From: Armatimonadota bacterium
GTDB taxonomy: Bacteria > Armatimonadota > UBA5829 > DTJY01
Assembly (NCBI GenBank): GCA_029907255.1
Contig: JARYMF010000005.1
Location: 186,001-250,000 of the forward strand
Direction: 5' to 3'
DNA length: 64,000 bases
The notes beneath the pieces are model-generated. The model worked only from the letters and a program-made list of their open reading frames with translations. It had not been told where the DNA came from and searched no databases. Below are positions 1 through 64,000 of the stretch, piece by piece. The number at the start of each line of letters is the position of its first letter. Position 1 is the first letter of the stretch. Position numbers and translations under genes: made by a program.

Positions 1-18
1 CGGATCTCTCCTAGAAAA

Positions 19-822
19 CTAGCGCATTTCCTGGCCGCCAGTAACATTAATCGCTTGGCCAGTCATGTAAGACGACTGGTCGGATGCTAGAAAGACAACA
101 ACATTTGCTACATCTTCATAAGTGCATGGCCGACCTAACGGGACCTGGCTGAGGTACTTTTCTCTTAGCTGCTCTGGAGTTAGCCCCTGAGTCTTGGAGT
201 ATTGTTCAAAAAGGCTTTCCTGCCAGAGAGTGCCCTCCAAGATATTCCCTGGGCATACGGCATTAACACGGACGTTGTACGGCGCCATCTCAAGAGCCAA
301 GCTTTGGGTTAGACCAATGCCTCCGAACTTGCTTGCCGCGTAAGCGGAGTTTCTGAAACTCCCTTTTTTCCCAGACTTCGAATTAATTTGGATAATAACG
401 CCGCTCTTTTGTGCCATCATCACTTTTGCTGCTTCGCGAGCGCATATGAAATAACCCACAAGGTTTACATCAATAACTTTACGCCACTGCTCAGTTGGAA
501 ATTCGACCACCGGCCCGGCAATTAGAATTCCTGCATTGGCAACCATGATGTCAAGCTTGCCGAACTCCCGGACGGCAGTTTGAACCATTTCCAAAACTTG
601 CTGTTCATTTGTAACATCGGCCAACACCGGTATTGAACGGACGCCATATTCCTTCTTGATAGCCTCGGCCACCTTCTCCAATTTCTCAAAGTTAATGTCC
701 GAAACGACAACGTCCGCGCCTTCCGCGGCAAGTCTTTTGGCAATCGCCTCACCAAGGCCCTGCGCAGCGCCCGTTACAATCGCCGCTTTGCCCGGCAAAT
801 GCTTACATACTACTCCATTCAT
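19..822 (-). CDS. Short-chain dehydrogenase/reductase, sorbitol-6-phosphate dehydrogenase-like
   Basis: A 267-residue classical SDR oxidoreductase, expected to be cytosolic and NAD(P)-dependent. The Rossmann glycine motif TGAAQGLG lies near residue 18, the NAG motif (VANAGI) near residue 95, and the catalytic Ser followed by YAASK near residues 150-166. The C-terminal GQAINVTGGQEMR resembles sorbitol-6-phosphate 2-dehydrogenases, but the substrate cannot be fixed from sequence. It is the last gene of a three-gene minus-strand operon after a class II aldolase and a zinc dehydrogenase, with about 96 bases between it and the dehydrogenase, so a sugar or polyol phosphate is a fair guess. The GGAGG lies almost against the ATG at 822, so a downstream TTG at 798 is a possible alternative start. 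Confidence 0.85.
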   Translation of the reverse strand: MNGVVCKHLPGKAAIVTGAAQGLGEAIAKRLAAEGADVVVSDINFEKLEKVAEAIKKEYGVRSIPVLADVTNEQQVLEMVQTAVREFGKLDIMVANAGILIAGPVVEFPTEQWRKVIDVNLVGYFICAREAAKVMMAQKSGVIIQINSKSGKKGSFRNSAYAASKFGGIGLTQSLALEMAPYNVRVNAVCPGNILEGTLWQESLFEQYSKTQGLTPEQLREKYLSQVPLGRPCTYEDVANVVVFLASDQSSYMTGQAINVTGGQEMR

Positions 823-918
823 ACCTCCGCTTGCACTCCTTGCAATATGTAAATCAATACTTTCAAATCGAATTCTTGTCTAGCAAGAAAGCTTTCTGCA
901 ATAGCTAGCATTTCTGGA

Positions 919-2652
919 TTATAATTCTAGCATCGTCCGCAGAAGCTCCTTTTCGGCTTCTCGATTCCAAAACATTCCATCGGTAAGCTTGGCGTAGACA
1001 TTCGGCAACTTATCTTTAAGGTCAGTCACAGCAGTTAGCCCGAGCCCCCGAATTTGAGGATAAATAATGATCTTGCCTGGGAATCGGCCCTCTTTTGTAG
1101 CAAGCATTCCATCCCACGATGCCTCGATTCCGCCAATGGCAGCGACCGATTTATCCGTTGCTAGACTGCCCGACTCCGCTTCGCTAAGGGTATCTAGCAT
1201 ATCTCGAATTCTCGACCCGCTACTTCCAACAAGGCGAAGCTTTTTCTCATAGACGCCCGTCAAGTCTATATTAGCAATCGTTCCAACAGGAAATCCGGCA
1301 AAGATGTTCATCAACCCTTCTTCTGCAAGATATTGGATAGCTTCCTCGATAAGCGAGACAACAGGTGCAAGCACGATTATATCATCGAACCCTCTGCCGC
1401 ACGTAAAATCCCGCAGCAATTTGTCGAACAGCACCTTGTCCGAATCATTCGGATTCACCGCAAGAAACTCAATTCCCTTGGCGGCTGCTGCGGCGGCAAC
1501 ACGGTCTTTGACGCTGTTCAGGCGCGCCGTATCAATATCCGTCGCGAGTATTTTTGAAGGTCCATTTTTCATTTCAACCGCACGCTGGACGTGCATTTGA
1601 CCCATTGGACCACCTGCGCCAATGTACCAAGCAATTCCCCCGGCTTTCAATTCGCTCGGAACGCGGACCATCTCATAACCCGCACCAATTCGAGTGCTAG
1701 CCGTGCCCACATAGGATTGAAACTGATAATGGATTTTGCCGATGTCTATCTCAACCGGTCTGCCAATTGGTTCGGAAGCGACTATGTTCATTATCCCATG
1801 CTTAGCCAAGAGAGGGGCAGAATGTTGGATAACACCTGCGTCGGCGCCAAGGACGATAATATCGTCAAAGCCGCCGTATCTCGTCGCCAGCTCTTCTAAA
1901 TCAAGCTCGTCAAAAGTGGGGGTAATGGTCAACTCAAAGCACCCTGCCCCAGCCCACATTTCTAAGTCATCAAGCAAGCTCCAATCGAGGTCAGTTGCCA
2001 CAACGTGCTTTGACTTGATATCAAGGTCAAGCGTATAGTCATCGTCGCCAGGTGCGCCAATGATCCAAAGATTACCCTCAGGCTTGATAGACGGCCTGCG
2101 GGTTATCCGATACGCCGCCACAACACATGCCCAAGGTTCGGTGAGAGCAGCTTCAGAATATCCGGTAGAATCTTTGACCGGCAGTAGATAGCATCCCTCA
2201 TCACCTTCGAGTATTTCCTTGCCAATTACCTGATACTGGGTTTGCGCACCAGGTAGAACGTAACCAAACGCCATGCTTTTGCCCTTATAAAAGACGTCCG
2301 CCTGGACGATAAATCTCTGCCCGACATGGAATTTCCCCTTGAGATTCTTGCCGACACCAACCACCGTAACGGATGCCTCATGTCCTAGAGTTACCGGATT
2401 TTTGATTAGATCACGACCTGTCACGCGCGGATGTTTATTCCCTTGGTTTATAACTTTGACATCGCTAAAGCATATTCCAACAGCGTCAATGCGAACAAGA
2501 AGTTCATTAGGTCCATACTTTGGCATGGGCAACTCAACTGGCTTGCGATCCTTGCCAAAGTTTTCCAAGCCAGCGCCATACACATGCCATGTTAGAATTG
2601 TTTCGGGCAGGCTGTAGTCCACACTTTGGTACGCCTGCAAAACATCTTTCAT
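919..2652 (-). CDS. Zinc-type alcohol dehydrogenase with two tandem Rossmann-like domains
   Basis: A 577-residue MDR-family dehydrogenase, far longer than the usual 340-420. Residues 40-180 form the GroES-like zinc-binding domain (GICFSD, GHEAS, and EPWACVVAAY). Two homologous Rossmann-like domains follow. The second, from about residue 340, has an intact GAGGPMG turn. The first, from about 195, is degenerate (IIGAPGDDD). The block GFDDIIVL occurs at about 261 and again at 421, and MNIVA/MNIFA repeats at the same 160-residue offset, showing internal duplication. There is no structural four-cysteine zinc lobe. It is closest in feel to L-sorbose-1-phosphate reductases. The start is placed at the ATG at 2652, with GGAGG seven bases upstream and a one-base TGATG overlap with the aldolase, implying translational coupling. 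Confidence 0.8.
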   Translation of the reverse strand: MKDVLQAYQSVDYSLPETILTWHVYGAGLENFGKDRKPVELPMPKYGPNELLVRIDAVGICFSDVKVINQGNKHPRVTGRDLIKNPVTLGHEASVTVVGVGKNLKGKFHVGQRFIVQADVFYKGKSMAFGYVLPGAQTQYQVIGKEILEGDEGCYLLPVKDSTGYSEAALTEPWACVVAAYRITRRPSIKPEGNLWIIGAPGDDDYTLDLDIKSKHVVATDLDWSLLDDLEMWAGAGCFELTITPTFDELDLEELATRYGGFDDIIVLGADAGVIQHSAPLLAKHGIMNIVASEPIGRPVEIDIGKIHYQFQSYVGTASTRIGAGYEMVRVPSELKAGGIAWYIGAGGPMGQMHVQRAVEMKNGPSKILATDIDTARLNSVKDRVAAAAAAKGIEFLAVNPNDSDKVLFDKLLRDFTCGRGFDDIIVLAPVVSLIEEAIQYLAEEGLMNIFAGFPVGTIANIDLTGVYEKKLRLVGSSGSRIRDMLDTLSEAESGSLATDKSVAAIGGIEASWDGMLATKEGRFPGKIIIYPQIRGLGLTAVTDLKDKLPNVYAKLTDGMFWNREAEKELLRTMLEL

Positions 2653-3437
2653 CAATTTTCCTCCAATGTTAAAGGTAGGCCTTCGATAAGCCGTTTCCGC
2701 TGCTCTTCATCAGGGCGGGTAGCGAGGCGATTTACTTGCTCAGGCGTTAGGTAGCTTGGACCGCCAAAATGATATGTTCGCGCCAATATTTTGGCAGTTT
2801 TATTCCACATCATCGTGACGCTTTCAACTTCTTTCGGGGTTGTTCCGAGTGCTATAAGGCCATGATTTTGCATAAGGATTGCTTTGGGCCGCTCGCCTAT
2901 TCGGGATATATATTCTTGGACTACTTCTCTAATTTTCCTAGCAAGAGCTACGCCTGGATCGGTGTATGGTACAAACACAGGAGCAATGCCACAACAAACA
3001 ATCTCATCGGGGAAAAGGCGACCCTGGAGCGCCTCACGCCAGTTTTTCGAACATAGTATCCCATTTACTGATACTGGATGAGTGTGGCCCACGAAATTCA
3101 CACCAGGTATGCTTAGAAGATATGCATGAAAAACGGTTTCAACGGATGGCGCTAACTTATAATTCCGATTGACTTTTGCCGCTGCCAATCGCTCTTTAAT
3201 CTCACCATCGCTTAGCTCTCGGCTCTCAAGCATTTCAAGAACCGGCTCAAATTTTACCTCGACGAACCCCTCAGCTGTTATAGTTCTAAGATTTGTTCCA
3301 CTTGCCTTCACAAAAAACGTTTGGTCGCAAATTCTTGCAGATGTGTTCCCTTCACCCAAAATTACAAGCTCACGCCATTCCTCTCCCAGGCGGTTTGACA
3401 TACTGACAAGTTGTTGAAGAATTTCTTCTTTCCCCAT
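2652..3437 (-). CDS. Class II aldolase/adducin family protein
   Basis: A 261-residue member of the class II aldolase/adducin family (L-fuculose-phosphate and L-ribulose-phosphate 4-epimerase type), a zinc enzyme that usually cleaves or epimerises sugar phosphates. GEGNTSAR near residue 26 is the phosphate-binding start. GHTHPVS and LMQNHGLIALG carry the zinc histidines. The frame stays open upstream to 3662, but that stretch is not family-like. The ATG at 3437 has GGAGG about 12 bases upstream and gives the normal family length. It is the first gene of the aldolase-dehydrogenase-SDR operon, divergent from the deacetylase gene. The product and substrate remain unknown; rhamnulose, fuculose or a polyol-derived ketose phosphate are all possible. 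Confidence 0.85.
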   Translation of the reverse strand: MGKEEILQQLVSMSNRLGEEWRELVILGEGNTSARICDQTFFVKASGTNLRTITAEGFVEVKFEPVLEMLESRELSDGEIKERLAAAKVNRNYKLAPSVETVFHAYLLSIPGVNFVGHTHPVSVNGILCSKNWREALQGRLFPDEIVCCGIAPVFVPYTDPGVALARKIREVVQEYISRIGERPKAILMQNHGLIALGTTPKEVESVTMMWNKTAKILARTYHFGGPSYLTPEQVNRLATRPDEEQRKRLIEGLPLTLEEN

Positions 3438-3474
3438 AAAACTAATTAACCTCCAAGCATTGCCGTGACGCATA

Positions 3475-3504
3475 ATTATAACATAACAAGCCGCTTGGTG
3501 GCAG
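3475..3504 (-). promoter_or_regulatory. Possible promoter for the aldolase operon
   Basis: On the minus strand a perfect TATAAT (3475-3480) lies 38 bases upstream of the aldolase ATG. A weak -35 (CTGCCA, 3499-3504) sits 18 bases further upstream. It lies in the 163-base divergent gap shared with the deacetylase gene. The -35 matches the consensus at only four of six positions. Confidence 0.38.
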
Positions 3505-3600
3505 TACTGTTCGAAGGACTTTCGGTAAAATAAGGGTAATTTCAGATTAGAAAACATAAGAACAACGTTCGAAACATTTTTTTTTGAACTTTCTTGCTGT

Positions 3601-4725
3601 ATGGGTGCCGATGGTATGAAAGCTGGCTTTGTGTATTGCGATGACATGACCAAATACGACATGGGAGTAGACCATCCTCTTCGCCCAGAACGCTTGCGCC
3701 TAACAAAAGAGCTAATCTCGGCTTACGGTCTGATAGCACAGGGGCAGCTAATTGCGCCCGAATTAGCAACGGAAGCAGATATTCTGACAGTCCACAAACC
3801 CGACTATATAGCTGCAGTTCGCAAACTTAGTGAAGGGAAGGATATCTCGGACCCTTGGCGCTATGGTTTCGACTATGGAGATAACAAGCCTTTCCCCGGC
3901 ATGTATGAAGCCTCGCTACTTTACACAGGGGCTTCAATCAAAGCCGCAGAACTAATTATGGAGGGCCAATTCGAGAGATGTTTCAACATCTCTGGTGGGC
4001 TACACCACGCGATGCCAAATCGAGCAAGTGGATTCTGCATATTCAACGACCCAGCGATTGCAATACAACGACTCCGGAAAAAATTCAGCCGGATTGCTTA
4101 TATTGATATCGATGCTCATCATGGTGATGGTGTTCAGCACATTTTTTATGATACAAACACAGTACTCACAATCAGCATGCATGAAAGTGGCAGATATCTC
4201 TTCCCAGGCACTGGCTTTGTGAATGAGATTGGAACAGGTAAAGGAAAAGGTTACTCAGTAAATATTCCTCTTGAACCGTACACGCCATCGGATGTGATGG
4301 TTTGGGCATTCAAAGAAATAGTGCCGCCATTAATTAAAGCTTACGACCCACAAGTAATAGTTGCTCAGCTAGGAGTTGATTCACATTTTCAAGATCCTCT
4401 CGCACATTTGGAGCTAACCTCCAGGGGCTTTGACGAATTAGTAAAGACAATAATCAGTTTTGAAAAGCCATTAGTAGCCCTGGGTGGCGGTGGTTACAAT
4501 ATCAAAACTGTTGCAAGATTATGGACTCTCGCCTATGCTCGCTTGCTTGAAGTGGAGATATCCGACGCAATACCTGCAGACTTTGCCAGCCGCCACAATA
4601 TTCATCGCCTTCATGACGTGGAACTTCCGATAACTACTGAGGAACGTCGCCGCACAACCTTCGAAGCTGCGCAGGAAACCGTACAGCTGATTAAGGAGAT
4701 TGTTTTCCCATACCACTTTTCTTGA
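3601..4725 (+). CDS. acuC: Histone deacetylase/AcuC family deacetylase
   Basis: A 374-residue arginase/deacetylase-fold zinc hydrolase that would remove acetyl groups from lysines or polyamines in the cytosol. AcuC in Bacillus deacetylates and so reactivates acetyl-CoA synthetase. Family hallmarks are DHPLRPERL near residue 24, the catalytic histidine region GGLHHAMPNRASGFC near 137, the zinc-binding DIDAHHGDG near 174, GVDSHFQDP near 259, and LGGGGYN near 297. Length matches AcuC. The ATG at 3601 has no clear ribosome site; a second ATG at 3616 is as likely. No acetyl-CoA synthetase or acetyltransferase is adjacent, so the substrate is open. The following gene starts at its stop codon. Confidence 0.88.
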   Translation: MGADGMKAGFVYCDDMTKYDMGVDHPLRPERLRLTKELISAYGLIAQGQLIAPELATEADILTVHKPDYIAAVRKLSEGKDISDPWRYGFDYGDNKPFPGMYEASLLYTGASIKAAELIMEGQFERCFNISGGLHHAMPNRASGFCIFNDPAIAIQRLRKKFSRIAYIDIDAHHGDGVQHIFYDTNTVLTISMHESGRYLFPGTGFVNEIGTGKGKGYSVNIPLEPYTPSDVMVWAFKEIVPPLIKAYDPQVIVAQLGVDSHFQDPLAHLELTSRGFDELVKTIISFEKPLVALGGGGYNIKTVARLWTLAYARLLEVEISDAIPADFASRHNIHRLHDVELPITTEERRRTTFEAAQETVQLIKEIVFPYHFS

Positions 4726-5219
4726 CACCAATAGTTTGGCAATTTAGAATTTCCATTAGAATGACCTCTGCAAATGGAAGAAAAACTAGCACGACAGGTG
4801 AAATCGGGGCTGTCGTTGCACGCCTACCGAAGTACGCAAAGCTTGTATGGCTTCTTCTCAAAGACCCTGAAATTTCCGGCAGGCAAAGAGCAGCGCTAAT
4901 GGCGGCGATTGGGTATTCAGTTAGTCCTGTTGATGCAATTCCCGGAGTAATACCAGTAATCGGACAGCTTGATGACCTTGCAATTGTTCTGTTTACTGTT
5001 CGGTGGATAATTCGGTCAATGCCTGCCGATAAAGCCTCCAATTATCTTGCGCAGGCAAGCTTATCTATCCGCGACATTGAGGATGACCTGAGCATAGTCC
5101 AGCGCTCAAGCGCTCGAATAATGAAACAAATTGCAAAGCTTTCAGCTCTTGCGGCTGTTGGGCTTTACGGCATCGGCAAGTTCGTCTTTGGCGTCATTAA
5201 GTCAGCAAAGAAGGCATAA
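4722..5219 (+). CDS. DUF1232 (YkvA-like) membrane-associated protein
   Basis: A protein of up to 165 residues with the DUF1232 signature SPVDAIPGVIPVIGQLDD around residues 70-87, flanked by hydrophobic stretches. The C-terminal end (ALAAVGLYGIGKFVFGVI) could insert in a membrane. The function of the family is not established. The TTG at 4722 overlaps the stop of the deacetylase gene. The ATG at 4761 gives a shorter protein that still holds the whole domain, and neither start has a strong ribosome site. The MATE exporter gene follows after five bases, so the three genes are probably one operon. Confidence 0.75.
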   Translation: MTPIVWQFRISIRMTSANGRKTSTTGEIGAVVARLPKYAKLVWLLLKDPEISGRQRAALMAAIGYSVSPVDAIPGVIPVIGQLDDLAIVLFTVRWIIRSMPADKASNYLAQASLSIRDIEDDLSIVQRSSARIMKQIAKLSALAAVGLYGIGKFVFGVIKSAKKA

Positions 5220-5224
5220 TAACA

Positions 5225-6604
5225 TTGGACCAAATCTCCCCTGAAAGCAAAAATGAGACGCGCCGGCGTATAGTAAACGGCCACATAGCAACGACTGTTT
5301 GGTGGTTAGCTTGGCCCTCCATCATCACAATGATACTCCAAACAGGATATGGCTTAATTGACGCACTATTTTTGGGAAGGCTAGGCGCCGCCACGCTTGC
5401 AGGGCTTGGAGTTGCAAATCAAGTTTTGTTAGTGCTCATGGCATTCAGCGCAGCGGTTGGAGTTGGGAGTACAGCCCTCGTGGCGAGGTTCATTGGCGCG
5501 GAGGATAATCAAAGCGCCGAAGAAGTTACCAAACAATCTATTCTACTTGCGATTATTTCAGCGACAATCTCAGGAGTCCTGCTATATGCTTTTGGGCCCT
5601 CCCTAATAAAGTTGATGGCTGAGAAGGGCGAAGGCGTTAGGCTTGGGGTGATTTACTTAGATATCCTCCTTGCTGGCAATGTATTCTCTTTCCTAACGGT
5701 TATTGTTACGGGCGTTTACCGAGGTCTTGGGGATGTCCGTACTCCACTTATTGCCACAACGGTTGCTACGGTAATCAATGTCGTTGGCGATTACATATTA
5801 ATATTTGGAATTGGGCCTTTCCCAAAGCTCGGTATAGCAGGAGCCGCCATTGCAGTTGTCACCTCTCGAGCTGTATCAACAGCCATGCTGCTAGCATATC
5901 TTCCTAAAACACACATTCCAAATGTTCTAAAAGGCTCATGGAAACCCTCCTGGAATTGGTTCGCCCGAATCTTAAACATTGGTTATCCAGCAGCGGTGCA
6001 AGCACTCCTTAGAACGGGAGCATCGATGACATATTTTGGCATACTGAGGCGAAGTATTGACGGAGAAAATGCACTTGCCGCATTGACCATAGGATTGCGA
6101 ACTGAAGCACTTGCATTCATGCCGGGCTTCGCATTTAGCGTCGCCGCCGCATCAATGGTCGGTCAGAATCTGGGGGCGCGCCAGCCCGAACGAGCAGAGA
6201 AGGGCGCCTGGGCGGCTACATGGCAGGGGATATGGATAATGGGTGGGATTGGCTTACTATTTGTTTTCTTCTCACACAAAATAGCCGATCTTTTCACAAA
6301 CGACATACGCGTGCTACCGCTCGCGTCATCTTATCTTTGGGTTAATGGACTTTCCGAACCTTTTCTTGCACTTGGAATGATACTCACGGGCGCACTCCAA
6401 GGAGCAGGCGAAACTCGCCTCCCAACGCTGGCAACAATCCTCACGCTTTGGATTATAAGACTTCCCTTGACCTATCTTCTCGCAATAACGCTTAATTTGG
6501 GCGCATTTGGAGCATGGATAGCAATGTCATCTTCAACAGTTTTCTCCGGATTGGCGGTACTTGGAATCTTCAAATGGACTAACTGGTCAGAAAAAGAGGT
6601 ATAG
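5225..6604 (+). CDS. MATE family multidrug/cation efflux transporter
   Basis: A 459-residue inner-membrane antiporter of the MATE family (NorM/DinF/MatE type), which exports cationic drugs or metabolites against Na+ or H+. About twelve hydrophobic helices are visible. Two repeated halves each show the family pattern: GRLGAATLAGLGVANQ near residue 55, and the second-half equivalent near 265-300. GVYRGLGDVRTP near 165 and GALQGAGETRLP near 390 are the paired loop motifs. The start is TTG at 5225, five bases after the DUF1232 gene. The substrate cannot be told from sequence. The gene ends just before the tRNA cluster on the other strand. Confidence 0.9.
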   Translation: MDQISPESKNETRRRIVNGHIATTVWWLAWPSIITMILQTGYGLIDALFLGRLGAATLAGLGVANQVLLVLMAFSAAVGVGSTALVARFIGAEDNQSAEEVTKQSILLAIISATISGVLLYAFGPSLIKLMAEKGEGVRLGVIYLDILLAGNVFSFLTVIVTGVYRGLGDVRTPLIATTVATVINVVGDYILIFGIGPFPKLGIAGAAIAVVTSRAVSTAMLLAYLPKTHIPNVLKGSWKPSWNWFARILNIGYPAAVQALLRTGASMTYFGILRRSIDGENALAALTIGLRTEALAFMPGFAFSVAAASMVGQNLGARQPERAEKGAWAATWQGIWIMGGIGLLFVFFSHKIADLFTNDIRVLPLASSYLWVNGLSEPFLALGMILTGALQGAGETRLPTLATILTLWIIRLPLTYLLAITLNLGAFGAWIAMSSSTVFSGLAVLGIFKWTNWSEKEV

Positions 6605-6616
6605 GGAGTATAAAAA

Positions 6617-6691
6617 TGGAGGCGACGGCCGGACTCGAACCGGCGAATAAAGGTTTTGCAGACCTCTCCCTTACCCCTTGGGTACGTCGCC
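6617..6691 (-). tRNA. tRNA-Cys (GCA)
   Basis: Minus-strand cloverleaf with acceptor pair GGCGACG/CGTCGCC (6685-6691 with 6621-6627), anticodon loop CTGCAAA giving GCA, T-loop GGTTCGAGTCC, discriminator U and an encoded CCA (6617-6619). It is the last of four tRNA genes read in order Leu-Val-Gly-Cys. A run of five T follows the CCA directly. Confidence 0.95.
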
Positions 6692-6700
6692 TCGTCTTAT

Positions 6701-6775
6701 TGGAGCGGGAGACGGGATTCGAACCCGCGACAACCTGCTTGGGAAGCAGGTGCTCTACCACTGAACTACTCCCGC
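6701..6775 (-). tRNA. tRNA-Gly (CCC)
   Basis: Acceptor pair GCGGGAG/CTCCCGC (6769-6775 with 6705-6711). The anticodon stem CCTGC/GCAGG closes loop TTCCCAA, so the anticodon is CCC. The T-loop GGTTCGAATCC is intact, the discriminator is U, and CCA is encoded at 6701-6703. It sits nine bases from the tRNA-Cys gene. Confidence 0.93.
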
Positions 6776-6779
6776 ATCG

Positions 6780-6854
6780 TGGTGGGCGATGTTGGATTTG
6801 AACCAACGACCTCTTCCGTGTGAAGGAAGCGCTCTCCCCCTGAGCCAATCGCCC
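6780..6854 (-). tRNA. tRNA-Val (CAC)
   Basis: Acceptor pair GGGCGAT/ATCGCCC (6848-6854 with 6784-6790). The anticodon stem CTTCC/GGAAG has loop TTCACAC, so the anticodon is CAC. T-loop GGTTCAAATCC, discriminator A, CCA encoded at 6780-6782. It is four bases from tRNA-Gly, so the transcript needs processing to release each tRNA. Confidence 0.93.
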
Positions 6855-6900
6855 AATGAAAGTTTGCAAGTGAATATTTACATTCGCTTGCGCTTTGAAA

Positions 6901-6986
6901 TGGTGGGGACGGAGAGAGTTGAACTCTCACGAGCTAATGCTCACTTGGCCCTCAACCAAGCGCGTCTGCCATTCCGCCACGTCCCC
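6901..6986 (-). tRNA. tRNA-Leu (GAG)
   Basis: Acceptor GGGGACG/CGTCCCC (6980-6986 with 6905-6911). The D-arm GTGGCGGAATGGCAGACGCG is typical of tRNA-Leu, and the anticodon stem CTTGG/CCAAG with loop TTGAGGG gives GAG. There is a long variable arm, discriminator A, and CCA encoded at 6901-6903. The total of 86 bases is as expected for a class II tRNA. Its GAG anticodon and A73 match the CUC specifier and the UGGU of the T-box at 26.8-27.1 kb. Confidence 0.95.
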
Positions 6987-6999
6987 GCGTGGTAGACTA

Positions 7000-7029
7000 A
7001 TTTTACCACATCGCCTCGCGGCTTGTCAA
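7000..7029 (-). promoter_or_regulatory. Promoter of the tRNA Leu-Val-Gly-Cys operon
   Basis: A perfect -35 TTGACA (7024-7029) and -10 TAAAAT (7000-7005), 18 bases apart on the minus strand. The -10 ends 13 bases upstream of the first base of tRNA-Leu. It would drive all four tRNA genes as one transcript. Confidence 0.7.
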
Positions 7030-7180
7030 CAGCTTTTCGCACAGGTGGGCGATATCAACGCAAACTCGATTTCCATCTTGTCCAAACCAACTTTAGTTTA
7101 CAATAACGGATTCAAGGGAAATAATCAACAAGGATTACAAATCCGTTCAATTCAATTATTTCAAGAAGCGGGGATGCAAA

Positions 7181-7600
7181 ATGAAGGAATTTTATGAACA
7201 AAGAGAAATTGAATATTCCCGCGGCAAATTAGCTGGCCACGACGTCCTTGATGATGAGGGCAACGTAATTGTTACCGAGGGAGAAATAATCACCGATGAC
7301 ATAATTGAAGAAGCCAAAAAGAAAGGCAAGCTACATGAATTAATGCTTTCAGCAGTTGCCGCAGAAGTTGCCCTCGGTCCGCCCGAGATTCAACCGGGCA
7401 TGAACCTTGAAGAACAAATGGAGGCGTTCGTTAGAGGCAAGATTGTAGGACGCGATGTTTTCGATTGGCAGGGCAATTTGATTGCGAAGGCTGGATCAGA
7501 AGTTACCGATGAATTGGTAAATATGGCGGCAAACAAAGGGCTTCTTCAAGAATTGGTGTTGGCCGTCGGAGCTCCTGGCATTCATTCTAAAGAAGAGTAA
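7181..7600 (+). CDS. Uncharacterised protein with two copies of a ~46-residue domain
   Basis: A 139-residue acidic, probably cytosolic protein that I do not recognise. Two similar segments, about residues 13-58 and 84-130, share the pattern RGK-[LI]-x-G-[HR]-DV-[LF]-D-x2-GN-[VL]-I-x3-G-x2-[IV]-TD-[DE], then a helix and a G-x-L-x-EL ending. The pattern recalls the G-x-DV-x-D-x2-G-x-I-x3-G beta-sandwich turns seen in bacterial RNA polymerase beta-prime, but that is a loose likeness only. There is no signal peptide and no cysteine. The ATG has GGGG ten bases upstream. A shorter paralogue with one copy follows after 30 bases. The pair sits between the tRNA operon on the other strand and a lipoprotein gene. 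Confidence 0.7.
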   Translation: MKEFYEQREIEYSRGKLAGHDVLDDEGNVIVTEGEIITDDIIEEAKKKGKLHELMLSAVAAEVALGPPEIQPGMNLEEQMEAFVRGKIVGRDVFDWQGNLIAKAGSEVTDELVNMAANKGLLQELVLAVGAPGIHSKEE

Positions 7601-7630
7601 TTATTCAATGTGTACAGGAGGTGTTATAAG

Positions 7631-7876
7631 ATGGCAGACTTAGCAGCATTAATCGGCACTCCATCACGCCTTACTATATTTGACGACAGCGGACACATCA
7701 TAGTAAAAGAAGGCGAAATTATCACGTACGGGGTCATCGAAGCCGCCCGTGCGGCAGGCAAACTCGATGATCTCAGGATGTCAGCAGCAATGGCACATCA
7801 AGAACCCACAATTGAAGCGGCAACCAGCTACGAAGAGATTGGCGAAGAGGAACCCACAGGCGTTCACCCGGAGTAA
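7631..7876 (+). CDS. Small paralogue carrying one copy of the repeated domain
   Basis: An 81-residue protein whose residues 9-53 match the repeat units of the preceding gene (RLTIFDDSGHIIVKEGEI, then IEAARAAGKLDDL). The rest is an acidic tail rich in Glu and Pro. The start is the ATG at 7631, preceded by AGGAGG nine bases away; a longer in-frame start at 7610 lies ahead of this ribosome site and is unlikely. In this copy the usual G-x-DV is replaced by SRLTIFD, so it is a diverged member. It is co-transcribed with the two-repeat gene and ends in a strong terminator. Function unknown. Confidence 0.72.
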   Translation: MADLAALIGTPSRLTIFDDSGHIIVKEGEIITYGVIEAARAAGKLDDLRMSAAMAHQEPTIEAATSYEEIGEEEPTGVHPE

Positions 7877-7913
7877 CCATAAACTAGATACAGGGTTTCA
7901 AATCTCGTATAAT

Positions 7914-7950
7914 ATTGAGGCAGGTAGATTTTGAACCTGCCTCAATTTAT
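7914..7950 (+). terminator. Rho-independent terminator after the repeat-domain pair
   Basis: A perfect 12-base-pair stem (7914-7925 with 7935-7946), loop of nine bases, followed by TTTATTT on the plus strand. No T-run follows in the other direction, so it terminates the 7181-7876 transcript. Confidence 0.8.
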
Positions 7951-7978
7951 TTAACTGGTCTAAGGGGTTTGTAGAATA

Positions 7979-8668
7979 GTGAGAAAAATTACTGCGCTCT
8001 TAGCGTTTTCATTCCTAGTTACAGGTTGCATCGGAGGCGTTATTCGCTCAAAGATAGCAGAGGGTATTGAGGATAGTCTGCCGCAATACATTGGTCCTGC
8101 AAAGAAATATTCAGTTAAGGTACTAGGGCCCAGCGAGCCTATGCTCCGTGGTAAATTCGAGCACCTCCACATCGAAGGCTTGGAGGTTCAAATCTCCGAA
8201 AACCTGATGGTGGACCGCCTAATTGTGGATATGGACAAAGTGGAAGCTGATCCCGAAACACGCCAGATACGAAGCGTTGCGGCAACTGTTTTCACAGCTG
8301 AGGTAGCTGAGAAGTCTATAAATGACTATATTTGTGCTGCTAGACCCGATATTAAAGGACTGACCCTTGATCTCCAAGAAGGTAAACTCACAGTAACCGC
8401 ACGTCCCTCAGTTTTGGGCATTGGAGTAGAATTCAAAGTTACAGGCAAGCCCGTAATCGCAGGCAAGGATAAAATAAACTTTGTAGCCGACAGCGCATCA
8501 TTAGCTAGGCTCCCGATTCCGGCGCTAGTGGTTAACAAGGTACTTGATCGAATGAACCCAGTGCTCGACCTCGGAGAGATGCAGTTTCCTGTGGCATTGA
8601 CGAGCATTGCAATAAAAAATGATGCAGTAATAATCAACGGCAAGGCTGAGTTTAAGACAGCTAAGTAA
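7979..8668 (+). CDS. DUF2993-like lipoprotein
   Basis: A 229-residue predicted lipoprotein. A short hydrophobic N-terminus ends in lipobox VTGC, with the modified cysteine at about residue 17. The body resembles DUF2993 (LmeA-type) proteins, which bind lipid in the envelope: alternating beta-strand segments, with MLRGKFEHLHIEGLEV in the N-terminal part and ALTSIAIKNDAVIINGKAE near the C-terminus. The start is GTG at 7979 with AAGGGG upstream. It follows a terminator, so it is probably transcribed alone, and it converges on the FmdB-like gene. The family link is from pattern recognition and is moderately secure; the lipobox is clear. Confidence 0.72.
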   Translation: MRKITALLAFSFLVTGCIGGVIRSKIAEGIEDSLPQYIGPAKKYSVKVLGPSEPMLRGKFEHLHIEGLEVQISENLMVDRLIVDMDKVEADPETRQIRSVAATVFTAEVAEKSINDYICAARPDIKGLTLDLQEGKLTVTARPSVLGIGVEFKVTGKPVIAGKDKINFVADSASLARLPIPALVVNKVLDRMNPVLDLGEMQFPVALTSIAIKNDAVIINGKAEFKTAK

Positions 8669-8703
8669 TTTATTTAATTTTTGGAGTACTCGCTTCTAAG
8701 CTT

Positions 8704-9030
8704 TTAATCAAGTTCCATATCAGAGCCCGACTCTGCTTCCTCAAAAGCTTCGTCGATCTCGTCACCAAAATCTTCGCCCCATTCTCGGCTCATGCGCTTT
8801 ACCCAACTGCGCAATTCTTTTGGGTTGTCGAGGTCGCCGATTTTGGAAGGGTCTGCTAAATCATCAATGATATCATCCTCCGAGCGGAGAGCTGAGAATC
8901 GAGAAATAAGCTTTTTGATTTTAACACTCCCGCAATTTGGGCATCGAAGCTGAGGACCTTTTGCAACGACTCCGACTAGCAAGCTGAATCGTTTTCGACA
9001 ATCCAAGCATCTGTAATCGAACACCGGCAT
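8704..9030 (-). CDS. FmdB-family zinc-ribbon protein
   Basis: A 108-residue protein with an N-terminal zinc ribbon: MPVFDYRCLDC at residues 1-11, then RCPNC near 30-33, giving two C-x2-C pairs. This is the FmdB/CxxC regulatory-protein family, first named for a putative regulator of formamidase genes. The C-terminal half is long, acidic and helical (many Asp and Glu), unlike short FmdB members. It lies 15 bases downstream of the DUF4380 gene and is the last gene of the long minus-strand housekeeping cluster. Regulatory function is only presumed. Confidence 0.8.
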   Translation of the reverse strand: MPVFDYRCLDCRKRFSLLVGVVAKGPQLRCPNCGSVKIKKLISRFSALRSEDDIIDDLADPSKIGDLDNPKELRSWVKRMSREWGEDFGDEIDEAFEEAESGSDMELD

Positions 9031-9045
9031 TTTTCCTCTCCTTCC

Positions 9046-10044
9046 CTAGCCTCTAGATGGGATTAAACCTTTTCGCTCCATCTCGCTAATTATGCGCTTT
9101 ATTGAGTATGGGCTTTTTACACATTCACCAAGGCGGAAGAGCCGCCATCGTTCTATCAATTCGGTCTCTTCACCATCCGAAAGATCTATCAGCGGACCTA
9201 ATATCTCCATCTCCAAATACCCAAGTTTACCATCGCTAGTAAACACAACAGCTGACGAACCTCTATCACCATATTCGGCGTCACGCTTCATAGGCGGAAA
9301 AAGCTTCACATATGCCATATCATCTTGAAACCATATCATCCATGGGCCATCAGATTCTGCACCTATTTGGTAAACTTGGCCATGATAACTTGTAATGCAA
9401 AGACCATCGCGTACCGTGAACTGTGCTGTCTTCTTAGGATCTCCAAAAAGGTATCTGATTCCACCTGGCACGCGTGTGTCTGACCGAATAGGAAAAACCA
9501 CAAAGCAAGGAGTTTTCACCTGAGTAACGTCGTGGATTCCCCACTTTGTAGGTGGTTTGCCGACCGCGCGCATCTTTTGTATAAGTGTTACCTCGCCATT
9601 TTCGTCAAGTGTAAGCTCCTTGATGAACATTACACCACTTTTCAAGCTTGGCTGGCCAATGATTCTAAGCCATTTCCTGCCATCCCTATCAAAGACCTCG
9701 ACATTAGCTTTTCCCCTGTCGAGTATGGGGTCGGGAGGCCAATGCCAGTAATCTTGAGGCGAGACCCACGTCTTATAACCGCCGTAATTCCTCCAATCGT
9801 TTGTTATTTCATACACCTTCCCAAATTCTACAGCATTCTCCCAAATAACATTGCGGCCATCGAGCGAGTATTCCATTATCCTCCCGCCTATTGCAGGAAC
9901 AACAACAAGGCTATATCGTCCTGCGCTCATGCGATAGGAACCGCTCCATCCCCGATAATCTACGCACTCAACACTAGGCCCAGCACCAGCGCAAGACCCG
10001 AAGGACACCAAAATAATAATTATCATTAGATGCTTATTAATCAT
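9046..10044 (-). CDS. DUF4380 domain secreted/lipoprotein
   Basis: A 332-residue protein with a hydrophobic N-terminus ending in FGSC, which could be a non-standard lipobox (Phe at -3) or a normal signal peptide. The body matches the DUF4380 pattern, a galactose-mutarotase-like beta-sandwich often found with glycosidases: VVPAIGGRIMEYSLDGRNV near residue 48, then a GGYKTWVSPQ block near 90 and GIHDVTQVKTP near 170. It overlaps the end of the methyltransferase gene by eight bases. Enzymatic activity is unproven; carbohydrate binding or epimerisation would fit the fold. Confidence 0.72.
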   Translation of the reverse strand: MINKHLMIIIILVSFGSCAGAGPSVECVDYRGWSGSYRMSAGRYSLVVVPAIGGRIMEYSLDGRNVIWENAVEFGKVYEITNDWRNYGGYKTWVSPQDYWHWPPDPILDRGKANVEVFDRDGRKWLRIIGQPSLKSGVMFIKELTLDENGEVTLIQKMRAVGKPPTKWGIHDVTQVKTPCFVVFPIRSDTRVPGGIRYLFGDPKKTAQFTVRDGLCITSYHGQVYQIGAESDGPWMIWFQDDMAYVKLFPPMKRDAEYGDRGSSAVVFTSDGKLGYLEMEILGPLIDLSDGEETELIERWRLFRLGECVKSPYSIKRIISEMERKGLIPSRG

Positions 10045-11242
10045 TAGTAGCCCCCTGACGTGCCGCCGGAGCTTTGCTTTCAGCTCCCTTTGCGACCTGC
10101 GTGCATATCAACGCCCAAGGCTTTCCAGCGACACGAGTAAGAATGAGTAACATTTCTCTACTACCAGGCAACTTCAGCCGCCGCTCAATTTCGAGTGGCT
10201 CAAATGGAACGCCTCTTTTCTTGACTATCACCTTGCCTACATCCAGCTCTCGCAAGCGGGTGTTAATATTCTTCAAACTGAAAGGCATGTGGTCAATTAC
10301 ATGGTAAACGTCTGCGAATGGAGTTGATACCCATTTATCTGACGTAAGATATGCAATTTGCTCGTCTATCTTCTCTGCACCAATCCGATGTGCTAGCTGT
10401 TCGACAAGATGTGCTCGAATAATACACGGATCCGGCTCATAAATATATGCAGCGGGAGCTCTGATAGGCACATGCTCAACTGGTTCATCTACCAAAGTTG
10501 CGCGAGATGGAAGGATTATCGCACGCCGACTAGCTGTTTTGAGCCCCCCAAGCCAAATCACAGCTTCTTTGCACTCACCATTTTCGGATATGAACTCAAT
10601 CTCCCCATCGAAGGACTCCAATTCCCCGTCTTTGAACACTGGCGATAGCTTGATGGCTACATCTGAAACAACATTCGCAAGATGATGAAGAAAAGTGGCG
10701 GAAGGCTCTATATCGGCGAGGCTCCTAGCACGCTGTCCTTTGTCACGCCGAGATGGATCAATAAAGGCGGCGGTGGCTTTTAGCGGTATCTCGGTTACAT
10801 CGGCATTGATGAAATCTACGCGTTCCGCAAAGCCATAAACCTCGACATTTCGTCTTGCCATCGCAAGTCTGACGGGGTCCTTTTCTACCGCCGTCACAAA
10901 GCACTGCGTCGCCAAGCCAAGAGTATCACCACCGATTCCACATCCGAGGTCGAAGACACTGCCACTCTGACAAAAACGTTCAGCGCGGTATTTAGAAATG
11001 GTCTCACCCGATGACTGCTCGAGAGCTTCCCGAGTGAAAAACATTCGATCTGCAAGGACAAACTTTCGCCTCGCCCTCTCCCTTAAATCAAGTAATTCAA
11101 GTGCAGCGCTGGCAAACTTGCTTGGATACTCTTTTCGCAGTTTTTCAAGGCGCAATAGGAAATCCCCATCAAGGTTTTTAGCCTTATTTAGCAACCCCTC
11201 GCCTTCAGGACTTAAGAGAAAATTGACAGTTTCAAGGTCCAT
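10037..11242 (-). CDS. Class I SAM-dependent methyltransferase, THUMP-like family
   Basis: A 401-residue protein with a central SAM-binding domain. VFDLGCGIGGDTLGLA near residue 95 is motif I, AVEKDPVRLAMARRNVE near 117 is motif II, and FIDPSRRDKGQRA near 160 is the D-P-S-R-R motif of this family. The C-terminal third matches the THUMP-like domain attached to such methyltransferases. It could act on nucleic acid, but the target is unknown. Translationally it is squeezed between maf (11-base gap) and the DUF4380 gene (eight-base overlap). Confidence 0.78.
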   Translation of the reverse strand: MDLETVNFLLSPEGEGLLNKAKNLDGDFLLRLEKLRKEYPSKFASAALELLDLRERARRKFVLADRMFFTREALEQSSGETISKYRAERFCQSGSVFDLGCGIGGDTLGLATQCFVTAVEKDPVRLAMARRNVEVYGFAERVDFINADVTEIPLKATAAFIDPSRRDKGQRARSLADIEPSATFLHHLANVVSDVAIKLSPVFKDGELESFDGEIEFISENGECKEAVIWLGGLKTASRRAIILPSRATLVDEPVEHVPIRAPAAYIYEPDPCIIRAHLVEQLAHRIGAEKIDEQIAYLTSDKWVSTPFADVYHVIDHMPFSLKNINTRLRELDVGKVIVKKRGVPFEPLEIERRLKLPGSREMLLILTRVAGKPWALICTQVAKGAESKAPAARQGATND

Positions 11243-11253
11243 AGCAATATCTT

Positions 11254-11862
11254 TTAACCAAAGAAGGGAACTCCAGCCTTATAGAGCATCCGGCTGAGCC
11301 GAAACACTGGTAGGCCAACGACATTGAAGTAATCACCTATTATGCCCTCAACCAACAAGCTACCTCGCTCCTGAATGCCGTATGCACCGGCTTTGTCGAG
11401 CGGTTCGCCTGTCGCGATGTAAGCGTCTATGAGTTCGTCATTTAGTTCGCAAAAACTGACTTCGGTTCGCACATAGTCAATAAATGTTTGGCAAGTATGG
11501 TTTTTAGCTCTTTGGACTACGCAGACGCCAGTATAGACATAATGCGAGCGCCCGGAAAGAAGTTTGAGCATCCGACGTGCATCTTCCGCATCGGTCGGCT
11601 TCCCGAGAACTTCGTTCCCTGCCACTACAATTGTATCTGCACCTATAATAATTCCATCCGAGATTCTTACTGCTACATTATTAGCCTTAGATAGAGCTGA
11701 TTGCACAACATGATTCTCAGGCGGCCATAGAGGAAGAACAGATTCATCAAAGTCGCTCGGAATGACTTCAAATCTGGATACAATTAGGGATAAAAGATCC
11801 CGCCTTCGAGGAGAAGCCGACGCAAGAATAATTCTAGGCTGTTGGTCTCTATCCACCACCAT
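11254..11862 (-). CDS. maf: Maf-like nucleoside triphosphate pyrophosphatase
   Basis: A 202-residue house-cleaning pyrophosphatase that hydrolyses dTTP, UTP or modified nucleotides to monophosphates. Family motifs are [13 protein letters not shown] at the N-terminus, the ESV segment near 40, the GADTIVV segment near 75, and DKAGAYGIQ near 148. The ATG at 11862 places ASASPRR at the usual position and overlaps the AMMECR1 gene by 14 bases. A longer start at 11904 would overlap by 56 bases and is less likely. Maf can delay septation, but its role here is simply inferred as nucleotide-pool cleaning. Confidence 0.9.
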
Positions 11863-12379
11863 GTCGCTTAACTTCAAAACGGTATAGTTGGATGGGCTCG
11901 CCATCTATAATCCCAGCCTTACGCATGGCTATACCAACTTGGTCCTCAACTGTATCAACCCCATCGAGGTCGGGAAGCAACAAGCCACGCCTCCACCCAC
12001 TTTCAACAATGACTCCGTACTTTTTGGGGTCAAGCTCAGCCATGCTAGAAATCGGTTCCGGATGGCTCAGCACATCCACTGAAATTGAAAGATCGTCAAG
12101 CTCATCTTCAGTTACGGGTTCGAACCGAGGGTCTCTTGTAGAAGCGCTTATTGCATTCTCAATGATTTCTTCAGCTAGGTTTGCACGTATAGGTTCGATT
12201 GTCCCTATGCATCCACGCAATTGTCCAAACTTTTTCAAGCTGACAAACACCCCAGCGCGAGTTTCCATTTCAGGCGGAAGTGGATTGGGCACGGGTTTTA
12301 CTCTCCCAAAGCGAACGAATTCCTCTATAGCTTCTCTGGCCAGTGCCACCAATGGGTCTCCTTCAACTCCTTTAACCAT
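11849..12379 (-). CDS. amrA: AMMECR1-domain protein (AmmeMemoRadiSam protein A)
   Basis: A 176-residue AMMECR1 domain protein. The signature [10 protein letters not shown] is near residue 50, followed by [17 protein letters not shown] and VLSHPEPI. Start choice: the ATG at 12379 has GGAGG six bases upstream and overlaps plsY by eight bases. A longer start at 12400 would put this ribosome site inside the gene. In many genomes this protein is encoded with a Memo-like protein and a radical SAM enzyme, forming a predicted three-part system of unknown chemistry. Neither partner is adjacent here. Function unresolved. Confidence 0.88.
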
Positions 12380-12986
12380 TTTGCTCCTCCGTTTTCTCAT
12401 TGTGTTTCACAAATCGTAGTTCCCTACCTTGAATAAGCCTTATAATGTTTGACCGATGTTTCACTACTACAAATATGGCAACAAGAAGTGCAAATAATTT
12501 ATACTCCAAGGGTTTTCCAAACGCCCACATTAGCGGCGGAACGCTCAACACTGCAATAATTGAAGCTACGGAAACATACCTTGTCACAAGCACAATCGCC
12601 ACCCAAATTCCAAATGCTATTAATGCAATTAACGGTGCAAGCCCAATGGCAACTCCTAGGCTAGTTGCAACTCCCTTGCCACCTTTGAACTTAAGAAACA
12701 CCGACAAGCTATGGCCGATAATTGCTGAAAGCCCTGCTGCCACAGCTACCCAGGGTTGATCGAATAACCGGATTGCCATTACAGTCGGAATTAAACCTTT
12801 AAGTACATCGGCAATAAAAACGGTGATTCCTGGCGCCAAACCAAGCGTTCGGTAGACATTAGTTGCGCCAATGTTTCCGCTGCCCACCTTGCGAATGTCA
12901 ATGCCACGCCATGCTTTCGCAATTATTAAGCCAAAAGGCACCGCACCCAATAAGTAACTTGCAACTAAAGTTATCGCTTCATCCAT
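12372..12986 (-). CDS. plsY: Acyl-phosphate glycerol-3-phosphate acyltransferase PlsY
   Basis: A 204-residue integral membrane enzyme that transfers an acyl group from acyl-phosphate to glycerol-3-phosphate, the first step of phospholipid synthesis with PlsX. Visible motifs are [12 protein letters not shown] at the N-terminus, the [12 protein letters not shown] block near residue 37, and [13 protein letters not shown] near 101. About five hydrophobic helices and the normal length support the call. It lies 51 bases downstream of der and is translationally coupled to the AMMECR1 gene. Confidence 0.95.
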
Positions 12987-13037
12987 CGCTTTTTAGATTG
13001 AACTACCTCCTTGTTGATTGGAAAGTTTTTCCTTTTC

Positions 13038-14366
13038 CTAATGGGGCCTGCTATGTTCAGCCTTCCTTGCAAAAATCCTTATTGGTGTGCCCTCATATGT
13101 ATAATGCTTCCTAAGTTGGTTTTCGATATATCGCTGGTATGAAAAATGAAGTAGGTCTGGGTCGTTTGTAAAGAGCACAATCGTCGGCGGCCGCACCGAT
13201 GGCATTGTAGCATAATACACCCTAAATTCCTTTCCTTTTTCGGAATACGGCCTTGCATCTACAATATCGCCAATCAACCGATTGAGCTCGCCAGTTGGAA
13301 GCCTCAACGCATGATTTTGGGATGCGATGGCGGCGCAACCAAGCAATTCAGTAATTCCCGTGCCTTCTATCGCAGATGTAAATACAATGGGCGCATAGTT
13401 CATAAAAGGCATCTCACGACGAACTAGCTCCGTAAATCCGTTAATTGTTTTCCCCTGCTTCTTAGCCAAATCCCATTTGTTGACTACAATAACAGCGGCT
13501 TTTCCAGCGTCATGGGAATAACCAGCCACACGCTTGTCGCCGTCCACTACTCCCTCCGATGCATCTATCACTACAAGTGCGACATCTGCCCGTTCAAGGG
13601 CACGAACAGCCCGAAGTACCGAATAGTATTCAATAGAGCGCTGGATTTTTCCTGCACGCCTAATACCAGCGGTGTCAATCAATACAAATCTCTGGTCACC
13701 ATGTTCAAAATACGTGTCAATCGCATCGCGTGTTGTGCCTGGAATATCGCTTACAATAGCTCTCTCTTCTTTTATAATTGCATTAAGAAGAGACGACTTC
13801 CCAACATTCGGACGACCAATAATTGCTATCTTTATAACTTCTTCGGAATAAACTTTTTCGGCGGTAGGAACTGGCAGATTTTCGATGATTTTATCCAGCA
13901 ACTCAGCCACTCCGCGGCCGTGGAGCGAGGAAATAGGATATATATCGCCTAAACCTAAAGAGAAAAACTCAATGGATTCCCGTTCCAGGCGCTCGTTATC
14001 AACCTTGTTTACTGCTACCAATACAGGTTTGCGCGTGCGACGCAAAACGTCCGCGACCTCCATATCTGCAGGTGTGACTCCCTCAGTCACATCTACTAAG
14101 AAAACTATTACATCGGCTTCGGATATAGCAATCTCAGCCTGGGTTCTCACCTGAACAGTTAGTGGGTCTTTCTCATTCAAAATTAGACCGCCGGTATCAA
14201 TCAACATAAAGTTACGCCCAAGCCACTCAGCCTCAGCATAAAGCCTATCTCGCGTAACACCAGGAACATCTTCTACAATTGCGATTCTCTTGCCGACCAG
14301 CCTATTGAAAAGCGTAGATTTGCCTACATTTGGCCGGCCGACGACAGCAACCATCGGATTTGACAA
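13038..14366 (-). CDS. der: Ribosome-assembly GTPase Der (EngA)
   Basis: A 442-residue protein with two tandem GTPase domains and a C-terminal KH-like domain, needed for 50S ribosome assembly. Domain 1 has GRPNVGKSTLFNRL at residue 10, DTGG and NKVD. Domain 2 has GRPNVGKSSLLNAI near 182, DTAGIRR and NKWDL. The C-terminal KH-like part includes RPPTIVLFTNDPDLLHFSY. The start is TTG at 14366, six bases after GAGGTG; an ATG four codons later is possible. It follows the DUF512 radical SAM gene by ten bases, a pairing seen in many bacteria. Confidence 0.96.
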   Translation of the reverse strand: MSNPMVAVVGRPNVGKSTLFNRLVGKRIAIVEDVPGVTRDRLYAEAEWLGRNFMLIDTGGLILNEKDPLTVQVRTQAEIAISEADVIVFLVDVTEGVTPADMEVADVLRRTRKPVLVAVNKVDNERLERESIEFFSLGLGDIYPISSLHGRGVAELLDKIIENLPVPTAEKVYSEEVIKIAIIGRPNVGKSSLLNAIIKEERAIVSDIPGTTRDAIDTYFEHGDQRFVLIDTAGIRRAGKIQRSIEYYSVLRAVRALERADVALVVIDASEGVVDGDKRVAGYSHDAGKAAVIVVNKWDLAKKQGKTINGFTELVRREMPFMNYAPIVFTSAIEGTGITELLGCAAIASQNHALRLPTGELNRLIGDIVDARPYSEKGKEFRVYYATMPSVRPPTIVLFTNDPDLLHFSYQRYIENQLRKHYTYEGTPIRIFARKAEHSRPH

Positions 14367-14376
14367 CTAAATCACC

Positions 14377-15684
14377 TCAGGTATCCTCACACAACCGCTT
14401 AAAAGCACCCATCGGGGTTGGTTCGACTGCTTCAGCTCTTGCACCAACCATATGACTTAGTTCATCCAAGCTCATATCGTCAAGAAATAGGCCGTCTTTG
14501 AGAGCTACAGACGGTATTAATACAATTTCATCAGGAGCAACATCCGCCAACGAGAATGCAATATCACTACCTGTTAGCAAGCCAGCAACCGTTATAGTTT
14601 CTCCAAAAAACATATTCCTTACTATACAGATTCTACACTGAATGGCGGGGATTTGATTCAAAATTTCCACTAATTCCCGAACCATATTTGCCGCCAGCAC
14701 TCCGGTTACTAAGACGTATTTCCCTGGGCGCAGTACAGTGTTATTTGCTCTCCGTTTCACCTTCCTAAGGTCGTCTAAGAAGAGTCGTGAGAGTCCCACT
14801 CCATCCTCAAGTTGAGGAAAGCCCTCATAAGTACGTCGTGATGGGAATGGACGGCCAGCTAGGAGATAAAATTCATCTGCAGGAAAAACAAAACGCGTGC
14901 CTAGACTGCGCAAGAACTGCCGCTGCCACGATGCACATGCATCCAATACTTCTGTTGCCAAAACTGAATCAACTGGTTTAATCGGCACTAGTCCTTCTCG
15001 ATATCGAGTAAGACCAACAGGAACTATTGCAACGGAAGCAACCGAAGGATAAAGCGTACCAAGATCATAAACCGTGCGTTTAAGACTTTCCCCATCATTA
15101 ATTCCGGGACAAAGTACAATCTGAGCATGCAACGTTATCCCAGCGTCTGCAAGACGTTTGAGCTCTTTCATAATCTGCCCTGCCTTCTTGTTGCCAAGCA
15201 TATATTCGCGAATTTTTGGGTCAGTTGAGTGAACAGAAACATATAGTGGGCTCATTTTCTGGGAGATTATGCGCTCAACGTCCTCATCGCTCAGATTAGT
15301 AAGTGTAATATAGTTCCCGTGGACGAAAGATAATCGAAAGTCATCATCTCGCAAATAAAGTGACTTCCTAAGACCTGGTGGCATTTGCTTAAGGAAGCAA
15401 AAGATACAATTATTGCGACAAATGCGGACTCCGTCGAATAGCTCTTCGACAAACTCAATGCCGAGGTCCTCACCAAGTTCTTTGTGAATAGTACTTATAA
15501 TGCGGCTACCATTTCTCAGAACCTCCACCTCTACTTCTTCGTCGGCTCCAAAAAACCTGTAATCAAGTACATCGCATATTTTATGAGCGTTCAGAGAAAC
15601 AAGAATATCTCCTGGCTTAATTCCAGCTATTTCTGCTGGGCTGCCTTGCGCTACTTTTGCGATTTTTGAATTTAGCTTTTTCAT
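14377..15684 (-). CDS. DUF512 family radical SAM protein with N-terminal PDZ domain
   Basis: A 435-residue conserved protein. Residues 1-60 form a PDZ-like domain (GSPAEIAGIKPGDILVSLNA). A cluster CRNNCIFC near residue 88 has the C-x3-C-x2-C spacing of radical SAM iron-sulfur enzymes, followed by VHGNYITLTNLSDED. The DUF512 domain makes up the C-terminal half. Its reaction is unknown. It usually sits next to der, as here, which hints at a link to ribosome assembly or translation but does not prove it. Confidence 0.88.
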   Translation of the reverse strand: MKKLNSKIAKVAQGSPAEIAGIKPGDILVSLNAHKICDVLDYRFFGADEEVEVEVLRNGSRIISTIHKELGEDLGIEFVEELFDGVRICRNNCIFCFLKQMPPGLRKSLYLRDDDFRLSFVHGNYITLTNLSDEDVERIISQKMSPLYVSVHSTDPKIREYMLGNKKAGQIMKELKRLADAGITLHAQIVLCPGINDGESLKRTVYDLGTLYPSVASVAIVPVGLTRYREGLVPIKPVDSVLATEVLDACASWQRQFLRSLGTRFVFPADEFYLLAGRPFPSRRTYEGFPQLEDGVGLSRLFLDDLRKVKRRANNTVLRPGKYVLVTGVLAANMVRELVEILNQIPAIQCRICIVRNMFFGETITVAGLLTGSDIAFSLADVAPDEIVLIPSVALKDGLFLDDMSLDELSHMVGARAEAVEPTPMGAFKRLCEDT

Positions 15685-15729
15685 GGAAAGGTAGTCTCAC
15701 AAAAAATGTATCTATTGCCTTAACGTCTT

Positions 15730-16569
15730 TCAATCCCAATTTTCCAACTTTTTAACTACTTCTTCGATTATCCAATCTGGTGTCGAAGCGCCAGCAGTAA
15801 CACCTACAGTTTGAACACCTGTAAACCAAGAATCCTCCAGCTCGCTAGCAACTTCGATATGGTGTGTTGGGACGCCGGTATCTGCGCATATTTCTGCAAG
15901 ACGGCGCGTATTTGCGCTATTGTGGCCGCCAATGACCAGCATTACATCCACCTCCGCTGCAAGGTCCAGTGCTGCCTTTTGGAGTCTAGTGGTCGCATGG
16001 CAAATTGTATTGTGAGCCCGAACATCCTTTACCCATCTCGCAACCTCTTCTACAAGCCTCTCGAAACGCTCGGTTGTCTGCGTAGTTTGCGAAATGATGC
16101 CAACTCGCTCGCACAGCTTTGATGGGTCTATATCTTTTACATCGGAAACCGCCAAGCCATTTTCGCCAGCCACGCTCATTATTCCCCGAACCTCTGTGTG
16201 TCCTGGGTCGCCCAGAACTATTACCTGGTAGCCATCTGCAACTAGGTTTTCTGCAATCTCATGGACTTTCCGAACAAATGGGCATGTAACGTCTACCACC
16301 TGAAGACCGCGATTCTCAGCCTGACGCATCACTTCACGAGGAACGCCGTGTGATGGCATGATTATAAAACTTCCTTGCGGGGCATCTGCAATGTCGTGCA
16401 CTTCATGGATTCCTCGCTCTTCCAACTTTAATATTACTTGGGGGTTGTGAATCAGCGGGCCAAGGGTATACATAGGTGTGCCATGCTTTTCAGCAGCCTC
16501 AAGCGCCACATCAATAGCCCGGCGAACGCCATAGCAAAAACCTGCTGGATTAGCTAGCTTAACCTTCAT
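15730..16569 (-). CDS. ispH: 4-hydroxy-3-methylbut-2-enyl diphosphate reductase IspH (LytB)
   Basis: A 279-residue iron-sulfur enzyme that makes IPP and DMAPP in the last step of the MEP isoprenoid pathway. The three cluster cysteines are visible in GFCYGVRRAID near residue 12, DVTCPFVRKVH near 96 and NTICHATTRLQ near 193. The SHG loop (MPSHGVP) and GGHNSANTR near 221 complete the signature. The start is the ATG at 16569. The frame is open to 16614, but that extension would run into the hairpin at 16591-16627 and is not family-like. Confidence 0.95.
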   Translation of the reverse strand: MKVKLANPAGFCYGVRRAIDVALEAAEKHGTPMYTLGPLIHNPQVILKLEERGIHEVHDIADAPQGSFIIMPSHGVPREVMRQAENRGLQVVDVTCPFVRKVHEIAENLVADGYQVIVLGDPGHTEVRGIMSVAGENGLAVSDVKDIDPSKLCERVGIISQTTQTTERFERLVEEVARWVKDVRAHNTICHATTRLQKAALDLAAEVDVMLVIGGHNSANTRRLAEICADTGVPTHHIEVASELEDSWFTGVQTVGVTAGASTPDWIIEEVVKKLENWD

Positions 16570-16590
16570 TTCTCTACCATTAAACGAACT

Positions 16591-16627
16591 AAGTGCCAGC
16601 CTGCTACATATCATAAGGCTGGCACTT
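16591..16627 (-). terminator. Terminator at the end of the ilv-leu-cimA operon
   Basis: A perfect 12-base-pair stem (16591-16602 with 16616-16627) with a 13-base loop, 25 bases past the cimA stop. On the minus strand it is followed by AGTTCGTTTAAT, a weak T-tract. It separates the amino-acid operon from ispH. Confidence 0.6.
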
Positions 16628-16651
16628 GAGAAATTCCAAGAAGAGTGTCCT

Positions 16652-18235
16652 TTAATTAGATTTCTTTCGCATAAGTTTCAGCAAACCATATTCGACGCTA
16701 TCAACCAACGCATGCCAGCTTGCTTCTATTATATTTGTAGAGACACCTACAGTGCTCCACGATGACGTGCCGTCGGTTGATTCAACAATGGCACGCACTC
16801 CTGCCGCTGTTGCCTGCTTTGCGTCGAGCACACGGACCTTAAAATCTGTAAGCTTGATGTGTTTCAGTTCTTCGGGATAGAACTTTTCAAGGGCTTTGCG
16901 AAGGGCATTGTCCAATGCGTGAACTGGACCATCGCCTTCTGCAACCGTAAGCAATTCCTCGCCATTAACAGCTACTCTTAGAGTAGCTTCAGTTATGGGT
17001 TCTGGGTCTGTCCCCCGCTGTTCAACAATTACACGGAAACTCTTTAAGTCAAACAGCTTTTTATATGAACCCAGCGTTTTCTGAAGAAGAAGCTCAAAAG
17101 ATGCCTCTGCACCCTCAAACGAGTAGCCCTCATTCTCCAGCTCAACAATTTTTTTCAACACTTCGCGCGTCTCAGGCGATTTCTTTGTGAGGTCAACACC
17201 ATATCTTTGAGCTTTATGGACGATATTGCTCGCGCCAGACAGCTCTGATATGAGTACCCTTCGCACATTACCCACTCTCTCTGGGTCAATATGTTCATAC
17301 GTGCGAACATTTTTCATTATTGCGTCCACATGAACACCAGCTTTGTGAGCAAATGCACTTCGGCCAACAAAAGGCTGACGGTCGTTTGGTACAACGTTTG
17401 CAATCTCATAAACGTAGTTAGAAAGACTCGTCAGCTCGGCCAATGACGATTCTGGGATACACTCTATTCCTAGTTTAAGCTGTAGTATTGGGATAATCGA
17501 GCAAAGGTTGGCATTGCCACATCGTTCGCCAAAACCGTTGACAGTGCCTTGTACTTGCACGGCGCCATTCTGAACTGCAACGATTGTATTGGCAACCGCC
17601 ATTTCTGAATCGTTGTGGGTATGAATACCAACTGGTATATTCACAGCACTGCAAGCAGCTCGAACACCAGCTATTATCTCGTCGGGCAACGAACCGCCAT
17701 TTGTATCACAGAGCACTACGGCATCTGCATTGGCAGCTTCAGCAGCCTTTATCGTGTCTATAGCATAGCTTGAGTTAGCCTTGAATCCATCAAAGAAATG
17801 CTCTGCATCAAAGATGACCTCTTTTCCATGATTTTTTAGAAATTGCACGGAATCTAGAATCATCTCGATGTTCTGGTCTAAGCTAACCTTTAGTGCGTCG
17901 GTGACATGAAGATCCCATGATTTGCCGAAAATTGTTATAACCGGGGTCTCGCTCTTAATGAGGCTAATAAGGTTTGCATCCTCCTCAGGCCGAACATTCG
18001 CACGTCTGGTACTTCCGAATGCGGCTAGCTTCGCATGAGACAATGGCACAGATTTCATGCGTTCAAAAAACTCTTCATGCTTGGGATTTGATCCTGGCCA
18101 GCCTCCTTCGATGTAGTGAAAACCAGCCTCATCAAGCCGCAGGGCGATTTTAATCATATCCTCTACAGTGAGGGATATTCCTTCGCCCTGGGAACCGTCT
18201 CGCAAAGTTGTATCGTAAATTAAGACCTTTGGCAT
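16652..18235 (-). CDS. cimA: (R)-citramalate synthase
   Basis: A 527-residue enzyme that condenses pyruvate and acetyl-CoA to citramalate, opening the threonine-independent route to 2-oxobutanoate and isoleucine. The N-terminal TIM barrel has [16 protein letters not shown] at residue 6, with the catalytic D-G-S-Q, then [11 protein letters not shown] near 177 and [12 protein letters not shown] near 206. The C-terminal LeuA-type regulatory domain holds the allosteric site. DGSQGEG and the GGWPGSNP segment mark the CimA rather than LeuA branch. It is the last gene of the operon, 22 bases after leuD, so its product can be isomerised by LeuCD. Confidence 0.92.
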
Positions 18236-18257
18236 AATACAGTCACCTCTGCCGCAA

Positions 18258-18767
18258 TCAGCGGCACTTTTTTAGAGCTTTGACCCTTTCACGTGCATAA
18301 GGAATCAGGCCACCTGCCAAAATTAGCTGTTGGATAAATTCGGGGAAAGGCCTTGCCTGAAACACTTTGCCCGTCGTCAAGTTGACAATTTTACCTGTTG
18401 ATGTTTCAACTTCTACTTTGTCGCCAGCTGAAATGCCATCAACCGCTTCTGGGCATTCGAGTATTGGCAGCCCAATGTTAAATGAGTTACGGTAAAAGAT
18501 TCTAGCGAATGTTTTTGCAATTACACAGGATATTCCCGAAGTTTTGATTGCTATTGGCGCATGCTCTCGGGACGAACCACAACCAAAATTTTCTTCAGCG
18601 ACAATGATGTCGCCTGGCTGCACCCTCTTCACGAAATCGGGGTCTATATCCTCCATGCAGTGTGCTGCCAACTCTGCAGGGTCAGATGTGACAAGGTAGC
18701 GCGCAGGGATAATGACATCCGTATCTACGTTGCTACCATATTTATGAACTTTGCCTTTGAAAATCAT
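18258..18767 (-). CDS. leuD: 3-isopropylmalate dehydratase small subunit
   Basis: The swivel-domain subunit, about 169 residues, of the isopropylmalate isomerase. It also isomerises citramalate derivatives in the CimA route. Family motifs include [13 protein letters not shown] near residue 12 and [13 protein letters not shown] near 60. Length matches the short archaeal-type LeuD. The ATG at 18767 has GGAGATAG about 12 bases upstream; a GTG at 18776 lies too close to that site. It pairs with leuC 65 bases upstream in the same operon. Confidence 0.95.
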
Positions 18768-18832
18768 AATCTGCACTATCTCCGTTTGCGCTTTTAATAT
18801 TTTTCAAAATCTAAAGTCAACACTAATCTCAA

Positions 18833-20095
18833 TCAATTGAGTTCTTCTGGGCTTCCTATCCTGCCCAAAACGGCAGATGCCGCCGCAATTGCAGGATTCG
18901 ACAGATAAACTTCCGACTTGACGTGGCCCATCCTGCCTACGAAATTGCGGTTGGTTGTAGCAATTGCCCGCTCACCCTCTGCAAGGCATCCCATGTGCCC
19001 TCCAAGACAGGGGCCACACGTCGGCGTGCTTACCGCTGCACCAGCCTCGATGAATATATCAAAAAGTCCTTCACGCATTGCCTGTTGCCAAATTTCTTGA
19101 GTTGCGGGAATAATGATTAGCCGCACATCGGGATGGACCTTGCGCCCTTTTAAGACGCTTGCGGCGATTCGCAGGTCTTCGATGCGACCATTTGTACAAG
19201 AGCCAATTACTGCTTGGTCAATCCGTATATCGGTTGCTTGACTTACCGGCCTTGTGTTCTCCGGAAGATGTGGAAATGCAACCTGAGGCTCAATTTCAGA
19301 GACATCAATCTCGATTATTTCTTTATACAAGGCATCAGGATCGCTTGCATAGACCTTCCAAGGGCGTTTTGCCCGCGGTTTTACATATTCAAGTGTGGTA
19401 TCGTCAACATGCATTATGCCGTTTTTGCCACCAGCTTCGATTGCCATGTTGCACATTGTGAAGCGGTCAGCCATTGGTAGAAAAGAAATGGTTTCGCCTG
19501 TGAACTCCATCGAGCAATAGAGCGCCCCATCCACACCAATCTTGCCAATTGTGTAGAGTATCAAGTCTTTTCCGCCAACCCACTTGTTTAATTTACCGTA
19601 ATAAACGAACTTGATGGTCTCCGGCACCCGGACCCAAGTTTCACCTAGTGCCATCGCTGCTGCTAGGTCTGTGCTCCCCACGCCGGTTGAAAAAAGCCCC
19701 AGCGCACCATATGTACATGTATGGGAATCAGCCCCGATAACGGCATCACCGGGTACTACAAGTCCTTCATCGGGAAGAAGCGTATGTTCGACGCCAACGC
19801 GACCAACTTCAAAGTAGTTTGTAATGCCATATTCATGGGCGAATTCCCGCATTTCTTTGACTTGCTGAGCAGCTTTCATATCTTTTGCTGGCGTGTAATG
19901 GTCTGGAACAAGTGCGATACGCTCTTTGTCGAACACGCAATCAACGCCAATCTGCTTGAACTCACGAATCGCTATTGGAGCCGTGATGTCGTTCCCAAGC
20001 ATAAAATCCAACTTTATTGTAATTAGTTCGCCTGGCTCGACTTGATCTTTGCCAGCATGAGCTGCGAGTATCTTTTGTGTTATTGTTTGACCCAT
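18833..20095 (-). CDS. leuC: 3-isopropylmalate dehydratase large subunit (HacA/type 2 LeuC)
   Basis: A 420-residue aconitase-superfamily catalytic subunit with a [4Fe-4S] cluster. The ligands are in [10 protein letters not shown] near residue 130, [11 protein letters not shown] near 293 and [11 protein letters not shown] near 353. The length and the [15 protein letters not shown] start fit the archaeal/HacA-type LeuC (about 420 residues), not the 470-residue enterobacterial type. The ATG at 20095 has GAGGT six bases upstream and begins 13 bases after the leuA stop. It acts with LeuD on 2-isopropylmalate, and probably on citramalate made by CimA. Confidence 0.95.
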
Positions 20096-20108
20096 ATTGT
20101 ACCTCAAT

Positions 20109-21659
20109 CTAAAGCACAGGCTTTTCACTGGCGCGGCTGTTGCCACGCTTTGCTTGATAATAGACTAGTTTGTTAATAGCCTGGATGTACGCCTTGGCGC
20201 TTGCCTCCACGATGTCGAGGCTAGCACCTCTACCTGTATAAACGTTCCTATCATCTGCTAACTTCACAGTAACTTCACCCAAAGCATCGGTGCCGCCCGT
20301 TACTGCTTTTACAATATAATCTTTTAGAGTGTGTGGAACTCTAATAATTTTGTCAATCGTTTTGTATACTGCGTCCACCGAACCAACGCCAGTTCCACAA
20401 TCGCTCAGCTCGCCATTGGGCGTAGCAATTTTGATTGTAGCAGTGGGAATCCCCTCAAGGCTAGTCATCACGGTCATGTACGTCAGCTGATATGTTTCAG
20501 GAATAGCATGAACTTCATCGGCGACTAAGGCTTCCAAATCCTCATCGAATATTTCCTTCTTTTTGTCAGCCACTTCCTTGAACCTTGCAAATGCCTTGTC
20601 AAGTTCTTCACGAGTAAGCTCGTAACCAAGCTCGCTAAGCCGCTTTTCAAACGCGTGGCGTCCAGAATGTTTCCCAAGCACAAGCTTGCTCTCAGAAAGG
20701 CCTATATCCTCTGCGTCTATAATCTCATAGGTTCTCTTATCCTGGATTACGCCGTGCTGATGGATTCCTGCCTCATGGGCAAAAGCATTGCTTCCAACAA
20801 TTGCCTTGTTCGCCTGAACCTGCAAACCAGTGACGTCGCTCACAAGCCTGCTAGCGCGGTAAATTTCCTTTGTGTTTATACCTGTCGTAACATCGAAGAC
20901 GTCCTTGCGGGTATTAATTGCCATCACGACTTCCTCAAGCGCTGCATTACCCGCACGCTCGCCAATCCCATTTATCGTACACTCTACCTGTCCTGCACCC
21001 GCAAGCACTGCCGCTAATGAATTTGCAACCGCCAACCCAAGGTCGTTATGGCAATGGACGCTCAGTATGCATTTATTGATATTCGGCACCCTGTCTAGCA
21101 ACGTCCTGATAATATTCGCGAACTCATGCGGCACGGCATAGCCGACTGTATCGGGAATGTTGACCACGGTGGCGCCAGCATCTATTACCGCCTCTACAAC
21201 TTGACATAGATAATCAATATCTGTCCTCGATGCATCTTCGGCGGAGAACTCCACATTTTCACAGTAAGATTTTGCACGCTTGACTGCCTTTACAGCCAGG
21301 TCGAGAACCTCTTCTCTGGATTTCTTTAGTTTTCTCTCAAGATGAATATCAGACGTTGCGATGAAGGTATGTATATAGGGCTTATTGGAGTACCGAACTG
21401 CCTCCCACGTACGGTCAATATCGGCATCGTTCGCCCGACACAAACCTGCGATTGCCGGACCTTTAATCTGCTGGGCAATCGCCTTGACTGCTTCGAAATC
21501 TCCTGGAGATGAGATTGGGAACCCCGCCTCAATTACATCTACATTCAAGCGGGCAAGTTGCTTTGCCACCTCCAATTTTTCCTCGATATTCATGCTTGCT
21601 CCGGGCGATTGTTCGCCGTCTCTGAGCGTGGTATCAAATATAAGTATTCTCCTGCTCAT
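20109..21659 (-). CDS. leuA: 2-isopropylmalate synthase
   Basis: A 516-residue enzyme condensing acetyl-CoA with 2-oxoisovalerate, the first committed step to leucine. The catalytic barrel shows [16 protein letters not shown] at residue 8, the metal-binding HCHNDLG near 205 and GIGERAGNA near 236. The C-terminal leucine-binding regulatory domain follows from about residue 390 ([27 protein letters not shown]). Feedback inhibition by leucine is expected. It sits fifth in the operon after ilvC. A hairpin with a T-rich tail in the ilvC-leuA gap may tune expression. Confidence 0.96.
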
Positions 21660-21686
21660 AAGAATGCCCCCGAAAGAAACAAGCTA

Positions 21687-21731
21687 CAAGTATCAAGCAA
21701 CCACGAAAGGCTTTAATATGCTTGCTACTTG
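21687..21731 (-). terminator. Imperfect hairpin between ilvC and leuA
   Basis: Arms 21687-21699 and 21719-21731 pair at 12 of 13 positions, with a 19-base loop. Reading on the minus strand, GTTTCTTTC follows. It could be a leaky terminator or an RNA-processing and stability element lowering leu gene output relative to ilv genes. Confidence 0.35.
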
Positions 21732-21738
21732 TTGCGCT

Positions 21739-22737
21739 TTACCGCTTCTTTTTCAAATACGGCATCATTTCGCGAAGGCGTGCACCTACCTCTTCAATCA
21801 TATGCTCTTTTGCCATCCTCCGAGCCGCATTGAAAACTGGTCGGTTGGCTGCATTTTCAAGTATCCATTCCTTTGCGAATTCGCCTCTTTGGATTTCGCC
21901 TAGAATGCGCTTCATTTCGGCACGCGTATTTTCATTGATTATTCGCGGCCCACGAGTATAGTCGCCATATTCTGCAGTATTGCTGATTGAATATCTCATC
22001 CAGCTGATACCGCCTTCATACATGAGATCTACGATAAGCTTTAACTCATGCAGGCACTCAAAGTACGCAATTTCCGGTTGGTAACCCGCCTCAACTAGCG
22101 TCTCGAAACCAGCAATAACAAGGGATGTCGCCCCGCCACACAGCACGGCTTGCTCGCCAAAGAGGTCTGTTTCAGTCTCTTCCTTAAAGGTGGTCTCAAG
22201 GACGCCAACTCTTGTCGCACCGATTCCTTTTGCATATGCCAGCGCTATCTCTTTTGCCTTGCCAGAAGCATCTTGTTGCACAGCAATTAGAGCTGGGACG
22301 CCTGCGCCTTCGGTATATTGCCGACGCACAAGATGCCCTGGGCCTTTGGGCGCAACCATTATCACATCAACGTTCGCCGGTGGAACTATCTGCCCAAAAT
22401 GAATATTAAAACCGTGCGAAAATAGGAGGGCTTTACCCTCAGTAAGGTTCATTTCAACTTCGCCCTTGTAAACCTTCGGCTGAACTTCGTCCTCTGTAAG
22501 GATTTGGATGATGCTTGCTTCCGATGAGGCTTCCGCCGCCGATACTGGTTTGAAACCGTCCTCAATCGCCTTTTCCCAATTTGGCGTGCCAGGAAGATCG
22601 CTGACGATTACATCAACGCCGCTATCTCTTAGATTTTGCGCCTGGGCATGGCCCTGACTTCCATAGCCAATGATTGCAACCTTTCGCCCTTTCAACACAT
22701 CGAGATTAGCATCCTGATCGTAATAAACTTTTGCCAT
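21739..22737 (-). CDS. ilvC: Ketol-acid reductoisomerase (class I)
   Basis: A 332-residue enzyme that isomerises and reduces acetolactate or acetohydroxybutyrate. It has the Rossmann motif [17 protein letters not shown] near residue 24, the MVAPKGPGH segment near 126, and the class I knotted C-terminal domain with Mg-binding [10 protein letters not shown] near 192 and [17 protein letters not shown] near 228. The length matches the short class I form. GGGAGG lies upstream of the ATG. It is the fourth gene of the T-box-controlled operon. Confidence 0.97.
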
Positions 22738-22796
22738 TGTTTACCTCCCGCTGTTTTATCTAAGCCCAAGGACTTTATAAGAAAAAGCTACCCTTC

Positions 22797-22812
22797 GAGG
22801 AAAGATTTCCTC
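22797..22812 (-). other. Short hairpin in the ilvN-ilvC gap
   Basis: GAGGAAATCTTTCCTC on the minus strand folds as a 6-7 base-pair stem with a tiny loop. A run of five T lies ten bases further on (22782-22786). It is too far from the T-run for a standard terminator. It may be an mRNA processing or stability element in the 104-base gap. Confidence 0.25.
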
Positions 22813-22841
22813 AAATGCTACCTATTATTTATTAGCTATCC

Positions 22842-23327
22842 TTATGGAGTTTTGGCACCGCGCATCATGGCAATGCGACCAGTGCGGACGACTTCCTTAA
22901 TTCCATAGCTCTCAAGAAGCTTTTCGATTGCGTTAATCTTATCAACGCTGCCTGTGACTTCCACTGTGAATGTTTTTTCGCTAACATCAATGATTTTAGC
23001 GCGAAAAATGTCTACAATCTGCATAATCTCCGACCGCACGCCAGCATCGGCGTTGACTTTAATCAATGCAAGCTCTCGTTCCACAATTGGAATTCCCTTA
23101 TAATCGACAACCTTGATTACATCAATTAGCTTGTTAAGCTGTTTTGTAATCTGTTCGAGCACTGCATCGTCTCCACCAACCACGATTGTCATTCGAGACA
23201 CCGAGGGGTCCTCGGTTATACTAACGGCTAGTGACTCGATATTGAACCCCCTGCGGGCAAATAGCCCCGCAACCCGAGCTAGAACGCCAGGTTTGTTTTC
23301 AACTAAAGCTGTTATCGTATGTTGCAT
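22842..23327 (-). CDS. ilvN: Acetolactate synthase small (regulatory) subunit
   Basis: A 161-residue regulatory subunit that activates IlvB and confers valine feedback inhibition. An N-terminal ACT domain ([21 protein letters not shown] near residue 5, shown here in part) contains the usual G-x-L-x-R-V valine site. The C-terminal ALS_ss_C domain has [19 protein letters not shown]. Its length matches the family. It starts 20 bases after the ilvB stop. The gene order ilvB-ilvN-ilvC is widespread. Confidence 0.95.
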
Positions 23328-23347
23328 TTCTAATTGTCCCTCCGAAC

Positions 23348-25024
23348 TTACTTTGGTCGTCGAACCATCATTTCCTCGATGCTCTGCCCAGCAGGGATCA
23401 TTGGAAAGACATTTTCTTCGCGCTCGATATGGAAGTCCATAATCACAGGCACATCGTCGTATTCTAGCGATTTTTTAAGAGCATCAACAACTTGCTCTTT
23501 TTTCTCAATGCGCATGCCAACCGCACCGTATGCTTCTGCAAGTTTTACAAAGTCCGGCTGAGCAGCTATATCCACTCCTGCATAGCGACGGTTCCAGAAC
23601 AGCTCCTGCCACTGCCGCACCATGCCGAGATACTGGTTATTTAAAATAGCCACCTTCACGGCAATTTTATTTTCCACAGCCACAATTAGCTCTTGTAAGG
23701 TCATTTGGAAGCTGCCGTCGCCATCAATCACAAACACAATATCATTGGGTCGCCCAACTTTTGCTCCGATTCCTGCTGGGAAACCAAAACCCATAGTCCC
23801 AAGACCGCCAGATGATAGGAATTGACGCGGGTATTTACACTTATAAAACTGGGCGGCCCACATCTGATGCTGGCCAACGCCTGTCGCAACTACCGCCTCA
23901 CCGTTCGTGACTTCCCAAATTTTCTCAATCACATACTGTGGAAGCAAACCGTTCTCACCGTAATGGAGCGGATATTCAGCCTTCCACTTCATAACTTGTT
24001 CATTCCAACTGGTTGGCTGGCGAGGCTCAACATATTTAAGCAAGTCCTGGAGAACAAGCTTACAGTCGCCGACAATTGGCACATCCACATGCACTGTTTT
24101 GCCAATCTCGGCTGGGTCAATGTCTATATGGATGACTTTCGCTTTTTGGGCAAAAGCATCCAGTTTGCCTGTAACACGATCATCAAACCGAGCGCCGATG
24201 GCAATCAGCAAATCACAATGCGCTACGGCATAGTTCGCATAAGCCGTTCCATGCATCCCCAGCATGCCAAGCGAGTTTGGATGGGTCTCCGGGAACGCTC
24301 CTTTGCCTAGAAGTGTAGTTGTTACCAAAATATTAGTGCGCTCGCTCAGCTCCAAAAGTTCAGGGCTGGCACCTGAGGAGATCACTCCACCGCCGGCGTA
24401 TATCACTGGCCGCTCAGCAGATGCTATTAGCTTTGCCGCCTTTTTAATTTGAAGTGGATGACCCACGGTGTTCGGTTTGTATGATGGGATGTCAACATTG
24501 GTTACAGGTTTGTAGTCAATCACACCTAAAGATACATCCATAGGCATGTCTATAAGCACAGGGCCAGGACGACCTGTGCGAGCGATATGAAATGCTTCCG
24601 CCACAACCTCTGGCACATCTTTGCTATTTTTCACGAGGAAATTGTGCTTAGTAATCGGCATGGTGATTCCGGTGATGTCGGCTTCTTGGAAGGAATCCTT
24701 GCCAAGCGCCGTTGTTCTCACCTGCCCAGTGATTGCAACTATGGGAATCGAGTCCATATATGCAGTAGCAATTCCTGTTACTAGATTTGTCGCTCCTGGG
24801 CCAGAGGTCGCAAAACAAACTCCCACTCTTCCGGTTGCACGAGCATAACCATCAGCCGCATGGGCTGCGCCCTGCTCATGCCTTACAAGTATATGCCGAA
24901 TATCCTTGCAGTCGTACAGGCAGTCGTATATAGGAAGCATGACGCCTCCCGGAAAACCAAATATTACCTCAACACCTTCGCGTCTTAAGGATTCCACTAA
25001 TGCCTGTGCTCCTGTTATCTTCAA
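23348..25024 (-). CDS. ilvB: Acetolactate synthase large (catalytic) subunit
   Basis: A 558-residue ThDP- and FAD-dependent enzyme that makes 2-acetolactate and 2-aceto-2-hydroxybutyrate, the common first step to valine, leucine and isoleucine. Motifs include the catalytic glutamate in [18 protein letters not shown] near residue 48, [18 protein letters not shown] near 75, and the ThDP/Mg-binding [12 protein letters not shown] near 438 with [11 protein letters not shown] near 465. The C-terminus [13 protein letters not shown] is typical. It follows ilvD by 16 bases. Confidence 0.97.
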
Positions 25025-25040
25025 ACTACATTCCTCCGTC

Positions 25041-26702
25041 CTATTTCACAATCGCTCCAGTGCCGGCAGATGTCACATACCGGGCATATCGAGCGAGATA
25101 TCCTTCTTTCACTTTTGGCTCAGGGGCAGTCCATGATGCACGCCTCTTCGCCAGCTCTTCATCAGATAATCGAACATTGATTGTTTTGGCTGGGATGTCT
25201 ATGTCGATGATGTCGCCATCTTTCAACAAAGCGATATTGCCGCCCTCAGCTGCTTCGGGGGAGATGTGACCAATAGAACACCCTTTCGATGCACCAGAGA
25301 ATCGCCCGTCAGTTATGAGCGCCATCTCAGTCTCAAGCCCCATGCCTACAACAGCAGCTGTTGGGAAAAGCATTTCGCGCATCCCTGGTCCACCTTTCGG
25401 CCCTTCATATCGAACCACAATAACCGAGCCTTTAGGAAGCTTGCCACTAAGAATTGCTGAAGTCGCCGCGTCCTCCGAATCGAAAACAACTGCTGGGCCG
25501 GAGAATTTAAGCACTTCAGGCGCAACAGCGGACTGCTTTACAACCGCACCATCCTGGGCAATATTGCCTCGCAGGATGGCTAAACCTCCTTCTGCGTGAT
25601 ATGGACTTGCGACAGAACGTATTACGTCAGGCCGCAGGATTTCACGCTTACTTATATTTTCTCGGACAGTCTTGCCGGTCACCGTTATGTTATCTGGCGA
25701 TGGAAGTAAGCCATTTTTAAGGAGTTCATTCATGACCGCAGGTATTCCGCCAGCTTGGTCCAAGTCTTCCAGATGATGCTTCCCAGCAGGGCTGAGACTA
25801 CAGAGGTGCGGTGTTCGTGCACTTAGCTTATTGAAATCATCGAGATCGAGTTTAACGCGGGCCTCATTGGCAATTGCAAGCACGTGGAGCACGGTGTTTG
25901 TCGAACAACCAAGTGCCATATCAACTGCAATTGCATTCTCGAACGCATCCTTTGTCATAATATCTCGAGGCTTGATTTGCTTCTCAAGGAGGTTCATAAT
26001 TGCCATGCCCGCCTGCTTTGCCAAGCGAATGCGTGCGGAAGCTACTGCCGGTATTGTGCCATTCCCTGGAAGCCCCATCCCAAGAGCTTCTGTCAGACAG
26101 TTCATTGAGTTTGCCGTGAACATTCCAGCACATGAACCACAGCCAGGGCAAGCAACCTCTTCAATTTGTGCCAGCTCCTCCTCCGTCATTTTGCCGCTTG
26201 CAACTGCGCCGACACCTTCCATAACCTTTGTGAAAGATATCGCCTCGCCCTTATAGAAGCCTGCGAGCATTGGTCCGCCACTTATTACTATCGCTGGAAT
26301 ATTCAGCCGTGCAGCCGCCATTAGCATTCCCGGTATAATCTTGTCGCAGTTTGGAATGAGTACAAGCGCATCCAAACCATGCGCAATTGTCATTGATTCT
26401 ACCGAGTCTGCAATAAGCTCTCTGCTTGCCAGGGAGTATTTCATCCCTTCGTGTCCCATCGCAATCCCATCGCAGATTCCTATCATGCCGAACTCGAGCG
26501 GAGTTCCACCTGCCATTCGGATGCCAGCCTTAACGGCCTCTGCGATTTTATCCAGATGGATATGGCCAGGCACAATTTCGTTAGCCGAGTTTACAACTCC
26601 AATAAACGGCCTTGCCATTTCCTCCTTTGTCAACCCGTCGGCATAAAATAGCATTCTGTGGGGAGCACGCTCCAATCCCTTTTTCACGGCATCGCTTCTC
26701 AC
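25041..26702 (-). CDS. ilvD: Dihydroxy-acid dehydratase
   Basis: A 553-residue iron-sulfur dehydratase giving the 2-oxo acids of valine and isoleucine. The N-terminus [16 protein letters not shown] is typical. Cluster ligands are in [11 protein letters not shown] near residue 118 and [17 protein letters not shown] near 188, with the PGNGTIPA block near 213. The GTG at 26702 is preferred: AGAGGT lies seven bases upstream, whereas the GTG at 26711 would overlap that site. It is the first gene of the operon and directly downstream of the T-box leader, about 90 bases past its terminator stem. Confidence 0.96.
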
Positions 26703-26794
26703 GCTTGTCACCTCTTAAAATCGTTATCTGTTGCTTTTATATAGATTGTCATTAAAACTTGGTAAACTCAAGTGAAATTCAACTTGGTTTAAAT

Positions 26795-27129
26795 TTGCAC
26801 AAACGCCTCTCGGCCCAAAGGGACGAGAGGCTAACTCTCACGCGGTACCACCCTGGTTTGACCAAAGCGCTTCTATAATTGAAGGTGAAGCTGCTTGGCC
26901 CGCTCTTAGCAGGATAACGGCCGCCAACCGTGAGAACTTACTTAGCCCGGCGGGCGAAATGGAAGAATGTTCGACTCATTTCTTCCATTCGGCCCATACG
27001 GTTTTCGGCTCTCATGCTCCGAGGTGAGATTCGACAGACGCCCGCGTTACCTCGCACCATCCGGCAACTCTCTGAAACGGCCCCATTCTGTCTACTAGCC
27101 TCTTCAACGCGTTTACAAAATGTAGTTGT
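26795..27129 (-). promoter_or_regulatory. T-box leader (leucine type) controlling ilvD-cimA
   Basis: The 539-base gap between ilvD and the MFS gene holds a T-box on the minus strand. The hallmark AGGGTGGTACCGCG lies at 26841-26854. Just downstream is the competing terminator stem at 26805-26831. Stem I sequence occupies about 27000-27110. The likely specifier is CUC at 27026-27028 (context GAATCTCACC), followed by the conserved A, so leucine. Uncharged tRNA-Leu(GAG) would pair with CUC, and its A73-CCA end with the UGGU of the T-box, favouring read-through. The family mechanism is well established; specificity is read from sequence only. Confidence 0.88.
26805..26831 (-). terminator. T-box terminator stem
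   Basis: GCCTCTCG and CGAGAGGC (26824-26831 with 26805-26812) form an eight-base-pair stem with an 11-base loop containing CCCTTTGGGC. The tail GTTTGTG is poor in T for a standard terminator. The CGTCCC part can instead pair with the AGGG of the T-box to form the antiterminator. Confidence 0.65.
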
Positions 27130-27135
27130 CTGAGC

Positions 27136-27164
27136 ATAATAACACATTACAAAAATAGAGTCAA
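27136..27164 (-). promoter_or_regulatory. Promoter of the ilv-leu operon
   Basis: -35 TTGACT (27159-27164) and -10 TATTAT (27136-27141) with a 17-base spacer on the minus strand. The expected start is near 27129, giving a leader of about 420 bases ahead of ilvD, which contains the T-box. Confidence 0.75.
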
Positions 27165-27241
27165 GTTTTCCATACTTAAATTTGCCTTAAAACATTTGAG
27201 GCAGCATTCAGTTGGTGGGGGTTATTATAGGAAGCACAAAA

Positions 27242-28498
27242 TTATGTTGGAATTGGGTTAACTTTTCGCTGCCGAATTAGCGCAAAGATAATCCCTGCAG
27301 CAATCAAATGCATAAAGCCGGCGGCGACAAAAATTGGCATGTAACTTCCGAAATCTACAATTTTGCCAACAAGTATCATAACAACTCCGCCAGCAAGAAT
27401 TCCCAAGGTTCCCGAGATGCCGTATGCTGATGCCACCATTCGTTTTGAGAAAAGGTCGCCAGGCAAAGTAAGCACGCTTGCCGCCCAACTCTGGTGCGCA
27501 AATGGTGGTATGGACACAAAAACAAGCGCCCACTTCCAGCTTTCGACAAATACGGCAGGAATTACCATTGGCATCAGCGCCGCGCTGAGAAGGAGAGCAA
27601 CTTTCCGAGCGGTGAGTACTGGCCACCCTCGCTTGATAAAGTAAGCCGAGATTCCACCACCTACAATGCTTCCCACGTCCGCGGCAAAAAATGGTATCCA
27701 GACAAACATTGCGATTTGCTTTATGTCAAAACCCCGTTCAGCCTTGAAATATTTTGGTAGCCACATGGTAAAAAAGAGCCACACGGGGTCGGTCAGAGTC
27801 CTAGCCGCGATAAGCGCCCAAAGTTCCTTTCGAGAAAGCACCTCTTTCCAAATTCCGTGCTGTGCAACGTCTTCTACCTTTTCCTCTGCCTGTCCGCTTC
27901 TAATATACGCCAGCTCCTCTTTTGTAAGTAAGCGGTTCTTTTCTGGTTGCTGATATAGGAGAAGCCAAAAAAACAGCCAAACAAAGCCAATTAAACCTGT
28001 CGCTATAAATGCGGCTCTCCAGCCGAAAGCAATGATAAGTGCTCCGACCAACGGCGGAGCAATTGCCGCGCCTAATCCTGCACCAAGATTGAAGATGCCT
28101 GTTGCAACCGCTCGCTCCTTAGGAGGGAACCATTCTGCAACTGCTTTTGCTGCGCCGGGGAAGTTGCCTGCTTCTCCTATCCCCAACAGCGCTCTCAAAC
28201 AAGCAAAGGAAAATACACTGCCTGCAAATGCATGGGCAATATTTGCTATGGACCACCATGTAACCGCAATTGCCATTCCACGCCTAGTTGTGAGCCAGTC
28301 TATGATTCTGCCCATAAATGGGTGCATAATTCCGTAGGCTATCAAGAAGGCAAAGGTGATATATCCATAGTCCGTGTTGCTCATATGGAAATGGCGGTCG
28401 AGTTCCACTTGTGCTACAGAAAGCGAGTTGCGGTCCAAATAGTTGATTGTTGTTACAAGCATTAGCATTCCGGCGATATGCCAGCGCAGGTGCTTCAT
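27242..28498 (-). CDS. MFS transporter, hexuronate (ExuT/ACS) family
   Basis: A 418-residue inner-membrane transporter with about twelve helices. The N-terminal TTINYLDRNSLSVAQ, the RRGMAIAVTWWSIANI loop and GIGEAGNFPGAAKAVAEWF are hallmarks of the anion:cation symporter family that carries hexuronates, glucarate and related organic acids with protons. Uronate uptake would agree with the tagaturonate epimerase gene at 39.8 kb, though that gene is not adjacent. It is transcribed alone, with the T-box promoter just downstream. The substrate is inferred from family likeness. Confidence 0.85.
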   Translation of the reverse strand: MKHLRWHIAGMLMLVTTINYLDRNSLSVAQVELDRHFHMSNTDYGYITFAFLIAYGIMHPFMGRIIDWLTTRRGMAIAVTWWSIANIAHAFAGSVFSFACLRALLGIGEAGNFPGAAKAVAEWFPPKERAVATGIFNLGAGLGAAIAPPLVGALIIAFGWRAAFIATGLIGFVWLFFWLLLYQQPEKNRLLTKEELAYIRSGQAEEKVEDVAQHGIWKEVLSRKELWALIAARTLTDPVWLFFTMWLPKYFKAERGFDIKQIAMFVWIPFFAADVGSIVGGGISAYFIKRGWPVLTARKVALLLSAALMPMVIPAVFVESWKWALVFVSIPPFAHQSWAASVLTLPGDLFSKRMVASAYGISGTLGILAGGVVMILVGKIVDFGSYMPIFVAAGFMHLIAAGIIFALIRQRKVNPIPT

Positions 28499-28618
28499 GG
28501 GAGACCCTCCAAATGCCGGTTAAACGATTAAGCAAGCTTAGAATACAAGACTCATAGGTTAAGAGTCAATAGGGGAACTGATGACTGGCAGCAGACAGCG
28601 GAGAAATACCACCCAAAT

Positions 28619-29350
28619 TTAAGTTTTCCCTTTTTCCTTGAGTGCTTTTTCTGCCCAGAATTTGTTAGTGCGATACAAGCTTTCAAAAGTGCCAGCGTCG
28701 CTCCAAAAACCTTCAAGCTCAACCCAATCCAGCTGGCCAGCTTTTATGTATAAATTGTTTACATCCGTAATTTCAAGCTCGCCGCGTGCCGAGGGCTTAC
28801 ATTTTCGAATGAATTCAAAAACCTGACTATCGTAGATATATAGCCCTGTAACGGCAAAATCGGACTTTGGTTGTTTTGGCTTTTCCTCGATTGCAATAAT
28901 CCTGCCGCCTTCGCCAAAAACTGGGACACCAAACCGCTCAGGGTCGGGTACTCGCTTTAGGAATATTCGTGCGCCCTGTTTAAATGACCTTACTGCCGGG
29001 CCAATATCAGCATCGGTTGTATTGTCTCCAAGAATTACAGTTATGCTTCCGCCGTCGGCAAAATCTTCACATAACGAAAGCGCCTCCGCAATACCGCCTT
29101 CCTTAGCTTGGTATGCATATTCAAGGTGTCTCAATCCAAGCTGTTCGCCATTTTGGAGTACGCTAAGGAAGTCACCTGCATGAGGCCCGCCTGTGACTAC
29201 CATTACTTCTGTTATGCCCGCTTTGACAAGCGTTTGGATTGGATAAAAAATCATTGGCTTATCAAAGACAGGCAGCAAATGCTTGTTAGTTGCATATGTG
29301 AGTGGATAAAGACGTGTACCAAGGCCGCCGGCGAGAACTACACCTTTCAT
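28619..29350 (-). CDS. Sugar nucleotidyltransferase, RmlA-like (glucose-1-phosphate thymidylyltransferase type)
   Basis: A 243-residue nucleotidyltransferase that would join a sugar 1-phosphate to dTTP or another NTP. VVLAGGLGTRLYPLT at residue 4 is the nucleotide-binding loop. KHLLPVFDKPMIFYP, ILGDNTTDADI near 106, EEKPKQPKSDFAVTGLYIYD near 155 and GFWSDAGTFESL near 217 match RmlA. It is shorter than tetrameric RmlA (about 290) because it ends soon after the catalytic fold. No rmlBCD genes are nearby. A very good promoter with a 10-base palindrome between -35 and -10 lies upstream. Confidence 0.85.
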   Translation of the reverse strand: MKGVVLAGGLGTRLYPLTYATNKHLLPVFDKPMIFYPIQTLVKAGITEVMVVTGGPHAGDFLSVLQNGEQLGLRHLEYAYQAKEGGIAEALSLCEDFADGGSITVILGDNTTDADIGPAVRSFKQGARIFLKRVPDPERFGVPVFGEGGRIIAIEEKPKQPKSDFAVTGLYIYDSQVFEFIRKCKPSARGELEITDVNNLYIKAGQLDWVELEGFWSDAGTFESLYRTNKFWAEKALKEKGKT

Positions 29351-29393
29351 GGATAACTAGCCACCCCCTAAGAGTTGGTCACAAGCCAGGGCA

Positions 29394-29423
29394 ATTATAG
29401 CAACCCTCGAGGGACGGTGTCAA
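29394..29423 (-). promoter_or_regulatory. Promoter with internal palindrome, sugar nucleotidyltransferase gene
   Basis: Perfect TTGACA (29418-29423) and perfect TATAAT (29394-29399) with an 18-base spacer. Within the spacer lies the perfect palindrome CCCTCGAGGG (29404-29413), a position where a bound repressor would block polymerase. Confidence 0.75.
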
Positions 29424-29438
29424 ATGGCATAATTTACA

Positions 29439-30374
29439 CTACGATCGTGCTTTCTCGGACTTCTTGGTGAACCATCGAATGGCAACAGCCGAGAGTAGCA
29501 GGGCTATGAAAGAAAGAAGCCCGGCCTCGGGACCGAAATCTCCGCCTAACCAAAGGGTATTTGCCGTTCTTATCTGCTCAATCCAACTATCGAACTCAAT
29601 TCCACTAACTGGGAAACCGAACACAGGGCCTAGGAAAAAATTCCAGCCGAAGTGAAATCCTATTGGGAGCCACAAGCGGCCTGTTGCCAAATATCCATAA
29701 CCGAGAACAATGCCTGCTGCCATTGTGCCCAAAAAGCCGAACAAAGTAGCTCCAGGATTAAGAAAATGAAGCATTGAGAAGAACGCCGAGCTTATAATAA
29801 GAGCTGAAAACGCACCATAGCCCCATTTAAGCGTTCGAAGCACATACCCTCGAACCATTGTTTCCTCAACAACCGCAATTGAAGCCATCAGTAGGATGGT
29901 GAGCAAAAGGGTGGACAAAATTTTGGCAGGAGGCTTTTCGAAAATAAAGCCTGTTACTCTTACCCAACCCATGACGTATGAAATAATAAATATAAAGCTG
30001 GTCGCAAGAGCACCTATGGAAATACCTAATAACAACTCCCTTACCCATTTTTCTCTAAAATTGAAGCCAAGTGCTTCTGCAGGCAGCTTATCAACGAATA
30101 AGATAAAGCCAAATGATATAAGTAGAACAGCAAACGTCGCTGATATGTAATAAATAGTCATAAGAGGCAAGTTGCTCTGAAAATCAAAGACGTCCGTGAC
30201 TTTTATTTTGAAAGCAAAAATAAAAGGGGCAATAGCAAAACCTACCAGTACTAAGCCCACCCCAATTGTGAACAGATATAACATTAGCCTTACTATGGGC
30301 TCAAATACATATCTTGGAGGACGTTCCTCAATTCTACCTTCGATTTCGCTTACAGGTAATTCAGTTTCGCTCAT
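29439..30374 (-). CDS. CPBP family intramembrane metalloprotease
   Basis: A 311-residue membrane protein with about eight hydrophobic helices and the CPBP (Abi/CAAX-prenyl protease-like) motifs: EETMVRGYVLRTL near residue 185, FFSMLHFLNPG near 215 and FHFGWNFFLGP near 250. The Glu-Glu, Arg and two histidine motifs form the predicted active site within the membrane. Substrates are unknown. The ATG at 30374 overlaps the upstream stop as ATGA, showing translational coupling to the preceding secreted-protein gene. Confidence 0.85.
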   Translation of the reverse strand: MSETELPVSEIEGRIEERPPRYVFEPIVRLMLYLFTIGVGLVLVGFAIAPFIFAFKIKVTDVFDFQSNLPLMTIYYISATFAVLLISFGFILFVDKLPAEALGFNFREKWVRELLLGISIGALATSFIFIISYVMGWVRVTGFIFEKPPAKILSTLLLTILLMASIAVVEETMVRGYVLRTLKWGYGAFSALIISSAFFSMLHFLNPGATLFGFLGTMAAGIVLGYGYLATGRLWLPIGFHFGWNFFLGPVFGFPVSGIEFDSWIEQIRTANTLWLGGDFGPEAGLLSFIALLLSAVAIRWFTKKSEKARS

Positions 30375-31210
30375 GGTTTGCATACCTTACAAGGCACATA
30401 TCCTTCGTTTATTGCTTCTTCCCGCGTTTTGAAATAAATACGGTTTTTCTCTGCCGGAAGATATCGACAGTCCTGTCGATGAAATTTCAGGCTCCGCTTG
30501 TTTCCAACATAGTTCCCAAAATTCTCTGTTTCGTTCGGCTTTGCTAAAAGCGTACACCATGTGGAGGCTAAGCTGTTTGCAGCCAATGAGAATATTCTAG
30601 AACCTACCTCTTCCGATGCGTCCGATTTCCCATCCTCAGCCTTTGAAAGTTTCTTCAGCTCTTCATTTGCTTTTTGTGCAATCTGGACCGCGAAACTAGA
30701 TGGATTATCAACTCTTTGACCTCCTTCTGACTTTGCAACCATGGAGGAGCTTATTATGTCAAGTTTCTTTTCGAACTCAACATGCTTTGGACTTTTAAAC
30801 GCAACTTCATCAGAGTGATAGGGCTGAGATAATGCTATAATACACTCAGCAAGTTTCCCCAAAACTCCCACCTGAGCAGAGATAGGTTTTCCCTCACCTA
30901 TACTTTTCCTAGCCTGACGAAAAGTCTCAGCAAATACATCAGGCGCAGAGCCTTCCTTTTTGGAAACGAAGTACGATAACTCAGAAGATGACTGCTTATC
31001 TTTGGTATATTTTGGCCTAGCAGTCGAGATTATATCTTTTTCAATAGGTTTGAGTTTCGAGCTGATATCCTGCGGCAGAAATTCGATTGCCTTTTTGATT
31101 ACCACCTGCGTGAAGTCTGCTTGCTTACCTGTCTCAACCGCCGCACAATGTGTAGTAGCTAGTACGATTACTACTGCCATGAATAGAAATAGTCTAGTTT
31201 TGATCACCAC
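30371..31210 (-). CDS. Secreted protein with phospholipase-C-like segment and Ada-type zinc-binding tail
   Basis: A 279-residue exported protein with a signal peptide ending around residue 24 (VLATTHCAA; the Cys may be a lipid site). The middle contains LAECIIALSQPYHSDEVAF, then a histidine and FEKKLD. That spacing resembles zinc-dependent phospholipase C or S1/P1 nuclease folds, but the other metal ligands are not evident. The last 45 residues (KFHRQDCRYLPAEKNR, then the end YVPCKVCKP) match the Ada-like metal-binding domain found on secreted nucleases and competence proteins. GTG start after GGAG; overlaps rsmI by 17 bases. Function unknown. Confidence 0.65.
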   Translation of the reverse strand: MVIKTRLFLFMAVVIVLATTHCAAVETGKQADFTQVVIKKAIEFLPQDISSKLKPIEKDIISTARPKYTKDKQSSSELSYFVSKKEGSAPDVFAETFRQARKSIGEGKPISAQVGVLGKLAECIIALSQPYHSDEVAFKSPKHVEFEKKLDIISSSMVAKSEGGQRVDNPSSFAVQIAQKANEELKKLSKAEDGKSDASEEVGSRIFSLAANSLASTWCTLLAKPNETENFGNYVGNKRSLKFHRQDCRYLPAEKNRIYFKTREEAINEGYVPCKVCKP

Positions 31211-32063
31211 TTAGCTCCTTTTTTACCTGAATCATCCGTCGGTATATTTCTTTTTTGGGAAGCGGAAACTTCAGCGCCAATTCCCTAACTGCATCGCGCT
31301 CAGACATACCTTCGGCAAGAAGGCACCTTAATTCCTCCTCCACTTTCCCAGCCTCACCTGTCTGTCCCTCGGCACAACCGGCGACAACAATCGTTATTTC
31401 GCCTTTTGCTTTTACCTCAGTAAACCTTGCAATTGCAGAGCTAATTGTTCCGCGATGCACCTCTTCGAACTTTTTAGTTGCTTCGCGGACAACCGCGATG
31501 CGGCGGTCGCCGAAAACATCAAGCATTTCCTTTAAAGTAGGTAGCAACCGGTTTGGGGATTCGTAGAAAACCATTGTTCTTCGTTCATCTTTGAGAGATG
31601 TGAAAAATGTTCGGCGTTCGCCTGACTTCCTGGGAGGGAAGCCATCGAATGCAAACCTCCTAGTTGGCAGTCCGGAAACTACAAGGGCAGTGATTATTGC
31701 ATTTGGTCCTGGAATAGCAACCACTGGAACTTCGTTCTTAATAGCTAGATTGATTATTTCGCAACCCGGGTCGGAGATACCAGGCGTTCCTGCATCCGAA
31801 ACAAGGGCAATGTTCTTGCCTTCCTTAAGAAGTTCCGTCAATCTTTCTGCTTTTTTCCCGAGGCTATGCTGATGGTAGGGAGTAGTGGGAGTATCTATGC
31901 CGTAGCGACTGAGGAGCTTTTGGGTTACTCTTGTATCTTCTGCTGCTATAAGGTCAACTTCCTTGAGGATAGCGAGTGCGCGAAGAGTAATGTCCGCAAG
32001 GTTTCCGATTGGAGTGGCAACCACATAAAGTGTCCCGGGCGACTGCTTGCCACTTTGCTCCAT
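31194..32063 (-). CDS. rsmI: 16S rRNA 2'-O-ribose C1402 methyltransferase RsmI
   Basis: A 289-residue tetrapyrrole-methylase-fold enzyme that methylates the ribose of C1402 of 16S rRNA with SAM. Motifs are YVVATPIGNLADITLRAL at residue 13, AEDTRVTQKLL near 40, ALVSDAGTPGISDPG near 84, GPNAIITALVVSGLPT near 117 and FYESPNRL near 165. The length matches the family. AGGTGG precedes the ATG. It is the first gene of a coupled trio with the zinc-tail secreted protein and CPBP protease, an unusual company for rsmI. Confidence 0.95.
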   Translation of the reverse strand: MEQSGKQSPGTLYVVATPIGNLADITLRALAILKEVDLIAAEDTRVTQKLLSRYGIDTPTTPYHQHSLGKKAERLTELLKEGKNIALVSDAGTPGISDPGCEIINLAIKNEVPVVAIPGPNAIITALVVSGLPTRRFAFDGFPPRKSGERRTFFTSLKDERRTMVFYESPNRLLPTLKEMLDVFGDRRIAVVREATKKFEEVHRGTISSAIARFTEVKAKGEITIVVAGCAEGQTGEAGKVEEELRCLLAEGMSERDAVRELALKFPLPKKEIYRRMIQVKKELSGDQN

Positions 32064-32086
32064 TTGGCTTGTCCACCTTTTGACTT

Positions 32087-32125
32087 AAAAGGGGGTCGCC
32101 GAATATTACCATTTTGGAGACCCCC
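32087..32125 (-). terminator. Terminator after the PpiC-type chaperone gene
   Basis: A seven-base-pair GC-rich stem (32119-32125 with 32091-32097) followed on the minus strand by TTTTAAG. It ends the TIM-barrel-ppiC transcript just 28 bases ahead of rsmI. Confidence 0.7.
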
Positions 32126-32162
32126 GACTCTGAAGACCTTTTTATTTAAAAGAGACAGCTTG

Positions 32163-33764
32163 CTACCTTCCAGCCGGAATTTCGCCTCCCGACACGGGTA
32201 TCGTTTGTCCGGCTTGCGGCTGTGCTAATTCCTTGTTCTCGCTCAGCCACTTTTGTTCTTTAGCAACGAGATCTGCTCTCTTTATTTTCTTATAAAGCTC
32301 AATTAACTGCTCGTGCGTACTATAATCGTCATACGCATTCTCTGATGCAATTTCCAGATGTTCGACAGCTTTGTTTGGTTTGCCAGCGTCAATATATAGT
32401 TTACCCAAAGACAAACGGATATCGGTAGACTCAGTATAATTCAAAGCATCTTCGAGTGCTTCAATTGTTTGAGTCTTATACTTCTTTATTTCCTCGGGAT
32501 TAGATGCAAAATTCCTAAGCGCGGTAAGGAGCTGAGCGATTTGCACATAACATCTCGCTTTGATGTCCGTTCTGTCTCCAGCAGAAGCAACCGCAGTTCT
32601 GTATTCCTTAATTGCAGTCTCAATTTTGCTCTTCTGCTCGGCAGGATTAGCCTGTCCAAATGACATCATTACTGCCTGTGCAATCGTATAGCCTCTTAGC
32701 TCGGGATCATTGATTGTAATTTGGGCTTTTTTTCGAAGGTCAGCATAATATAAGTATTCTGCTTTGTTTTGCTCCTGCTGGACGAACATGCGGCGGTATT
32801 CAGCCATTTTCTTGGGGTCCTTTAAATCTGCTGGCATGGTGCTCCTTCTGCCTTCCACCTTAATTATCACATACTCGCCGCCAGTTTTTATTGGGTCGGA
32901 AACCTCGCCCTCTCTCAACTTAAACGCCACATCGCCTACTTCTCTAGGAAGCATCTGTTTCGACACCCATCCGACGTCGCCACCAGCGGTTTTGTAATAG
33001 TCTTGGGAGTTCGCCTTGGCAAGCGCCGCAAAGTCCCCACCAGCTCGAAGTTTTGCAACCAGGTCTCGAGCCAATTGCTCTGCCTGCACCTGAGAGCGGC
33101 CGGAAGCAGATATCGTTATTTGCCTGAGTTTCACTTGCTCAAAGCTTTGGCGCAGTGCGCGGTCGCTAGTATCAACCTTCTCTCGAATCTTCTTGGACAG
33201 CTTGTCCATTATGAGGTAATTGCGCACAGTTTCCGGATCGATTGACTTACGGATTTCCGCCCTCAGCTTTTTAATGCTCATGGACGGATCGCGTTTTCGA
33301 AGTTCCTGCTCAAATGCTTCATCGGTTTGTTTTGTTCTCCTTCCGCTGAGCAAGGAACTTTTAATTTGTTGTAACCGCTGTTCTACAATCTGGTCTATTT
33401 GCCGGTTTACTTCGCCTCGAGAAACTTTGATACGCTCTTTTTTCGCAGCCTGCAATTTCAGCATTTCATCTACCATAGTATCAAATACCTGGCCGCGAAT
33501 CTGGGATTCCTCGATGGCGCTTACTGGGCGAGTCTCCTGAATTGGGTCTATTTGCGCCCTTACTCGCATTTCGTATGCCTGTCTGTCCAGTTTCTCCCCA
33601 TTAACCGTTGCTACAACACCGGAAAGTACGCTATCTGTTCTCTCAGGAACTCTGCCGCCGGGTATGCTAATCGCAGCAAATCCGACTGCAAAGACTATAG
33701 CCAACGCCCACATTATGTGCTTGGAATAGCCATGGAATTTCTTGCGCATGCGAACTAATGACAT
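32163..33764 (-). CDS. Membrane-anchored peptidyl-prolyl isomerase (SurA/PpiD/PrsA type) with TPR-like tail
   Basis: A 533-residue periplasm-facing folding factor. One N-terminal membrane anchor (IMWALAIVFAVGFAAISIP) is followed by a SurA_N-type helical domain to about residue 200. The PpiC rotamase domain spans about 205-310 (QAEQLARDLVAKLRAGGDF, GGDVGWVSKQMLP, GEVSDPIKTGGEYVIIKV). Helical repeats like TPRs fill about 380-515. The ATG at 33764 has GGAGG six bases upstream and shares one base with the stop of the TIM-barrel gene. Expected role is folding of exported or outer-membrane proteins, consistent with tamB in the window. Confidence 0.88.
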   Translation of the reverse strand: MSLVRMRKKFHGYSKHIMWALAIVFAVGFAAISIPGGRVPERTDSVLSGVVATVNGEKLDRQAYEMRVRAQIDPIQETRPVSAIEESQIRGQVFDTMVDEMLKLQAAKKERIKVSRGEVNRQIDQIVEQRLQQIKSSLLSGRRTKQTDEAFEQELRKRDPSMSIKKLRAEIRKSIDPETVRNYLIMDKLSKKIREKVDTSDRALRQSFEQVKLRQITISASGRSQVQAEQLARDLVAKLRAGGDFAALAKANSQDYYKTAGGDVGWVSKQMLPREVGDVAFKLREGEVSDPIKTGGEYVIIKVEGRRSTMPADLKDPKKMAEYRRMFVQQEQNKAEYLYYADLRKKAQITINDPELRGYTIAQAVMMSFGQANPAEQKSKIETAIKEYRTAVASAGDRTDIKARCYVQIAQLLTALRNFASNPEEIKKYKTQTIEALEDALNYTESTDIRLSLGKLYIDAGKPNKAVEHLEIASENAYDDYSTHEQLIELYKKIKRADLVAKEQKWLSENKELAQPQAGQTIPVSGGEIPAGR

Positions 33765-34621
33765 TAGCTTCCTCCACAAAAATCTGCCACCACACGCTTG
33801 AGGTACTCCAAGCATTCCCTGGAGCCCTCCTCGGCTGAACCGCTGGCAGGACGATAGTGAGTTTCGAGGGATATATATCCCTTGTAATTATCATCTTTTA
33901 AGGCTTTGAATTGCCCAGAATAATCAATCTCGCCCGTTCCCATCACAACAAATTTTGGCTTGCCATTTAGTTTAACGGCATCCTTAACGTGGATGTGAAC
34001 AATATAAGGCTTAATTGCCTCATAACCATTGGGATAAGGAATTTCACCTGCGCAAAATGAATTGCCTGGATCCCAAACAGCTTGGAGAGCAGGTGATCCT
34101 ACAGCTTTGATTACGCGGGCTACTTCTTCGCCGGTTCCCAAAAAGCACGAATGTTCATTTTCCAAAGCAAGGATTACTCCAAGCCTTTGCGCGCTCTCTG
34201 CGGCGTTGCCTAATTCTTGGATTATCCGATCTTCTATTTCTTTGGTAAGCTCGCCGCGCCGCCAGAAAGAAAATACGCGAATTAGTTTCGTGCCAAAAAA
34301 GTGCGCAAGCTCCGCACAGTGGTTCAGTAGCGCCATTTGATCTGCTATTGAGCGCTCTTTTGCCAAGTGCGTGGGTCCCGTAGCTTCGGCTGAGGTCTCC
34401 CAAAGGTCGCATTTGAAAAGCGGCGAGGCAATACAACATACCGACATACCTTTGTCGTCGAGAATCCTTTTCGCTTTCTCGACTTGATCTTTCGAAAGGT
34501 CGACTATATTTACATCCCACAGCCCCCGAAGCTCTGCGCTTTGGACGCCGTATTCTTGAAGCACAGTGAGGGCGTGATCAAAATCCTGCGAAATCTCGTC
34601 TGTAATTGCCGTTAGTTTCAC
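33764..34621 (-). CDS. Sugar phosphate isomerase/epimerase family TIM-barrel protein
   Basis: A 285-residue xylose-isomerase-like TIM barrel (AP endonuclease 2 superfamily). Metal-binding features are LALENEHSCFLGTG near residue 150, WDPGNSFCAG near 185, YIVHIHVKDA near 208 and GYISLETHY near 253. Such proteins isomerise or epimerise sugars, inosose or hydroxypyruvate; the substrate cannot be set. GTG start with GGGGG six bases upstream. It has a strong promoter and is coupled to the PpiC-type gene, which looks like chance co-transcription rather than one pathway. Confidence 0.85.
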   Translation of the reverse strand: MKLTAITDEISQDFDHALTVLQEYGVQSAELRGLWDVNIVDLSKDQVEKAKRILDDKGMSVCCIASPLFKCDLWETSAEATGPTHLAKERSIADQMALLNHCAELAHFFGTKLIRVFSFWRRGELTKEIEDRIIQELGNAAESAQRLGVILALENEHSCFLGTGEEVARVIKAVGSPALQAVWDPGNSFCAGEIPYPNGYEAIKPYIVHIHVKDAVKLNGKPKFVVMGTGEIDYSGQFKALKDDNYKGYISLETHYRPASGSAEEGSRECLEYLKRVVADFCGGS

Positions 34622-34650
34622 GCATACCCCCTGATACTAAGATCTTCACA

Positions 34651-34679
34651 ATCATAGGAGAACAGCCATCTTTTGTCAA
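34651..34679 (-). promoter_or_regulatory. Promoter of the TIM-barrel/ppiC transcript
   Basis: Perfect -35 TTGACA (34674-34679) and -10 TATGAT (34651-34656) with a 17-base spacer on the minus strand, 30 bases ahead of the GTG start. It lies in the 129-base divergent gap facing the Cys-rich protein gene. Confidence 0.7.
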
Positions 34680-34750
34680 GCCGTACACATTCCTAGTGGT
34701 AAGATTCTGGACACCAGGGATTGTTTATGATATTCTGAATTGAAAGTCAA

Positions 34751-35473
34751 ATGGCAAAGTCAATGCTAATTGGATATTGGGGATGTCCCCCAAGGGAAGT
34801 CATTGCCCAGGCATCGCGAAAACATCCATATGATGAATTTATTGATCTCGACGTTGACCTTGGCGCTCCGCCGAGCCACTTGGTGCCTGACGCATACTGC
34901 CAAATTATTACCAATATAGTAGACAACGCACTCCATCTCCGCGACCGCCTGCGTTTTATTATCGCGGCCGTTGGTGAAGATAAATGTGACGGCGGAAGGT
35001 TTGCAGCGCTAATGCTAAAGGACTTGGGCTTTACAGTCTTTGAAGTGCGAAACCCAAACATGGAACGCAGACCAATTACAATCGCTACATCGGGTCTTCC
35101 TTTACGTGAGAAAGTTAATAGAATCATGGACTCAGTTTGCAAGCCAAATCGCAGGGTCTTTTCGCCAGTGAAACCAACGCATGGATTTTGGGGGGTGCCA
35201 CCCCATGATATGCGGTTGCTGGACCTATTTCCCGATACAACACACGTCTACGGATGGACGCGTTGCGTAGAAGCCGGTGTACCCGCTGATCTCGATTTAG
35301 AAATGCAAGTTGACCCGGGCGTTCCTACTGTATTTTTCGCCCAAACATTTTGTGCGAAGACTATGCTTGCACGCTACCTAGCCGAAAAATACAACGGGCT
35401 CTATATTGACTGTGACGGTCCAATGACCCACAGCGTGGTGGCTCAGATAACTGCTTTCATTCGACTAGGATGA
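34751..35473 (+). CDS. Uncharacterised Cys-rich protein, probable partner of HgdC-like ATPase
   Basis: A 240-residue protein that I do not recognise, without signal peptide or membrane segment. Seven cysteines sit in conserved-looking settings: GYWGCPPREVI near residue 8, DAYCQII near 48, GEDKCDGGRFA near 77, SVCKPN near 124, GWTRCVEAGVP near 166, FCAKTMLARYLAEK near 198 and LYIDCDGP near 216. The C-terminal pattern of Cys-x2-Lys, helix, then Y-x-D-x-D-G suggests a nucleotide- or cluster-binding fold, possibly related to 2-hydroxyacyl-CoA dehydratase subunits, but this is a guess. The BadF/HgdC-like ATPase gene follows on the same strand after 86 bases, and the two probably work together. Confidence 0.6.
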   Translation: MAKSMLIGYWGCPPREVIAQASRKHPYDEFIDLDVDLGAPPSHLVPDAYCQIITNIVDNALHLRDRLRFIIAAVGEDKCDGGRFAALMLKDLGFTVFEVRNPNMERRPITIATSGLPLREKVNRIMDSVCKPNRRVFSPVKPTHGFWGVPPHDMRLLDLFPDTTHVYGWTRCVEAGVPADLDLEMQVDPGVPTVFFAQTFCAKTMLARYLAEKYNGLYIDCDGPMTHSVVAQITAFIRLG

Positions 35474-35559
35474 AATTACCAGATTATTTAAATCAAAGAT
35501 AAAGCTCTCGTAAGCACCTCAACACGGTAGTTAATGCCCAATCCATTTGAGAAAGTAAC

Positions 35560-36204
35560 ATGCCAACGCTGATAGCCGATTGTGGAAGCTCGTGGAGTAA
35601 AATAAAAAACCTCGAAGAAGGCAAAATCGTTATCAAGCCAACCTCGCAAATATTGAAGAATCCGCGACTACGTTTTGCCGTCGCCACAGGACACCTGGGG
35701 CGTGAGCGTGCCGATAGATATGAAAACGAAATAATCGCTTTAGCCCAAGGTAGCCTAAAGCTCATACCAGAAGAAAATTTTACGGTCGTCGATATTGGCT
35801 CGAGGGACACAAAGTTCGTGCGCTTCAATGGTCGAAAGCTCAGGAAAATGGATTGGAATCAAGCATGTGGTGCGAGCACTGGCTTTACCCTTGAACTTTT
35901 GGCAAAGTACTATGATTTAGACTTCAATACCTTGCCAGCAAGTGACAAAAAGATTCCCGTGACTTGTGGTATATTTGCTATTGAGCAAATATTCGATACC
36001 ATAATTAGAGGCGGGTCGCCAGAAGATGCACTTGCCCAATTCATCCATGGCATCGCCTTCAACGTATACAACTTCGCTCAGCGCCCGGAAAAACTCTATG
36101 TTTCAGGCGGCCTATGCGCTAATAATTGTTTCCTCGACAGCCTCAGCAAGTATTGCGAAGTAGTCCCTCTCGGCAGGCACGTTCTCTTGGAAGGGCTGTA
36201 CTAG
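35560..36204 (+). CDS. Compact BadF/HgdC-family ATPase (2-hydroxyacyl-CoA dehydratase activase-like)
   Basis: A 214-residue ASKHA-fold ATPase of the BadF/BadG/BcrA/HgdC family, whose members hydrolyse ATP to push one electron into a partner enzyme. Visible are LIADCGSSWSKI at residue 4 (phosphate 1), VVDIGSRDTKFV near 76 (phosphate 2) and LYVSGGLCANN near 179 (adenosine). The two cysteines that hold the [4Fe-4S] cluster between HgdC subunits appear conserved: Cys103 in NQACGASTGF and Cys136 in VTCGIFAIEQIF. It is about 45 residues shorter than HgdC, with a trimmed N-terminus and C-terminus. No hgdA/hgdB, CoA-transferase or benzoyl-CoA reductase gene is nearby. Confidence 0.8.
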   Translation: MPTLIADCGSSWSKIKNLEEGKIVIKPTSQILKNPRLRFAVATGHLGRERADRYENEIIALAQGSLKLIPEENFTVVDIGSRDTKFVRFNGRKLRKMDWNQACGASTGFTLELLAKYYDLDFNTLPASDKKIPVTCGIFAIEQIFDTIIRGGSPEDALAQFIHGIAFNVYNFAQRPEKLYVSGGLCANNCFLDSLSKYCEVVPLGRHVLLEGLY

Positions 36205-36311
36205 AAATTTATTTATCTGAAGAACCCCTTCCTTTCATTTAACCACGTTTATTCGTATCTGCCACTGGGTATTCAAAACATCAAAACGTCCCAACAAAGG
36301 AGGGAACAACG

Positions 36312-36524
36312 ATGGCATATGGCGAAGCATCAATGAGCATGGAAAACCCTAATGAAGGCAGAGTCATGACGTGCACGGCTAGGGACTGCATGTGGAATGA
36401 AAACTCTACCTGCACCGCTGACAATGGGATAATGGTCAACTTCCATCAAGATCATGCAGACTGTACTACTTACTCGCAGAATAAGCACGTTCCAAGTCAG
36501 AGCCCAGGCGCAGCACAGCTCTAA
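36312..36524 (+). CDS. DUF1540 small Cys-rich protein
   Basis: A 70-residue protein with the DUF1540 pattern: CTARDCMWNENSTCTA near residues 21-36, and DHADCTTY near 48. Four cysteines are spaced as in a small metal-binding knuckle. The family is widespread in Firmicutes and relatives, with no known function. AAAGGAGGG lies ten bases before the ATG and a strong terminator follows the stop. It is probably transcribed on its own, or by read-through from the HgdC-like pair 107 bases upstream. Confidence 0.82.
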   Translation: MAYGEASMSMENPNEGRVMTCTARDCMWNENSTCTADNGIMVNFHQDHADCTTYSQNKHVPSQSPGAAQL

Positions 36525-36530
36525 ATCTAA

Positions 36531-36558
36531 GGGGGCGGGTAAAGTTCCCGCCCTTTTC
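36531..36558 (+). terminator. Terminator after the DUF1540 gene
   Basis: GGGCGGG (36533-36539) and CCCGCCC (36547-36553) form a seven-base-pair GC stem, extendable by G-U pairs, with a seven-base loop and TTTT directly after it on the plus strand. Confidence 0.82.
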
Positions 36559-36655
36559 ATTAAACTCAATCACTATCCGCTAGTTTCCTAAAGTTTCAAA
36601 CATTCTTTCGCATATTGCACCAGCCCAAGTTCTTGCGCGCCAGTTAACCCAAAAA

Positions 36656-39600
36656 TCAATAAATCGCTTCTGTCTCAACTTCGAAATCCCGTCCGGCTAT
36701 GCGAACCTTTTCGTCGCCAAAAGCACGGTACAGACGTATCTTGCTAGACCTTGCGATTGGTTTTCCGTCCAAGCTTGCCGCGGTGATCATAGTGGGTGCA
36801 GAGAACTTGACGCCTCCATATTCCTCGGCATGGAAAGCAACAAATGTGGGACTTTCGACCAAAAAGCCATATTGGGGAAGGACCGTGTTGCCAGTTCTGA
36901 AAGGTTCGCTGCCGTAATTAACGGTAATCGTTACGTTACCAAATTGACTCTTTTCTACCTTGCGGTCTGGCGTAAGAAACTCATGTTTTGTCATTGGCAT
37001 GTGGGCAGTTATTCGATTTAATGGCGAAAGCACTTCGTAAGTATTTTTGATAAATCTATCTACCGCATTAAGATGCGCCGCCCAACCGCTTTGTTGTGAG
37101 AAACAATGCGTATTAATCCTTGCCTTTGGGCTTCTTTCAAAAGTAATTTTGCCCGAAGACAAATTTACCTGACCGATAGTGTAGCGTAAGTTTCCACTCT
37201 CATTACCAACCAACGGTACTCTTCCAGTTTCATCCCAAAGGCCAATCAAAATGTCAAACGATCCCTCTTTTCCCTCAGGTATCTCTACTAAATATGGACC
37301 ATCAATGACGGTCTCCCCTGGTTTCCATGAAGTTGGGCGCACAGGAAGTTTATGGTCATTTTGGAAAGCAATACCCTCTGCCTGTCCTGCCTCGGAGTTA
37401 CAAAAATGAACAAAGCAATTATAATCTCGTTTTGCTGTAGCTTTTACTTCCCAAGCATATGTGATTTCGAACTTTCGAGGGCCAATCTGCTTTAATTCAT
37501 GCACAAAAGGTTTTGCTATGCCGACGGTTGGTATCCCGGATTTAAAATAGAGATGTGAGCCAAAATCATATATCGGCATTTCGGCATAAAGAATGTGGTC
37601 TAGGATATACGTTGGACGACCGGGAGTTGCTCGGTCACCCTGATGGGTGTAAAGGTTTATGCAATCCCCATAAACCATTTCAAATAAGGGAATTATAATC
37701 TCACTCTCATTACTATGCGTCTTATGGCTCATAAGACCTTCGAAATAGTCTGCACATGGAACCGCCCACTCCTGGCCCTCTTCGCTTCCAAATAAGCCAA
37801 ACATCTCACGAGCATACTCAGAAAGCTTGCGTTTCCAGTACATATCGTCTATCAGCGTCAACGGATGCCTGGGATCCGAACATTCTAACAGTGGCGCGGC
37901 AAAAGTCGTATCAATGAAATAAAGGGTTGGCTCAAACAACTTCTTTACGGCTGGGAGATTCTGGTCACGTTTAGCCAACTCAATAGCCTTTTTTGAACAT
38001 GTTATATATGCTTGACCGCCAGCCCAAACCCCACCTTTTCGCACTGACCCATCGGGATTGCGAAGCAGATAGCTTTCATCCCACGAGGGGGAGTCTCGGT
38101 ACATGTCCTGATAGTTGTCGTGAAGGCCAAATAGAAACCCCAGATTTCTAACTCTTCTTGCACACTCAGATAGACCTTCATTCCCGCCGCATTCTGGAGC
38201 CGCTGGCAATATATCTGGGTGCTGGTTATCATAACCCCTCCGAATCCATCCGGCGAGAACAAACATCGCCCTGTCTATACCGAGGTCATTTTTAAGGTGC
38301 TCAGCAATCTGTGCGGCTTCATCAAAAGTATACTGAACATTAACCACTTCCTTATCTGTGTGATTCCATCTGGTTTTTGGCATGACTCTAGAAAGCACAA
38401 AGGGCTTAAAGTCTGCAGCACCCAATATTGCCTCAACCTGAGAATTGGCTGTGATTTTTTCTTTCCATGTTCGGAGGAGCCCTCTATCTTTGGCAACCCT
38501 TCTATATGCTTTCGCAATCTCGGCATAGCCGCCGTGGCCCAAGACTTCGACTGTAAATGAGTTTGCCGTCTTGCGAAGCGTTAGCGATGCCGATACCATG
38601 CCGTGTGCAGGCACTGTTGGTATATCTGGCCAAGTGCGCTCTGCTTCCAAAATTACATAAGGATCATCCCAGTGAACGAGGATTGCCGAGTCGTTCTTGA
38701 CGACACCGAACATCGCCATGGAATAAGATTTATAGTTGCTGTAAGCCGTGTAGACATTTCTAGAAGGCAGTCCCTCGCCGGCTGGAAACATAATGCCCAG
38801 ACGATGGGGAATTGCTAAATACCCTTTCTCAACATCAGTTGCCCATAAGCCTCGGTCAAGCAACCTCACACGTTCAACCTTCCAACTTGTCTCTTGAGCG
38901 AAATAGCGGAACTCCACGCCTCCTCTTTGCGTCAATCGGAATTCAAAATTTAATACGGGCGGATCACCTTCGAGGTCTGGTATATACTGGAGGCGGATAC
39001 ATTTACTGTCGCTCCCCCCAATTGCAGTCAGCGAATCAATAAGAAAAACAACCGAACTATTACCTTTCTTAAACTCAACTTCACCCAAACAAGCTTTCTC
39101 TGGATTCGAATACCAGGTCTCCTTTGTAGCCTTGTCCTTAATAAACCATGCCCCATTCCGCATTGATATTGTGAATGCTAACTTATCATTTTCTATAGTC
39201 AATGGATATTCAACGTGGCCCGCAAGCGCATTGCGCCTTCGGAGCATCTCTTCGGTGCTCATAATAGGAGGCTTGTAATTCTTGGCAGAAGCATTCTTTG
39301 AAACAATTATCTCGCCGACATACTGATCACAAAACCTTTGCCCATTTGAAGCATACACTCCAGCATGAACATAGTATGTGCCTTCCTTGGCATTTGAAGG
39401 AACGTTCAAAATACAGGGGCCATCGGTTATCGCGCGGTCAGGCTTCCATGCGGTTGTGGAAGTTGACGGAAAATGATCAGACTGCGATATGATTGCGTCA
39501 CAAGACTTTTGCGATTCCAAGTGCAAAAAGACCTGGTAATTTGCACTAGCTGATGCGGTACCCGTGTTTTGGAACTTGAGTGTAACAGATACCTGCCCGC

Positions 39601-39727
39601 CAGGCTGCACCTCCTTTGGAATTATGTTGGCTTCGATGCACGTGGGCTTGAATGCTGAGTCCATTTTTGCCTCCTGGGCATATGCAGTTGTTGTGAATAT
39701 TAGTATTAATAATAGCGCTGTTCGCAT
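36656..39727 (-). CDS. Large secreted glycoside-hydrolase-like protein (DUF5696-like)
   Basis: A 1,023-residue exported protein with a signal peptide ending near AYAQ (about residue 19). The first 125 residues form an Ig-like sandwich with WKPDRAITDGPCILNVP. A very similar domain recurs near 780-860 (WKPGETVIDGPYLVEIPEG), so this module is duplicated. The middle, about 420-730, looks like a TIM-barrel glycosidase: FVLAGWIRRGYD, LGFLFGLHDNYQDMY, YFIDTTFAAP and WAVPCADYFEG. The whole layout recalls DUF5696 proteins. The bond cleaved is unknown. The ATG at 39727 has GGAGG eight bases upstream; a TTG at 39733 overlaps less well. Divergent from uxaE. Confidence 0.7.
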   Translation of the reverse strand: MRTALLLILIFTTTAYAQEAKMDSAFKPTCIEANIIPKEVQPGGQVSVTLKFQNTGTASASANYQVFLHLESQKSCDAIISQSDHFPSTSTTAWKPDRAITDGPCILNVPSNAKEGTYYVHAGVYASNGQRFCDQYVGEIIVSKNASAKNYKPPIMSTEEMLRRRNALAGHVEYPLTIENDKLAFTISMRNGAWFIKDKATKETWYSNPEKACLGEVEFKKGNSSVVFLIDSLTAIGGSDSKCIRLQYIPDLEGDPPVLNFEFRLTQRGGVEFRYFAQETSWKVERVRLLDRGLWATDVEKGYLAIPHRLGIMFPAGEGLPSRNVYTAYSNYKSYSMAMFGVVKNDSAILVHWDDPYVILEAERTWPDIPTVPAHGMVSASLTLRKTANSFTVEVLGHGGYAEIAKAYRRVAKDRGLLRTWKEKITANSQVEAILGAADFKPFVLSRVMPKTRWNHTDKEVVNVQYTFDEAAQIAEHLKNDLGIDRAMFVLAGWIRRGYDNQHPDILPAAPECGGNEGLSECARRVRNLGFLFGLHDNYQDMYRDSPSWDESYLLRNPDGSVRKGGVWAGGQAYITCSKKAIELAKRDQNLPAVKKLFEPTLYFIDTTFAAPLLECSDPRHPLTLIDDMYWKRKLSEYAREMFGLFGSEEGQEWAVPCADYFEGLMSHKTHSNESEIIIPLFEMVYGDCINLYTHQGDRATPGRPTYILDHILYAEMPIYDFGSHLYFKSGIPTVGIAKPFVHELKQIGPRKFEITYAWEVKATAKRDYNCFVHFCNSEAGQAEGIAFQNDHKLPVRPTSWKPGETVIDGPYLVEIPEGKEGSFDILIGLWDETGRVPLVGNESGNLRYTIGQVNLSSGKITFERSPKARINTHCFSQQSGWAAHLNAVDRFIKNTYEVLSPLNRITAHMPMTKHEFLTPDRKVEKSQFGNVTITVNYGSEPFRTGNTVLPQYGFLVESPTFVAFHAEEYGGVKFSAPTMITAASLDGKPIARSSKIRLYRAFGDEKVRIAGRDFEVETEAIY

Positions 39728-39823
39728 TGGCAAACCTCCAATTGTAGATTATACATTAACAGACGGTATCCTTTCATGCGATGCTCCCAGCATGCTATAC
39801 TTAAGTAGTCAGGAGGCGAAAAA

Positions 39824-41185
39824 GTGGCAGATTTTTTGAGGGCAAAAGGCCTGTTTATCTACCCAAAGTCAATCAGACGTCTCGGCAACGGCGCTGAAAT
39901 CTTCGTAGCACGCCAGGAGAATGAAAAATTTGTTGGCATCACAAAAGGAAATGATTTTCAGATACTTCCACTTTTATGGGAAAATTACAAGAAATTGAAA
40001 GCAATGTTGCCACTCTCCCCAACACCGTGTGAAAAGAAAACATCCTTCGGAACAGGCGACCGACTCGGCATGGTTTCAGCTGCCCACTTGAGCGTACTTT
40101 CTAAATATGATGTTTTCCCCGTTATTGCTCAGCAATCACCAAGGGAACTTGCCAAAACTAGCCGCAACTTTAAGGATGTTTTACTCAAAGCAGTCCTTGG
40201 CGTGCTGGAATCAGGCTACACAGGCAAATGGGGAGCGGATGCAGACCATATAAAAGACGAACAACAGCTTTTGGAAGCAATAGATGCAGGTTACAGCATG
40301 TATACACTGGATATCAGCGATTGGCTGGATTATCCACCCAGACGAACACCCGCCGAACTTTCACCTTTGAGTCGAAAGATTGTTGCAAACTCCTTTAATT
40401 TACCGCCCATCTGCACGGCATACAAGATTGATAATGAACGCCTTATAGATTCTGCTTTAATTTATGAGCATGCCCTCAACCTTGTAAAACACTTTCATGA
40501 AATTATCAAGGAAAACATTGCAAACTTCGACCTTGAAATTTCAATTGATGAATGCCCAAGAGACACTACTCCAGAAGACCATTATTTCGTGGCTGAATTT
40601 TTACATCTAAGCGGCGTTGAATTCACTAGTCTTGCACCCAAATTTCCAGGGCGTTTTCAGAAAGGTGTGGATTTCGAGGGGGACATGGCGGAACTCGCTA
40701 CCTCACTACGCATGCACGCAACCCTCTGCCGCTCCCTCGGCGGGTACCGCCTAAGCCTGCACTCTGGAAGCGATAAGTTTAGTATTTACCCACTCCTCAG
40801 CGAAATCATAGACGGGGCTTTCCACATAAAGACATCTGGAACCAGCTGGCTGCAAGCGGTGAAGGTAATCTCTGAGGTAAACTTGCCGCTATTCCGAGAG
40901 CTTTATATGTTGTGTTTAGAAAACCTAGAGGAAAGCAAGAAAGCATACCAAATTTCTGTTGAGCTAAAGTATTTTCCCAAAGAATTACCCAATGATATCC
41001 GAGCATTTTTGCAACAGCTAGACGTCCGTCAGCTTTTTCATATCTCATATGGAGCATTATTAGACCAAAAGCGAGAAGAAATATACAAAACGCTTTCTAT
41101 GCATGAAGAAAAACACTACTCGGAAGTAGCTGAACATATAGAAAGACATCTGAAGACGCTGAAAATAAGGGCTTCAGAGTCCTGA
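39824..41185 (+). CDS. uxaE: Tagaturonate/fructuronate epimerase
   Basis: A 453-residue protein matching UxaE, the metal-dependent epimerase that converts D-tagaturonate to D-fructuronate in galacturonate breakdown, as characterised in Thermotoga. Supporting features are FGTGDRLGM near residue 75, FPVIAQQSPRELAKTSRN near 104, WGADADHIKD near 138, EISIDECPRDTTPEDHYF near 240, LSLHSGSDKFSIYP near 309 and AFHIKTSGTSWLQA near 332. GTG start, with CAGGAGG nine bases upstream. It connects the uronate-type transporter at 27.2 kb with downstream sugar-acid metabolism. The enzymes for the next steps (mannonate branch) are not in the window. Confidence 0.82.
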   Translation: MADFLRAKGLFIYPKSIRRLGNGAEIFVARQENEKFVGITKGNDFQILPLLWENYKKLKAMLPLSPTPCEKKTSFGTGDRLGMVSAAHLSVLSKYDVFPVIAQQSPRELAKTSRNFKDVLLKAVLGVLESGYTGKWGADADHIKDEQQLLEAIDAGYSMYTLDISDWLDYPPRRTPAELSPLSRKIVANSFNLPPICTAYKIDNERLIDSALIYEHALNLVKHFHEIIKENIANFDLEISIDECPRDTTPEDHYFVAEFLHLSGVEFTSLAPKFPGRFQKGVDFEGDMAELATSLRMHATLCRSLGGYRLSLHSGSDKFSIYPLLSEIIDGAFHIKTSGTSWLQAVKVISEVNLPLFRELYMLCLENLEESKKAYQISVELKYFPKELPNDIRAFLQQLDVRQLFHISYGALLDQKREEIYKTLSMHEEKHYSEVAEHIERHLKTLKIRASES

Positions 41186-41200
41186 CGCTCACTCCCGGGA

Positions 41201-43264
41201 TTACTTCTCGGCTTCTTCTCGCGCAGCCTTTGCTCGGGCTATGTTCTCAAACCAAAAATTCGTGAACTGCTCGAGGGTTGGCGGAACATAGCAAGTATTA
41301 ATGTAATCCTCTGGCGCAACCCCCTCTGGGTCAAATGCCTTAACCCAATCAGGCCAGATTCTCGCAAGCACGTGTGACCGCTTCTCCCAAATCGAACCTG
41401 CAGCTGGCGTTCCGTCTGGATTCATTCCTTCGTAAAGCGTCTTCCAAGAGGTTATTTCTAAGCCTCCTGACTTCTGAATATCAAGCCACATCCGCTGGAT
41501 ATTACCAAAATCAGTCGAGAACGGAACATCTAAGAGATCGGTGTTTTGGTGAAATTTCCGCTTCGAGGCGGTCAATAATCGCGTGCGCTTCAAGCCGCAT
41601 TTGTTCTCCAAGTGGATGACTGCCCGCTTTGTCGCAAGCGTCCCTGCATGATCAATTGCATCCTCTTCAGCTTCGGGATCAAACTCAATGCCAGCTTTGG
41701 CAAGCTCGGCTTTAAACTCTTCTGTGTTCAGCGGAGCGTCGGTCAAGGCTTTAACAGCTGCAGGTTTTATCTCCGTCTTAAACTTCGAATCATCCGGAAG
41801 AGCGGCGAGCAGCTTCTCAACTCGATAACATCTAATAGCATCGTTGAATCGGCCAATCATACTTGTGACAACCGACCCACCTTGCCCATCATCAACTTTC
41901 TCGCCAGTTCTCCGCTCATATTCTGCTAGTCCCTCTTCCACTGCCAAGCTGGAGGCAACCATCTGTGATACGTCATAAGATAGGGTCATATTGGTAAACA
42001 TTCGCTCTTTGACAGCATCTGGATACTCCGGGTGGAATCCCGCGTTAAAAGCGCGAACGATGTTTAGCGCCACTTGTGATGTACAAGATATCTTGAAATG
42101 GTTGTTAGGCTTGCCTATTCTTGGCGCAGCAATGCTTTCATATGGTTCTCCTGCACCTGCCAAAAGGATATCATCGAATACTTTCATCCGCTCTCCAAGC
42201 CTGGCGTATATCTCGCCACCGGCGTAAGCAAGCTTTTTCTCCTCACAATGCCAATCAGGCCTAAGCTGAAATGCAACACGGCCTAGGTTTTTCAATAGGA
42301 AGATTGACCTAAGCCCAAGCATTGCATCAACAACAACCCACTCGGTGAAAGCAGTTGCGCCCCAGTCATCAGCCTCTCCTTTCGCAATTTGCTCGCGGGC
42401 TATGATTTTCCGAACTTCCCGCCACTTATTTGGAGAGCGCGTTATAAACTTTGTCGCTTCCTCACCCCATATGTTCCCTTTGCCGTCGAGATCATCTTCG
42501 CCCATTACAGCAATCGCCGGGTTAGTTGTTCCACCAAGGCTTCCGATTTTTCGGCATCGTGCGGCATGCAGCCCATAATCGTTGAAGAACTGAGTCTTTG
42601 TTTCGCCGTTTTCCCATGCTAGGAAAAGTTTGACATAATAGGTCGAAGGTTGGTACAGCTCTTTAAAGCATTTGAGAAACTCTCCTGTCGAAGAATACGG
42701 ATCTATGCCCGTTCGCTTTTCCCAATCCTTCGCCCACGCTATGAATAGGTTGTCCCCTTTATTGACAGCCAAGTCCTCGGTTTTGAAGTAATCAAGCACT
42801 GCTCTTGCTGCGTTGCTATCTGCCTGCTCCCAATCCTCAAGCAGTCTTGCCGACGCACTGTAACAAGTTGCAACAGTAGACTCAGGGAGTATTTCTGTGC
42901 CATGCAGGTTGGTGTTCTGCAAATTGTGGTGCAGCTCAACAATTGAATTAAGGGAATCAGCAACTCCAAGAAGAAATGCAATTGAGTTTGCCCGAGTTTC
43001 AAGATTTCCACAAGGAAATGCTTCATCCAAAGCCAGCGCAATGGAGGCAAGTCGAGATGGGAAGTCACATGGTTTCGTGAAGAAAAGGAGTTTTTGGCGA
43101 GCGACTTCCACTGCCCAACCTGGCATCATTGGCTTAACCCGTGGGTCTCGCTCGAGAATCAGGTCGACTATCACCTGCGATGCTTCATCAAGTGAGCCGC
43201 CTCCACAACACGAACAACAAGTTCCACCTTTCTTACCTACCAACCCTGAGTCTTGAATGGACAT
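41201..43264 (-). CDS. Very long transaldolase-family-like protein
   Basis: A 687-residue cytosolic protein, two to three times the size of normal transaldolases. The core resembles the family: GSLGGTTNPAIAVMGED near residue 237 fits the T-T-N-P-S motif. FKISCTSQVALNIVRAFNAG near 392 holds a lysine placed like the Schiff-base lysine. TNMTLSYDVSQMVASSLAV near 424 fits the N-x-T-x-x-x-S segment. Residues 1-225 and 500-687 are helical extensions I cannot name. The N-terminus carries a GGTCCSCCGGGS stretch with four cysteines. AGGAGG precedes the ATG. It converges on uxaE with a 15-base gap. Substrate unknown. Confidence 0.7.
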   Translation of the reverse strand: MSIQDSGLVGKKGGTCCSCCGGGSLDEASQVIVDLILERDPRVKPMMPGWAVEVARQKLLFFTKPCDFPSRLASIALALDEAFPCGNLETRANSIAFLLGVADSLNSIVELHHNLQNTNLHGTEILPESTVATCYSASARLLEDWEQADSNAARAVLDYFKTEDLAVNKGDNLFIAWAKDWEKRTGIDPYSSTGEFLKCFKELYQPSTYYVKLFLAWENGETKTQFFNDYGLHAARCRKIGSLGGTTNPAIAVMGEDDLDGKGNIWGEEATKFITRSPNKWREVRKIIAREQIAKGEADDWGATAFTEWVVVDAMLGLRSIFLLKNLGRVAFQLRPDWHCEEKKLAYAGGEIYARLGERMKVFDDILLAGAGEPYESIAAPRIGKPNNHFKISCTSQVALNIVRAFNAGFHPEYPDAVKERMFTNMTLSYDVSQMVASSLAVEEGLAEYERRTGEKVDDGQGGSVVTSMIGRFNDAIRCYRVEKLLAALPDDSKFKTEIKPAAVKALTDAPLNTEEFKAELAKAGIEFDPEAEEDAIDHAGTLATKRAVIHLENKCGLKRTRLLTASKRKFHQNTDLLDVPFSTDFGNIQRMWLDIQKSGGLEITSWKTLYEGMNPDGTPAAGSIWEKRSHVLARIWPDWVKAFDPEGVAPEDYINTCYVPPTLEQFTNFWFENIARAKAAREEAEK

Positions 43265-43363
43265 AAAGAGTTCCTCCTAAAGCAGTCTTGGTTCGTTTGA
43301 AAAATGGACAAATTTGAGCGGCAGCACCTTCACCATATGGTTTCTAGGTCTGCCGCCCTTAAA

Positions 43364-43393
43364 AGTATACTCAGCAATGGTTTAAAGTGTCAA
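43364..43393 (-). promoter_or_regulatory. Promoter of the transaldolase-like gene
   Basis: Perfect TTGACA (43388-43393) and TATACT (43364-43369) with an 18-base spacer, on the minus strand. The leader to the ATG is about 95 bases and carries the palindrome ACCATATGGT (43332-43341) about 20 bases past the expected start. The rest of the 280-base divergent gap (43265-43544) shows nothing else I can name. Confidence 0.65.
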
Positions 43394-43544
43394 CTTCGAG
43401 AAATATTTAATCACAGAAACCATTATTTCACCTAAAAAGCTTCAAATTTTTCCCTTCCCCCAAACAAAAGGTTATGAAAGCATCTCTGGCGAAATGGTCG
43501 TAAGGTACACAAACTGCACCAAGCAATTTTAAGGAGGAATTTGA

Positions 43545-44612
43545 ATGAAGGCAGTTGTGCTAAAAGAGAAGGAACGCCTTGTGGTTGAGGACGTTCCTAA
43601 ACCAAAGCCTGGCAGAGATGAGGTATTGGTGCGGGTAACCGACTGTGGAATATGCGGAAGCGATATCCGCTACTTTCACGGCGAGAATCCATGGTCACAG
43701 CACACTCTTGGCGAAACTAGGGCCAATCCGCCAAACATAATCCCTGGCCACGAGGTCTCTGGCGTAGTCGAAGAGGTTGGAGAAAATGCCGATAGGTCCC
43801 TAATTGGCAAAAACGTTGCTGTTTTGTGCTTTAAGGCATGCGAAACTTGCTGGTGGTGTCGCAGAGGGGAGCGTGAGCTTTGTCCCAACACGAAGCATCT
43901 CGGTCATGGCGCTGGGTGGGGCGATATGAACTACTACTACGGTGGTATGGCGGAATATGTTCCTGTCTGGGCTACCCATGTATTCCCCCTACCAAACCAC
44001 ATCTCCAACAGTGAGGCAACCTTATTAGACGCCCTTGGGGTTGCCGTTCATGCAGTTGAACTTGCAAAACCAATTGCCGCAGAAACTTGTCTCGTAATGG
44101 GCACAGGAGTAATCGGCCTTCTGGCAATTCAGGTGCTAAGGGCTTATGGCGCGACAGAAATCATATGCGCCGATATTGACGCTCGGCATCTCGAACTTGG
44201 CAAAATGCTTGGTGCCGATGAAGCCATTAATGTGCGAACTCAACGCTTACATGATGTAATCATGCACACCACCGAAGGGATTGGAGTGCGCATAATTATA
44301 GATACAGTAGGGCGTCCACTGGATGAGATGCTTCCAATCCTTGCACGTGGTGGGCGAATGATAGAACTAGCTGTTCATGACCGAAATGAGAATTTCAACC
44401 GTTTATTCACCGCGGGCCAAAGGATGATTATGACTTCTGCAAACTTCAAATATGAAGAGTGGCCGATTGCCCTTGAGCTTCTCTATAGTGGACGCATTCA
44501 AACAAAACCGCTCATTACGCATCGTTTTCCAATAGAGCAGGCAGACGAGGCATTCAAAATTGCCGACAAAAAAGAAGAATCTGGGGCAATAAAGGTAATT
44601 ATTAATCCATAA
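43545..44612 (+). CDS. Zinc-dependent alcohol/polyol dehydrogenase (MDR family)
   Basis: A 355-residue medium-chain dehydrogenase like sorbitol, threonine or galactitol-type enzymes, oxidising a secondary alcohol with NAD(P). The catalytic zinc site is in DCGICGSDIRYFHG near residue 33 and PGHEVSGVVEEVG near 66. The structural zinc lobe is CETCWWCRRGERELC near 103 (C-x2-C-x2-C-x7-C). The Rossmann motif GTGVIGLLAIQV is near 186. GGAGG lies upstream of the ATG. It shares a divergent gap with the transaldolase-like gene and a weak terminator follows. The substrate is not set by sequence; a sugar acid or polyol would fit the setting. Confidence 0.88.
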   Translation: MKAVVLKEKERLVVEDVPKPKPGRDEVLVRVTDCGICGSDIRYFHGENPWSQHTLGETRANPPNIIPGHEVSGVVEEVGENADRSLIGKNVAVLCFKACETCWWCRRGERELCPNTKHLGHGAGWGDMNYYYGGMAEYVPVWATHVFPLPNHISNSEATLLDALGVAVHAVELAKPIAAETCLVMGTGVIGLLAIQVLRAYGATEIICADIDARHLELGKMLGADEAINVRTQRLHDVIMHTTEGIGVRIIIDTVGRPLDEMLPILARGGRMIELAVHDRNENFNRLFTAGQRMIMTSANFKYEEWPIALELLYSGRIQTKPLITHRFPIEQADEAFKIADKKEESGAIKVIINP

Positions 44613-44631
44613 CCTAAATTGCCTCTAAGTG

Positions 44632-44656
44632 AACAGTTTCATTGGTCACTGTTTTT
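44632..44656 (+). terminator. Weak terminator after the zinc dehydrogenase gene
   Basis: AACAGT (44632-44637) pairs with ACTGTT (44648-44653), followed by TTT. The stem is only six base pairs and AT-rich, so it is weak. Confidence 0.35.
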
Positions 44657-44765
44657 GACGTGCTGGTATCGAAAAATGCTCAGTTTTAGCCTTTCGAAAT
44701 TGACTTTGGCAAGGAATATGGAGTTAAGAGCCTGCAATCATTAATAAAAATGTATCCGCGTCCGG

Positions 44766-46958
44766 TCAGTATTTAGAAGCAAGCAATCTAACTAAATTCT
44801 GCCTCGCACGATCAGCAACAGTTGGGTCGTTTGGAGAATCGAGGACGGATTTCACCGTGCTAGAGATTACTGTCTTATCCACGCCAGCTTTTCGACATAA
44901 CTCAAGAAGCGCATAGTCTTCGATGCCTCGCCGCCAGGCCTCCCAGCGCCGCCCAGTTATTACGCAACCATCTCCATAATAGAAAAGCGATGGGTCATAG
45001 GCAGCTTTAGTTTGGTGCCGGTTCCATGGATCGCCGTAGTGCTGAGTTGCAGTCCAGTAGCCGAATATACCATTTAGCCCTTGCGAGTAAGCCCACCAGA
45101 ATTTCCAAAGGTAATGGCTGTATGAATCCTGAGCTTTTTCGTTTGCTCCCTCACTATAAAAATAGAACCCTACTGGCTCGCCTGTAGCTTTTATATAGTC
45201 TATCTGGTCTTTAGCTGATGCCGAGTTTAACGACTTAAAGTGAGGAATCCACCAATCTACGTACTTATCTGCCACTTTAACCTCGGCCAGATTTGAACCA
45301 ACTGTGTCTTCGACAATTTGAACTTTGGGATCAACCTCTTTAACCAAGCGAGCAATTGTCACAAAACGGTTGTCAATAGACTCATCCAATGGATTGACAA
45401 CATAGTCATCATATGAGAGCCCTAGCTTTGCAAGCTCCGCAATCATCTCGCTAATTATCTTTTTGAAAGCGACACACCAGCCAGGCGAGCCAAATCGCCC
45501 GTTGAACATTGGCCGCTCGGAATATTTCTCCCAGATATCCAAATTAATATAAAGCTTCCTACCAGGCTTCCAAACGAGCTCCACCTGTCGCCGGAACTTC
45601 CCCCAATCCACTGGTTCAAGGAATTCTCCGCTATCGCTCGCCTTTGGTCTAGGCATATAATGGAGGCCAGAAATCATGAAAACACGAATGCCATGGTCCA
45701 CCATTGTCTCGATATACTCCTTCTCAAGGCCAAGGCGGACAGCATCGCCCAGAAAATCCCACGTAAAAGCTAGTGGATGCGGCATTTCAATTTGGGCGGA
45801 GACAACATGGATGTTGAATTTTACCCGTTTATCCGCCTTTGAAGCTGTCAACGGACTAATAATAAGCTCGCCTTCAAATTCCCCACCTTTTACGCCCTTG
45901 ATATTCAACCATACTTGGCGGGTCTCACCTGGCGGAATGATAATCTGTCCAATGGGGTCGGGAGGCACAAGGGCATCAGGAAAAGGACGGCCATCTGCGG
46001 TTCTAACGAAGGTAGGAATCAGAATCTCCACCATCACGCCTTCGAAGCCTTCAAGGATAAGGCGTGCCGCCAATGTCTCATCAGTAAAATTGCTAACCAT
46101 CAAAGCCTTTGACTCAGTCTGTCCAGCTAGGACAAAGACATCAATTGAAGCAGTATCCCTCACTACGCTAGAGGTGTCTTCATTAGCTGAAAAATGCCTC
46201 CACGGGGTGGTCTCCCACACTAGATATTCGCAAGTCTTACTAGATTGGATTCTCTTTTCTTGTTTTGCCAGCTCGATGCCATCCGCCCCAAGGGAGCCAA
46301 ACAAAATTTTGCCGAAATATCCTGGAGCATCGAACCCTCCCATTGTGGGCAACCAACATGAAAGCTCTTTGGACGGCTGCTCCTCACGACAAAAGTTTCC
46401 ATACCAAAAAGCACCCGGCTTGGGCGGCATGCTCAATCCTAGTTCACTGAAAGGAATCTTTATCTCAGCTTTCCACAGCCTGTCGAATACACAAACCTTT
46501 GCCTCCCAACGGGGGTTCCAAATATGCGGATTGTTTCCAATCGCATCATATTGGGTACCGCACACATTGAGAATGAAATGCAAATAACTCAGCCGGTCGC
46601 CTTTTATATCAAGGAACACCTCAACGCAATCGTCGTTCCATAAGTTTCCATCACGCTCTTTCACCAATGCTTTCACGGCTTTCATATTTGTTTCGTTGCA
46701 CGTGAAGGCAATATAAAGCGCTTTGTCGTCAAAAAGGAGTCGGACCTCGGTTTGATTTTTAATATCTCCCTCCCCCAAATAATGCTTAAACGAAGAAATC
46801 TTCCCCGCCCGTGCCCAAGCTGGCTCGCTAAGTCGTCCGTCAATTTTTATCTGAGATTTCATGCGTGGAACAACAACTTCTTTGCCTACTGCTCCACGTG
46901 ATGGAATGCCTTCGGCAAATAGGAAGCCTAGAAGTAAAAAGACCGCGATTTGTCTCAT
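44766..46958 (-). CDS. Secreted CBM9-like plus DUF4091 (GH123-like) protein
   Basis: A 730-residue exported protein with a signal peptide of about 20 residues. Residues 28-225 resemble a family 9 carbohydrate-binding/DOMON-like domain (IKIDGRLSEPAWARAG, NDDCVEVFLD, WKAEIKIPFSELGL). The C-terminal DUF4091 region resembles GH123 N-acetylhexosaminidases. It has DDYVVNPLDESIDNRFV, with an Asp-Glu pair placed like the catalytic D-E, then NGIFGYWTATQHYGDPW and RRWEAWRRGIEDYALLEL. Its exact glycan is unknown. It lies downstream of the hydroxypyruvate-isomerase-like gene, with a 140-base gap. Confidence 0.78.
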   Translation of the reverse strand: MRQIAVFLLLGFLFAEGIPSRGAVGKEVVVPRMKSQIKIDGRLSEPAWARAGKISSFKHYLGEGDIKNQTEVRLLFDDKALYIAFTCNETNMKAVKALVKERDGNLWNDDCVEVFLDIKGDRLSYLHFILNVCGTQYDAIGNNPHIWNPRWEAKVCVFDRLWKAEIKIPFSELGLSMPPKPGAFWYGNFCREEQPSKELSCWLPTMGGFDAPGYFGKILFGSLGADGIELAKQEKRIQSSKTCEYLVWETTPWRHFSANEDTSSVVRDTASIDVFVLAGQTESKALMVSNFTDETLAARLILEGFEGVMVEILIPTFVRTADGRPFPDALVPPDPIGQIIIPPGETRQVWLNIKGVKGGEFEGELIISPLTASKADKRVKFNIHVVSAQIEMPHPLAFTWDFLGDAVRLGLEKEYIETMVDHGIRVFMISGLHYMPRPKASDSGEFLEPVDWGKFRRQVELVWKPGRKLYINLDIWEKYSERPMFNGRFGSPGWCVAFKKIISEMIAELAKLGLSYDDYVVNPLDESIDNRFVTIARLVKEVDPKVQIVEDTVGSNLAEVKVADKYVDWWIPHFKSLNSASAKDQIDYIKATGEPVGFYFYSEGANEKAQDSYSHYLWKFWWAYSQGLNGIFGYWTATQHYGDPWNRHQTKAAYDPSLFYYGDGCVITGRRWEAWRRGIEDYALLELCRKAGVDKTVISSTVKSVLDSPNDPTVADRARQNLVRLLASKY

Positions 46959-47098
46959 GGATAATCCTTTTGCGATAGCTCGACTGAAAGGAATTGAAAA
47001 CTCTTAACTTTCCTCCAGGGAGCTATAGAAAATTATTTGATAGGCTATCTAATTTATTTAATACTCAATGCCAGTCACCAACTTCGCGGAGCAAGTTC

Positions 47099-47908
47099 CT
47101 ACCATAACATCAGGCTTTCCCGCAGTAATCCAAGAGACTGCACCGATTCTAGCAAAGGCGAATATTCGAGGCCAAAGTAGCCAGTGTATCCCAGCGAATC
47201 AATTTCAGCGATTATGTCATGGTAGTTCAGCTCACCAGAGGTAAGCTCGTGCCTGCCAGGAACACCTGCTGAGTGAAAGTGACCAATGATATCGATATAC
47301 TTGCGAATTGTAGAAATTATGTTTCCTTCCATGATTTGCATGTGGTAGATATCGTAGAGTAGCTTCACATTTGGACTGCCAACCGCTTTGACAATCTCTG
47401 CTCCAAGAGCGCTCGAGTCCAAGAAATATCCGGGATGGTTTACTAATGAGTTTAGAGGTTCAAGTAAGAGAGTAATGCCTCCATTCTCAGCAATGGGTGC
47501 CGCCTCTTTGAGGGTATCAATAATAGTTTGTACTTGCTCCTCTTTTGATTTTCCTGGCTGGCAATTGCCAGCACACGTGATAATCATTCGGCAATTTACA
47601 ATCTTAGCAAGTTCGACCACCCGCTCCAAACGCTTTAGATACACATCGCGTTCTTCAGGGTTTATCAGGCTTCCTCCGATGCTTCCATCCGGAGAATTGA
47701 TTACGAAAGCTGCAACTGATACGCCAACCTTTGCACATGCATTAGCAATATCCCCAAATGCCTTCTCCTCAGCCGCTTTGTTATTATTGTTCTGCCCAGC
47801 AAACCAAAACTCTACTGCGGGATATCCGAGCTTTGCAGCCTGGTTTATTCTTTCCAAAAAAGGGAATTCGGTTAGTAACTTCTCTATACAGACGCTTGGT
47901 GTGGCCAT
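47099..47908 (-). CDS. Hydroxypyruvate isomerase-like TIM-barrel protein
   Basis: A 269-residue xylose-isomerase-like barrel closest to the hydroxypyruvate isomerase (Hyi) and tagatose/otnI-type group. LGYPAVEFWF near residue 28, LLLEPLNSLVNHPGYFL near 145, VKLLYDIYHMQIMEGN near 182, IIGHFHSAGVPGRHE near 208 and GYFGLEYSP near 247 give the expected metal-binding Glu, Asp, His and Glu. It may act in glycolaldehyde/hydroxypyruvate or ketose metabolism; family members vary. Good GGAGG before the ATG. It precedes the DUF4091 gene on the same strand. Confidence 0.82.
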   Translation of the reverse strand: MATPSVCIEKLLTEFPFLERINQAAKLGYPAVEFWFAGQNNNNKAAEEKAFGDIANACAKVGVSVAAFVINSPDGSIGGSLINPEERDVYLKRLERVVELAKIVNCRMIITCAGNCQPGKSKEEQVQTIIDTLKEAAPIAENGGITLLLEPLNSLVNHPGYFLDSSALGAEIVKAVGSPNVKLLYDIYHMQIMEGNIISTIRKYIDIIGHFHSAGVPGRHELTSGELNYHDIIAEIDSLGYTGYFGLEYSPLLESVQSLGLLRESLMLW

Positions 47909-48034
47909 TTGGGAACCTCCTGAAGAGCTGTAATCGTATACATGATAACTGCCGACAAAGCGATTTGCAAGCGTTTTGCAGTTTTTTAGAAGAGAGATTG
48001 AAGTTTCTAAGGGGAGAAGAGTCCAAAACCTCCC

Positions 48035-48214
48035 CTATTCGCGAAGCTTTGAGATAAATCCAAACAAGGAAATGACAGTAGCAGCAATTGCAACAGCTAC
48101 AATGGTTTCAAAGTAGATTGTTCTAGGCCAATTGAACAATCTCTGGAGGCTTAGTATTATAACTGCACTGGCAGCCGAGATTATGACTAAATAGAACCAA
48201 CGCATGCTTGCCAT
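48035..48214 (-). CDS. Small two-helix membrane protein (59 residues)
   Basis: A short open frame in the 427-base gap between xseB and the isomerase gene. It encodes 59 residues starting MASMRWFYLV. Two hydrophobic segments are clear, about residues 6-22 (WFYLVIISAASAVIILS) and 33-54 (VAVAIAATVISLFGFI), joined by the basic loop QRLFNWPRT, and a charged end KLRE. This is a normal layout for a small inner-membrane protein. The ribosome site (GGGAATGG, nine bases upstream) is mediocre. No family recognised. A seven-base-pair stem at 48010-48036 spans the stop codon. The remainder of the gap shows nothing else. Confidence 0.5.
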   Translation of the reverse strand: MASMRWFYLVIISAASAVIILSLQRLFNWPRTIYFETIVAVAIAATVISLFGFISKLRE

Positions 48215-48335
48215 GAATATACCATTCCCAAACTACAAGTAGCCTCGACTAGCTACTTACCAAAGTGGAGTAAGGCAATTAATCATTAATATACCAAACC
48301 TTTAAATAATCGGGCAAGCATAAAATTCCTCATCT

Positions 48336-48566
48336 CTAGACATTGAAGGGCTCTTCAACCATTGTGCCATCGGATTTCTTCACCAGTGCTTCAATGCGTC
48401 CCTGGGCTTCCGTAAGCTGTCTTGAGCATTCGCGAGCAAGCTTGATTCCCTCTTCAAACAGCTCAAGCGATTCGCTTAGTGGAAGTTCTCCTTGCTCCAG
48501 CTGCTTAACTATCTCTTCAAGCCGCTTAATGGCGGCCTCGAAGCTTATCTCATTGCCTTCAGCCAT
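48336..48566 (-). CDS. xseB: Exodeoxyribonuclease VII small subunit
   Basis: A 76-residue helical subunit that binds XseA to form exonuclease VII, which degrades single-stranded DNA to oligonucleotides. The pattern FEAAIKRLEEIVKQLEQGEL, then LSESLELFEEGIKLAREC, is the family signature. The ATG at 48566 gives the usual length and overlaps xseA by eight bases; the frame is open further to 48647, but that part lies within xseA in another frame and is not family-like. The overlap suggests coupled translation, giving the XseB excess the complex needs. Confidence 0.95.
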   Translation of the reverse strand: MAEGNEISFEAAIKRLEEIVKQLEQGELPLSESLELFEEGIKLARECSRQLTEAQGRIEALVKKSDGTMVEEPFNV

Positions 48567-49770
48567 CCTCGCCCCATCCTTCCTTAATTTCTTTAATCTC
48601 TGAAACCAACCGCCCATCCGAAATAAGAGTTTCCGTGCTATCTCCAACCTCTACGTCTGATATTTTCTTAACCAGCTGCCCATCATGTCTGACTATCGCA
48701 TATCCTCTCGATAACACTTGAAGCGGACTAAGCGCATGAAGTTTTGCCGTTACCTCACCTAGTCGTGCACTACAATTGCTGATTTGCCGGTCGAGGCTGT
48801 TTGCGAGCCGCATTGTTAGCGTATCCAAAGCTTGCCAGCGCTCCTGAACTAATACCTCGGGATGTGCGAAAACCCGTGACTTCATCATCATGTTAAAGCA
48901 AGCTTTTTTATTCATTATTAGAGCGGTAATAGCAGATTTCATTGCATCACTAAGCGTCGAGATTCTCGACAATATTTCGTCCTTATCAGGCACAACAAGT
49001 TCAGCAGCAGCCGAGGGAGTTGGCGCACGCAAATCAGCGGCGAAATCGGCAAGTGTAAAATCTGTCTCATGTCCGATTGCAGATACAACGGGCTTTTGAC
49101 AAGCGCATATTGCACGGACTACACTCTCCGAATTGAAGGTCCACAAGTCTTCTATCGAGCCACCTCCGCGGCCAATAATAATGACGTCAACATCTGGTAT
49201 GCTTTCTGCGAGCTTTAGCGAATCTACAACGCTAGCTTGCGAGTCTTCTCCTTGCATAAGCGTTGGGATAAGGATAATGTTAATACACGGCAGTCGCCTG
49301 ACAGCAATGGTAAGCATGTCTTGCAGGGCGGCACCCGTAGGCGACGTAATTAGCGCAATACGCCGCGGGAATTCGGGCAGTTGCTTTTTTCTGCTCTTGT
49401 CGAAAAGACCCTCTGCCTGGAGCCTCGCTTTTAACTGTTCGTATGCTGTAAATAACGCCCCTATGCCGTCAGGAGTGACCTCGCTGACCACAAGCTCGTA
49501 CTGGCCTTGCTTCTCATAAACCGTCACTCTGCCATGGAGTATGACACTCATGCCATCGGCCAGGTTGAACTGCATGCCACTAGTAGAGTTCCGCCAGATT
49601 ACACACCTAATTAGTGCATTTTCATCCTTAAGAGAGAAATATATATGGCCAGAGGTATGTTCTTTAAGGTTGCTAACTTCGCCACGGACCCAAACGTCCG
49701 CAAATAAGTCTTCAGCCTCAATCACCGCTCGGATACAACGGGTTAGCTCTGTGACGGTGAGAATGCTCAT
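48559..49770 (-). CDS. xseA: Exodeoxyribonuclease VII large subunit
   Basis: A 403-residue catalytic subunit. The N-terminal OB-fold has VWVRGEVSNLKEHTSGHIYF near residue 24. The catalytic domain has RIALITSPTGAALQDML near 134, DVIIIGRGGGSIEDLW near 189 and SAIGHETDFTLADFAADLRA near 227, and then PTPSAAAELV. A long coiled-coil region follows. The C-terminal VLSRGYAIVRHDGQLV repeat is also typical. The ATG at 49770 fits family alignments. The frame continues to a TTG at 49875, which would add 35 residues with no known counterpart; neither start has an ideal ribosome site. Confidence 0.94.
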   Translation of the reverse strand: MSILTVTELTRCIRAVIEAEDLFADVWVRGEVSNLKEHTSGHIYFSLKDENALIRCVIWRNSTSGMQFNLADGMSVILHGRVTVYEKQGQYELVVSEVTPDGIGALFTAYEQLKARLQAEGLFDKSRKKQLPEFPRRIALITSPTGAALQDMLTIAVRRLPCINIILIPTLMQGEDSQASVVDSLKLAESIPDVDVIIIGRGGGSIEDLWTFNSESVVRAICACQKPVVSAIGHETDFTLADFAADLRAPTPSAAAELVVPDKDEILSRISTLSDAMKSAITALIMNKKACFNMMMKSRVFAHPEVLVQERWQALDTLTMRLANSLDRQISNCSARLGEVTAKLHALSPLQVLSRGYAIVRHDGQLVKKISDVEVGDSTETLISDGRLVSEIKEIKEGWGEDG

Positions 49771-50043
49771 CCCTTGTGGTGCTTTCGGTTGATTTTCAGG
49801 GAATACTTCAAACAATCTACAGGCTCTCCGTGTGTATTCTTCTGTCAGTATAAATGGCTGGCTATTCTTGGTCAAGCAACTGTTTGGACTATGACATAGG
49901 ATTCATGAAGAGAATATGGCGGTGCCGCGCCGCTGACCTTTCCATGCATTGCAATTGAAAGAGGAGTTTTTGCGGGTTTATTGAAAGGATGTTAGAATTT
50001 GGAAATGCTAAACTACATATTACTCCATCGTTCTACCATTCAA

Positions 50044-51795
50044 TTACTCTGTGGCTTCAATTCTTATCTTTTCCAGCCAATCCTCAAGACCTTTAAGAAT
50101 CGAATCAGCAAGCTTCTGGCGAAATTCCTGCGTTGCAAGAAGAGCTTCCTCATCGGGATTGGACATAAATGCACCTTCAATAAGTACAGCTATCATGCGA
50201 TGCGGCCGAATAATCGCAAGGTTTGAATAGATATTTCCAAACCCAGGCACACCAACCTCTAGTGCCCTCCTGTATATGTATTCCGATAGCTCCATTGCCT
50301 GTGGGTGGTACCAGTATGTACTTACACCTCGAGCTTTGATTGGGTCTGCAGAGCTAGGCACCGAATTGTTGTGAATGGAGATTAATATATCCGCTTTGGC
50401 GGCAGCAGCTATAAGAGGACGTTCGTCAAGCGAAACGGTTACATCTTTGGTTCGAGTAAGAACAACCCGTGCGCCTTTCTTCCTCAGCTCTCTTGCCAAA
50501 CGACGGGTAATATCCAAGTTGACCTCTTTTTCCATGAGGCCGCCAGGCCCAATTGCGCCGCTCTCTCTGCCTCCGTGGCCAGCATCAAGAACAACCACAA
50601 GGTCGCGCAAAGGTGAATATGGTGGCGCTGCAAGTTTCGGTGCCTTCTTGATTTCAAGCACTAGCGCCCCATCCTCGTAATGGGCATCGTAGCCCCAAAG
50701 ATGCTTCTGATTTAAGACAACCCTCAACCGGTAAACATCCTTTGCCGGCTGAAGCCACTGAAGTTCTTTTATCATCCCATCAAGTTGACGGCTAATCCAA
50801 TCAGTATCTGAATACCCACCGTAAATAGTGAGTTCGATTGTCGGAGGAGCGACGGTTTCGGTAATTTCAAAAGGGAGTTTTTGGGATACTCCCAGGTTTA
50901 TTTTCACTCCATAGTCCGATGGAATTACACTAACAGTGCCAATCGCCGCTCTTGGAATTGGAGTTCCAGCCGGAAGAATCCTCACCGCTTCATCATAGAC
51001 CCAACCCTCTTTACCGCCAGGCATTGATAGTCTCAGCATATGCCCCACCCTGCCTGTTACTTCGGCAACAATCCCAGAAGGCCAAATCATATCCCATGCG
51101 CCGTCTGGAGAGCTTCTGACAATAGCACGCCGTCCAGTAACTTCAGCTATCTCGGGAATGCGGCTGGAGCGAACACTAAGCTTGCCTGAAGCAAACGCCG
51201 TTTCAGTCAACTTGCCATCGGTGAGCGCAACCTTTATCTGCGCGCCCTTAAGATTGTCGGAATTCGTGATTCTATAGGACCCCTTATAGAGTGACCATCC
51301 ATTTGAACCTTCGGCTTCTACCATAGCCACATTATCACTCAGCCCCTCAATGGCAAAGCTTGCGGTGCGACCAGGTGTTCCGCGGAAGGAAACAACAACC
51401 TCATCTCCAGGCCGAAACTCCAAGTCGCCACTAGGTTCAATTGATTCCTTTAGGATTTCCACGCCCGCTGGGTCAGGCGGAGATGGAACCGTGCAAGTAA
51501 CCCTCAGTACAACCTCCGCAGTTTGTCCATCGAGGGTTGCTGTCGCCCTCAGAGTATTTTCGCCAGGGACGAGGTCCACAATCCCAGCAAAAGTGCCTGA
51601 CGAATGAACATACATCTCCTTGCCATTCACCATGACCTTCGAGTTAGGTGTTGCTTTGCCGGCAATCCGAATGCGCTTAGAAGAAATGCTTGCGCCATCT
51701 TCAGGATAATTGAGACTTATGCTGGGGCTGGCGATAGACTGTACTGAAACCACAATCGTCAAAAGGAAAGCTGCCACCAAAAATACTATGTTCAT
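50044..51795 (-). CDS. N-acetylmuramoyl-L-alanine amidase with Ig-like and SH3-like domains
   Basis: A 583-residue exported cell-wall hydrolase that cuts the amide between muramic acid and the stem peptide. After a signal peptide of about 22 residues come a Big_9-like domain (about 25-105) and a second sandwich domain (about 115-210). An SH3-like segment lies near 220-280 (GKEGWVYDEAVRILPAG), with an AMIN-like region to 375. The Amidase_3 domain occupies 395-575. Zinc and catalytic residues are visible in VVLDAGHGG, LMEKEVNLDI, ILISIHNNS and LIEGAFMSNP. It probably acts in cell separation or peptidoglycan turnover. GGCGGAGG precedes the ATG. Confidence 0.92.
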   Translation of the reverse strand: MNIVFLVAAFLLTIVVSVQSIASPSISLNYPEDGASISSKRIRIAGKATPNSKVMVNGKEMYVHSSGTFAGIVDLVPGENTLRATATLDGQTAEVVLRVTCTVPSPPDPAGVEILKESIEPSGDLEFRPGDEVVVSFRGTPGRTASFAIEGLSDNVAMVEAEGSNGWSLYKGSYRITNSDNLKGAQIKVALTDGKLTETAFASGKLSVRSSRIPEIAEVTGRRAIVRSSPDGAWDMIWPSGIVAEVTGRVGHMLRLSMPGGKEGWVYDEAVRILPAGTPIPRAAIGTVSVIPSDYGVKINLGVSQKLPFEITETVAPPTIELTIYGGYSDTDWISRQLDGMIKELQWLQPAKDVYRLRVVLNQKHLWGYDAHYEDGALVLEIKKAPKLAAPPYSPLRDLVVVLDAGHGGRESGAIGPGGLMEKEVNLDITRRLARELRKKGARVVLTRTKDVTVSLDERPLIAAAAKADILISIHNNSVPSSADPIKARGVSTYWYHPQAMELSEYIYRRALEVGVPGFGNIYSNLAIIRPHRMIAVLIEGAFMSNPDEEALLATQEFRQKLADSILKGLEDWLEKIRIEATE

Positions 51796-51856
51796 AGCGT
51801 CCTCCGCCCATTAGCAAAATGAGAAAGAGTAAAGCAATCCCCTCTAGGTCAACTCC

Positions 51857-51885
51857 AGCTTACTCAAGAGGCGGGAACATGTCAA
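51857..51885 (-). promoter_or_regulatory. Possible promoter of the amidase gene
   Basis: Perfect TTGACA (51880-51885) with a 17-base spacer to a poor -10, TAAGCT (51857-51862), on the minus strand, 62 bases ahead of the ATG. The weak -10 keeps confidence low. Confidence 0.3.
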
Positions 51886-51971
51886 GCGATTAAGTTGGAA
51901 GTAACCAATTCTAGGTTTTTGGTGCAGTAATACGGGGTATTAACTCAACAGAATTTCACGGGAGTACAGCC

Positions 51972-52904
51972 TTGATAATCACACTTACGTTAAATCCGGC
52001 CGTTGACCAGACACTGCTAGTACCAGAGGTAAGGCTGGGCGAAACTAATCGCGTTCGTGCAACCGATATTGATCCAGGCGGGAAGGGACTAAATGTTGCA
52101 CGGATGCTCAAGCGCCTAGGCAGACCTGCAGTCACAATTGCGCTTGTAGGCGGACCAACTGGTCATTATATCCGCCACCGATTGGAACACGAAGGTGTCG
52201 AAACCGACCTTGTTGAGATTCGAGGCACAACGCGCATTAACATCAGCATCCTGGATGAGTCCTCCGGCATCCAAACAAACTTCAATCAGGAGGGAGCTGA
52301 AATTGACCCTACAGACCTTCTCGCTGTAGAAGCGAAAATAGCAGGATGGCTTCAAGAAATGGACGTAATGGCAATGGGTGGCAGCTTACCGCCCGGAGCA
52401 CCTTCTGATACCTATGCGAGGCTTATCCGATGGATAAACGAATCAGGCATTAGGACCGCGCTTGACTCAAGTGGAGAAGCATTAAGAGAGGGAATAAAAG
52501 CTCAGCCATACCTCATTAAACCAAACATCCGCGAGGCACAAGACCTCCTTGGCCGAACGTTGACAACCGACGAAGATGTAATCGCCGCCGCGGAAGAACT
52601 ACGTTCCCGGGGCATCTCGGTTGTAGTAATTTCGATGGGCAAAAGAGGCGCAATAGCTGTAGATGAAAAAGGTGTGTGGAAGGCAATATCTCCAAACGTG
52701 AAAGTGGGCAGTACAATTGGTGCTGGTGACTCTATGATGGCCGGTCTTGTCATTGGCATTGCCGAACATATGAGCTTGCCCGACAGCCTCGCACTCGGAA
52801 CGGCTGCCGCTACCGCAACAGTAATGAACGAAAGGACTGAATTAGGAACGCCAGATCAAGTTCAAGAACTACTTCCTCTGATTAGAGTGGAGAAAATAAA
52901 ATGA
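51972..52904 (+). CDS. PfkB-family sugar kinase, 1-phosphofructokinase type
   Basis: A 310-residue ribokinase-fold kinase. LTLNPAVDQTLLVPEV at the N-terminus, DPGGKGLNVARML near 37, and the catalytic GAGDSMMAGL near 255 are the FruK/LacC/6-phosphofructokinase-2 signatures. It would phosphorylate fructose 1-phosphate, fructose 6-phosphate or tagatose 6-phosphate. No fructose PTS genes are nearby, so a role in glycolysis (Pfk-2-like) is as likely as fructose use. TTG start with GGGAG nine bases upstream. Its stop overlaps the start of the universal stress protein gene. Confidence 0.87.
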   Translation: MIITLTLNPAVDQTLLVPEVRLGETNRVRATDIDPGGKGLNVARMLKRLGRPAVTIALVGGPTGHYIRHRLEHEGVETDLVEIRGTTRINISILDESSGIQTNFNQEGAEIDPTDLLAVEAKIAGWLQEMDVMAMGGSLPPGAPSDTYARLIRWINESGIRTALDSSGEALREGIKAQPYLIKPNIREAQDLLGRTLTTDEDVIAAAEELRSRGISVVVISMGKRGAIAVDEKGVWKAISPNVKVGSTIGAGDSMMAGLVIGIAEHMSLPDSLALGTAAATATVMNERTELGTPDQVQELLPLIRVEKIK

Positions 52905-53359
52905 TTAGTTCGCGCCTAATTCAAAAGATACTGGTTGCCACCGACGGTTCAGAGCCGTCTTTGAAAGCAGCTCAATACGCCGCAGAAATTGCAAAATGTA
53001 ACAAAGCTGAGGTTACTCTAATTTACGCTGCAGAAGCCACTAGTGTAACTGAATTTGTTAGGATGGCATTTCCACTAAGTGAACCATTAAGCAAAGATAT
53101 CCATGAGACAGGAATGCTAATCATCGAACGAGCGAAAAAGCCATTTCTCGAAGCCGATATCGCCGTCCGCTCAAAAATTATTGAAGGATTTGCTGCTGAT
53201 GTTATCCTTGATGAAGCTAAATCTGGGCATTACGACCTAATAGCAATGGGAAGTCGCGGGACAAGTGGCACACTGAGGCGCGTATTCCTTGGGATTGGCA
53301 GTGTGGCTGAGCGTGTGCTTGGCAGCGCACCTTGCCCCGTCCTAGTGGCTCGGACATAG
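52901..53359 (+). CDS. Universal stress protein (UspA family)
   Basis: A 152-residue UspA-domain protein. KILVATDGSEPSLKAAQYAA near residue 9 and the ATP-binding pattern MGSRGTSGTLRRVFLGIGS near 112 (G-x2-G-x-n-G-S) suggest a nucleotide-binding type. It is coupled to the kinase gene by an ATGA overlap and followed by the triple-BON gene after 34 bases. Its joint transcription with sugar kinase and dehydrogenase genes suggests a link between energy state and stress, which is inference. Confidence 0.92.
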   Translation: MISSRLIQKILVATDGSEPSLKAAQYAAEIAKCNKAEVTLIYAAEATSVTEFVRMAFPLSEPLSKDIHETGMLIIERAKKPFLEADIAVRSKIIEGFAADVILDEAKSGHYDLIAMGSRGTSGTLRRVFLGIGSVAERVLGSAPCPVLVART

Positions 53360-53393
53360 TTGGTTTAGTTGAGAACACAAAGGAGGTATACCA

Positions 53394-54083
53394 ATGCCTC
53401 GTGAAGCAGTAACAAACGAGGAATTGACCGACGAGGAAATTGCCCGTCAGGTGATGGAGGCAATTGCTTGGGACAGCCGCGTCCACTATCCCGAGGTGCG
53501 CGTTACTGTGGAGGGCGGCGTCGTGTATCTTTCAGGCACCGTTGAGAGCTTTGCAGAAAAAAGCGCCGCCGAGGAAGATGCAAGCCGCCTTGCTGGTGTG
53601 ACTGAAGTGATTAGCAACATAGTTGTGCGTCCGCAAAAGCCGGTCAGCGATGAAGAGATAGCCGACAATATCCGACGAGCACTCAAGAGGGACGTTCGCG
53701 TTCGAACAGACGACATATGTGTTAAGGTTGAGAATGGCGTTGCGACCTTAGCCGGCGAAGTAGTAACTCCGATGGAGAAGTGGGCGGCGCTTGACATTGC
53801 AAAATACACATATGGCGTCGTTAGCGTTGTGGATAAAATAGCGGTGCTGCCATCGGAATCAGTGTCAGATCATCTATTAGAAGAGCTGATTAAAGCCGAG
53901 CTCACACGGGTTCCAAGACTTGACCCGCGGGGAATAAACGTAACAGTCAAAGAGGGAATCGCTACGCTGAGCGGAACAGTTGACTTTTTCTACCAGAAAA
54001 AAGAAGCTGAGCTAGCGGCGCTAGGAACGCCAGGCATACGCAGTGTTAAGGAGGATTTAAGCGTTAGATGGAAAAGAAGCTGA
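53394..54083 (+). CDS. Triple BON-domain protein
   Basis: A 229-residue protein made almost wholly of three BON domains, at about residues 10-78, 84-152 and 157-226. Each has the V-x-V-x2-G-V-x-L-x-G-x-V core (VRVTVEGGVVYLSGTV, VKVENGVATLAGEV, VTVKEGIATLSGTV). BON domains usually bind phospholipid in the periplasm, but no signal peptide is seen, so this one appears cytosolic. AAAGGAGG lies nine bases before the ATG. Its end overlaps the next gene by 16 bases. Confidence 0.92.
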   Translation: MPREAVTNEELTDEEIARQVMEAIAWDSRVHYPEVRVTVEGGVVYLSGTVESFAEKSAAEEDASRLAGVTEVISNIVVRPQKPVSDEEIADNIRRALKRDVRVRTDDICVKVENGVATLAGEVVTPMEKWAALDIAKYTYGVVSVVDKIAVLPSESVSDHLLEELIKAELTRVPRLDPRGINVTVKEGIATLSGTVDFFYQKKEAELAALGTPGIRSVKEDLSVRWKRS

Positions 54084-55120
54084 TAGTTCTTGAGGGCGGT
54101 CAAGCAAAGCAAAATAACCTCATTGTTTTTTTTGAAGCCGAAGATTGGGAGGACGAATTCATTCGAACAAGCCGCCTAAAAGAATACAATCCTCGGCTTT
54201 ACCGCGAGCGACTAACCGAAGATACAGCAGTCCTGGCTGAAGATGCAGAAATCGTGTCAGTCTTCATATATTCCGACCTCAAGAAACCAACGCTTGACAA
54301 GTTACCAAAGTTACGAATGATCGCTACCCGCTCGACAGGTTACGACCACATTGACCTTCGAGAATGCGAGCGGAGGGGAATTGCTGTAGCGAATGTCCCG
54401 TTTTACGGCGAAAATACAGTTGCCGAACATGCCTTCGGACTGATTCTTTCTCTTTCTCGCAAAATTCACAAGGCAACAATGCGCACTTCGCGACTTGACT
54501 TTTCGCTTGAGAACTTGCGTGGTTTCGACCTGAAAGGCAAGACCATTGGCGTCGTCGGAGCCGGAAGAATTGGTCTGCATGTAGTACGCATTGCTAAAGG
54601 ATTTGGAATGGAGGTTCTTGTATATGACGTTCGCCAAGAACCACTGCTAGCAGAGGTTCTGGGATTCACCTATGTCCCGTTCGAGGATCTCCTTCAGCGC
54701 TCGGACATTATAACTTTGCATGTTCCTCTCACTAATGCAACTTATCATATGATAAATAGCAGCAATATAAATCTCATCAAGCATGGAGCAATTTTGATAA
54801 ATACCGCTAGGGGAGCAATAGTCGAGACGGAAGCTCTCCTAACGGCACTCGACCAAGGCATTCTAAGTGGTGCGGGACTCGACGTCTTTGAAGGCGAAGA
54901 ATCAGTGAAAGAAGAAACTGCCCTGCTGGTTCAAAAGCTGCCACGTGAGAAACTCCGAGAAATACTTTTAAGCTATGCCCTTCTCCACCGTGACAACGTT
55001 GTTATCACACCTCACATTGGATTTTATTCCGAGGAAGCTCTTCTTCGCATAATGCAAACAACAGAAGAGAATATCATGAGCTTCTTAGAAGGAAAAAAGA
55101 TAAACCTAGTCGCAGCATGA
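54068..55120 (+). CDS. D-isomer-specific 2-hydroxyacid dehydrogenase (D-lactate dehydrogenase-like)
   Basis: A 350-residue NAD-dependent dehydrogenase. The Rossmann loop is GVVGAGRIGLHVVRIA near residue 160. Catalytic residues are placed as expected: Arg in NTARGAIVETEALL near 242, Glu in the DVFEGEE region near 275, and His in TPHIGFYSEEAL near 315. RSTGYDHIDLRECERRGI near 89 fits D-lactate and related reductases. It could reduce pyruvate or hydroxypyruvate. The 16-base overlap with the BON gene makes it the fourth member of a tight operon. Confidence 0.88.
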   Translation: MEKKLIVLEGGQAKQNNLIVFFEAEDWEDEFIRTSRLKEYNPRLYRERLTEDTAVLAEDAEIVSVFIYSDLKKPTLDKLPKLRMIATRSTGYDHIDLRECERRGIAVANVPFYGENTVAEHAFGLILSLSRKIHKATMRTSRLDFSLENLRGFDLKGKTIGVVGAGRIGLHVVRIAKGFGMEVLVYDVRQEPLLAEVLGFTYVPFEDLLQRSDIITLHVPLTNATYHMINSSNINLIKHGAILINTARGAIVETEALLTALDQGILSGAGLDVFEGEESVKEETALLVQKLPREKLREILLSYALLHRDNVVITPHIGFYSEEALLRIMQTTEENIMSFLEGKKINLVAA

Positions 55121-55121
55121 C

Positions 55122-55164
55122 ACAATGGGGATTGGGCCATCGTTTCATCCCTAATCCCCATTGT
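55122..55164 (+). terminator. Hairpin between convergent operons
   Basis: ACAATGGGGATT (55122-55133) and AATCCCCATTGT (55153-55164) form a 12-base-pair perfect stem, extendable inward, two bases after the dehydrogenase stop. The following sequence is A/T-rich without a clean T-run. It probably ends the plus-strand operon and protects it from convergent transcription. Confidence 0.5.
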
Positions 55165-55180
55165 AAACATGCATATTTTA

Positions 55181-57655
55181 CTATTTTAATATCCTCTCTT
55201 CAGGGCCACTAGCTGCAATGCGCTCTTCCTCTTCTTTCTCCTCTGGCCTTTCCTCTTCAGGGGCTTGACCGTATTCTTTGACAACCTCTGCAAACTGCAG
55301 AAGCTTTGCGTCTGCACGGCCGAGAACTGTATCTGGAGGGTAATTTCCCTTTAAATCTCTCTCTCCCGCTGGAACACCTGTAAGAATCTCTATCCCTTCT
55401 TCTATTGTTTTAATGGGCCAAATATGAAACTTACCTTCCCGCACAGCATCAACTATTTCTTCCTTCAGCATTAAATGGCGAACATTTTGATGTGGGATGA
55501 TTACACCTTGTTCGCCTGTTAGACCCTTTGCTTTACAAACGGCGTAGAATCCCTCAATCTTTTCCGTCGCACCACCAATTGGCTGAATCTCGCCTTTTTG
55601 GTTGACGGAACCAGTAACAGCAATTCCCTGCTTGATTGGAATATCAGAAAGACTTGACAGCAAAGCGTAAAGCTCCGCGCTTGATGCGCTATCTCCCTCG
55701 ACACCTTCATATAACTGTTCAAAGGTGAGACTCGCGCTAAGGGTGAGAGGCTTATTATGCGCAAATTTCGATCCCAGATAGCTTGAAAGAATCATGACTC
55801 CTTTGTTGTGAATAGGCCCGCTGAGTTTGACTTCGCGCTCAATGTTAACTACCCCAGCCTTGCCAATAAATGTCCGAGCCGTGATTCTTGAAGGCCGACC
55901 GAACGTATAGTCGCCAATTTGGTAAACGGAAAGACCATTCACCTGGCCGACGACAGCGCCATCGGTATCTATCATTATTACACCCTGTTCTATTAGCTCT
56001 TGGATCTTTTGCTCAATCAAATTCGAACGGTAGACCTTCTCTTCAATTGCTTTTTGGACATCTTCTGCCATGACAACGGCATTGCCATTTTTGCTAGCCC
56101 AGAAGCTCGCCTCGCTAACTAGGTCTGCAATCTCAATAAACCTGGTGGAAAGCTTTTCCTTATCTGAAATTAAGCGCGAACCATATTCCACTACTTTCGC
56201 CACTGCGCTCTTATGGAACGGCCGGAGATTGCATTCTTTCACTCTAGCTGCGATAAACTGAGCATATTTTTCAATGTTTTCATCTGTGCGCTTCATCTCG
56301 ATATCAAAGTCGGCTTTTACCTTGAAAAGCTTGCGAAAATCTTCATCCACTGCGTAGAGTATATGGTAAACCAACGGACTGCCGATTAGAATAACTTTAA
56401 CATCCACCGGGATTGGTTCTGGTTTCAAAGTTGATGTAGGAATCAAGCCATAATATTCTGCGATGTTCTCTATACGTACTTCGCCGCTCCGAAGCGTGCG
56501 TTTTAATGCGTCCCACGACATTGGGCTAAGAAGTACATCAAGGGCTTGCAATACCAAATAGCCGCCGTTTGCCTTGTGGAGCGCGCCAGCTTTGATTTGC
56601 GTAAAATCTGTCACCAAAGCCCCCAACCGCGCCTTGAAGTCTACGCGACCAATCAAGTTGTAATAAGTGGGATTGTTTTCAACTACAATCGGCGCGCCCT
56701 TTTGTTCCGAGTTATCAACAATAAGATTTACACTATATCGCTCAAAAGATGGCCCTGCTTGAAGTTCTTCAAGGCCAGGAATTGAAACCTTTGCTTTCTC
56801 GGGTGCCTTGAAATCTTCCAAATGGTCCATCATGTCATCTCGCACTTGCCCAAGGTATTCAACAACTTCCTCATGCTCCTTATACTTTTCGAACAACTCA
56901 TCCAGAAGATGACCTATTGCGAACAATGCAACTTCACGGTCAAGACGGGCAATTCGCTCACTAGCTTCTTTCTCCAATTTTCTCGCCTTGGCAAGACTCT
57001 GCCGAATCATTTCCTGGAGCTTTTCACTACGCCTCTGAATCTCTTCCTTTACCTCATCCGGCAAGTGCTCGAATTCCTCGCGTGAAATTGGCTTTCCATG
57101 CATTAGAGGAACAGTGATTATACCAATTTGCGTTACCTCCATTGCCAAGCCCATCTGTTCAGCTTGTTTCTGCAAATCAGCAAGCATTTTTCCACGTTGC
57201 TGCTGAACCTCATTTAAAATTTCATTCTTCCGCTTTTCGTAATTTTCGTCCTCAAATGCTCGAGGGATTTCCCTTTTCGCCGCCTCCACAAGTTCGTCCA
57301 TGTCTCTAACAAGCTGAGTCCCCATCCCAGGCGGCAGAAAGATGGCGTTTGGCTTGTCTGGCTCCTTAAAGTTATTCACGTAGCAAATGTCATTTGGCAC
57401 GGGTTCGGTTTTCGCCTGCTCCGCAAGAAACGCCTGAACCGTCGAATTTCGACCAGTGCCTGTAGGACCCGAGACATAGAGATTGAAACCACGCATTTTA
57501 ATATCAAACCCAAAGTTAAGAGCATTAACACCCCGGTCCTGACCGACTGTTCCCTCAAGCACAGGTATGTCATTGGTTGTCTCGAATCTTAAGGTATTTG
57601 GGTCACAAAAGCGTCTTAACTCATCTGCAGAAACTTCGGTGTATCTAGTAGCCAT
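55181..57655 (-). CDS. Lon-like ATP-dependent protease (AAA_32/Lon_C family)
   Basis: An 824-residue Lon-related protease. The N-terminal AAA part has LYVSGPTGTGRNSTVQ near residue 60, a Walker A with Arg-Asn in place of Gly-Lys, as seen in this family. A long coiled-coil insertion spans about 150-260. The C-terminal protease domain has the Ser-Lys dyad in EGDSASSAELYALLSSL and VTGSVNQKGEIQPIGG. The ATG at 57655 has GGGAGG seven bases upstream; an upstream frame to 57670 is ignored. It ends in a Glu-rich tail. Expected role: quality control of damaged proteins. Confidence 0.92.
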   Translation of the reverse strand: MATRYTEVSADELRRFCDPNTLRFETTNDIPVLEGTVGQDRGVNALNFGFDIKMRGFNLYVSGPTGTGRNSTVQAFLAEQAKTEPVPNDICYVNNFKEPDKPNAIFLPPGMGTQLVRDMDELVEAAKREIPRAFEDENYEKRKNEILNEVQQQRGKMLADLQKQAEQMGLAMEVTQIGIITVPLMHGKPISREEFEHLPDEVKEEIQRRSEKLQEMIRQSLAKARKLEKEASERIARLDREVALFAIGHLLDELFEKYKEHEEVVEYLGQVRDDMMDHLEDFKAPEKAKVSIPGLEELQAGPSFERYSVNLIVDNSEQKGAPIVVENNPTYYNLIGRVDFKARLGALVTDFTQIKAGALHKANGGYLVLQALDVLLSPMSWDALKRTLRSGEVRIENIAEYYGLIPTSTLKPEPIPVDVKVILIGSPLVYHILYAVDEDFRKLFKVKADFDIEMKRTDENIEKYAQFIAARVKECNLRPFHKSAVAKVVEYGSRLISDKEKLSTRFIEIADLVSEASFWASKNGNAVVMAEDVQKAIEEKVYRSNLIEQKIQELIEQGVIMIDTDGAVVGQVNGLSVYQIGDYTFGRPSRITARTFIGKAGVVNIEREVKLSGPIHNKGVMILSSYLGSKFAHNKPLTLSASLTFEQLYEGVEGDSASSAELYALLSSLSDIPIKQGIAVTGSVNQKGEIQPIGGATEKIEGFYAVCKAKGLTGEQGVIIPHQNVRHLMLKEEIVDAVREGKFHIWPIKTIEEGIEILTGVPAGERDLKGNYPPDTVLGRADAKLLQFAEVVKEYGQAPEEERPEEKEEEERIAASGPEERILK

Positions 57656-57913
57656 TGGTACTCCTCCCATTTCTCACGCTTCCTGTAGTTTGCCTTAAAC
57701 TCAGCATTATCTTGGCCAACACTATTCATATACCAGTTACCCATCACAAATGAGTGCGAAACTGAATCCCTCGGCATAAAACTTGGCTAGCGCCGATTTG
57801 TTGGAATGTATCTTGAAATTCGAAGGAGGCTCATATCTGTTTTGCGGATTAGTAATAGGAATAAGCAACTGCTGGGTATTTCAGATATAACTATTCACAC
57901 GGGAGCGTTACTT

Positions 57914-60900
57914 ATGCGGCCAAGAATACCCATTTTTATAACTGTCGTAGCTCTCGTTGTTCTTGCGGGGATACTATTGGTTGCCATATCAAATCAGATT
58001 AACCGGTTTCTTAACTTGCTTCCACGGGCTGTCGAAGCTGAGTTAGAAAGAAATATCCATAGGCAAGTCAGCGTAAAGTCTACAAGAATTAGCAATCTCG
58101 GAACTCTAATTATAACTGGACTTCGCATTGCCAACGGCAAATCATTTGAGCAAGGAACCTTTTTTACCGCCGAACGCGTGGTAATTCGCATAAATTTCAT
58201 CCGCTTTGTCCTTAATGGAAATCTTGCTCGCAACACTAGAACTGTAACTTTGATAAATCCCCGCCTAAGATTAGCAAGAAACAAGCATGGTGTTTGGAAC
58301 TTCGAAGATCTTCTTCGCCTTCCGCTAGCCCCGCCTGAAAAGCGTTTTAGGGGGAAGGTACTCATCCAATCCGCCCACCTCAGCATTGTAGACTATGCCG
58401 CTCGCCTTTCCAAACTGCCTGAAACTAACACACTAAAAGGCATATCTGGAAGCTTAGATTTTGGCCCCACCAGATGGTTTCTTATAGACCTTGCCGGACA
58501 AGGTTCGACCCAAAAACTTAAAGCCATTAGAGCCTTCGGTAAGTGGGGATTAAATACACCAACAACCAATCTAACCTTAAGAATTTCAAACGCAAATGCC
58601 GCTTATTGGCTTGACTACCTCACAGATATACACTCTTGGAGCATTAGCAAAGGTAGATTTGATGCTAGGGTGGTGCTATTCCAACCAAAAGGTAAAGCGA
58701 TTACTACGCGTGGAAAAGTTAATCTTCGAAACTCAAGCATTACGAGTCCATATCTAGTATCGCCTATTCGCGCATTTACAGCAGATATTGCATTTGTTGG
58801 CACTAACTTAACCATAACTGGTCATGGACATCTAAACAATTCACCGCTCACAGTACAAGGGGAAATACATGGCTTAACACCTAGCCGGCTCCGCTTGCTT
58901 ATTGCATCTGAAAGACTCAACCTCGAAACAATCCAAAAAACCGTAAAGCCACTTCCAAGATTGCCCAACTTACGCTGGCCATCTCCCGCCAAGCTGAGCG
59001 CCTTAATCACAGGAACGACTCAGCGCCCCGTGATAAAAGCCGCAATAACAGTTCCTCACGCAGTCATACTGGGCAAAAATTTAACCAACCTATCTGCGCA
59101 AGGATTTTATCGTGACGGCGTCATAACCATTAACAGGCTAGTTGGAAGAGCATACAAAGGAAACATTCTACTGAGTTCGCGTATTTTTGTCCGAAGTAAC
59201 CGCATCACGGCTTCGGGTAAAATATTAGGCATAAGCCTTGCTGCCTTTCAGCCTCAATTTCGCGAACCAATTTCAGGGTTTGCCGATGCGGAATTTTCAA
59301 TTGACTTCCTAAGAAGACTCCGCAAGGCAAACGTGGTGGTTAATGTACAGAGTGGTAAACTTGGCAACTTATTGGTAAGCCAAGGCCGAGCAGATATTGT
59401 CTTCACCGGACCAAAACTAGCACAGGCTGAAGTAACCATAAGCCAAAGCATCGCTCCTGGCATCTTAATCGAAAAAGGAACAGGGAGCATTTTACTGCAG
59501 AATCGCACAATATTGATAAGGCATGCAGCGATTAACACATTAAAAGGACAGGTCAAAGCAACTGGAAGCTTAACTAATGACGGTATCCTTAATCTGCAAG
59601 TCTATGCTAGCAACATTAGCTTGCCAATTCTTCTACAACCATTCGGTTATGAACAGCTTGCTGGCATTGCTAATTTCGAAGGCACACTCTCTGGCACAAT
59701 ATCTAATCCTAAACTTGCTGGGCAGATAAACCTCTACAAAGGAACCCTACTTGGGTTCGAATATGATTTTGTTACTGGCAAACTTGCCGCTACACGCCAA
59801 GAATTAATGTTGGAAAACCCAAAACTTAGGGCCAGGGAAGCTGAGATAACAACCTCCGGACAGATTATTATTGCGAAACAACGTCCTCCAAGAGCAGAAT
59901 TAAGTTTGAAAGGACGTCAACTACCTCTGCCGCAATTGGTCACCTTGTTTAACATACCTTTGCAAGCAAGTGGAACTGCCTCTGCGGACTTAACAATTAC
60001 AGGAAGTTATCCCAACCTGATGGCCGAAGGTGAAGTCGCACTTCTCAATACCACTGTCTCCAACATACCTATAGACGAGGCACGGTTGACGCTAAATACT
60101 GTTGGACGCGAGACTGCCATTAATAGGTTTTACGCTAAAAGAGGCGAGATGCTCATAACTGGAAGTGGAACGATTGGAACGTCTGGCAGAATCGAGGCAA
60201 ACCTTCAAGGTGAGAACTTAATGCTTAGTTTACTGAACCCAATCCTCAAACCATATTTCACGCTTGACGGTCCTGTTTCATTTGGCGGAACGATTACTGG
60301 AACACTCAATAATCCAACTATTTCCGCCATGATTGAGTCAAGCGCTCCCATAATCAATAGCCAACCTTTTGAGCAATTATCTGCGAATCTCTCATGGAAC
60401 CGCAATCGGCTTCTTTTGTCAAAAGCAATTCTCTCCTTTCAAACAGGCGTTGTGGAAATTTCTCAAGCAAACTATACTAAAGCACCTAAATCACTTGACT
60501 TACTAACTTCAACAACATCGCTTAGCATAGAACGCCTACTTGCCGTGCTTCAGAATGCACCAATAATAGACACCGACCAAGGCAAAGAGCTTCGGTCGTT
60601 TCTCCAATCAATTCCCAAACCAACATCAGGTTTAATAACAGCCAACGCTTTGTTTACCAACATTTTTGGACACCCTTCGGGAAATATAAGTCTCACTGGG
60701 TTAGATGTTATTATCGGAGGGCAAGAAGTTGGAATAATCAATGCTAGCGCTCGCCTTTCAGAAGGCATTTGGCTTATAGACCAACTTCAGCTAAATTCGG
60801 AAAGCCACACGGCCAGCATTCAAGGCTCAATTGGTCCCAACAAGACAATTAACATTACAGGCAGTGGCGAGGATGTCCCTCTCAAAATATTAGGGCAGCT

Positions 60901-62467
60901 TCTCCATCAACCCGACCTTGACGGAAAACTCACATTTACCCTAACCGCAACGGGCTCTACAAACGCGCCAGTTGTGGAAATGTCCACAGAAGCGAAAAAT
61001 GTCACCATTCGCAATTTATTTTTCGACAATGTCACAGCCGACCGGCTCATAATCGCCACCAACCGGCTGTCTTCAGAATGCATTATAGCCACAACTAATT
61101 CGAACTCTCTTGTTATTTCAGGGTCGATTCCGTTTAACTTCAAACCACTGGGAATTCCTGCTGACCAACCTATTGACATCAAAGTTGAAATCCCAAAGCA
61201 CGACCTTTCAATATTTGAAAATCTAACCCCTTTAATCAAAGCCGCAAGCGGAAGCCTGGATATGAACCTCCTGGTAACTGGAACGTTTGAAAACCCACAG
61301 CTGAAGGGCAACCTTGAAGTTAAAGATGGTGTCATAAGATTAGACCGATTCGAAAACGACTTCACCAACCTGAGAGTGAGCGCAACTTTTGAAAACTCGG
61401 TGTTGCTTATCGACCATTTTACCGGCGCATCATCGTCAGGCGGAACATTCTATGTTGGCGGAAATATAGTGTTCCCCAATTTGTCCTCAGCCGTATTCAC
61501 AAACTTCGTGGTGCTTAATGACCTGACCCTTCGTACCTCCAACATTACTGGTGCATATGACGAACATATGCGGCTCAGCGCTACCGGGCAAGTAACTGTG
61601 ACGGGCGAGTTGCCTTCCCCGCTCATCCAAGGGCAGATTGTTGTAAACAATGCTCTTATGGAAGCTCCTCCAGAAATGCCGCCATCTTTTACGCCAACAG
61701 TCCACAAAATGTTTAATCCAAGGTTTGACATTTCTTTGACCCTGGCTGAAAACGTAGAGGTTCGCCGTGGGCAACTTACTGCCAGCATAGTAGGCCCACT
61801 CAATGTAAGCGGAAATCTCAGCCAACCAACAATCGTTGGAACTTTTGCAATTAGAAAGGGCACTCTGAGTTATCCTGGGCGAACCTTCAACTTGGCGCCC
61901 GGCGGAACTGCCACTCTTGTCTTCCAGCCACCAGAGTCTAGAATTAGCGTTGATGTGGTAGCAAATACCCGAATTACCACTGTTTCGCCTGCAACAGGTC
62001 GAATCACCCGGTATACTGTAAACTTTGACATTTCAGGACTAATCGGCAATCTCGATATAGATGTAACAAGCTCGCCACCTGGTTTAACTAGAGAACAAGC
62101 ACTTGGCTTAGTCTTTCAACCAACACAAATCGAGGCGTTTCTAAGAGGTGAGCCTTTCGGGCAGGTTTTGCAAAGGCAGCTTCCACAAATTCTTTTAGGA
62201 GCAGCACTTCCAACCCTTTTTGAAGAGTTTGAAACAGGGCCATTTGTCATAGCAATTGAGCCCGGGTTTGATATACCATTAATTTTAAATGTAAGCACGT
62301 CGTTGACCCCGAAGCTATCACTAACTTATAGCAGATCGTTGGTCTCAAACCGCCTATTCAATAGCCTTGGGATAAGCTATACGCTTTCGCGAAGGACAGA
62401 TTTTACCATCCTTATTGAAGACGAAAACGAAGTAACTTATCTCCTGCAAGCCGCATGGCGGTTCTAG
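57914..62467 (+). CDS. TamB-like translocation/assembly protein (AsmA/DUF490 superfamily)
   Basis: A 1,517-residue envelope protein with one N-terminal membrane anchor (IFITVVALVVLAGILLVAI). A very long repetitive beta-rich body follows, with many short G-x-L-x-I-x-G units such as GSLTNDGILNLQVYAS. The C-terminal 330 residues carry the TamB (DUF490) domain: GTLSYPGRTFNLAPGGTATL, SSPPGLTREQALGLVF, LLGAALPTLF and the closing LQAAWRF. TamB-like bridges carry lipid or help insert outer-membrane proteins, so this is direct evidence for a diderm envelope. The ATG at 57914 has GGGAG eight bases upstream; the frame is open back to 57806. No tamA/BamA gene is adjacent in the window. Confidence 0.88.
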   Translation: MRPRIPIFITVVALVVLAGILLVAISNQINRFLNLLPRAVEAELERNIHRQVSVKSTRISNLGTLIITGLRIANGKSFEQGTFFTAERVVIRINFIRFVLNGNLARNTRTVTLINPRLRLARNKHGVWNFEDLLRLPLAPPEKRFRGKVLIQSAHLSIVDYAARLSKLPETNTLKGISGSLDFGPTRWFLIDLAGQGSTQKLKAIRAFGKWGLNTPTTNLTLRISNANAAYWLDYLTDIHSWSISKGRFDARVVLFQPKGKAITTRGKVNLRNSSITSPYLVSPIRAFTADIAFVGTNLTITGHGHLNNSPLTVQGEIHGLTPSRLRLLIASERLNLETIQKTVKPLPRLPNLRWPSPAKLSALITGTTQRPVIKAAITVPHAVILGKNLTNLSAQGFYRDGVITINRLVGRAYKGNILLSSRIFVRSNRITASGKILGISLAAFQPQFREPISGFADAEFSIDFLRRLRKANVVVNVQSGKLGNLLVSQGRADIVFTGPKLAQAEVTISQSIAPGILIEKGTGSILLQNRTILIRHAAINTLKGQVKATGSLTNDGILNLQVYASNISLPILLQPFGYEQLAGIANFEGTLSGTISNPKLAGQINLYKGTLLGFEYDFVTGKLAATRQELMLENPKLRAREAEITTSGQIIIAKQRPPRAELSLKGRQLPLPQLVTLFNIPLQASGTASADLTITGSYPNLMAEGEVALLNTTVSNIPIDEARLTLNTVGRETAINRFYAKRGEMLITGSGTIGTSGRIEANLQGENLMLSLLNPILKPYFTLDGPVSFGGTITGTLNNPTISAMIESSAPIINSQPFEQLSANLSWNRNRLLLSKAILSFQTGVVEISQANYTKAPKSLDLLTSTTSLSIERLLAVLQNAPIIDTDQGKELRSFLQSIPKPTSGLITANALFTNIFGHPSGNISLTGLDVIIGGQEVGIINASARLSEGIWLIDQLQLNSESHTASIQGSIGPNKTINITGSGEDVPLKILGQLLHQPDLDGKLTFTLTATGSTNAPVVEMSTEAKNVTIRNLFFDNVTADRLIIATNRLSSECIIATTNSNSLVISGSIPFNFKPLGIPADQPIDIKVEIPKHDLSIFENLTPLIKAASGSLDMNLLVTGTFENPQLKGNLEVKDGVIRLDRFENDFTNLRVSATFENSVLLIDHFTGASSSGGTFYVGGNIVFPNLSSAVFTNFVVLNDLTLRTSNITGAYDEHMRLSATGQVTVTGELPSPLIQGQIVVNNALMEAPPEMPPSFTPTVHKMFNPRFDISLTLAENVEVRRGQLTASIVGPLNVSGNLSQPTIVGTFAIRKGTLSYPGRTFNLAPGGTATLVFQPPESRISVDVVANTRITTVSPATGRITRYTVNFDISGLIGNLDIDVTSSPPGLTREQALGLVFQPTQIEAFLRGEPFGQVLQRQLPQILLGAALPTLFEEFETGPFVIAIEPGFDIPLILNVSTSLTPKLSLTYSRSLVSNRLFNSLGISYTLSRRTDFTILIEDENEVTYLLQAAWRF

Positions 62468-62476
62468 TTAAGCGGT

Positions 62477-62911
62477 TTACTTTGCAGGTACTAACAACAC
62501 TGAACATGTGGCCTCATGTAGAATACCCTCAGCAACACTTCCAAGGAGAATCTGCTCAATTGCGCTCGTGCCAGCGCCCCTGCGACCTATCACAATCAAA
62601 TCATATGAGCCTTCACGAGCATAACGCAGTATTGACGACACAGCAGACCCAAAAACAATCTCTTCTTTCGGTTCAACCTCCGCCTGCTCAAAAACACGCC
62701 TTGTGTCCTCGAGTATTCCCTTAGCATGCATTTCCAAATGTTTTCGCAGGTCCCCGTCTTCGTGCGAATCTATAGACAACCCAATTCGAAGCGGCATTTC
62801 AACTACAGTAATTACAGTAACAGCAGCCCCATACCGCTTAGCCAAGTCAGCCGCGAACTCAGCGGCTCTAATCGCAAACGGCGATCCATCGGTCGGCAAA
62901 AGTATTTTCAT
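62477..62911 (-). CDS. Universal stress protein (UspA family), second copy
   Basis: A 144-residue UspA-domain protein. MKILLPTDGSPFAIRAAEFA begins it, and VIGRRGAGTSAIEQILLGSV near residue 105 is the ATP-binding G-x2-G-x9-G-S pattern. It is only distantly similar to the copy at 52.9 kb. The start at 62911 fits the family; several upstream in-frame starts (to GTG 62926) are possible, with AGGTG just ahead. It converges on tamB with a nine-base gap. Confidence 0.9.
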   Translation of the reverse strand: MKILLPTDGSPFAIRAAEFAADLAKRYGAAVTVITVVEMPLRIGLSIDSHEDGDLRKHLEMHAKGILEDTRRVFEQAEVEPKEEIVFGSAVSSILRYAREGSYDLIVIGRRGAGTSAIEQILLGSVAEGILHEATCSVLLVPAK

Positions 62912-63134
62912 TATCATCAGCATCACCTAAATTCGAACAACTTGTAACTGTCTACCCAAATTAAAGCTCACATAATCAAAACTACTTGAAGCAGCCTTAT
63001 TTTCGAAAAGCACCGATTGATTTCTTAAGATTTTGACTTGACAGAAGGAAATATGTATTAAGCGCCGAATTGATTATAGGTGCAAAACAATATTTGCTTT
63101 TGCAACCCAAACTCCCCAAAGGAGGCGTTTAAAA

Positions 63135-63518
63135 ATGACGCCCACCGAACCATCGGCTCGTGAAAAGGCCTCTCAACTGCTGCGCGAAGGCCTATATAAT
63201 GAAAGCATTGAGTTCCTTGAAGAGGCCCTGAGAGAAAATCCAAAAGACCCAGAAATTCACCTCTACTTAGGCTATGCCTATGCAAAGCTAGATCAACTCG
63301 ACAAGTCCATCGAAGTGTTGGAAAAAGCGGTTGACGTTGCACCAACTTCGCCAAAAGTGCATTACAACCTAGGCGTAGCATACCACAAAGCAAATAACCT
63401 AACTGGGGCTAAGGAAGAATACTTGCGGGCACTGGGATTGGATCCAACATATTCGTTGGCTAGACAAGCTCTCGAAGGCTTAGACCAGCAAACTGGAGGG
63501 ACAACCCCGGCAAAGTAA
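63135..63518 (+). CDS. TPR-repeat protein
   Basis: A 127-residue soluble protein with three tetratricopeptide repeats, roughly residues 7-40, 41-74 and 75-108 (ESIEFLEEALRENPKDPEIH, LYLGYAYAKLDQLDKSIEVL, YNLGVAYHKANNLTGAKEEY). It ends in a short polar tail. Such proteins are scaffolds for protein contacts; the partner is unknown. AAAGGAGG lies nine bases before the ATG. It stands between the stress-protein gene and the partial nitrilase gene. Confidence 0.88.
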   Translation: MTPTEPSAREKASQLLREGLYNESIEFLEEALRENPKDPEIHLYLGYAYAKLDQLDKSIEVLEKAVDVAPTSPKVHYNLGVAYHKANNLTGAKEEYLRALGLDPTYSLARQALEGLDQQTGGTTPAK

Positions 63519-63549
63519 GAGGACAAGCACCATGGGGCGGCTTTCTCTG

Positions 63550-64000
63550 CTAATACACTCTATTCCTAACTTTATCTAAAACAGTAAACTCACTAGCGTA
63601 GAGATCAAGTCTAACCAATCGGGCAAGGTCTTCTTTCATTACATCCGGCTCGCGTATTCCCACAATCTGTGACCCAAGCCGTGGCTCATCAAGGTCAATA
63701 TCAGCGACCGCAATACCAGGGCGATGGCCTGTATCGGCAATAATGCGCCCGTCATGGTCTACAATCCTTGCTCTGCCCGGATAAAATCTTCCCGAATATG
63801 GTGCATATGGGGGCTTCATGGACAAGTTCGACTCCACCATGTAGACAGAGTAATCCATTGCTCGTGCACAAAGTTGTGTTTCCAGGTTGAACTCGCTGGG
63901 TCCATGCGCAACGGTAGGCCAAAATACAATTTCTGCGCCCTTTAGAGAATAAATCCGCACAATCTCAGGAAAATAAATATCCATGCAGATTATACACGCA
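63550..64000 (-). CDS. Carbon-nitrogen hydrolase (nitrilase family), C-terminal part, cut by window edge
   Basis: About 149 residues of the C-terminal part of a nitrilase-superfamily amidase or carbamoylase. The reading frame runs off the right end of the window, so the start and first half are outside. The catalytic cysteine is visible at the edge as IICMDIYFPE, followed by GAEIVFWPT, then ARAMDYSVYMVESN and DHDGRIIADTGHRPG. The catalytic Glu and Lys lie beyond the window. The C-terminal segment has DIDLDEPR, usual for the family. The substrate cannot be told. Confidence 0.85.
   Translation of the reverse strand, partial: ACIICMDIYFPEIVRIYSLKGAEIVFWPTVAHGPSEFNLETQLCARAMDYSVYMVESNLSMKPPYAPYSGRFYPGRARIVDHDGRIIADTGHRPGIAVADIDLDEPRLGSQIVGIREPDVMKEDLARLVRLDLYASEFTVLDKVRNRVY

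Follow-up and report, generated by a model that had tools for sequence, protein, structure and literature searches.

A small HgdC/BadF-type ATPase and its putative client protein appear to form an as yet unnamed system related to benzoyl-CoA reductase and hydroxyacyl-CoA dehydratase

Introduction

To our knowledge, ATP-driven injection of electrons below the ferredoxin range is confined to few enzymes, namely benzoyl-CoA reductase, hydroxyacyl-CoA dehydratase, the double-cubane cluster protein (DCCP) and nitrogenase. In the dehydratase systems HadBC/HadI and HgdAB/HgdC the client consists of two subunits of about 375-410 amino acids. HadC is a subunit of 2-hydroxyisocaproyl-CoA dehydratase, and Cys127 and Cys166 of HgdC are the ligands of its bridging [4Fe-4S] cluster. 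DCCP, a protein of about 421 amino acids, forms with its reductase DCCP-R (7yyl) a two-gene system of client and ATPase with no attached CoA pathway.

The benzoyl-CoA reductases (BzdNOPQ, MbdONPQ) also work with an ATPase partner. The catalytic [4Fe-4S] cluster of BzdO has exactly three cysteine ligands, with water on the fourth iron, while BzdN, a relative of DCCP, uses six cysteines for an [8Fe-9S] cluster and has its cluster-bearing cysteines at helix starts (PMC11971306). Both BzdN and BzdO contain an intermediate three-helix domain of 72-78 residues that helps to form the CoA channel (PMC11971306).

Here we describe a gene pair, A and B, in a stretch of 64,000 nucleotides from an Armatimonadota genome (contig positions 186001-250000), referred to below as the window. 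Its first-pass annotation had proposed an HgdC-like activator with a small client of its own. No direct account of an orphan activator-client pair from such bacteria came out of our literature searches.

Organization of the locus

Genes A and B lie on the same strand and are separated by a gap of 86 bp (Table 1). Each has a single possible ATG, and an upstream stop a few codons before it leaves no earlier start; the coordinates and the shared strand previously given for both reading frames were exact. A small DUF1540-like gene lies directly downstream of B. We considered it as a part of the system and rejected it, since among the loci compared it was restricted to the same genus. Further along the window there is a gene for a 687-aa protein, which has a Cys-rich N-terminus (GGTCCSCCGGG) and, as judged by eye, a transaldolase-like stretch; it had no match when Pfam and NCBIfam were searched. 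Its gene lies near UxaE in the window, and its family is a convergent neighbour of B in another genome (G004, L098).

Table 1. Features of the A-B locus and nearby genes, in window coordinates
Feature	Position	Strand	Size	Description and basis
Gene A	34751..35473	+	240 aa	Compact HAD/BCR/DCCP-like client protein (predicted); ORF, AF2 model, Foldseek, 45 distinct homologues
A Cys50	34898..34900	+		Putative first ligand of the [4Fe-4S] cluster, at the start of helix 51-62; 45/45
A Cys79	34985..34987	+		Putative second ligand of the [4Fe-4S] cluster, at the start of helix 80-91; 45/45
A Cys172	35264..35266	+		Nearly invariant (42/45) and non-essential; manual alignment with DCCP-type L045 puts it on a distal-cubane ligand
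A Cys201	35351..35353	+		Putative third ligand of the [4Fe-4S] cluster, in the QTFC motif at the start of helix 203-213; 45/45
Gene B	35560..36204	+	214 aa	HgdC/BadF-type ASKHA ATPase (activator); profile and PDB matches, own clade
B phosphate-1 motif	35578..35601	+		DCGSSWSK (D7-K14), aligned with DVGSTASK of HgdC 1hux
B Cys103	35866..35868	+		Predicted bridging-cluster ligand; aligns with HgdC Cys127 (1hux); 45/45
B Cys136	35965..35967	+		Predicted bridging-cluster ligand; aligns with HgdC Cys166 (1hux); 45/45
B Cys186	36115..36117	+		Extra invariant Cys, adenosine motif SGGLC; 45/45
DUF1540-like gene	36312..36524	+	70 aa	Small Cys-rich protein
687-aa protein gene	41201..43264	-	687 aa	Cys-rich N-terminus

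Gene B encodes an activator-type ATPase

Judged by its sequence, B is an HgdC/BadF-type ATPase. It matched Pfam PF01869 with an E value of 2.4e-7, just below the gathering score (31.0 bits, where 31.5 are required), and TIGR00241 (acyl-CoA dehydratase activase) with an E value of 8e-18, yet under the curated cut-off. A sequence search of the PDB gave 4eht (E 1.6e-10) and 1hux (E 3e-10), and B resembled the solved activators HadI, HgdC, DCCP-R (E 1e-9) and MbdPQ; when a 23-member profile of B (A3) was used, HgdC 1hux was the best solved relative (E 2.9e-17). The homology to HgdC, HadI and DCCP-R places B in the HgdC/BadF activator family.

The phosphate and adenosine motifs of ASKHA ATPases are present in B and invariant in the 23 sequences: D7, G9 and K14 in the phosphate-1 motif, D78-x-G80-x-R82-D83-x-K85, and S182-G183-G184. 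The two putative cluster cysteines, Cys103 and Cys136, give two ligands per monomer at the level of sequence and were invariant among the 45 distinct orthologues. It had been suggested that B keeps both motifs and both cysteines, and that these cysteines correspond to the HgdC ligands; on each point our alignments agree. The adenosine motif itself differs, reading SGGLC in B, with the additional Cys186, and TGGVA in HgdC.

The orthologues of B formed a single clade (support 100/100) apart from 16 other BadF-type ATPases, with a gap in profile score between 59 and 270 bits. No PF06050 (HGD-D) gene was found in the window genome, in agreement with the earlier remark that the classical clients are absent; a second BadF-type ORF, of 1442 aa, is located elsewhere in this genome. 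B is thus an orphan with respect to a classical client and not the sole BadF-type protein.

Gene A is a compact relative of the usual clients

When A was searched by sequence against Pfam, NCBIfam and the PDB, nothing credible was found; the sole PDB match was a designed helical barrel, which we judged to be a composition artefact. Without a Pfam or NCBIfam annotation, A cannot be seen by routine annotation. No relative of A was found in viral contigs, plasmids or phages. Against PF06050, the best E value among 32 homologues was 0.006, any match at all was obtained for four of them, with none for the A protein of the window, and the curated score was not reached. We therefore do not regard A as an ordinary known dehydratase subunit, the outcome that the first-pass annotation had set against its own proposal. 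Membership of PF06050 was also dropped on another ground, as hhalign comparison with classical HGD-D subunits (A5) did not rise above shuffles.

The closest sequence profile to A was that of a family of 325-aa HGD-D-like proteins (A6), with YPRNAC...EGDC...QSFC corresponding to PDAYC...GEDKC...QTFC in A. When the two halves of A were aligned to A6 by hhalign, each scored above all of 60 column shuffles, at probabilities that are low in absolute terms (4-23%). Cys50 was aligned with the cysteine of YPRNAC, Cys79 with that of EGDC and, in the C-terminal half, Cys201 with that of QSFC, which are the three invariant cysteines of A6; Cys79 was also aligned with the TTCD cysteine of A5 in the match that did not exceed shuffles. 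The 325-aa proteins (L054-L064, e.g. L064:1498-2472 on the minus strand), which come from classmates of the window genome, differ from A in being about 85 aa longer, in matching PF06050 clearly (E about 1e-35) and in having a queE-like neighbour instead of a B-type ATPase. By eye, a queE-like radical SAM gene adjoins them in most loci; an HGD-D relative tied to queuosine biosynthesis would be unusual.

The seven cysteines noticed earlier in A are indeed there, at positions 12, 50, 79, about 130, 172, 201 and 221, and the relevant set is smaller: Cys50, Cys79 and Cys201 are the only ones invariant in the 45 distinct homologues. Cys172 is replaced by Ala or Ser in three of them, and we therefore judged a four-Cys cluster that includes it unlikely. 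Polar residues beside the cysteines, K78, D80, R171, E174, Q198 and K203, are invariant or nearly so.

An AlphaFold2 model of A was obtained from a 32-member alignment with a pLDDT of 93.4 and a pTM of 0.88. In a Foldseek search of the PDB, ranks 1-3 were occupied by HadC (3o3m, 3o3n), with E values of about 1e-5 and TMq 0.56-0.57, and rank 5 by DCCP (7yyl_A), with an E value of 1.3e-4 and TMq 0.54. The probability was 1.00 for both proteins. Rank 4 went to an unrelated thioesterase, for which TMq was only 0.26. With a model from a shallower alignment, the five best matches were to HadC, DCCP and a benzoyl-CoA reductase subunit. The closeness of the model to HadC and DCCP indicates that A is related, in a compact and divergent form, to the proteins that such an activator usually serves. 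It had previously been said that A could not be placed, which is true of sequence families; its predicted fold is a reduced version of HadC, DCCP and the benzoyl-CoA reductase subunits.

The eight strands of the model fall into two sets of four parallel strands, and each set builds one predicted alpha/beta domain, as in the superfamily. Between them lies one short helix (118-127) only, and the three-helix intermediate domain is missing. The three invariant cysteines immediately precede helices in the model (Table 1), and Cys50 has the same helix position as Cys73 of BzdN (PMC11971306). Cys50, Cys79 and Cys201 are thus predicted to occupy the positions of the family's three [4Fe-4S] ligands.

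A and B are inherited together

A profile of A found 12 strong carriers among 291 Armatimonadota genomes, and in every Armatimonadota genome found with A, B was located directly downstream on the same strand. Among 101 relatives, A and B occurred in the same eight. The second sample consisted of 244 genomes of the phylum of a Gastranaerophilales bacterium (G294), 37 of which had strong matches to A; strong matches to B were found in the same 37. In 11 of these carriers, which belong to two separate B clades, A and B lie on different contigs and both genes are still kept. Weak matches in three genomes (G296, G349 and G520; E about 1e-3) were treated as chance. The pair is known here from these two phyla; a wider scan of 84,980 species genomes, which looked for identical stretches of eight residues of the window protein, reached close relatives only.

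The distances within A and B were also correlated (r 0.93, with shuffles giving at most 0.24), part of which reflects shared ancestry. This makes the correlation weaker evidence than the match in presence and absence together with the retention of both genes after separation. The conservation of the pair is far beyond chance, and A and B are mutually obligate. The expectation that they would be conserved as neighbours is borne out in that they are strictly co-conserved and usually adjacent.

Hosts and neighbourhoods

No third gene was conserved around A and B across lineages in about 40 neighbourhoods from the two phyla, and the attempt to derive a function from neighbours failed. In one Armatimonadota family only (f22, L099-L102), a UroD-like gene of the corrinoid methyltransferase type was seen within about 2-3 kb of the pair, which may be plain synteny.

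HGD-D genes of full length were found in three other carriers (G003, G048 and G250). One of them, G003, is a family-mate of the window genome and contains, in addition to its A-B pair, an HGD-D protein (L045; C35:10046-11742) with all six cysteines of the double-cubane type (79, 117, 147, 312, 345 and 378) and its own adjoining BadF ATPase, which is likely a DCCP/DCCP-R pair. Most Gastranaerophilales carriers gave partial, C-terminal PF06050 matches, to proteins that look DUF2229-like by eye (L044). These proteins (L042-L044 included) are 345-410 aa long, occur once or more per genome and form tandem pairs in several Gastranaerophilales; in the reduced genomes of this group we read them as a separate activator-type system.

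The heme-copper oxidase gene COX1 was absent from all 12 Armatimonadota carriers, compared with 197 of 291 genomes across the phylum that have it, and genes of the pyruvate:ferredoxin oxidoreductase type (POR) were present in all 20 carriers tested. An oxygen-sensitive system fed by ferredoxin fits such hosts. In addition, the pair is kept in small genomes of 1.7-2.1 Mb.

Discussion

The predicted fold of A, its ligand pattern and its co-inheritance with B make it very probable that A is the client of B. The original idea, that an HgdC-like activator serves a small client dedicated to it and apart from the classical systems, has good support from the co-conservation and from the alignment of the cysteines; the client is not unrelated or new, and has the usual fold in reduced form. 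A shares with benzoyl-CoA reductase a site of three cysteines for a [4Fe-4S] cluster (Cys95, Cys128 and Cys380 in BzdO), their position at helix N-termini and two alpha/beta domains, all predicted in A, as well as the ATPase partner; the pair lacks both the CoA domain and a second subunit with a cluster, and no genes for aromatic degradation lie nearby. The dehydratases are similar in that their activators are homologous to B, with both cluster cysteines, and that HadC gave the closest structural match to the model of A; they differ in their two large subunits, whereas A is one short gene product without the intermediate, helical CoA-binding-related domain. DCCP resembles the pair in layout, and its fold matches that predicted for A. 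However, A has three invariant cysteines and not the six of BzdN, and at least one distal ligand of the double-cubane proteins has no equivalent in it, so that no Cys-ligated double cubane would be expected. Such a cluster in A was rejected on the count of cysteines, three invariant ones plus Cys172 in 42 of 45.

We propose the following scheme. A homodimer of B would hold one [4Fe-4S] cluster, to which each subunit would contribute its Cys103 and Cys136, and would receive an electron from ferredoxin. Binding and hydrolysis of ATP would then reshape the dimer, and an electron of very low potential would pass into the cluster of A. This cluster would be a single site-differentiated [4Fe-4S] between the two alpha/beta domains, bound by Cys50, Cys79 and Cys201, with its fourth iron open. 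At this iron a small substrate, probably no CoA ester, would be reduced or undergo radical elimination. As a whole, a minimal two-component enzyme for ATP-driven electron injection is the best explanation of the pair, and we give it an even chance of being right; the odds appear equally balanced for a small non-CoA substrate, which is suggested by the missing intermediate domain only. A could bind CoA in another way. Since no substrate genes are conserved as neighbours, the reaction is read from anatomy only. That this is the smallest known enzyme of ATP-driven electron injection, reducing at low potential a metabolite or cofactor that is no CoA compound and is new to the family, in Armatimonadota and Gastranaerophilales devoid of a terminal heme-copper oxidase, we consider a little short of an even bet.

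The pair might instead be a device for reductive activation or maturation, in which A passes electrons to the cofactor or cluster of another enzyme and not to a free metabolite. ATP-driven reductive activation systems are known and provide a precedent, and the absence of conserved metabolic neighbours from about 40 neighbourhoods in two phyla, the housekeeping-like scatter of the loci and the retention of the pair in small genomes of 1.7-2.1 Mb would all suit this role. However, no client enzyme co-localises with A and B, and the conserved polar residues beside the cysteines of A are as in a catalytic site, which leaves the device a tentative suggestion, with roughly a one-in-four claim on belief. 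It is rather unlikely that A represents a 2-hydroxyacyl-CoA dehydratase or benzoyl-CoA reductase in miniature that still acts on a CoA ester. Its fold and three-Cys signature do match HadB/HadC and BzdO, and CoA esters are the substrates of the enzymes with which activators of this family usually work, but A (240 aa, compared with 373-421 aa) has neither of the two elements lining the CoA channel of BzdNO, the intermediate domain of three helices and the N-terminal helix, genes of a CoA-ester pathway were not found near the pair, and a single client gene stands here where the dehydratases and benzoyl-CoA reductases have two different subunits.

A sulfur-related role similar to that of TudS (4-thiouridine-5'-monophosphate desulfidase) seems still less probable. 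TudS has been placed as a reduced family member with a [4Fe-5S] cluster (PMC11971306), and A keeps the additional, nearly invariant Cys172; yet TudS is described as consisting of one family domain that works through the transfer of sulfur, and an activator ATPase is not mentioned as its partner, whereas A has two predicted domains and an obligate ATPase. Finally, the gap of 86 bp and the lack of a sequence-detectable family for A would be compatible with two unrelated neighbours, A being some other Cys-containing protein. We regard this as very improbable in view of the client-type fold of A and the identical phylogenetic profile in 37 of 37 carriers, including the 11 with A and B on different contigs.

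A and B, read as a two-component electron-injection enzyme, appear to be a small system, as yet without a name, that is related to the machinery of benzoyl-CoA reductase and of hydroxyacyl-CoA dehydratase. The small size of both proteins makes them good candidates for structural and spectroscopic work. If the proposal is true, a client without a CoA domain and with the three core ligands only would represent the minimal architecture of ATP-driven electron injection, and the pair, which is present in many Gastranaerophilales, bacteria of poorly known metabolism, would point to a substrate outside CoA metabolism.
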